This document shows positions 1-27,211 of a DNA stretch of 27,211 nt, piece by piece (within the stretch, counting starts at the first letter, position 1; each line of letters opens with the position of its first letter). The DNA lies in IMG/VR virus record IMGVR_UViG_3300035070_000242, positions 1-27,211 of that record; one strand, 5' to 3'. A model generated the notes under the pieces. The model had not been told where the DNA came from, did no database searches, and saw nothing but the letters and a program-made list of their open reading frames with translations. Made by a program: the position numbers and the translations under genes. This DNA is from a virus.

Positions 1-1407
1 TACCATATCAACAGTATCGCCAGAGCCAGCCGCAGTTCCTAATGTTACAGTTGTACCGTTTGTTGCTGTAAAATCGGCAGGGGCTAACTTAACACCATTA
101 AGGTAAACATCTACAAAGCCAGCATCGTATGTAATTGGAAACACAGTTGTTGAGCCATCATAGCTACCAGACGCAGTACCTACTGTGTAAGTCTGACGTT
201 CAAATGTACCATTAGTTATTGAAGCTGTGGTTGCATTTACCCAACTTGTACCATTGTAATATCTTAACTGGTTATCAGTTGAATTGAAGAACAAATCCCC
301 TTCATCAAGTGATGTAGTAGGGTCTCCTGTTCCTATCCTATACCTTTCTCCAAAGGTGTTTATTGACCCAATATTTCCAGCTACTGAATTAATGTTTGTC
401 AAAGCGCCAGCAACGTCATTTAAGTCAGAAACATTCTGTGCTGTAGCCATAGTGTTTAAGTCAGAAACAAAATCACTAGTACCTAATAGGTTTAAGTCAT
501 TGATAACATCAGTTGTTGCTAGTGTGTTTATGTCATTTACTATGTCTGTTGTTGCTAACGTGTTTAAATCAGATACGATATCGCTTGTTGCTAGCGTGTT
601 TAAGTCTGATACAATATCAGAAGTAGCCAAAAGATTAATGTCGTTAATTACATCAGTCACTGCAACAGTGTTAAGGTCTGATACAAAGTCAGTAGTAATT
701 AAAGATGCCTTACCAGCTACTGTAGTAATATCAGTAGATATGTCAGCTAGTGTATCCATGTCTGCACGAACAGAAGCTGGAGCAAGTGCGTTCATATCAG
801 AAACAGCTTGGGCTGTACCTAAGTTACCTATTTCTGTAGCAAGTCCAGCAACAGTCGCTATATTGTTTGTTGGGCTAATTTGACCAGCAACTGTTCCTAT
901 ATCTGTTGCGTCTGCGGCTACATTTGTAACATCTGTGGCAATACCTGCTACAGTGTTAATATTTGGTAAGTTTGTAGAGATGAACTGTTTGTTTACAGCA
1001 TCTGTATTATTTACAGGGTCTGCTACGTTCTTGATTACTTTGCTTTGTGCATCAAATTTATCATCACTATCCAAAGCAATAGAATCGTTAGCTTTATCAA
1101 TAGCTTCCTGTGAAGCTCTGAAGACCTGAATATTAGAATTATCCAAGTCTTCTTCTGTTAGCACTGAGCCAGAAGCAAAGTCCACGTCACGTGCTGTAAG
1201 GTCTGTAGTCCTGCGTACCTGTACGAGTGAACCTGAGGCCACAGGAGATGTCAACTGCACTGTTGAAGTAGAAGGAAAAGTAAGGCCAGTTTGTGCCACA
1301 CCATCTACAGTCACACTGATTTCAGACTCAGCAGTGTAGTCAAAAGGGATATTAAAAGTATCCGTAGTGTTATTTGTTGGTTCGTAGTTTTGATATGAAA
1401 AAGGCAT
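1..1407 (-). CDS. Tail fibre protein, T7 gp17-like (partial, C-terminus cut by window edge)
   Basis: Receptor-binding tail fibre; 469 codons are present and the frame is still open at the left edge, so the distal receptor-binding part is missing. The ATG at 1407 follows a good ribosome site (AGAGGAAAAG). Residues 1-140 look like the conserved T7 gp17 N-terminal domain that docks the fibre on the tail: start MPFSYQNYEP, then the VTVDGV and VQVRRTTDL motifs, then an AxDKFDAQSKVIKNV-like segment before the shaft. Residues about 150-350 are a repetitive Asn/Thr/Val/Ile-rich shaft that includes eight 12-residue repeats. After residue 355 a globular-looking section begins (GDLFFNSTDNQLRYYNG). It is the last gene visible, after internal protein gp16, as in T7, and has its own predicted phage promoter just upstream. 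Family assignment is strong; host specificity cannot be judged without the C-terminus. Confidence 0.93.
   Translation of the reverse strand, partial: MPFSYQNYEPTNNTTDTFNIPFDYTAESEISVTVDGVAQTGLTFPSTSTVQLTSPVASGSLVQVRRTTDLTARDVDFASGSVLTEEDLDNSNIQVFRASQEAIDKANDSIALDSDDKFDAQSKVIKNVADPVNNTDAVNKQFISTNLPNINTVAGIATDVTNVAADATDIGTVAGQISPTNNIATVAGLATEIGNLGTAQAVSDMNALAPASVRADMDTLADISTDITTVAGKASLITTDFVSDLNTVAVTDVINDINLLATSDIVSDLNTLATSDIVSDLNTLATTDIVNDINTLATTDVINDLNLLGTSDFVSDLNTMATAQNVSDLNDVAGALTNINSVAGNIGSINTFGERYRIGTGDPTTSLDEGDLFFNSTDNQLRYYNGTSWVNATTASITNGTFERQTYTVGTASGSYDGSTTVFPITYDAGFVDVYLNGVKLAPADFTATNGTTVTLGTAAGSGDTVDMV
415..702 (-). repeat. Eight tandem 36-bp (12-residue) repeats in the tail fibre shaft
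   Basis: Residues 236-331 of the fibre consist of eight in-register 12-residue units with consensus LATSDIVSDLNT; the two central units (residues 260-271 and 272-283) are identical at protein level. At DNA level the period is 36 bp and third positions vary, so the array is under coding constraint and not a recent slippage product. Hydrophobic residues recur at fixed positions (L1, I6/V7, L10), as expected for a trimeric fibre shaft. Confidence 0.9.
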
Positions 1408-1431
1408 TTCTTTTCCTCTTATATTTCGTCA

Positions 1432-1447
1432 ATGATGTAACTTTAGA
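1432..1447 (-). promoter_or_regulatory. Predicted phage RNA polymerase promoter, copy 1 (upstream of tail fibre)
   Basis: The minus strand reads TCTAAAGTTACATCAT followed by TGACGAAA. It directly follows the TAA stop of the gp16-like gene and precedes the fibre ribosome site. The identical 16-mer occurs at 16297-16312 and 24724-24739, again between genes and in the same orientation. Exact repetition at three gene junctions of a genome that encodes a T7-type RNA polymerase is the expected signature of single-subunit polymerase promoters. Transcription would probably start at the G just after the conserved block (inference). Confidence 0.75.
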
Positions 1448-4400
1448 TTAATTTGTAAGCCTAGCTGCTTCCTGTGCAAGACCATTTAGAATTTGTCTGA
1501 CACCATACAAAGAAGACAAAGGCATTAACCTAGTAAGTTGTCTCCACTCTCTTTCTGTCATTTCGCCTTCAAATATATTGGCTGCTGTGTTAAAACCATT
1601 TGTTATCAAAGATAAAGCAGGTGGAGTTATAGCATTGGTGTTACCAGCCATAGCTCCTGACGTAATTTCTGCAACATATTGGAATATAGAAGCAGCACCT
1701 ATTTGTTGAAAGACACCTTTTGCTCGATTTAAGGGTGAAAATCTTTCTTCAAGGTACTCTTCTCTGTCGCTTCTACCTGCTGCGTTTAGATTTACCCTAG
1801 CAGTGTACATCATGTAACCCATGAATACAGCACCTAACATTATTTTAGCTACAGTAGCAGCGTCACCGTTTGCAGCACGAACCCCAAGCCTCATGGTTTG
1901 TTGTTCTACTGATGCTAGTGTAAACGAAAGAAACTGGAAGAAAGTCTTACCTACCTCAGAACGCATAAACGGAGACACAGAACCTATGTTTACTTCCTGT
2001 ACATTCTGAGTAGCTTCTCTAAATACAGACAACTGGAATATCTCAGCAGCTTCTTTATCTGTCCATTCAGCTACATTTAAGCTAAGTAAAGTATTCTTAT
2101 TTCTAAATGTAGAGTTTTCTCTAATTTGAGATTGTATTCGGTCAGCCATAGAAGGTTTACCATCTATACTCTTAGTAGAGATACCTAGCTGCTCCATCTT
2201 AATCTTAGAGAAAGGAAGCTTACCCTTCCGCATAGACCTAGCCCATGTCGTAGCATAATTTAGCATAGACAGCCTACGTAGCCCTGCTGTTACAGTACTC
2301 AGACCTGATAGCAAAGCTGTTTTTTCTCTAAGCTGTCCTAGACCTTCATCCCACTTATTATAGTCACCTTTGTAAGGGCTATCAGCTATAACACCTTCAT
2401 AGCGAGTTGAGCGTGTAGTTTTGCCAGAGATGACATCTCCACCCAAACCACTGATAACTTCTAGCTCTCTCATAAGGCCATCTTCTAGTTGACCATTACG
2501 TGCCTTACGTATCAGACTACCTAATCTTGGAGTGTTTTTAAGAAGAACAGGAATAGAATATTCTAGTACAGCGTTACTTATTTCCATAAGGGCTGACATA
2601 CCTGACATACCCATATAAGTAGCAAAGCCAAACTCTCTCATTCTTCTAAGGCCAACACGTGTGGATGTAGGTACACCTTCATTAAAACCAAGTCTACCTG
2701 TAATCCCATCATACATAAACTCAACAGCTTGCTTTTCTTTTTCTCTTATGCTTGCGTCAGTTCCAAGACGGTCATACTCATCATCCATTTTCCGTAGCAA
2801 TGTTTCCATTGAACTACCTAGTTCATTTGTATTAACACCGTTCTTAGCTAGTCCAATAGCACCTGACATTTGAAATATGTAAGCACTATTTAGGTTTTCA
2901 ATATCTTCTTCTAGTAAATCATAAAAGCGTAGTTTTTGAATTTCTCCGTCTATTTCAACATCAATAGAGGCCGATTCATCAAGAACTACTCTTGGCCTTG
3001 CTCTTTTGTGTGCTTTTACTGTGGTAGTTCTTGTAAGTATATCTACAATTCCATCAATATCTTCAGCACCAAAACCCTCTTCTCTCATTACTCTCTGTAG
3101 GTCTTCTACATTAAATTCTACACCCCTACCTGCGTGACCTTTTGGTAAGTCATTACGTAGTATGGTTCGTGCGTAGCCTCTAGCCATCTTCTTAATGTAG
3201 TTATCTACATCTGCATCAGTAATGTCTTTAGTTGCAGAAGCTCTTAACACTCTACGAACATTAGCAACTAACTCAGGCTGTCCCTGTCTGATAGCCTTTT
3301 CTATTAACTGATTAAAAGGCTCATCATTAGTACGTCCTAGTTTAGTTCTAAGCGCATCTACCTTATCATAATTAAACAAACGTGGTAGATAGTTAGGCAT
3401 ATCTTTAAAAGTGTCTTTATAAAAACCAGCTACGTTAGCATCCACAGCCTGTTTAGCAAGCTTGTTATGTGAGGCTTCTACATGGTCTGCAACCTGTTTA
3501 ACTGCTGGATGAGGGTTCTCATCAATACCTCTTACAGCACGAGATACAAGCACATTAAATTCTTGTACTTTACCGCCTGTTTCGTTTCTCCATTGTTTAC
3601 GAGCATAGTTCATTACTCTGTCAAACTGAGTGCGATAAGACATCTCAATGTTTGTCTTACGCTCAGAAGCAGAGAAACGTACAGCAGAACCATCTACGTT
3701 ACCAGTGCTATTCAGTCCTTGAATATCAGCAGCTAGTCTTGTAAATTTGTTTTCTGAGTTTTTTGCTCTAACAAAAGAAGAGTTTTTAGCACGTAGCTCT
3801 CTAAATTTACCACGCTGCTGAACAGTTCTTTCAGCCTCTTCGTCAAAGTCTCCCCTTGATTCTGGTTCTTCAAAATCATCACGAGCTTCCGCTTCGTCTA
3901 TCATACGTTCAGTAAGAGCATCTCCATCGTTTTCTTCTAAGAACCTCAGTTCGTCAGCAGTAAGTTCATCGCCTAGTGCATTTCGTCTGGCAAGATTTTT
4001 AACCTTTGCTCGTCTTGCAAAAGCAGTAGTAGCGGCATTTAAACCACCACCTGCTGCTCCACCAATAAGAGCAGCCAGCATAACGTCACCGCCATCTACA
4101 TCATAGCGAAACTTAGCTCTAATACTTTCCACAGTAGCGGCTTCCAAAGCACCGACAGCAAAGCCTGTCTTTAAGGCTCTGGACACACTATAGGCTTTCT
4201 TCAAGCCTCTTGCTGTCTGTACAGACCCACCAGCAACAGCAGTAGGTACAGTACCAAAACCACCTGTAAGTGCTGTAACTCCTGCTGTAAGACCAGCAAT
4301 AGCACTTATCTCAGCAGGGTCAGTCATAGCAGCAAGACCTACTGCCCCTACACCTGTGAGGCCGTAGGAAGCAAAGGTTTCATTATTGCGTTGAATGTTA

Positions 4401-4777
4401 CGATAGTTGTCAGCTAGTTTTAAAGCCATATTAATACCAGAGGTACGAGCCATCTTTAAAATGTCTTCAATGGCTCGTTGGTCTGTTAGACCCTCTGTGA
4501 GTTGTTTAGCTACTTCTGGTGTCAGTTCTTCTTCTGACATAGGTTTTTCTGGTGTGTTAGTTAGTCTAAAGGAGTTGTTCTGTAAAGTAGGAACTATCCA
4601 CTCTTGGTCAATAGCCATACCATACAGAGTAGAAAAGTCCATCTTTTCTGTTTCTTCCTTACTAGCAGCTATCTCAGCATTAATATCTTTGCGTGAGATT
4701 ATTGTAGTAAAAGGAAGAGGCATCTCCTTTTGAAAACCAAGTAATGTTTGGGTTCGTTGACTAAACTGTTCTGCCAT
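1448..4777 (-). CDS. Internal virion protein, T7 gp16-like, without transglycosylase domain
   Basis: Large (1109 aa) inner-core protein, by position and size the counterpart of T7 gp16 (about 1318 aa), which is ejected with the DNA and forms part of the trans-envelope channel. The ATG at 4777 follows TAGAGGTTAATC. Gly/Ala-rich hydrophobic stretches lie at about residues 135-185 (ASYGLTGVGAVGLAAMTDPA) and 200-255 (LAALIGGAAGGGLNAATTAF), suitable for membrane insertion. A further hydrophobic run, MLGAVFMGYMMYTARVNLNA, is near residue 1005. Residues 255-340 are strongly acidic/charged. I cannot find the N-terminal lytic transglycosylase motifs of T7 gp16, which accounts for much of the length difference. 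It lies between gp15 and the fibre, as in T7. Family call rests mainly on synteny and character. Confidence 0.85.
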   Translation of the reverse strand: MAEQFSQRTQTLLGFQKEMPLPFTTIISRKDINAEIAASKEETEKMDFSTLYGMAIDQEWIVPTLQNNSFRLTNTPEKPMSEEELTPEVAKQLTEGLTDQRAIEDILKMARTSGINMALKLADNYRNIQRNNETFASYGLTGVGAVGLAAMTDPAEISAIAGLTAGVTALTGGFGTVPTAVAGGSVQTARGLKKAYSVSRALKTGFAVGALEAATVESIRAKFRYDVDGGDVMLAALIGGAAGGGLNAATTAFARRAKVKNLARRNALGDELTADELRFLEENDGDALTERMIDEAEARDDFEEPESRGDFDEEAERTVQQRGKFRELRAKNSSFVRAKNSENKFTRLAADIQGLNSTGNVDGSAVRFSASERKTNIEMSYRTQFDRVMNYARKQWRNETGGKVQEFNVLVSRAVRGIDENPHPAVKQVADHVEASHNKLAKQAVDANVAGFYKDTFKDMPNYLPRLFNYDKVDALRTKLGRTNDEPFNQLIEKAIRQGQPELVANVRRVLRASATKDITDADVDNYIKKMARGYARTILRNDLPKGHAGRGVEFNVEDLQRVMREEGFGAEDIDGIVDILTRTTTVKAHKRARPRVVLDESASIDVEIDGEIQKLRFYDLLEEDIENLNSAYIFQMSGAIGLAKNGVNTNELGSSMETLLRKMDDEYDRLGTDASIREKEKQAVEFMYDGITGRLGFNEGVPTSTRVGLRRMREFGFATYMGMSGMSALMEISNAVLEYSIPVLLKNTPRLGSLIRKARNGQLEDGLMRELEVISGLGGDVISGKTTRSTRYEGVIADSPYKGDYNKWDEGLGQLREKTALLSGLSTVTAGLRRLSMLNYATTWARSMRKGKLPFSKIKMEQLGISTKSIDGKPSMADRIQSQIRENSTFRNKNTLLSLNVAEWTDKEAAEIFQLSVFREATQNVQEVNIGSVSPFMRSEVGKTFFQFLSFTLASVEQQTMRLGVRAANGDAATVAKIMLGAVFMGYMMYTARVNLNAAGRSDREEYLEERFSPLNRAKGVFQQIGAASIFQYVAEITSGAMAGNTNAITPPALSLITNGFNTAANIFEGEMTEREWRQLTRLMPLSSLYGVRQILNGLAQEAARLTN

Positions 4778-4786
4778 GATTAACCT

Positions 4787-7237
4787 CTACTTACGTCCTC
4801 TTTTTCTAAACGTAGTTTTTTCTTCGTTTGATACAACATCGTTTACTACTTCAGCAGCATCCTGTTCTACAATCCTACTGTATGGATACATTCTTTTAAA
4901 TTGTTCTGGTGTTAATCCAGTTTTTCCTACTAGACCTTCCTCAATAGAACCTACAACATTACCAATATTTAAAGTAGGAAGTTGTTTGTTGATTTCTCTC
5001 AAGGCATTTTCTACGATTATTTCCATAGTCGTGCCTTGCAAGGTAGCCATGTCAATAGAAGCTAAAGCGGTGGTCATAGCACCATCTTCATCGTTGATAA
5101 CCAAAGTAAGTACCTGAGGATTATCATAATCATTAGCTAGTGATATAGCACCATTAGGCTCAATGCGATTTATAACATCCTGTACATCAGGTATCTCAGC
5201 TACTGCATTTACAAAGTTCTGAATAGTCTCAGGACTTGTACCTGCTAGTCTCATATCACCTGATAGTTTTTCTAAGGCTGTCTTGACACCGTTCTTGTCT
5301 TTAACAACAACAAAGTCTAGTTCAGCTTCTTGGCTCATTAACTCCAAAGCTTTTTCCCTAGTCATTCCTTCTAAGGCCATTAGGTATTCAGCACCACGTT
5401 TGATGTATTCTCTTACGTGTCCATTATTTCTAATGTCTCTAAACTCAGACCTAGAGAATATAAAACCATCCTTTGTTAGTTCTTCAACATCTACGTTACC
5501 AACAGTAGCATCAATCTTCTTACCTTGAACTTTAGACAAAGCTGTTGCCATGTCCATGCCCATAGTATTCTTAAAAAAGTCTAAAGCTTTCAACCTGTAT
5601 GTATCGTTATCTGTAACATTTGTGTTTTTAACATCAGCACCCATTGCCCTCATAGCAGTATAAGCTGTTAAAACCTCTTCAGCTTTAGCCAGAGTTTGTT
5701 CATCATTAACACCTGATAAAGGCACAGAGGTCAACAAAGAAACATTTGTATTGATAGGGTCAGCTAGTACTCTAGGTACTGCACCAATCTTATTGTAGAA
5801 GTTTTCCATATCTTCTGCAAGATGTCTTTGTGCTATAGCAGCTTCGTTATAAGTTTCACCAGAGATAGTTTCTTCTTGTTCAGCTAACTGTAGCTTTTCT
5901 TGTAGGGCTATCTGGCTTTGTCGCTCAAACTCAGTAATGGCATCATCCTTAGTTATGGTATAAGATTTACCACTAGGTAAGACAACCTCTTTACCTATCA
6001 TCTCACTGACAAAAGCACCTTGCCTAAAACTAATTACAGATGTAGTAATAGCAGTGCGCTTCGTTAAATCATCAGCAGCTTCTAGTTTTTCCTTATCAAG
6101 TTTAGCTTGTGCAGCTTCTCTTTCTCTCTTTTGATTAGCCTCAGTTTGACTAATTATTCTGTTAATGTTATCAAAGTTAGAAGCCATGTTAGGATTGTTC
6201 ATAGCCTCTGGTTTTGATTTTAAAAACTCATACATAGGTGTCGTAGTTTTTTCAAACATACGTTCCTGTGCTACGTTAGCCATAGCAAAGTAAATATCAT
6301 CTTCTGATACAAAAGAGTTGTTTTGTGTAGTAGAAGTTATGATATCTTGGAAAGCTGCCTGTTTTTCAGCAGCACTTCTATTGGTAGCTTTTTCTATGGC
6401 TATCATCTGTTCAATAGCAGAGCTTATAACTTCAGGTTTCTTTTCGTCTTGATAACTTTCATTATCTCCATCTATCTTTATACCAGCTTCAAGAAAGTTA
6501 CCAGCATTAAATTGATTTCGTTTATCAAGTACATTATACAATGCACCTTTTCCAAACTCTCGTGTACGTCTTTGTAAAGTACCTACTGCAAACTGGTTGA
6601 CATGAGCAAAGCTTATGTTCTCATAAGTGTCAACAGTCTGCTGAAACAATGCTTCTATTTCTTGTTCTTTCTCAGCCATTGTCATAGTATCGTCTTCTTC
6701 AATAGCTATGACTTCATTAAATACATTACCTAATGTTTTACCCCTTAAATGTTTATTCTTCTCAGGGTCAAAGTTTTTTTCAAACCATTCTATGTTAGCA
6801 AGTTTAAAGTCAGCCTCAACAGCTTCTAAAATTTCTTCATCTTTTATTTCAGCAAAAATATCAGCAACGGCTTCTCTTCTAACCTCAGTAAGAGCTTCTT
6901 CACCACCTTCCCCATAGTATTTATCAGGGTCTACTACTAAAGCTTCGTTACCTGCGGATTTTGCAGCACGTGTGGCTCTACTTAGTATTAGTCTTGCCTC
7001 TGCTGCTTTTTTCTTTTTCTCGCCTTTTTCTATTTCTATCTGGCGTTTTACTTCTTTCTCTTTTTCAATCTGAGAAATAGTCTGTATAGCAGGGCTTATA
7101 CCTTCTATAAACTGCGAGAGTGCAGAAGGTCTAAATTCTGGTGCAGCAGGTTTAACATAAGTTTCTACTACCCTAGCTGTAGGTCTAACTTCAGTAGGGG
7201 CTTGGATGTTTTGTACTTGTACCCTTTGTCGTGCCAT
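4787..7237 (-). CDS. Internal virion protein, T7 gp15-like
   Basis: 816 aa (T7 gp15 is about 747 aa). In T7, gp15 is a core protein released into the cell during infection, where with gp14 and gp16 it forms the DNA-ejection apparatus. The start MARQRVQVQNIQAP is at the ATG at 7237. Residues 60-105 are a charged helical segment (EKEKEVKRQIEIEKGEKKKK), and the remainder is Glu/Lys/Ala-rich and largely alpha-helical in character, with no recognisable enzyme motif. The C-terminus is basic (FRKRGRK). It lies between gp14- and gp16-like genes with only 8-9 base spacers. The assignment rests on order, length and composition, since this family diverges quickly. Confidence 0.85.
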   Translation of the reverse strand: MARQRVQVQNIQAPTEVRPTARVVETYVKPAAPEFRPSALSQFIEGISPAIQTISQIEKEKEVKRQIEIEKGEKKKKAAEARLILSRATRAAKSAGNEALVVDPDKYYGEGGEEALTEVRREAVADIFAEIKDEEILEAVEADFKLANIEWFEKNFDPEKNKHLRGKTLGNVFNEVIAIEEDDTMTMAEKEQEIEALFQQTVDTYENISFAHVNQFAVGTLQRRTREFGKGALYNVLDKRNQFNAGNFLEAGIKIDGDNESYQDEKKPEVISSAIEQMIAIEKATNRSAAEKQAAFQDIITSTTQNNSFVSEDDIYFAMANVAQERMFEKTTTPMYEFLKSKPEAMNNPNMASNFDNINRIISQTEANQKREREAAQAKLDKEKLEAADDLTKRTAITTSVISFRQGAFVSEMIGKEVVLPSGKSYTITKDDAITEFERQSQIALQEKLQLAEQEETISGETYNEAAIAQRHLAEDMENFYNKIGAVPRVLADPINTNVSLLTSVPLSGVNDEQTLAKAEEVLTAYTAMRAMGADVKNTNVTDNDTYRLKALDFFKNTMGMDMATALSKVQGKKIDATVGNVDVEELTKDGFIFSRSEFRDIRNNGHVREYIKRGAEYLMALEGMTREKALELMSQEAELDFVVVKDKNGVKTALEKLSGDMRLAGTSPETIQNFVNAVAEIPDVQDVINRIEPNGAISLANDYDNPQVLTLVINDEDGAMTTALASIDMATLQGTTMEIIVENALREINKQLPTLNIGNVVGSIEEGLVGKTGLTPEQFKRMYPYSRIVEQDAAEVVNDVVSNEEKTTFRKRGRK

Positions 7238-7245
7238 GTTAAATC

Positions 7246-7794
7246 CTAACCTATACTAAATCTTTTTAAGAAAGCGTCTTGTTCTGTTTCACTTAAACCA
7301 GAGTAATAAGTACCTGTAGCTTTAGCTGCGCCACCAACAGCGTGAGCTAAGAAGCTTGGCTTTTGTCCTTGACGTACAGAGTTTATTCTACTCTCAGCCT
7401 CTGCATCTGCTCCTCGTTTTTCCAATGTTATTTGCTTTTCTATAGCATCTGCTTGTTGAGATAATACTGTTTTACCTCTTAATGCCTGTGCTGAAAAATC
7501 ATTGTATAGAGCATCAACTGAAGCACCAGCTATGCCAGCCTCACCAGTAGCTACTTCAAGAGAACCTTGTTTTTTTAATCTTTCTATTTCAAGCTGAAAC
7601 TTTTGAGATGCTATAGCTTGATTTTCTTGTATCAATCTTTGATTTAAAGTTTGTATTTTTAAATCACGTGCTTTAATTGCTCTTTGTCTATTAGCTAGAT
7701 AATAAGCCTGTTGTTGCTGTGCCTCTCTATTGGCTTCCATAAAGCCCACTACAGATTGACCAATACTTAGTGCGGTCATAGGGTCAATAGCCAT
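7246..7794 (-). CDS. Internal virion protein, T7 gp14-like
   Basis: 182 aa (T7 gp14 is 196 aa). In T7 this ejected protein sits in the outer membrane and begins the ejection channel. The N-terminus MAIDPMTALSIGQSVVGFME is a short amphipathic/hydrophobic helix, followed by a long Gln/Ala-rich coiled-coil-like helix (residues about 20-80, AQQQQAYYLANRQRAIKARD) and a Gly/Ala hydrophobic turn (VATGEAGIAGASVDALYNDF), a pattern common in podovirus gp14 proteins. The start ATG overlaps the 3' end of the gp13-like gene by 11 bases, suggesting coupled translation. Confidence 0.87.
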   Translation of the reverse strand: MAIDPMTALSIGQSVVGFMEANREAQQQQAYYLANRQRAIKARDLKIQTLNQRLIQENQAIASQKFQLEIERLKKQGSLEVATGEAGIAGASVDALYNDFSAQALRGKTVLSQQADAIEKQITLEKRGADAEAESRINSVRQGQKPSFLAHAVGGAAKATGTYYSGLSETEQDAFLKRFSIG

Positions 7795-8251
7795 TGTCTA
7801 TCCTCACAAATTCTAAAAAGGGTTTATTACCTACACCCCATGTTTCATGTCGTTTAATAAATGTGAAGCCGACAAAGCGTAGCCAATCAATAGCTACCTT
7901 ATACTCTTCATCTACAGCGTTTGTTAGTAGGGGGTACTTCTTGTTTATTTCTGCCACCCACTTACGTGAACCACGTAGGAAAGGTAGCCATATCTTTGTT
8001 ATAGGTGGGGAAGTAAGAAGCCACACAACTCCTGTCATATTGTCTTCTTTACATACACCATACATTCCTGCTATCTCTTCTGTATCGTCAACAATAATTG
8101 TCCAACATTCTTCAGAGTAGTCAAAACTTTCTTGTAATGCTTGTTCAGGGCTACCATGTGAGGCTGTAACCTCTTCTGCGTCCTCTGGTCTTAGATTATG
8201 TTTTAACCAATCAACGTCAGCTTGAGTACTCTTCCTCACATGACCCTTCAT
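7784..8251 (-). CDS. Internal virion protein A, T7 gp13-like (GNAT-fold-like)
   Basis: 155 aa from the ATG at 8251, chosen because AGGAGA lies 5 bases upstream and the start overlaps the tail tube B stop as TAATG; a longer in-frame start at 8311 lies inside the upstream gene and lacks such a site. The start MKGHVRKSTQADVDWLKHNL, the central GMYGV segment and the C-terminal AIDWLRFVGFTFIKRHETWG resemble the acetyltransferase-like fold found in many gp13 homologues of T7-like phages, where gp13 is needed for virion assembly. No acetyl-CoA loop is obvious, so enzymatic activity is not claimed. It lies between the gp12 and gp14 homologues, as in T7. Confidence 0.85.
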   Translation of the reverse strand: MKGHVRKSTQADVDWLKHNLRPEDAEEVTASHGSPEQALQESFDYSEECWTIIVDDTEEIAGMYGVCKEDNMTGVVWLLTSPPITKIWLPFLRGSRKWVAEINKKYPLLTNAVDEEYKVAIDWLRFVGFTFIKRHETWGVGNKPFLEFVRIDNGY

Positions 8252-10587
8252 TACATTCTCCTTGAACGTAGTGTATAGAACCCTTCCCACTCTGCGCTTT
8301 GGAAAACGCAAGGAAGGTGATTATCACTTTCTAGTACTATCTCTGTATCTGAGTTACCTACTACACCAAACTCGTAAGTACCACTATCAATAGCAGCCTT
8401 GTTTAGTAAGTTAGTAGCACCACCTACTATGCGTCCTGTAAAGGTACGTGTGTAAGTAGTACGTCTAGCAGGTGTACTCTTAACAGTAAAGAAACCTGTG
8501 TCGTTGTAAACTACAGACCAGTTACTAATACGTAGGTCTGCTGTAGTAACAGGATTGTTATTTATCTTAGGTACAGGTTCAGAGAACTGGTATTTAAATG
8601 TAAATGGTACACCAGCATATACTTTTTCACCAGCAGATAGTTTACCTGCTACAGCCGACAAAGCTATTATGCTACCATCTTGTGCAATATACTTAGTATT
8701 ACTATCTGTATAGGGTACAGTAGTTAGTCCTGATGTTTCTAGTTGTACTCGTCTGTCTAGGTGTATAGAAAAGCCACCATCTGTATAGGAAGCTGCCTCA
8801 TCTACTGATAGGTTAATACGTTCTAAGAATAAATTAGTACCTCGTTTAATTAGTAGGTAGATATCTGCTCTGTTAAATGATAGACCTATAACATCACCAC
8901 CAAATACCCATCGTGACCAAGATGCTTGTAGTTTTTCTCTACCTTGCCAGTAGTATCTATATACGTAGAACGCCTGTGCATCGTCAGAGGATTGTAGTAT
9001 GAGCATGTCTTCGTTAGAAGATGCTTGAATGTTTGTTATTTCACCATCAATGTACTCAGGTACGTGTGCTGTAATCTCACTAGCATCATTAGTATCTGTA
9101 TCAGTATCTACAAAGTATTCCCACATACCAGACCAAGCACCACGCTTAGAAGCAAAGTATACGTACTTACCAACCTGTGCTGGTTTAGCTCGTAGTGACG
9201 CCTCAAACTCTGTGGTGTTTGCTACGTTTACAGTCTCTGGTGTAAGTACAGGGTCTCCTGTTAGCTTAAACTGTGTTAAGTCAGAAAAGAGCAATAGTGC
9301 TTCGTTAAATGGTACAGCATGTTTAAGTATACTAACTTTGTTAGAGGACACAGCCACGTCAATGGGGTCACTATCTACAACTGTTAGTACTGACTTACGA
9401 AAGAAATCAAACGATGTAAACTCACCTGCACGAGATAACACTACATTTTCATCTGCTAGTAATCCTAATCTATTACGATGAAAGAATATATCTGCAATAG
9501 TAAATCCTACAAAAGATGGGTAGGGGTTAGTATCATCATCGCCTACTTTTCTTTCTGTGTAGGTTGCTACATCAAAAGTAAAGTTAGCACTTGCATCTTT
9601 AGTTAGTTTGTGTGGCATTGTAGCCGCATCTAAATTAATTAGAATATTAGGCTCTACTGTTTCTTTCCACACCCCATCACTAAATTTAACATAGAAATCG
9701 TCTTGTGCTTTCTGATTATCACCTGACACTTTTATGACAAAATCATTTGGAGATTCTACAGGTAGTTTTTTAAAATCAGGTGTTTCATCTTTAAATACGA
9801 GTAAGTGGTCTCCACCATGCGAATCACCTACCTCTACTTGAAAGTCTGTAGTATTAGTAGATTGAATATGTAGTACAGAACCATAACGAGTAATTGTAAT
9901 GCCAGTAACAGCAGAGGCGTTAGTAATGTTATCATAGTACGTAGTGCTAACACCTGTAGCTGAGAACGTGTCTAGGTTCTCTGCAATGATATCAGTAGAT
10001 GCACCACGTTCTGCGTTTTGTGCGTCTGCTGTACTACCTTGTGTACTAGACTTTGTAGCAAATTCTACAGTACTAGTACTAGAACCTTTGGTAATTACTA
10101 GTCGATAGGTAGAAGAATAATCAGCTTGCTTAACATATACTAGAGCTTCTGGATTACGTGTAGGTGATGTTGTAGCAGCTTTGGCTACTGTAGTGTTTTT
10201 ATTTACAATAAAGGTAGCATCAGCAATAGACACTGCCGCTAGTTCTTGGCTAGGGTCAGTCAATCCATTCAGATAAGAAGATGCGTTGTTAGTAACAGTA
10301 CGAGATGTACCATCTTTATCAAACACACGAATAGTACCTGCTGTGTCAATCACTAGAGAATAAAACTCATTCTCATCTCTACGAATAGTATGTATAAATG
10401 CTTTGTCAAGATTAGATATAGTTCCTAAGTCAGCCACATGCTGTGTGCTAGGACGTTTAGACAAGCCTGATACCACACTAGACAATCCATTCTCTTGTAA
10501 CTCTGCCTGTGTGTTTAGGCGTAGAGAAGGTGGCTGTTGAGATACCCCATTGATAAGGTTGGGGATAGATTGACTGATGAGTGCCAT
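8251..10587 (-). CDS. Tail tubular protein B (nozzle), T7 gp12-like
   Basis: 778 aa (T7 gp12 is 794 aa). It forms the nozzle below the portal/adaptor through which DNA leaves. The N-terminal signature SIPNLINGVSQQPPSLRL, followed by AELQENGLSSVVSGLSKRPS, is characteristic of gp12. Residues near 365-400 (FHRNRLGLLADENVVLSRAG) and the segment VSILKHAVPFNEALLLFS match the conserved core of the family. The remainder is beta-rich, Thr/Ser/Asn-heavy, as expected of the propeller and knob domains. The ATG overlaps the stop of the gp11 gene by one base (TAATG), and its own stop overlaps gp13 in the same way. Confidence 0.95.
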   Translation of the reverse strand: MALISQSIPNLINGVSQQPPSLRLNTQAELQENGLSSVVSGLSKRPSTQHVADLGTISNLDKAFIHTIRRDENEFYSLVIDTAGTIRVFDKDGTSRTVTNNASSYLNGLTDPSQELAAVSIADATFIVNKNTTVAKAATTSPTRNPEALVYVKQADYSSTYRLVITKGSSTSTVEFATKSSTQGSTADAQNAERGASTDIIAENLDTFSATGVSTTYYDNITNASAVTGITITRYGSVLHIQSTNTTDFQVEVGDSHGGDHLLVFKDETPDFKKLPVESPNDFVIKVSGDNQKAQDDFYVKFSDGVWKETVEPNILINLDAATMPHKLTKDASANFTFDVATYTERKVGDDDTNPYPSFVGFTIADIFFHRNRLGLLADENVVLSRAGEFTSFDFFRKSVLTVVDSDPIDVAVSSNKVSILKHAVPFNEALLLFSDLTQFKLTGDPVLTPETVNVANTTEFEASLRAKPAQVGKYVYFASKRGAWSGMWEYFVDTDTDTNDASEITAHVPEYIDGEITNIQASSNEDMLILQSSDDAQAFYVYRYYWQGREKLQASWSRWVFGGDVIGLSFNRADIYLLIKRGTNLFLERINLSVDEAASYTDGGFSIHLDRRVQLETSGLTTVPYTDSNTKYIAQDGSIIALSAVAGKLSAGEKVYAGVPFTFKYQFSEPVPKINNNPVTTADLRISNWSVVYNDTGFFTVKSTPARRTTYTRTFTGRIVGGATNLLNKAAIDSGTYEFGVVGNSDTEIVLESDNHLPCVFQSAEWEGFYTLRSRRM

Positions 10588-11171
10588 TAGAAAGTTCTCC
10601 TACCCTGCCTATCAATAATACTAAATGTATCATAGTTATCAAATATGTTGTGGTCATCAGCAGCCTTATCAAACTCTTTTAGTTCAAACAATGCTCGTTC
10701 TTCATCACGTATCTGAAAGTCGTGAAGAGTATTAGACCCAACAATACGGTCTTGAAATATTCTTGTTGCTCTGAGTGTAATATATCTTTTAGCTACCTCA
10801 GGCAAATCATTGAAAGTTAACTGAACCACTACATCTAAGTTTGTGTTTGCTCCAATGTTAAACGTATGGTTTTTTCTGTCATACATTTTTAAGCCACGCT
10901 GAACTAAGTCAGGGCTTTCTGCTTCTAGTGTAGCATCTGCACGTAGGATGTCTGTACCTAATACTATGTTACCGCTAGTGTCTGGTGCAAAAGATTTATT
11001 TAGTTCTGTGTTAAAGTGCCAGCCCATTGACTGCACTTCTCTGTCTACAGTGTTAAGTATAGTCTCTGCTATTTCGGCTTCAACCAAACCAGAGGAAAGG
11101 CTGTTGACAGGTGCTTCACCTATCGCAGAGAGCATAGTATTTACTGCATCTAGTTGGGTTGTTGTTGCCAT
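10587..11171 (-). CDS. Tail tubular protein A (head-tail adaptor), T7 gp11-like
   Basis: 194 aa (T7 gp11 is 196 aa). It forms the ring joining the portal to the nozzle. The N-terminus TTQLDAVNTMLSAIGEAPVN and the following ILNTVDREVQSMGWHFNTE are the hallmark of this family. Later blocks RYITLRATRIFQDRIVGS and the terminal YDTFSIIDRQGRRTF also fit. It starts one base after the stop of the upstream basic protein gene and ends overlapping gp12, so the two tail tube proteins are probably translated together. Confidence 0.95.
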   Translation of the reverse strand: MATTTQLDAVNTMLSAIGEAPVNSLSSGLVEAEIAETILNTVDREVQSMGWHFNTELNKSFAPDTSGNIVLGTDILRADATLEAESPDLVQRGLKMYDRKNHTFNIGANTNLDVVVQLTFNDLPEVAKRYITLRATRIFQDRIVGSNTLHDFQIRDEERALFELKEFDKAADDHNIFDNYDTFSIIDRQGRRTF

Positions 11172-11172
11172 G

Positions 11173-11430
11173 TTACGCTTTCCACTTCACCTTGTTAGCC
11201 CAAAATGCTGCACTGCTCTCGCCTTTGGCTATGTTTTTACGATGCCTGTCTTTGAAAGCTTTACGTTGTGTAGGATTTTGATTTGTCTTAGCACCTTGCT
11301 CACCAAACCTAATTAGTCTAGGTTTATCCTTTGTGCCTACAAGAACAGCGTGGGACTTCTTGGGATGGTTGGGCGTTCTTTTAGGTATTCTAAGACCTTT
11401 AAAGGTTTCTCCACCACGCTCTATAGCCAT
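11173..11430 (-). CDS. Small basic protein of unknown function (85 aa), capsid-tail interval
   Basis: 85 aa with 22 Lys/Arg and only 6 Asp/Glu. Key segments are GLRIPKRTPNHPKKSHAVL, PRLIRFGEQGAKT and RHRKNIAKGESSAAFWANKV. I recognise this arrangement (PKRTPxHPxKSH, LIRFGxQG, FKxRHxKNIAKGxxSAAxWAxKVKW) as a type of protein that recurs in marine podoviruses and some large algal viruses, but know of no established function. It is the fourth of four consecutive small basic proteins between capsid and tail tube A. Nucleic-acid binding or a minor virion component is plausible from its charge; neither is shown. Confidence 0.85.
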   Translation of the reverse strand: MAIERGGETFKGLRIPKRTPNHPKKSHAVLVGTKDKPRLIRFGEQGAKTNQNPTQRKAFKDRHRKNIAKGESSAAFWANKVKWKA

Positions 11431-11431
11431 A

Positions 11432-11548
11432 TCACTTCTTCTTTTTATACTTGTTAATCATAGGTTTGCCTGTCTTTTCAGCTTCTTTTTTAGCCGCAGC
11501 CATACCTGCTTTTGTGTACGAATATTTTTTACCTGCTACATTTGGCAT
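11432..11548 (-). CDS. Very small lysine-rich protein (38 aa), unknown function
   Basis: A 39-codon ORF that exactly fills the space between its neighbours: ATG at 11548, TGA at 11434-11432, one base before the next ATG at 11430. The product starts MPNVAGKKYSYTKAGMAAAK and ends in four lysines; 12 of 38 residues are Lys. Similar 'VAGKKxxYTxxGxAAAKK' mini-proteins are familiar from marine T7-like phages at this location. Support comes from the tight packing, clean composition and shared strand. The ribosome site is weak, so it may depend on coupling with the upstream gene. Confidence 0.75.
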   Translation of the reverse strand: MPNVAGKKYSYTKAGMAAAKKEAEKTGKPMINKYKKKK

Positions 11549-11550
11549 AA

Positions 11551-11787
11551 TTAAGTCCTATACTGTCTAGTTTTCTTTGCAATTTTTAGTGGTTGGCGCA
11601 CATGCTGTTTGCCTTTACGCTTACCTTCTCGTTTAGCTTTTGTTGTTGCCGCATACTCCGCAGCACTCAAACTTTTTATAGCTGCTGAAGGCAAGTATCT
11701 TTCTCCAGTTACAGAGGATTTCTTTCCAGATTTTGTTCGCCATTTTTGCTTTGTCCAATTCTTTAAACTTTGCTGTGGCGGCCTCAT
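11551..11787 (-). CDS. Small basic protein of unknown function (78 aa)
   Basis: 78 aa with 23 Lys/Arg and 3 acidic residues. Motifs are LKNWTKQKWRTKSGK, GERYLPSAAIKSLSAAEYAA and a Lys-rich C-terminus with QPLKIAKKTRQYR. I recognise this WTKQKWRTKSGK...ERYLPxxAIKxLSxxEYAATTxxKR arrangement from other marine viruses, without a known function. The start ATG overlaps the upstream stop as ATGA, indicating coupled translation. DNA or RNA binding is inferred from charge only. Confidence 0.85.
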   Translation of the reverse strand: MRPPQQSLKNWTKQKWRTKSGKKSSVTGERYLPSAAIKSLSAAEYAATTKAKREGKRKGKQHVRQPLKIAKKTRQYRT

Positions 11788-11978
11788 GTTGTATAGCCCC
11801 CACCTGCTTTTTTATAACGAGACGCAAGCAACTGAGCTTTTCTCGCTGACCACTGACCAGCGTTACCGCCTTTTGTACCAGCCTTAATAGCATTAAACAT
11901 ACGCTTACGCATGGCAGGTTTTGTGTAGTTACCAGCCTCATTGACACGTGACTTGTTAATTTTTAAATCTTTGCTCAT
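11784..11978 (-). CDS. Small basic protein of unknown function (64 aa), first gene after capsid
   Basis: 64 aa with 15 Lys/Arg and two acidic residues. The C-terminal half carries a distinctive GTKGGNAGQWSARKAQLLAS block followed by RYKKAGGGY, which I recognise from small proteins in marine phages and algal viruses; function not known. The ATG at 11978 lies just downstream of the capsid terminator, so expression would need read-through or a processed transcript. It is the first of four small basic genes ahead of tail tube A. A capsid decoration or DNA-binding role is speculation. Confidence 0.85.
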   Translation of the reverse strand: MSKDLKINKSRVNEAGNYTKPAMRKRMFNAIKAGTKGGNAGQWSARKAQLLASRYKKAGGGYTT

Positions 11979-11991
11979 GATACTGTCCTAT

Positions 11992-12023
11992 AAAAAGGAG
12001 AGAGGCACTAGTAACCTCTCCCC
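11992..12023 (-). terminator. Intrinsic terminator after the capsid gene
   Basis: On the minus strand GGGGAGAGG and CCTCTCTCC form a 9-bp stem (one G-U pair) around the 9-base loop TTACTAGTG, followed at once by TTTTT. It lies 8 bases beyond the capsid stop. This is the same place as terminator T-phi after gene 10 in T7, which lowers transcription of the tail genes relative to capsid. Confidence 0.88.
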
Positions 12024-12031
12024 AATATTAA

Positions 12032-13147
12032 TTAGGCTTGTGACAAAGCAACGCATGATGCTGGACGCAGGACGTTGTGTCCCATTGCGTACTTAGCAAC
12101 CATGAGTGTACCTTGACGATTAATCTGGTACTCAGATTCCATGCCCAAGTCAAGCAACTTGACAGTAGCTACAGCGTCAGGAGTAAACACAAAGCCCTTA
12201 AACTTAGCAGCAAGAGCAACCATGTCTGCACCATCTACAGCAGCAGTAGGCAGGTCATAGTGAGTTGTGCGGCCTGAACCAGCAGTATTAGCTAGTGGAG
12301 CGTTATCAGAAGTCTTACCTTCGTTAGCATCACCAGTAGTGAAGTTCACATACAGGTTAGATACGTTAGCATGGTTAGACATAAGGATAGGCATACCAGC
12401 AATAGAAGCTACAGTTGCGTTAGCTACTGAACCATTGCCACCAAAGTCACGATTCATGTAGACAAGCTTATTGCCATCAGTTACGTCCATCAACGCATAG
12501 TACTGGTCAGGAGCAAGAACTACACATGCACCATCAGTTGGTACGTTCTTTACTTCCATCTCTTTACGTGCGTCAAAGATAGCTTTGGCAATCTTAGCTG
12601 GGTCTGTCGCATCGCCAGCAGCAGTACCGATAGTTACGTTATCAGTAAAGTCTTCTTCACCAAATGCTTTATAGTCTTGTACAAGACCAGCAGCACGAGT
12701 TGCGTTAGTTGACAGCGCAGCTTTTACCAGCATACGTGCTACGTTACGGTCAGCTTCGTTAGCCAACGCAATACCAGCTTCTTTAGAGTAGATGCTGCGT
12801 ACATCGTAGTGGTTAATAGCTTCGTCAATGTTCGCAATGAACTGAGAGCTAATCAGCAAATCGTCAATGGTTACAATGCGTTCACCTGCTCGGATGCTAC
12901 CACCAGTAATTTCATTTCCTGGGGTTAGGTATTCGGCAGTTGCACGTCCTGTCATTGGGAACGATGCTGATTTGCCTTTGGAAATAGTACGAGTACGTAC
13001 TTTATCCATAAGGACTTTCTTTTCCTCAAAGGCAGTCAGAACCTCTCCAGCATACAGCTTTAGGAAGAGGTCACGAACGTCACCTGTGAGGTTATTTTGG
13101 CCTTGAAAGCTTACGCTATAGGCCGGATTTGAAGCGGCTGAAGCCAT
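12032..13147 (-). CDS. Major capsid protein, T7 gp10-like
   Basis: 371 aa (T7 gp10A is 344 aa), the HK97-fold shell protein. I chose the ATG at 13147 because GAGG lies 8 bases upstream; an in-frame GTG at 13156 would add three residues and lies within that ribosome site. Conserved blocks include LFLKLYAGEVLTAFEEKKV near the N-terminus, SASFPMTGRATAEYLTPGNE, the RIVTIDDLLISSQFI strand and, further on, VVLAPDQYYALMD. The gene has a long leader with hairpins and a following terminator, both expected of the most abundantly made phage protein. No sign of a frameshifted longer form (gp10B) was seen at the 3' end. Confidence 0.95.
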   Translation of the reverse strand: MASAASNPAYSVSFQGQNNLTGDVRDLFLKLYAGEVLTAFEEKKVLMDKVRTRTISKGKSASFPMTGRATAEYLTPGNEITGGSIRAGERIVTIDDLLISSQFIANIDEAINHYDVRSIYSKEAGIALANEADRNVARMLVKAALSTNATRAAGLVQDYKAFGEEDFTDNVTIGTAAGDATDPAKIAKAIFDARKEMEVKNVPTDGACVVLAPDQYYALMDVTDGNKLVYMNRDFGGNGSVANATVASIAGMPILMSNHANVSNLYVNFTTGDANEGKTSDNAPLANTAGSGRTTHYDLPTAAVDGADMVALAAKFKGFVFTPDAVATVKLLDLGMESEYQINRQGTLMVAKYAMGHNVLRPASCVALSQA

Positions 13148-13241
13148 CTTATTCACCTCATTATGTTTAAGTTAAAGTTAGTGCCTCAACTTTACTATAC
13201 TTTCGCCAACAGATTGTCCCTCGCAAGGGGTCAGGGTTATT

Positions 13242-13264
13242 CGTGCTTAGTAACTTTGAGAATA
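13242..13264 (-). promoter_or_regulatory. Possible degenerate phage promoter in the capsid leader
   Basis: The minus strand reads ATTCTCAAAGTTACTAAGCA, close to the exact 16-mer repeats (TTCT then AAAGTTAC) except for one inserted C and a diverged right end. It lies about 95 bases upstream of the capsid start, where T7 has its strong phi-10 promoter. Position favours a promoter; sequence match alone is weak. Confidence 0.35.
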
Positions 13265-13270
13265 GGGTTG

Positions 13271-13309
13271 CCCCTTTTAAATACACCAGCTAGATGTACT
13301 TAAAAGGAG
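13271..13309 (-). promoter_or_regulatory. Long RNA hairpin in the capsid leader
   Basis: In the leftward transcript CCUUUUAAGUACA pairs with UGUAUUUAAAAGG around the loop UCUAGCUGG, with a further U-G and C-G pair outside: about 15 bp including two G-U pairs. There is no following U tract, so it is a poor terminator. An RNase III-type processing site or a stabilising 5' structure for capsid mRNA is more likely, by analogy with T7 processing sites near gene 10. Confidence 0.55.
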
Positions 13310-13326
13310 AGGGGGACGAACCCCCT
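13310..13326 (-). promoter_or_regulatory. Short GC hairpin after the scaffold gene
   Basis: The minus strand reads AGGGGGTTCGTCCCCCT: a perfect 6-bp stem with a five-base loop, 14 bases after the scaffold stop and directly before the longer capsid-leader hairpin. The downstream CTCCTTTT is a short, interrupted T tract, so weak termination is possible. Protection of the upstream mRNA 3' end is the alternative. Confidence 0.5.
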
Positions 13327-13340
13327 GCTCCCAACAACAA

Positions 13341-14087
13341 TTAGAACAGGCTAGAACGAGCAAGCTTATCAGCTACCTGTTGCCTGTAGGCAGGGTCTTT
13401 ACTGTATCTAGGGTCACTCATAGCAGCAGTGAGTTCCGCATTGCTTTCAAAACGCCCACCAGAGGATACAGTACCTGTACTACCTTGCATAAGGGAAGGT
13501 TCTGCCTCTGAACGATAACGAGCGTTAAGACCTTGTATTGCAAGCCTAATCATGCTAGGGTCTTGCGTTTCCATTGTTGCATTAAAGGCATCAATTTCAC
13601 TCTCAGGTAGTGCGTCTGATGCCCATGAAATCATCTGTTCGTATTCCTGTTGACCACCAACTACATCGTACATTTCAGATGTAACTTGTGTCGCAAGAGC
13701 ATCTTGTCCTTGTATCCATGTGTCTACAATACCACGAGAAAAACCAGCTTGTTCTAATGCTGCATAAGCATCAGAAGATAATTCACCAGTTTCTGCATAC
13801 TCTTGTTGGAATACATCAAAGTCTAAACCATTAGCATCTAGAAGCTCAGATACTTCTGAGGCAGTTTCCTGTCCTGTAACTTCTGCTTCTTCCTCTTGAC
13901 CTTGACCTAGCTTACTCTCTAACTCTGAGTATGCTTTAGCCATGTCCTCTGCTGATTTAAACTTCTCAGGTAGCCACTCAGGACGTTCAGGGTCTTGCTG
14001 ACTACCTTCTACTTTCTCAAGCATTTCTTTAACATGCTCTTGAGATTCAGCCTCAGGTTCTTGATAAGTGTTAATAGCTTCTGCCAT
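13341..14087 (-). CDS. Capsid assembly scaffolding protein, T7 gp9-like
   Basis: 248 aa (T7 gp9 is 307 aa). Very acidic, Glu/Gln/Ala-rich and predicted mostly helical, as is usual for scaffolds. The segment RPEWLPEKFKSAEDMAKAYS followed by ELESKLG is a widespread scaffold motif in T7-like phages, and the C-terminal SDPRYSKDPAYRQQVADKL resembles the capsid-binding end of gp9. It lies between portal and capsid with a 3-base gap to the portal stop. It is expected to be lost from the mature head. Confidence 0.93.
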   Translation of the reverse strand: MAEAINTYQEPEAESQEHVKEMLEKVEGSQQDPERPEWLPEKFKSAEDMAKAYSELESKLGQGQEEEAEVTGQETASEVSELLDANGLDFDVFQQEYAETGELSSDAYAALEQAGFSRGIVDTWIQGQDALATQVTSEMYDVVGGQQEYEQMISWASDALPESEIDAFNATMETQDPSMIRLAIQGLNARYRSEAEPSLMQGSTGTVSSGGRFESNAELTAAMSDPRYSKDPAYRQQVADKLARSSLF

Positions 14088-14090
14088 TTA

Positions 14091-15644
14091 TTACTCCGCT
14101 TCCATTGCTCCTTTGGCTATTTGTGGTGCGGCTGCTTGCGCCATACCCATAGCCCCTTGTTCTAACATTTGTTGTTGCATTAGTTGTTGTTGCATCATTG
14201 CTTCTTGCTGCTTTTGTTCCTCTGATTTAATTAGACCAGAGGTGTCAATACCTAGAGAGGCTGCTAGTCTGTCTATGTAATCACCCAAATTCATCTCACT
14301 TGCTATAACTTCTGCACCTAAAGGCTGAAGATATTGTAAGAATGTTGCAAGTTTGTTTAAGTCTTGTCCACGTCCTAGTGCCTCAATGCCTGTAACAACA
14401 GTAGGTTTAACACTATCCTTAGGCATCTTAGGCATCTTGCCCTGCTTTTGCAGAGATGCTAGTAGTAGATTAATTAATGGCATCTGAAACTCTTGTGAAA
14501 GAATAGAGTAGATACCACCAATAGCAGTCTCTAACTCCTGTGCCATAAAGCGTACTTCCTCAGCAGTTACACGCTCTGCTGCACGTTGTACAGATGAATT
14601 TAACAGAAAGGCTGCTGCCAATCTGTCATTAATCATACGCATAGTTTCTAAGGCAACTCTAAAGTCACCTGACTTTTGTACTTGCAGAGTAGAAACATCA
14701 TTAGCGTCACCATTAACAAACGCACCATTGGGTGCTTTGGACAAGTCCTTAGACTTTGTAGTACCATTTGGACGAACCATAAACAGTACCTTACTTGAAG
14801 CAGCACTACCTTGTACAATAGCTTGGGTCAACGCCTCAAGACTACGTAGGTCTCCCATGTACTCTTCAATAAAACCACGTCCATAGTCTTCACCATCAAT
14901 ACGTATAAAACGTAATGGAATAAATGGGTTAGTTTCTTCTTTAAATGTACCACGTGAATTAGGTACTTCAATACCAGCTACCTCTTGGTGTGTCATGTAG
15001 CCATTTTTTTGCTTTGTAAGACAAGTATAAAGGTCATAGTTCTTTACAGGAGAACCTGTTTTATGCGAATCTTCTTGAGCAGGTATTAATGCACGTACTT
15101 CTTCTGGAAGCATAAGAGCAGATATGCTCTCTTTTGTAATAATTTCCAGTAGATTACCCATAGCGTCACGCTTGACGCAGTATCTATCTGGCCTGTATAC
15201 TTTCATGCCACCTTCTTTGGGCATATATACTAGCGCATTACCAGTTACGATAAGCAGCTTTAGTGCCTCAAAGACAGGAACACGTATAGATTTACTCTCA
15301 ATCTCCTGCATTGCTGCACGTTCAATACGTGCTAGTCCCTCTTCTACTTGACCACGATTGTCACCTGCTATAACTTGCAAGTCAAAGTCATCAATCGTCA
15401 AACGAAAGAATGGACTGTTAGGTGGTAATAGAGCAAGTAGGAGTTTAGATGCTAGATTATTTACACCCCTTGCCCCAATGCCTTGATATGGTGTAGCATA
15501 CCTAGTAGTACTGCTGTGTCCTTCATCTGGCAAAAGAGTAGGGATAGTTAGCTTTGCTGCTTCACGTCCTCTTTCTAGAAACGTGTCTCGTTCAGCCTCT
15601 AGCTGGCTGTAGCGTTTGGCTAGTGTTCCTACCTCTTGTTCCAT
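14091..15644 (-). CDS. Portal (head-tail connector) protein, T7 gp8-like
   Basis: 517 aa (T7 gp8 is 536 aa). It forms the dodecameric ring for DNA packaging and exit. Highly conserved blocks are GIGARGVNNLASKLLLALLP near residue 60, DGEDYGRGFIEEYMGDLRSL, FLLNSSVQRAAERVTAEEVR and EALGRGQDLNKLATFLQYL. The C-terminus is Gln/Met-rich (EAMMQQQLMQQQMLEQG), a low-complexity tail seen in related portals. It starts four bases after the stop of the small upstream gene. Confidence 0.97.
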   Translation of the reverse strand: MEQEVGTLAKRYSQLEAERDTFLERGREAAKLTIPTLLPDEGHSSTTRYATPYQGIGARGVNNLASKLLLALLPPNSPFFRLTIDDFDLQVIAGDNRGQVEEGLARIERAAMQEIESKSIRVPVFEALKLLIVTGNALVYMPKEGGMKVYRPDRYCVKRDAMGNLLEIITKESISALMLPEEVRALIPAQEDSHKTGSPVKNYDLYTCLTKQKNGYMTHQEVAGIEVPNSRGTFKEETNPFIPLRFIRIDGEDYGRGFIEEYMGDLRSLEALTQAIVQGSAASSKVLFMVRPNGTTKSKDLSKAPNGAFVNGDANDVSTLQVQKSGDFRVALETMRMINDRLAAAFLLNSSVQRAAERVTAEEVRFMAQELETAIGGIYSILSQEFQMPLINLLLASLQKQGKMPKMPKDSVKPTVVTGIEALGRGQDLNKLATFLQYLQPLGAEVIASEMNLGDYIDRLAASLGIDTSGLIKSEEQKQQEAMMQQQLMQQQMLEQGAMGMAQAAAPQIAKGAMEAE

Positions 15645-15648
15645 TTAC

Positions 15649-15864
15649 TTATCCCTTCGGAATCTGTAGCCCTGATGTACCTTCACCGCCTACATTAGCG
15701 GCTGCTGGCTGTGCTATTAATGCACGTTTACCTCTACGTTTTCTACGTATACCTTCACCTTCTGTTTCTACAGTCATAGGAGTATCTTGTTCCATTTCTC
15801 TAACAGAACTCCTTAACATTACAGGAGGTGGTGGTGCAGGTGTTGATTTACGTCCACCGCCCAT
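15649..15864 (-). CDS. Small protein resembling T7 gp6.7/gp7.3 (copy B)
   Basis: 71 aa. It starts MGGGRKSTPAPPPPVML, has an acidic centre (TVETEGEG), a basic block RRKRRGKRALI and ends GLQIPKG. Its layout matches the gene directly upstream (MGG start, TPAP, acidic centre, KGKRAL, GLQI end), so the two look like diverged tandem duplicates. T7 has two small proteins with a comparable acidic-then-basic, Gly-ended layout at the same place just before the portal (gp6.7 and gp7.3), which are virion proteins ejected early. The equivalence is inferred from layout and position. Confidence 0.75.
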   Translation of the reverse strand: MGGGRKSTPAPPPPVMLRSSVREMEQDTPMTVETEGEGIRRKRRGKRALIAQPAAANVGGEGTSGLQIPKG

Positions 15865-15865
15865 T

Positions 15866-16093
15866 TTAACTACCTTTCTTTATTTGTAGACCAGCTACCG
15901 CTTTTGGTACTTGTCCAGTTTCTTGTTTAACGTCTGTTCTTAATGCTCTCTTGCCCTTCTTTTTCTTACCTATTTCTGTTGTTACTTCTGTATCATCAGC
16001 TAGTTCTAATTCAGGTGTCTTAGTAACAGCAGTAATAGGACGAGCAGGAGCAGGTAAAGGAGCAGGTGTTCTTTGTGAAAAAACTCCACCCAT
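15866..16093 (-). CDS. Small protein resembling T7 gp6.7/gp7.3 (copy A)
   Basis: 75 aa from the ATG at 16093, which follows GAGGA by 8 bases; the alternative TTG start upstream overlaps the preceding gene and is less likely. Pro/Ala-rich N-terminus (MGGVFSQRTPAPLPAPARP), acidic centre ELELADDTEVTTEIG, Lys-rich KKKKGKRALR, C-terminal AGLQIKKGS. It shares layout and end motifs with the next gene downstream. It lacks any enzymatic motif and is likely disordered. Probable small virion protein by analogy with T7 gp6.7/7.3. Confidence 0.73.
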   Translation of the reverse strand: MGGVFSQRTPAPLPAPARPITAVTKTPELELADDTEVTTEIGKKKKGKRALRTDVKQETGQVPKAVAGLQIKKGS

Positions 16094-16094
16094 G

Positions 16095-16277
16095 TCAATC
16101 TTCCTCAAAATCTCTGTGTTGTAACTCTTTTAACTTATCTATTACAGATTGTTGTCCCCTGAGGAAAGCTAAATCCTCAGAGGAAATCTGTTCAAGCGGT
16201 AGTTTGTTGGGGTAGATTGCAGTCAAATGGTTTAGTAGGCCATCTGTAATGTTAAAGTCGTTTCCTAATACTTTCAT
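16095..16277 (-). CDS. Hypothetical protein (60 aa), first gene of the structural unit
   Basis: I do not recognise this protein. 60 aa from the ATG at 16277 (a TTG at 16286 would add three residues). It begins MKVLGNDFNITDGLLNHLTA and ends in a charged helix IDKLKELQHRDFEED; it looks soluble and helical and has no cysteines. It is the first gene downstream of predicted promoter copy 2 and directly precedes the paired gp6.7/7.3-like genes, so it is expressed with head genes. The ribosome site is poor. Confidence 0.72.
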   Translation of the reverse strand: MKVLGNDFNITDGLLNHLTAIYPNKLPLEQISSEDLAFLRGQQSVIDKLKELQHRDFEED

Positions 16278-16296
16278 AATAAACAAACTTTCGCTA

Positions 16297-16312
16297 ATGA
16301 TGTAACTTTAGA
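16297..16312 (-). promoter_or_regulatory. Predicted phage RNA polymerase promoter, copy 2 (upstream of structural genes)
   Basis: The exact 16-mer TCTAAAGTTACATCAT on the minus strand, followed by TAGCGAAAG. It is placed so that the TAA within TCTAA is also the stop codon of the RNR gene. It would drive the head and tail genes from 16277 leftward. Same sequence as copies at 1432 and 24724. Confidence 0.75.
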
Positions 16313-18209
16313 TATCAACTATCTCACAAGCACCTGCTGTACAGGCTAGAGTTTGTGACCCACTGGTAGTGTCTTCTTTCTCATATAGAGACAAAGCCGC
16401 CCAATCAATCTCCTTCGGCATCTTCTCATACAACTCTTCATATTCTTCCTTTGTAATGTCTTGATATGGAGCTTGTGCATAGGTGTGGTCACTGTGTGGT
16501 AGGAATGAGATACCAGAACAAATGTCAAAGTTCTCGTATACCCATGCTCCTACTTCCATCCACTCAGCATCACGTACTGTGATAGTCACAGATGGTTTGT
16601 GTTCACACCACGCCAAAGCGTAGTTCTTCCACAGAGCAAGTTGTTCTAATGCAGTCATATCATTGCGAGTAATAGCTCCTACAGGAGAACGCATTGGAAA
16701 ACTAAACACTGTAGTGGCGTCAGGTTTCATCACACATGGTTCAGCAGGAATACCACTGTCTTTCATAAACTGTGTTAGTGGGTCTTTATTGTCACCACGA
16801 ACAGTACGAATGTAGTACTCACTATGACGTGCATGTATTCCTGATGCACTGTCTACTAGCTGTGACACTGTACCAGAAGGTTTAACACATGTGATAGCTG
16901 ATGAGTGTTCAATGCCTAACTTATCAGCATACTCTGCGTTTGTATCAATAGCTACTTTCTTCATTTCTGCCAGCCAACGTGTACTGTCAATAGTCTTGGA
17001 AAGTAAGTAGTTATCCATGATTCCTGTCAATGATACACCAAGTAGACGTTCTTCTTCTGTATTTTTCTGCCATATTTTACGCAAGTATGGCATCTTTGTA
17101 AAGGTAGATTGTATTGTACCAAGTATAGTAGCCAAACGTACCTTGCGTTTTAGTTCATCTATGTTATCACTGTGACGTACTACTACCTCAGTTAGGTTAC
17201 AGAATTGGTAAGGACGTAGGATAATCTCTGAGCATGGGTTAGTACCCCACTCGTGTCCTGTCTCACGTCTGCCATTCTTCTCTACATGTTTGTCAGCAGC
17301 CACGCGACTAAAGATACCACGCTCACCTGACTTACTCTCTACTAGAGCCAGCCACTCACGCATGAATGTCTCCATGTCAGGCTTCTCAGTGTAGGCAGCA
17401 GAGTTGTTAGCCAATGCTCTTTGTCCTTCATTCTCCCACCATGAACCAGACTTGGCATGTGCCATGCGTCCATCACTTAGGTTGGACAAGCTAATCATAG
17501 CTGACCTACGTACACCACCTACTACCACAATCTCACCAATCTTACACATGATATCGTGGCACTCAAGACTGTTTAACTTACGTCCAGATGCGCCTTTGAA
17601 CTTAGCTACAACAAACTTAAACAAATCTTCTAGTGGTTCAGCACCAGATGCACGTCCACCAAATGTCTTTAGTCTAGAACCAGCAGGACGTACTTCAGAT
17701 GTATCCCACACTGGAATGTCACCAGCGTACAAGTACGTCATCAACCTATGTAAAGATTTAGCCCAACCTTCTTTGCTATCCTTTACCATGATGACATCAC
17801 TAGTAGTCTCTAGTTTCTCAGGAACTTCAGGTAACTTACTGATGAACTGACGCTCAACAGAGAAACCTACTCCTGTACCGCACAGTAGGATAAACATTGC
17901 CTCATCAAAAGCACGAATGTTGTCTACTGGTAGGTAACTACAGTTATAGATACAGGTATTGTCTCTGTCTGCTGCATCACCTGCTGTCATCAACGCTCTC
18001 ATAGATGGCATGACTTCTAAGTTTAGAATGGCATCCTCTAGCTCATCCCATGTTTGATTTGGTAGCTTTACTTTACTACCCATGAAGTTGATGTACCTAG
18101 CTACAGTCTCACTCCATGTCTCACGTCTACCTTCATTTTCTAGCCATCGAGCGTACCTACTCGTAGCTATGAACGTCTGATAGTCTGTTGGTAAGTGGTT
18201 GCTTATCAT
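16308..18209 (-). CDS. nrdJ: Class II (adenosylcobalamin-dependent) ribonucleotide reductase, monomeric type
   Basis: 633 aa; reduces ribonucleotides (triphosphates in the best-known monomeric enzyme) to deoxyribonucleotides using coenzyme B12. The active-site block NPCSEIILRPYQFC (residues 324-337) supplies the thiyl-radical Cys326 with Asn324 and Glu328, and redox Cys337; the Cys-to-Cys spacing of 11 equals C408/C419 of the Lactobacillus enzyme. The partner cysteine is Cys90 in CIYNCSYLPV. Near the C-terminus CTAGAC provides the CxxxxC shuttle pair that thioredoxin-type reductants recharge. VKPSGTVSQLVDSASGIHAR is the conserved barrel motif. No N-terminal ATP cone is seen, and the protein is shorter than the 739-aa Lactobacillus form. 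No small-subunit gene accompanies it, consistent with class II. It starts by ATGA overlap with mazG. Confidence 0.95.
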   Translation of the reverse strand: MISNHLPTDYQTFIATSRYARWLENEGRRETWSETVARYINFMGSKVKLPNQTWDELEDAILNLEVMPSMRALMTAGDAADRDNTCIYNCSYLPVDNIRAFDEAMFILLCGTGVGFSVERQFISKLPEVPEKLETTSDVIMVKDSKEGWAKSLHRLMTYLYAGDIPVWDTSEVRPAGSRLKTFGGRASGAEPLEDLFKFVVAKFKGASGRKLNSLECHDIMCKIGEIVVVGGVRRSAMISLSNLSDGRMAHAKSGSWWENEGQRALANNSAAYTEKPDMETFMREWLALVESKSGERGIFSRVAADKHVEKNGRRETGHEWGTNPCSEIILRPYQFCNLTEVVVRHSDNIDELKRKVRLATILGTIQSTFTKMPYLRKIWQKNTEEERLLGVSLTGIMDNYLLSKTIDSTRWLAEMKKVAIDTNAEYADKLGIEHSSAITCVKPSGTVSQLVDSASGIHARHSEYYIRTVRGDNKDPLTQFMKDSGIPAEPCVMKPDATTVFSFPMRSPVGAITRNDMTALEQLALWKNYALAWCEHKPSVTITVRDAEWMEVGAWVYENFDICSGISFLPHSDHTYAQAPYQDITKEEYEELYEKMPKEIDWAALSLYEKEDTTSGSQTLACTAGACEIVDI

Positions 18210-18538
18210 CTATTGTCCCCTTCGCCACCTATTGTCCCACGTTCTGCTCTTGCTTTCAGCTTATCGAGATTCATCTTTGCAATGTCATCAAGATTAAAAC
18301 CAATGTCACGAGCTAGTGTTGCACAATACCACAGTACATCTCCTACCTCACTTGCAAGCTCAATCTTCTTTTGCTCAAAGGTTTCTTGGTCATAACCATC
18401 ACGTACAAACTTCTTGACTTTGTTAGCCACCTCACCAGCCTCACCAGCTAGACCTAACGCTGGATATAGGATGCTGTGTGAGTGTGGATAGATGGCAGTC
18501 TTTACTGCTTGCTTTTGATACTCATTAAATGTTGTCAC
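18206..18538 (-). CDS. mazG: MazG-like nucleotide pyrophosphohydrolase
   Basis: 110 aa, starting with GTG at 18538 in a GTGA overlap with the upstream stop and preceded by GGAAAG. The metal-binding pattern is clear: GEAGEVANKVKKF (Glu33, Glu36) and LASEVGDVLWY (Glu64, Asp67), giving ExxE...ExxD of the all-alpha NTP pyrophosphatase superfamily. Such enzymes hydrolyse (d)NTPs to monophosphates; in marine phages a role in nucleotide recycling or in (p)ppGpp control has been proposed, with mixed evidence. Being wedged between a nucleotide-kinase-like gene and RNR supports nucleotide metabolism. The C-terminus is polar (RGTIGGEGDNR). Confidence 0.93.
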   Translation of the reverse strand: MTTFNEYQKQAVKTAIYPHSHSILYPALGLAGEAGEVANKVKKFVRDGYDQETFEQKKIELASEVGDVLWYCATLARDIGFNLDDIAKMNLDKLKARAERGTIGGEGDNR

Positions 18539-18834
18539 CAGTTCTTTCCTTTTGTTTCTTTAAGTAGTTCAATCATCTTGTTAAGATACCAGATAGCTTT
18601 CTCAGCATCTTCTATAGGTTTACCTTTCTTAAACAAACGTGAACCTGTGTATTTTAGTACATTACCATGACAGTAGCTGATAGCTTCCCATGCGCCTAAG
18701 ACATCTACAATATAATCTATTGTTTCAATCTTACCTTCAGCGTAGTGGGGTGGGCTGTTCACCATATCAGTAAACCTGTTGTCAGTGGTGGGTCTGTCCA
18801 TTTCAATCATCTCTTCTAGTGTGTGCCTGTCCAT
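18535..18834 (-). CDS. DUF3310 protein, T7 gp1.7 C-terminal domain-like
   Basis: 99 aa. The domain runs from about residue 28: SPPHYAEGKIETIDYIVDVL, then AISYCHGNVLKYTGSRLFKKG and DAEKAIWYLNKMIELL. This is the fold shared with the C-terminal part of T7 gp1.7, reported as a dGMP/dTMP kinase; the N-terminal half of gp1.7 is absent here, so kinase activity is uncertain. Start ATG at 18834 overlaps the exonuclease 3' end by 19 bases; later in-frame ATGs at 18810 and 18801 are alternatives. The following gene is mazG, then RNR. Confidence 0.88.
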   Translation of the reverse strand: MDRHTLEEMIEMDRPTTDNRFTDMVNSPPHYAEGKIETIDYIVDVLGAWEAISYCHGNVLKYTGSRLFKKGKPIEDAEKAIWYLNKMIELLKETKGKNW

Positions 18835-19535
18835 AACTTCACCTCTGCTGTATCTGTGTCATACTCACCATTTCGTAGGATACGTGCTAGTCTTGCCTGT
18901 TCTAATGCGACAGCTTCTCCCAAACCTTGTTTAGCATACGCAGTGACCACTGTGTTCCATGTAGGTTCAACCTGAAGAAGTTTATGGGCAGTAACAGCAC
19001 CAATTTTAGGACAGCCTTTATAGTTATCAGTAGCATCACCTGTAAGCGTTTGTACATAGTGATTGTAGTTAGCTTCTTCTTCGCTGATTTCAACCACCTC
19101 TCCATTAATCCAATGTTTTGCTGGTACAGTAAGCAAGTCCTTATCTTCAGACCAGATAATAGTATCTGTATTCGCAGTACCCAATATCCCCAAGACATCA
19201 TCTGCTTCTAGTCTCCTATATATTATAGTGTTATATGTATCTCGTAGATACTCTCTTGCCCATCCTAGTAGCAAAGGTTTACGAGTATCCTTACGATTAG
19301 CTTTGTAGTAAGGTGCTAACTCCTTACGATAGTTCTGAGTATCAGACAAAGCTATAACACAATCCTTCACAGGTGCTTCGTCTAATAACTTATCTAACTG
19401 GTCATCTAATCTAATTGCTACATCCTGCTCAAAGCAGTGAAGTGTCCACAAACCATCACCCCAATTAATAGGTGTCTCTGCTGACGCTGCTGCCTTGTAT
19501 GCTACGATGTCACCATCAACTAGCAAAATCGTCAT
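18816..19535 (-). CDS. 5'-3' exonuclease, T7 gp6-like (FEN family)
   Basis: 239 aa (T7 gp6 is 300 aa). It removes RNA primers and degrades host DNA to nucleotides. Metal-binding acids of the family are all visible: DGD at residues 7-9, EADD at 110-113, SEDKD at 129-133 and TGDATDN at 165-171, followed by the helix-hairpin-helix CPKIGAVTAHKLL at 175-187. The RKELAPYYKANR segment fits the helical arch that holds 5' ends. The start ATG overlaps the membrane protein gene by 20 bases, with GAAGAGG upstream. It belongs to the replication block. Confidence 0.95.
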   Translation of the reverse strand: MTILLVDGDIVAYKAAASAETPINWGDGLWTLHCFEQDVAIRLDDQLDKLLDEAPVKDCVIALSDTQNYRKELAPYYKANRKDTRKPLLLGWAREYLRDTYNTIIYRRLEADDVLGILGTANTDTIIWSEDKDLLTVPAKHWINGEVVEISEEEANYNHYVQTLTGDATDNYKGCPKIGAVTAHKLLQVEPTWNTVVTAYAKQGLGEAVALEQARLARILRNGEYDTDTAEVKLWTGTH

Positions 19536-19731
19536 CGTCCATACCTCTTCGTTCTAATCGTTCCTGTAATTCTAGCCTATCTTTCATCTGCTGCAACGTG
19601 ATAACTTGAATACCTTTCATTACTTGTTGATAATCAAGGTAGGTTTCTACAATCCACTTAATACATAAGCATATTGTAACACCAAAGAAGCAACAGGTCA
19701 AGACTAACTTAAACATAAAATCAAAGTCCAT
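19516..19731 (-). CDS. Small single-span membrane protein, unknown function
   Basis: 71 aa. A hydrophobic, Cys-rich span (residues about 9-28, KLVLTCCFFGVTICLCIKWI) is followed by a charged helical tail (MKDRLELQERLERRGMDDDD). With the short acidic N-terminus, a type II-like inner membrane topology or a peripheral coiled coil is possible. It overlaps both neighbours by 11 and 20 bases. I do not recognise it; it is too isolated from lysis genes to be called a holin. Confidence 0.75.
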   Translation of the reverse strand: MDFDFMFKLVLTCCFFGVTICLCIKWIVETYLDYQQVMKGIQVITLQQMKDRLELQERLERRGMDDDDFAS

Positions 19732-20194
19732 GCTGTATACACTCCTTTGCTTGGCCTACAGACATCTTGAACCACTCACCACTACGTTCTGCCACTTGCT
19801 CTGCTCTCTTGTGGGCTTCACGTTCTGCCTTTCGTCTGTTTTTAGTATAGACAGCATAGGCTAGTTTGTAGTCACGCATTGGGCTACCTGTTTGATAGTT
19901 GTTCAATCTATCTTCTGCACTCATAGACTGTCCTATCTTAACCCAATCAGGCCATGCTGAGTTAGTAATAATGTACACTTCACCTGACTTCTTCTCGTTG
20001 TAAGAACGAATGGCTGTTGCACCAATCTGTTTGGCTAGTCTTTTGAGCCTGTTCTTTCTACCCTTGATGCTGTCACATGTTCGACATGTGTACTGCTTGG
20101 TACGAGCGTTACCCTCTGACCAGTTGTCTCCATGTATCAGAGGTGTTGAACAGTGTAGACATTCTCTAGTGGGTGTCTGCCCAATTTCTGCCAT
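19721..20194 (-). CDS. GIY-YIG-like (T5orf172-type) endonuclease with zinc ribbon, probable homing endonuclease
   Basis: 157 aa from the ATG at 20194, preceded by GTGAG; an in-frame ATG at 20281 lies deeper inside the polymerase gene. N-terminal CLHCSTPLIHGDNW...CRTC (residues about 12-43) forms a CxxC...CxxC zinc ribbon, then basic KGRKNRLKRLAK. Residues about 70-145 have the T5orf172/GIY-YIG pattern: GEVYIITNSAWPDWVKIGQS, DRLNNYQTGSPMRDY, an Arg/Glu/His helix (RRKAEREAHKRAE) and SGEWFKM. Such genes are typical freestanding mobile endonucleases of phages, often placed beside DNA polymerase or RNR genes. It overlaps the end of the DNA polymerase gene by 29 bases. Confidence 0.85.
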   Translation of the reverse strand: MAEIGQTPTRECLHCSTPLIHGDNWSEGNARTKQYTCRTCDSIKGRKNRLKRLAKQIGATAIRSYNEKKSGEVYIITNSAWPDWVKIGQSMSAEDRLNNYQTGSPMRDYKLAYAVYTKNRRKAEREAHKRAEQVAERSGEWFKMSVGQAKECIQHGL

Positions 20195-21878
20195 ATTTGT
20201 ACTCACTATCGAGCTTGCATCTGAAGTTGTAGTGTCGCTCGACTTCTTCCATACATAGCTGAATAAGTTTGCCTGTTGCATCTTCTTGACCTTTCTTTAC
20301 TACTAGTTGTACCTCATCATGGATGAACGCTACAATCTGTGCGTCCAAGTTTGCTTCCTTGATAGCACGTGCTATGAACACGTACCAAGTCTTACAGATT
20401 ATTGCGCCAGCAGACTGAAGCAAAGTGTTCAGTGAAGCATGGCTATGACGAACTGGTATGGCTCTACCATCCAATCCTTTCACCCATCCTCTGTCCTCTG
20501 CCGCTTTAGCAACAGCGTCCTTCAGATACTTTAGAGCAGGTAGTTTCTTCAGAAACTTATTCTTGATAGACTTACCTTCCTTACTTCCTTTGTTGATTAT
20601 CTTACCAATCTTCTCATCACCTGCGCCATACAAAAATCCATAGATAAATGTCTTGGCGTTGGAACGTGTGGGTAGACCAGCAGCTTCTTGGTTTATGGTG
20701 TGAATGTCACCATTGACTACCTCGTGTGCGTAAGACCCATCATCGTAAGCAGCCATATAATGAGCAAGACAGCGCAACTCCAACCCACTAGCATCAGCAC
20801 CCAAGAGGGAATAACCTGTGGGTGCATGAAACAAACTCCTACACTCACTACCAAATGGCGAACCCACGCTAGGAACTTGCGCCATGTTTGGATTATTGTG
20901 CGTACAACGTGACGTGACAGCACCCATGTGATTAACTCTACCATGTAACTTACCATCCCTTTCCACCTTTAGCCAAGCCTGTTTGCCTGTAGCTAACTGA
21001 CCTATGCGTTTATTCAGGAGTAGGTACTCGCTCAGTAGTTTTGCTTCTGGCATTTCTAGTTTTTCTAGCACAGCCTCGTCTACCTTAGGTTCACCTGTGT
21101 TAGTAAAGCTAGTAGGCTTCCATCCTTTTGACATCAACCTCTCACCAATCTGCTTTCGTGATGCAGGATTGAATGGGATTGTCTTTGTCTTGGTCTTCAT
21201 CTCAACAACAGTAGGTTCAAATACTTCCTGTAGTTGTGTCTCAATGTTGTTCTTACGCTCTGCTATCTCAGCGTACAGAGATTGTGCAGCCTTTATATCA
21301 AAGTCAAAGCCACGTTTCTCCTGCTCTATCAGCAGAGTGTGTATCTCAGTCTCAAGGTCTAACGCCCCTTGGCTGAAATTTTTTTCCAGAATTTTCTGAT
21401 AAAGTTTTCTTGTAACTTTGGTGTCTTGCACACAGTAGTCGAGCATCTCTTTGCTGTAACTTCCAAAGTCCTGACTATCACCACCGAAATCACCTTTTAA
21501 TTCTCCTAGTCTGTAGCCCCAAGCTTTTAGGCTCTGCCTACCTAGCAGTGCCATAGGCATCTTGCCTTGCTTGTGTAGCTTAAAGTCAACCTCACGTATG
21601 TCAGGCCAAATAGTTCTAGAGTATACCAACGTGTCAAGAACCTGTTGTCCATCTTCTAACTCAAAGCTATACAGCTTCCTGAGTACTGCTAAGTCATACT
21701 CAATAATGTTATGACCTATCAACATCTCAGCACTAGCTAGATGAAGCAACCCATCCTCAATACAAGTGGGGTCAAAGGCGTACACTTCGTCAGTGTCCAC
21801 ATCTCTTGTGACAATGCACCACACCTGTGTTACATCGTCTAATAAGTTATCTGCTTCTATATCAAATATTAGTTTCAT
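20166..21878 (-). CDS. Family A DNA polymerase, T7 gp5-like, lacking the thioredoxin-binding insertion
   Basis: 570 aa (T7 gp5 is 704 aa). Proofreading exonuclease motifs: FDIEADNL (Asp6, Glu8), GHNIIEYDL (Asp62), YCVQDTKVT (Asp152). Polymerase motifs: A at LGADASGLELR (Asp362), B at RSNAKTFIYGFLYGAG (Lys409, Tyr413) and C at FIHDEVQ (Asp521). Tyr at the position of E. coli Pol I Phe762 is the T7-type variant. Between VFEPTVVEM and PFNPASRKQ, where T7 has a thumb insertion of about 76 residues that binds host thioredoxin, there are only around ten residues. Replicative polymerase working with the primase-helicase encoded just upstream. Ribosome site GGAGA precedes the ATG. Confidence 0.97.
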   Translation of the reverse strand: MKLIFDIEADNLLDDVTQVWCIVTRDVDTDEVYAFDPTCIEDGLLHLASAEMLIGHNIIEYDLAVLRKLYSFELEDGQQVLDTLVYSRTIWPDIREVDFKLHKQGKMPMALLGRQSLKAWGYRLGELKGDFGGDSQDFGSYSKEMLDYCVQDTKVTRKLYQKILEKNFSQGALDLETEIHTLLIEQEKRGFDFDIKAAQSLYAEIAERKNNIETQLQEVFEPTVVEMKTKTKTIPFNPASRKQIGERLMSKGWKPTSFTNTGEPKVDEAVLEKLEMPEAKLLSEYLLLNKRIGQLATGKQAWLKVERDGKLHGRVNHMGAVTSRCTHNNPNMAQVPSVGSPFGSECRSLFHAPTGYSLLGADASGLELRCLAHYMAAYDDGSYAHEVVNGDIHTINQEAAGLPTRSNAKTFIYGFLYGAGDEKIGKIINKGSKEGKSIKNKFLKKLPALKYLKDAVAKAAEDRGWVKGLDGRAIPVRHSHASLNTLLQSAGAIICKTWYVFIARAIKEANLDAQIVAFIHDEVQLVVKKGQEDATGKLIQLCMEEVERHYNFRCKLDSEYKYGRNWADTH

Positions 21879-21900
21879 GCTCTGTCTCCGCAGTAGCTAG

Positions 21901-23511
21901 TTAAAAATCTATGTCATCCTCTTCATCACTGAAGATAGTCTCTACCATACGTCCAGTAGAAGTACTATATTCCAAAGAGCAACATAGTCCAGTATCGCCT
22001 GACCATCTGTTCTTCAGAACTCTAACATGGCTGACGTGTGGATTGTCCTTGTCCTGTTGGTTTCGTTCCAATCCAATTACCATATCACTTAGCTGACCAA
22101 TAGCAGCACTACCTCTCAACTGTGACATAGATGTTTGTGCGCCATCCTCATGTCCTCTGTCACCAGATGGACGCTTCAAGTGTGACACTAGTATCATACC
22201 ACAGTTAAGCTCTTCAACTAAGGCACGTAGTCGTGTCATTGTATTGTCAATTAGTCTCCTCTCATCTCCACCTTCTAGTCCACTGACTACAATACTGATA
22301 TGGTCTAGTATGATGTACTCACACTCACAACCATGAACCAAGTATCTTATTTTGTCAAGTAGATTATCACTATCAGTAGAACCCCAATGGTCATACAGAT
22401 ATACTCTGCCTGTTCCAAGAGTTGCATCGAAAGCATTTCTTAACTCCTCTTCTGCTATTCCAGTTGTCTGTAAGTGCAGAGGTTTGTTCATCTCTATGGA
22501 CATGAGACCTAAGGCTGTTCGTTTCATGCTTTCTTCTAAAGCAATGTAGCCTATTGTCTTACCATGTCTAATAAGATTGTGAGCAAACTCTCTAGCTAGT
22601 TGTGATTTCCCAATACCAGAACCAGCGGTCACTGTTACTATCTCACCCATGCGACATCCGCCTGTTTTATCCTGTAGTCCTGAGTAATGATATGGCACAG
22701 AATCTCTGTTGTCATCTTGTGTGATGATATCCCACACCTCATTACCTGCTACAATTCCATCAGGTCTGTAGGTTCTAGCTGAGTAGACAGCATCTAGTAA
22801 CTCTCTAACTCTACCTTCCTGTACCATTTCACTAGCATCTTTAAGCGGTAGAGATGCTATCCTACATTTGTTTGGTGGTAGTACAGTAGCACATTCTTTA
22901 GCTGCTTTCTGTCCTGCCTCATCCATGTCAAACATAAGTACTACGTACTCATACTTAGATAGCCACTCAATAGATTTACCTATCGCTTTCTTGGCAGATG
23001 TACAACCTGATGGGAGTGACACTACAGGCCACTTGTTATCCATAACCTGTGCAAGAGACAGAGCATCAAGCTCACCTTCCACAATAGTGATGAACTTACC
23101 ACCTTGACCATCTCTCCAAAGATGCTCACCATACAGACCAACCTGCTTGGCATCACCAATGACAGAGAAATCCTTGTTGGCAAAGCGTACCTTCTGTGCC
23201 TTTAGTTCTCCATCTCTGCCTCTGTAGTTGGCTACCTGTACCTTCTGTCCTCTGTACTCTGACAGACCATAGCCCCAAAACTCACAGGTCTTCTGTGAAA
23301 TTTTACGCTTGCTCAGTTCCTTGAACTCCACGTCCAAGAATACTGTATCGTGTGTTTCAAGTTTAGCCATTACTTCCTCTTGATTATCTGCTGGTGTCAA
23401 GGTCTGACACGAGAAGCAGTAGTGTTTACCATCACTATACAAAGCATTGGCATCACTACTGCCACAGTGAGGACAGGCTGTATGCCTGATAAACTCACCT
23501 TCCTCAGTCAT
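21901..23511 (-). CDS. DNA primase-helicase, T7 gp4-like
   Basis: 536 aa (T7 gp4A is 566 aa). The N-terminal zinc finger is CPHC...CFSC (Cys13, 16, 32, 35). The TOPRIM primase core has VEGELDALSL (Glu145) and MFDMDEAG (Asp195/197). The helicase has Walker A GSGIGKSQ (Lys302), Walker B YIILDHIS (Asp403) and the SHLKRPSG...QLRGSAAIGQLSD motifs of DnaB-like ring helicases. The C-terminus FSDEEDDIDF is an acidic tail with terminal Phe, as in T7 gp4, where it docks on the polymerase. The start overlaps the upstream small gene by 8 bases. Confidence 0.97.
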   Translation of the reverse strand: MTEEGEFIRHTACPHCGSSDANALYSDGKHYCFSCQTLTPADNQEEVMAKLETHDTVFLDVEFKELSKRKISQKTCEFWGYGLSEYRGQKVQVANYRGRDGELKAQKVRFANKDFSVIGDAKQVGLYGEHLWRDGQGGKFITIVEGELDALSLAQVMDNKWPVVSLPSGCTSAKKAIGKSIEWLSKYEYVVLMFDMDEAGQKAAKECATVLPPNKCRIASLPLKDASEMVQEGRVRELLDAVYSARTYRPDGIVAGNEVWDIITQDDNRDSVPYHYSGLQDKTGGCRMGEIVTVTAGSGIGKSQLAREFAHNLIRHGKTIGYIALEESMKRTALGLMSIEMNKPLHLQTTGIAEEELRNAFDATLGTGRVYLYDHWGSTDSDNLLDKIRYLVHGCECEYIILDHISIVVSGLEGGDERRLIDNTMTRLRALVEELNCGMILVSHLKRPSGDRGHEDGAQTSMSQLRGSAAIGQLSDMVIGLERNQQDKDNPHVSHVRVLKNRWSGDTGLCCSLEYSTSTGRMVETIFSDEEDDIDF

Positions 23512-23749
23512 CCTCTACATCCTCTAGGATATCTACCATTCGTGCTAGACCTTTTCGTATTTTGTCCAGTACTTCTGGTGGATACTTGTCCTCGTCTTGT
23601 ACCATCATATAGGCCATGTCCACAAAGTCAACATGCTCATGTATCTCAGCTTCATCTACGAATACAGATATGCTCAGACCATTCTTGTTAAACTCAGCGT
23701 TCACGTCAATCTCAGATGCAATCTCTTCTGTAATATCTACAATGCTCAT
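23504..23749 (-). CDS. Small highly acidic protein (81 aa), unknown function
   Basis: 81 aa from the ATG at 23749, which overlaps the endonuclease stop as ATGA and has GAGGA six bases upstream; an ATG two codons earlier (23755) is too close to that site. 23 of 81 residues are Asp/Glu against six Lys/Arg, spread over the whole length (VDEAEIHEHVDFVD, QDEDKYPPE, ILEDVEDD). No cysteines and no membrane segment. I do not recognise it. It lies between endonuclease I and primase-helicase, roughly where T7 has gene 3.5, but is not an amidase. DNA mimicry or a helicase/polymerase accessory role is speculative. Confidence 0.8.
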   Translation of the reverse strand: MSIVDITEEIASEIDVNAEFNKNGLSISVFVDEAEIHEHVDFVDMAYMMVQDEDKYPPEVLDKIRKGLARMVDILEDVEDD

Positions 23750-24105
23750 AACCATTCCTCAGGTATCGTTCCTTCACTAAAGACAAAACCATTACGTTCT
23801 GCCCACTCAGCGCAGGTCATCTTTGACCCATCCTTTCTTTTCTTTGCACCTTGTATCGTAGCTTGTGCGTTTTGAAATACGAACCTGATGTCCAACTCTG
23901 GATGCTGTGCCTTGACAGCTTTCATCTTTCGTTGTGCATCCTGTCTGAAGTACCCCTTCAACTCTACATACATAGTACCAACTTTCAAGTCAGGTACGTA
24001 GTGACGCTCCACATAGTACGCCAGCTTATCTGGTTCATACATATATGGAACATCACGTACGTTCAGGTCATCAATGACCCTTTCCTCAAAAGTCCCCTTC
24101 GGCAT
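23746..24105 (-). CDS. Endonuclease I (Holliday junction resolvase), T7 gp3-like
   Basis: 119 aa from the ATG at 24105; GTG (24117) or TTG (24120) in the same frame would add four or five residues. It resolves branched DNA and helps degrade host DNA. The catalytic set of T7 gp3 is matched: TFEERV (Glu), YEPDKL (Glu), YVPDLKVG (Asp) and YVELKGY (Glu and Lys). The block QHPELDIRFVFQNA is nearly identical in character to T7 (QHPELDIRIVF). The C-terminal AEWAERNGFVF...PEEWL aligns with the T7 end. It overlaps the ssDNA-binding protein gene by 20 bases. Confidence 0.94.
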   Translation of the reverse strand: MPKGTFEERVIDDLNVRDVPYMYEPDKLAYYVERHYVPDLKVGTMYVELKGYFRQDAQRKMKAVKAQHPELDIRFVFQNAQATIQGAKKRKDGSKMTCAEWAERNGFVFSEGTIPEEWL

Positions 24106-24694
24106 CTGCGCTGTCACCAAACACGTCTACAGAATCATCCTTTGCTACTGCCTTAGTAACAAAGCCATCCTCTTCATCAAAGATGGAAGACACAGAATTA
24201 CCATACTCTACCAAGTCGATAACCTGTACAGCCTTGAGGCGTAGCGTAACACCCACGCTCTTGGTTGCTTGCATCATGTATGGGAAAGGTTCAACAGCCA
24301 TCTTAACTACTGAGCCATTGCCTATCAAAGCGTTACCATCCATCGGTGTACGTTTTGCATCTACCACTGCTGGCTTCTGCTCATACACTCTACCATCACG
24401 TGACTTGATACGTGCTTTCATCTTAGCCTTGAAGACGATATCACCAGTAGGTGTACCAGCTTCGTCTGTATCATTGTCGTAACAAGAACGTGTGGACAGG
24501 ACTGTTTTTAACTTTGGATTTTCCTTGACAGCTTCCTCAAGCTTGGCTTGTGCCATCTTGTCTAGCTGTTCACACACTTCTGCTGCCTCGCTCTCAGGTA
24601 CTACAACCTGAATTGAGTACTCACCTTCAGGAACATAACGTGTGTCTGGTTCAAACACTTTAGCCCATCTAGCTTTACCTTTAATAACTTCCAT
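24086..24694 (-). CDS. Single-stranded DNA-binding protein, T7 gp2.5-like
   Basis: 202 aa (T7 gp2.5 is 232 aa). OB-fold protein coating single strands and coordinating polymerase and helicase. Start MEVIKGKARWAKVFEPDTRY with AGGAG six bases upstream. Beta-rich core with GDIVFKAKMKARIKSRDGRVYE-like strands; ATKSVGVTLRLKAVQVIDLV resembles the conserved gp2.5 core. The last residues DSVDVFGDSADAEGDF form the acidic tail with terminal Phe needed in T7 for polymerase contact. It is the first gene after predicted promoter copy 3, as gene 2.5 heads the class II genes of T7. Confidence 0.92.
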   Translation of the reverse strand: MEVIKGKARWAKVFEPDTRYVPEGEYSIQVVVPESEAAEVCEQLDKMAQAKLEEAVKENPKLKTVLSTRSCYDNDTDEAGTPTGDIVFKAKMKARIKSRDGRVYEQKPAVVDAKRTPMDGNALIGNGSVVKMAVEPFPYMMQATKSVGVTLRLKAVQVIDLVEYGNSVSSIFDEEDGFVTKAVAKDDSVDVFGDSADAEGDF

Positions 24695-24723
24695 TTTATC
24701 TCCTGTTCGTTATTGATTTGGCT

Positions 24724-24739
24724 ATGATGTAACTTTAGA
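24724..24739 (-). promoter_or_regulatory. Predicted phage RNA polymerase promoter, copy 3 (upstream of replication genes)
   Basis: Exact TCTAAAGTTACATCAT on the minus strand, one base after the TAA stop of the RNA polymerase gene, followed by AGCCAAAT and then the gp2.5-like gene. The right part CATCATAG recalls the CACTATAG of T7 promoters, with the G as a natural start site (inference). It would switch on the replication genes once the polymerase has been made. Confidence 0.75.
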
Positions 24740-24740
24740 A

Positions 24741-26390
24741 TTAAGCAAAGAAATACTGAGACTTCAGTATGCCTCTCAAATCTAAGTTACCTTTACTTGG
24801 TGGTTCAGGAATATCCTGAGTGCCAAGCACTATTGTAGCATGGTCTCTCAACTCTGTCAAGACATCATGCTGTTCGTACATATTGACGAACTCCTCACGC
24901 AGTACAGAGGATAATCTAGGCATGTGTGTAGAGTGTGTGCCATAGCTATCATGTACCATTGCAAAGTCTTCAACACCTTGTGTGACTGCCTTGTTAATAG
25001 TCTTAGTCATTGCTGCTGCATCCAACGAGTGAATGAAGTTAGGACTACTACCCAAGTTAGTACGCTTGCGGTTTACTGTGTTCTCTCTGTCCTTTATAAA
25101 CGACAGCGACACAGTGTTACCATTAATATGTGTCTTAATCCTTTTGCTATCTGTTTCACTGTAATTTTGTAACACCAACCAGCCTGTAGGTGTTATCCAT
25201 TCCATCTGTGTGTTGTGTTCAGCGTAGACTGCTGATACATCCTTCAAGTATTTCATCACCTTTCTTGCAGATACAATTACATCTGCGATAGCATCCCACA
25301 CATGTATGGACAAGTAGTGAGACACCTCAAACAAGTCATCTCCAAATGGATTAGCCTGTCCTTTCTCTATCCTCTCCTCTATAGCCTCTGCTATGTACTC
25401 TCTACAGGCGTGACGTGTGCCTGAGTAAGGTACAATCATAACAGAACGCTTACAAATCTTTCTGTCGATGCCAAATTCTAGACACTTACGTGCTAGTTCA
25501 GTGTCATCTTGCTTTATCTTTCGTGTAGTCTCTTCTGCTACCTGTGTGTAGATGTCCTGAGGTAAGTCACCAGCTATCAAGTTGGTTGCCTTGCCCCCTC
25601 TTTCGTCCAGTAGTATAGCGGAGAGGTGCTGTAGCCCATTACAAGAGCCATCTGCCGCACAAGGTAGACGTGTCTCAAAGCCCCACCCCTCTCGTAGTAG
25701 ACCAGACATCTCATAGCACCAAGATAGGAACTGAAAAGGTTTGTCTGCTTCTAACCACAGGCGATTGTCGTATGGATTATCTACAATCCTGCTTGCTTCT
25801 TTCTCTGCAAAGTCCCAAGCCCAAGCTTCTCTTTCATCTAGGCTAACTTTGTCATTACCAAACAGGTTAGCTCCATGTATGCACAACCATCGTGCTTCAT
25901 CCCAATTAGTTATGGGCATGGGATAGCTAAACTCTAGCAGAGCCTTGCTCCAATCGGCTGACTGAGTAGAGAGAAAGGTGCTACTCGCATACTTGCGAGA
26001 CCGAAAGTCGTTCTGCCAAACATAGTAGAACCTGTCATACTTACTATATTGTTCTGCTATCTTCAGTGTACGCTCTACCTGCACACGCTTACTCATGCTA
26101 CGATTGTTTAAGGAGTAGATTTGATTACGCTTGCCTGACCACGTGCGAAACAACTCCCTCTCTTCCTCAGTCAATTCGTTTGGTTCTTTGTCGAATGGGT
26201 ATGGCGGTAGTGGTAAGTCTTCACGTGATGGAAGCTTGCCTACCTGATGCCCATTGTCCCACAAATTTCGTGTGACCTCAAGAACCTTCTTGTTTATGCG
26301 CCACTCAGTGCGCTGTAGTGTATTGAGACACTGGTATTCTTCTGTCAAGTCTTGCTGCCTCAACCTTTTCAAGTGTGTCTTTATGCTCAT
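24741..26390 (-). CDS. T7-type RNA polymerase, C-terminal part (palm, fingers, specificity loop)
   Basis: 549 aa, matching T7 RNA polymerase from about residue 440 to the end. Catalytic residues are present: Asp128 in QNDFRSRKY (T7 D537), Lys314 and Tyr322 in KRSVMIVPYSGT (T7 K631, Y639), Asp481 in MVHDSYGTH (T7 D812). PCAADGSCNGLQHLSA and SSPNFIHSLDAAAM are further polymerase motifs; the C-terminus YFFA corresponds to FAFA of T7. The region EWITPTGWLVLQNYSE begins the promoter specificity loop. It starts with ATG in an ATGA overlap with the stop of the N-terminal part, so the polymerase is encoded in two pieces. It makes the middle and late transcripts and probably reads the TCTAAAGTTACATCAT sites. 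Confidence 0.93.
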   Translation of the reverse strand: MSIKTHLKRLRQQDLTEEYQCLNTLQRTEWRINKKVLEVTRNLWDNGHQVGKLPSREDLPLPPYPFDKEPNELTEEERELFRTWSGKRNQIYSLNNRSMSKRVQVERTLKIAEQYSKYDRFYYVWQNDFRSRKYASSTFLSTQSADWSKALLEFSYPMPITNWDEARWLCIHGANLFGNDKVSLDEREAWAWDFAEKEASRIVDNPYDNRLWLEADKPFQFLSWCYEMSGLLREGWGFETRLPCAADGSCNGLQHLSAILLDERGGKATNLIAGDLPQDIYTQVAEETTRKIKQDDTELARKCLEFGIDRKICKRSVMIVPYSGTRHACREYIAEAIEERIEKGQANPFGDDLFEVSHYLSIHVWDAIADVIVSARKVMKYLKDVSAVYAEHNTQMEWITPTGWLVLQNYSETDSKRIKTHINGNTVSLSFIKDRENTVNRKRTNLGSSPNFIHSLDAAAMTKTINKAVTQGVEDFAMVHDSYGTHSTHMPRLSSVLREEFVNMYEQHDVLTELRDHATIVLGTQDIPEPPSKGNLDLRGILKSQYFFA

Positions 26391-27184
26391 CTACGCCTCA
26401 CTATTGGTAGCTTGTTAATCTCGTGACCATGATACCCACCACCTGTCACGTCAGTCCAATCCTTTGGAACTATAACACAAGGTAGTAGTCTTGGTCTATG
26501 TGTTTCTGCAAAACTATTGAATGAATTAATCCAATCAAGTGTTTCCATCTCAGGCACAACCCATGTTGTCTTGCGTCCACGCTTTGCTTGCTGTGTACTC
26601 AGCTTGACTATGCCTGTAGACCTGATGATAATGTCTACCATCTTGAAGCCTACATGGATACGCTCTGACTGTAGCCATGCGTTCTCTTTGTAGCCATCCT
26701 TGTTCATCTTGTTTGTCAGGCCATAACGTCTAGCACCATAGGCTTTCTTCATAGCTTGCTTGATTGTGTTTCGTGCTATGTCACCTTCGTCTGCTATCCA
26801 TCTGTCTAGCCTGTCTTGTATCTCAATAGAAGCACCAATGCTACGTGCTACATACATCAGTGTATTCTTTCTACTGATGCTATCAACTAGCGTGACAAGA
26901 CTGAGGAAAGAAAGTTGCTCTGCGTTACAGTCCTTTACTTTCTTCCACGCTATGTCACGTGATACATTGCTTGGAGTTTTTATCCACTCCTCTATGCCCA
27001 AAGCTACGTCATCTACTAGCCTTGATACTATCACTCTGCCATGTAGAGTGTGGCTTTCTCTGCCACGTTCTATTGAGGCGTCACGTTCTTTTCTAAACCT
27101 CTCGATGCCACCAGTAATCATGTCAGTTTCTAACTGTAACTGATGGTCAATGAGGTCTTGGTCTGTTTCTAAAGTTACATCCAT
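26387..27184 (-). CDS. T7-type RNA polymerase, N-terminal part
   Basis: 265 aa. The start LIDHQLQLETDMITGGIERF resembles the N-terminus of marine podovirus polymerases; later AYGARRYGLTNKMNKDG corresponds to the N-terminal domain and HRPRLLPCVIVPKDWTDVTG plus GGGY to the strongly conserved T7 PRLLPCVVPPKPWTGITGGGY block. It stops 18 residues after that block at TGA, and the next frame begins at the overlapping ATG. Together the parts total 814 aa (T7: 883), so nothing essential seems missing; the N-terminal domain is simply shorter. AGGGGG lies upstream of the ATG at 27184. Whether two polypeptides assemble or the break is an assembly or mutation artefact cannot be settled here. Confidence 0.9.
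   Translation of the reverse strand: MDVTLETDQDLIDHQLQLETDMITGGIERFRKERDASIERGRESHTLHGRVIVSRLVDDVALGIEEWIKTPSNVSRDIAWKKVKDCNAEQLSFLSLVTLVDSISRKNTLMYVARSIGASIEIQDRLDRWIADEGDIARNTIKQAMKKAYGARRYGLTNKMNKDGYKENAWLQSERIHVGFKMVDIIIRSTGIVKLSTQQAKRGRKTTWVVPEMETLDWINSFNSFAETHRPRLLPCVIVPKDWTDVTGGGYHGHEINKLPIVRRR
27168..27181 (+). promoter_or_regulatory. Oppositely oriented copy of the predicted phage promoter core
   Basis: The plus strand reads TCTAAAGTTACATC, identical to the first 14 bases of the three minus-strand repeats, followed by CATAAGAGAGACC. It overlaps codons 2-6 of the RNA polymerase gene and points right, out of the window. Function as a promoter is a guess from identity; it may be a chance match. 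Confidence 0.35.
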
Positions 27185-27211
27185 AAGAGAGACCCCCTGT
27201 ACTGTATACTA

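Follow-up and report, generated by a model that had tools for sequence, protein, structure and literature searches.

The window analysed here is the full 27,211-nt stretch of IMG/VR record IMGVR_UViG_3300035070_000242, in which positions 11173–11978 hold a four-gene interval (Table 1). All four of the small genes that the initial annotation had placed end to end (85, 38, 78, and 64 residues) were recovered as ORFs on the minus strand, and they are named here D, C, B, and A, respectively. Genes A and B overlap by 4 bases (ATGA), and gaps of 1–2 bases separate the next junctions (B/C and C/D). The interval lies, as had been proposed, between capsid and tail genes, where its flanks encode the major head protein and a tail protein of the gp11 type. 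In T7, no gene lies between 10 and 11; the cyanopodovirus P-SCSP1q carries two small genes in its capsid-to-tail interval. Each of A–D matches its own PHROG (E = 1e-36 to 2e-10) and is therefore regarded as a real gene, although all four PHROGs are without an assigned function. The strong basicity described for the products was confirmed in all four (pI 10.2–11.4; net charge +13, +20, +10, and +16 for A, B, C, and D, i.e., +10 to +20). When the 24 listed minus-strand genes of the window were ranked by charge per residue, A–D took the top four places, and the chance of four consecutive genes doing so is about 0.002; the medians of the A–D families range from 0.20 to 0.29 charges per residue. 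In 71 of 78 loci, a hairpin like that of the window lies no more than 90 nt from the stop codon of the capsid gene. Because the hairpin of the window separates the capsid gene from A, the four genes are probably transcribed by read-through past the capsid-gene terminator. Elsewhere in the window, the DNA polymerase gene is overlapped at its 3′ end by a small ORF (19721–20281) with a sequence suggestive of a GIY-YIG/T5orf172 nuclease.

Table 1 Genes and other features in and around the capsid-to-tail interval of the window.
Feature	Position	Strand	Assignment and remarks
Gene A, 64 aa	11784..11978	-	phrog_17747; N-terminal half of DUF5872 (profile alignment)
Gene B, 78 aa	11551..11787	-	phrog_14910; C-terminal half of DUF5872 (profile alignment)
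Gene C, 38 aa	11432..11548	-	phrog_33179; often just upstream of D
Gene D, 85 aa	11173..11430	-	phrog_7595; Tlr6F/DUF5754 family
Terminator-like hairpin between capsid gene and A	11997..12023	-	GGGGAGAGGTTACTAGTGCCTCTCTCC TTTTTA; 10-pair stem
Major capsid protein, upstream flank of slot	12032..13156	-	phrog_267, E 6e-79
Tail protein, T7 gp11-like, downstream flank of slot	10587..11171	-	phrog_446, E 2e-51

On the evidence of profile alignments, DUF5872 (PF19197) is split here into two adjacent genes, with A as one half and B as the other. An alignment of fused bacterial and phage proteins (A7), which includes proteins scoring over the PF19197 cut-off, matched A (99.3%, E = 7e-21) and B (99.9%, E = 2e-33) in profile comparisons, with A aligning to the N-terminal half of the domain and B to the C-terminal half. 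Singly, A and B of the window had no Pfam match and did not reach the curated PF19197 cut-off, and the best relative of B also remained below threshold (E = 0.0022). The conserved core of A reads GQWSARKAQ-LA--YK--GGGY, and SL--W--QKWRTKSGK---TGERYLP--A is conserved in B. A–B is a single ORF in cyanophage S-CRES1 (gp97) and in related viral contigs, and the S-CRES1 fusion covers positions 4–113 of the 116 in the DUF5872 model, whereas the window phage and most marine phages examined use two genes and a fusion in SAR11 has the halves reversed (B–A). The existence of fusions in both orders indicates that the halves work together. One split protein thus accounts for two families that are common among the small ‘hypothetical’ proteins of marine phages. 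The AlphaFold (AF2) model of B (pLDDT 92.5) gave no usable fold match when compared to the PDB with VIA-align, and the profiles of A, B, and D found no relatives by sequence in the PDB. At two loci (L074:5257-6165 and L092:2551-3195), A forms the C-terminus of longer lysine-rich ORFs that contain several other small basic segments.

The four families had been described as recurring in marine phages and algal viruses, often together. Their recurrence in marine phages was borne out for all of A–D, which are widespread there, and joint occurrence holds for A and B, which are nearly always paired, but not for D, which is separable from them. Among IMG/VR contigs, many of them fragments, 79 of 80 A-seeded loci contained partner B and 72 of 80 B-seeded loci contained partner A. 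In all 170 A–B pairs, the two genes share a strand and A precedes B; in about 100 pairs they lie within 36 bp. The isolates with A–B are unrelated phages: pelagiphages, HMO-2011, roseophages, Methylophilales phages, and cyanophages. Of the cultured phages, HTVC034P and MEP401 have A–B, P12053L has D, and CRP-13 has A, B, and D. Neighbours of at least 150 aa include the terminase large subunit, endolysin, and tail lysozyme, and some copies of A–B and of D are not beside capsid genes but close to lysis, replication, or tail genes. D was present in 13 of 25 A–B contigs of at least 30 kb, and B and D lay within 1.5 kb of each other in 9 of the 15 contigs having both (about one expected). Of 80 D-seeded loci, 22 also contained C, in most cases upstream of D by a few hundred bases; a tblastn search with C, a short query of 38 aa, gave no match.

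Since at least 2013–2015, Tlr6F/DUF5754 has been on record, without an assigned function, as a protein that phages have in common with polinton-like viruses, virophages, and giant viruses. We found a match to DUF5754 (PF19058) in 34 of 69 sampled, diverse D relatives (best E = 4e-11), although D of the window itself scores 15.3 bits, under the curated cut-off of 27.4; two aligned members of its family exceed this value (L021: 40.7 bits; L139: 43.2 bits). DUF5754 corresponds to Tlr6F of polinton-like viruses, virophages, and Nucleocytoviricota, described as being without known function (PMC12220804, PMC4642659), and our literature search on DUF5754/Tlr6F returned no report of a biochemical function. 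The expected recurrence in algal viruses was upheld by a haptophyte virus that encodes both DUF5754 and DUF5872 proteins (PMC12085832). The AF2 model of D (pLDDT 92) had no convincing fold match in the PDB (Foldseek, VIA-align); in BFVD, Foldseek matched it to XkdF- and ChaB-named phage proteins, ORF125 of phage ICP1, and a marseillevirus protein (E = 0.0096). The ‘tail tube initiator’ family PF23980 was also considered for D members and rejected, its best match (E = 0.0012) being under the cut-off.

Fusions of the D domain point to the head. The D family (phrog_7595) matches residues 184–261 of ICP1 ORF125 (E = 6e-11), and the folds of D and ORF125 are similar (Foldseek: E = 2e-4, TM 0.75). 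Residues 29–183 of ORF125 match the head maturation protease and XkdF/Peptidase_S78_2 (domain at 36–160), and residues 175–267 match phrog_220, ‘minor head protein and DNA pilot’ (E = 4e-8). ORF125 lies in the head gene cluster, between the terminase and capsid genes, and its product Gp125 (phrog_9979) is a predicted scaffold-degrading capsid protease (PMC9040626). In a protein of Aphanizomenon phage CL131, D (~512–604) follows a portal domain (60–419) and precedes InPase (631–752) and MuF (991–1103) domains; portal/MuF fusions have been described as packaged and injected (PMC5512222). The D domain also occurs at the N-terminus of a large phrog_5880 protein. Because it recurs in the C-terminus of a capsid protease and in a portal-MuF protein, D is probably head-associated, which would place Tlr6F at the procapsid, a concrete and testable location. 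D of the window is a free and basic protein. Its ICP1 counterpart belongs to a larger protease and has almost no net charge (+1 over 79 aa), and the CL131 domain is also weakly basic (+7 over 105 aa); therefore, strong basicity belongs to the stand-alone D rather than being intrinsic to the domain. In the window, D does not have a protease gene next to it; the genes upstream encode capsid, scaffold, and portal proteins. The suggestion of a capsid-associated set thus holds in part: D has a capsid link, but the four genes do not form a set.

To describe the capsid-to-tail interval in other phages, relatives were seeded with the capsid protein and the content between the capsid and tail genes was classified. 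In 76 loci with both flanks, window included, this content was C–D (39), D (19), A–B–C–D (14), A–B–C (3), or without any A–D match (1), and because loci were ranked by similarity and many contigs are fragments, the counts describe near relatives rather than the whole virosphere and absences are uncertain. This variation rules out the idea of the four genes as one conserved operon. The conserved set that had been envisaged was likewise not supported: most relatives have D without A–B, and about half of the larger contigs have A–B without D. The capsid-to-tail region is a slot of swappable parts, not one conserved block. Among the relatives found with the capsid protein, neither A nor B occurs without the other; the presence of the pair changes state eight times on the capsid tree (82 rows), with at least five changes forced by well-supported branches, and this count may partly reflect recombination between capsid and slot. 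The three A–B–C loci and the locus without A–D matches have a DUF6321 (PF19846) protein where D would be (shown for L289, L292, and L293; e.g., L289:7150-7428 and L292:3896-4162). DUF6321 occupies the same slot instead of D in L289 and L292–L294, and a DUF6321-like protein is found in the slot of P-SCSP1q. A shared origin of DUF6321 and D is no more than hinted at, by matches in 6 of 69 D members (best E = 0.005). In L273, a DUF6496-like peptide stands in place of C (E = 0.0017, below cut-off).

Some further observations concern these families. A DUF6321 protein is encoded at L392:4447-4701, and in the T4-like phage ACG-2014d a DUF6321-like segment forms the C-terminus of a protein of about 400 aa near gp16. 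A contig from single-cell genome AG-422-I18 (L343), labelled Candidatus Poseidoniales archaeon, is 94% identical to the window over 9 kb and has the same order (MCP–A–B–C–D–tail); the virus was either sorted along with the cell or has a host link that was not expected.

B was used to scan bacterial and archaeal genomes, and subsequent genome searches recovered fused A–B and B–A genes in bacteria. In Alphaproteobacteria, DUF5872 scored over its cut-off at a fused A–B gene in three genomes and below it in a fourth (E = 3e-4), and the genomic contexts of these fusions look chromosomal. Two bacterial DUF5872 proteins have a C-terminal tail with a sub-threshold resemblance to Rho_N (E = 0.035 and 0.094). 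SAR11 bacteria are among the most abundant cell groups in the ocean, and here the halves are joined as B–A in one ORF, typically of 138 aa, in 18 Pelagibacteraceae contigs, several of which exceed 100 kb. The neighbourhood is non-phage (DUF1365-like, CFA synthase, lipoprotein, SDR, SDR, B–A, TspO, FAD oxidoreductase, and formate dehydrogenase alpha, with the DUF1365-like and lipoprotein genes read from sequence), and its gene order is kept in most loci, the others retaining at least one SDR neighbour. A full-length B–A gene is present in 6 of the 397 Pelagibacterales genomes that were sampled and, for one genus, in 9 of 23, figures that come from single representative genomes sampling a group. 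The SAR11 gene is under purifying selection (median dN/dS 0.108 over 125 pairs, a simple pairwise estimate with high synonymous divergence).

All SAR11 B–A copies form one clade (support 100/99). When the tree was rooted on the three bacterial A–B fusions, the split phage pairs and SAR11 B–A formed one group (99/99), in which the pair of pelagiphage HTVC034P lay nearest to the SAR11 gene, a placement with weak support (63/80). If this root and direction, which are assumptions, are correct, a fused DUF5872 ancestor would have been split in phages and later captured and re-fused in SAR11. The result ties the split phage pair to a gene that is conserved in part of SAR11. Since A and B also occur as single chromosomal genes in bacteria, the family does not consist purely of virion proteins, and these copies make a virion-only role for A–B unlikely. 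It is possible, although we give the idea clearly less than even weight, that A–B is a small, portable protein of cellular type that passes between ocean bacteria and their phages, that the phage split was followed by SAR11 capture and reversed re-fusion beside membrane-lipid and TspO genes, and that the phage genes share the cellular target of the host gene. Other SAR11 contigs contain a separate A–B pair. In one of them (L378), the pair directly follows a T7-type terminase with an integrase-like gene, read from sequence, nearby; it is therefore probably part of a prophage. In SAR11 contig L345, phage genes including D, A, and B end beside apparent host nucleotide-salvage genes, and so the pair may mark a prophage edge.

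The interpretation that we favour, tentatively and with somewhat more doubt than confidence, is an accessory slot of small basic late proteins, in which A–B would be one nucleic-acid-binding unit, D a head-interior or procapsid domain, and C a companion of D. The slot, behind the capsid-gene terminator, would be filled from a pool of such proteins. A and B would act jointly, presumably as an A:B complex, binding nucleic acid through a basic surface in late infection. D would most likely be associated with the head interior or procapsid, and in stand-alone form it may act while the head matures or the genome is packaged, or it may travel inside the head; C would be optional. Judging from charge, nucleic-acid binding by A, B, and C is plausible. 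Searches with A, B, and D gave it no support from solved structures or PDB fold matches, and no virion proteomes naming A–D proteins were found in the literature.

Several other roles could be envisaged for these proteins. The initial annotation had raised a DNA-condensing system. In such a system, all four proteins would be packaged and neutralise DNA charge in the capsid. The strong positive charge of all four, the location beside head genes, and the link of D to protease, portal, and MuF proteins are consistent with it, but the four genes are separable, most close relatives are without A–B, A–B is also chromosomal in bacteria, and the head-fused D domain is not strongly basic. In addition, neutralising a whole genome would presumably need very many copies of such small products, encoded behind a terminator. 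The modular slot and the bacterial A–B copies thus weaken this explanation, which is possible but unlikely. Alternatively, these may be virion-carried, injected accessory proteins, by analogy with polyvalent proteins, with D as a head-targeting domain that brings itself or a fusion partner into the head for delivery. Its presence within a portal-InPase-MuF polyprotein, a context described as packaged and injected (PMC5512222), and at the N-terminus of the large phrog_5880 protein argue for delivery. Its fusion to a protease, an enzyme of assembly rather than delivery, argues against it, and we consider an injected role improbable.

Position straight after the major capsid gene would suit a role in capsid cementing or decoration, with binding to the outer or inner lattice. 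However, D relatives exist in viruses with unrelated capsid folds (polinton-like viruses and Nucleocytoviricota, together with the marseillevirus fold match), with which a lattice-specific cement does not fit, and DUF6321 can substitute for D in the slot, so that such a function is very improbable. A non-structural role in the cytoplasm, in host takeover or stress, would make A–B the phage version of a cellular small nucleic-acid-binding protein acting on the host nucleoid, RNA, or ribosomes. It draws on the SAR11 B–A gene, with its conserved non-phage neighbourhood (SDR, CFA synthase, TspO, and FAD oxidoreductase), dN/dS of about 0.11, and single clade (100/99), as well as on the other chromosomal DUF5872 genes. 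The phage copies, however, are often among late genes (terminase, endolysin, and capsid), which is unexpected for early takeover genes, and bacterial copies are rare; we therefore regard this role as rather doubtful.

The surroundings of the chromosomal DUF5872 genes, whose neighbour annotations are largely read from sequence, provided two minor observations. At L424, L425, and L430, from small alphaproteobacterial genomes, the A–B fusion adjoins a gene that reads like the Bax-inhibitor-1 family, and a similar gene lies within 5 kb in L433. A search for D in 289 Alphaproteobacteria, run without a positive control, gave no match. Next to a chromosomal DUF5872 gene in a bacterial contig, L436:5782-6099 encodes 106 aa that show a D-like pattern (SAYFARH...YIAWMLWGG) and score just 4.5 bits against the D model.
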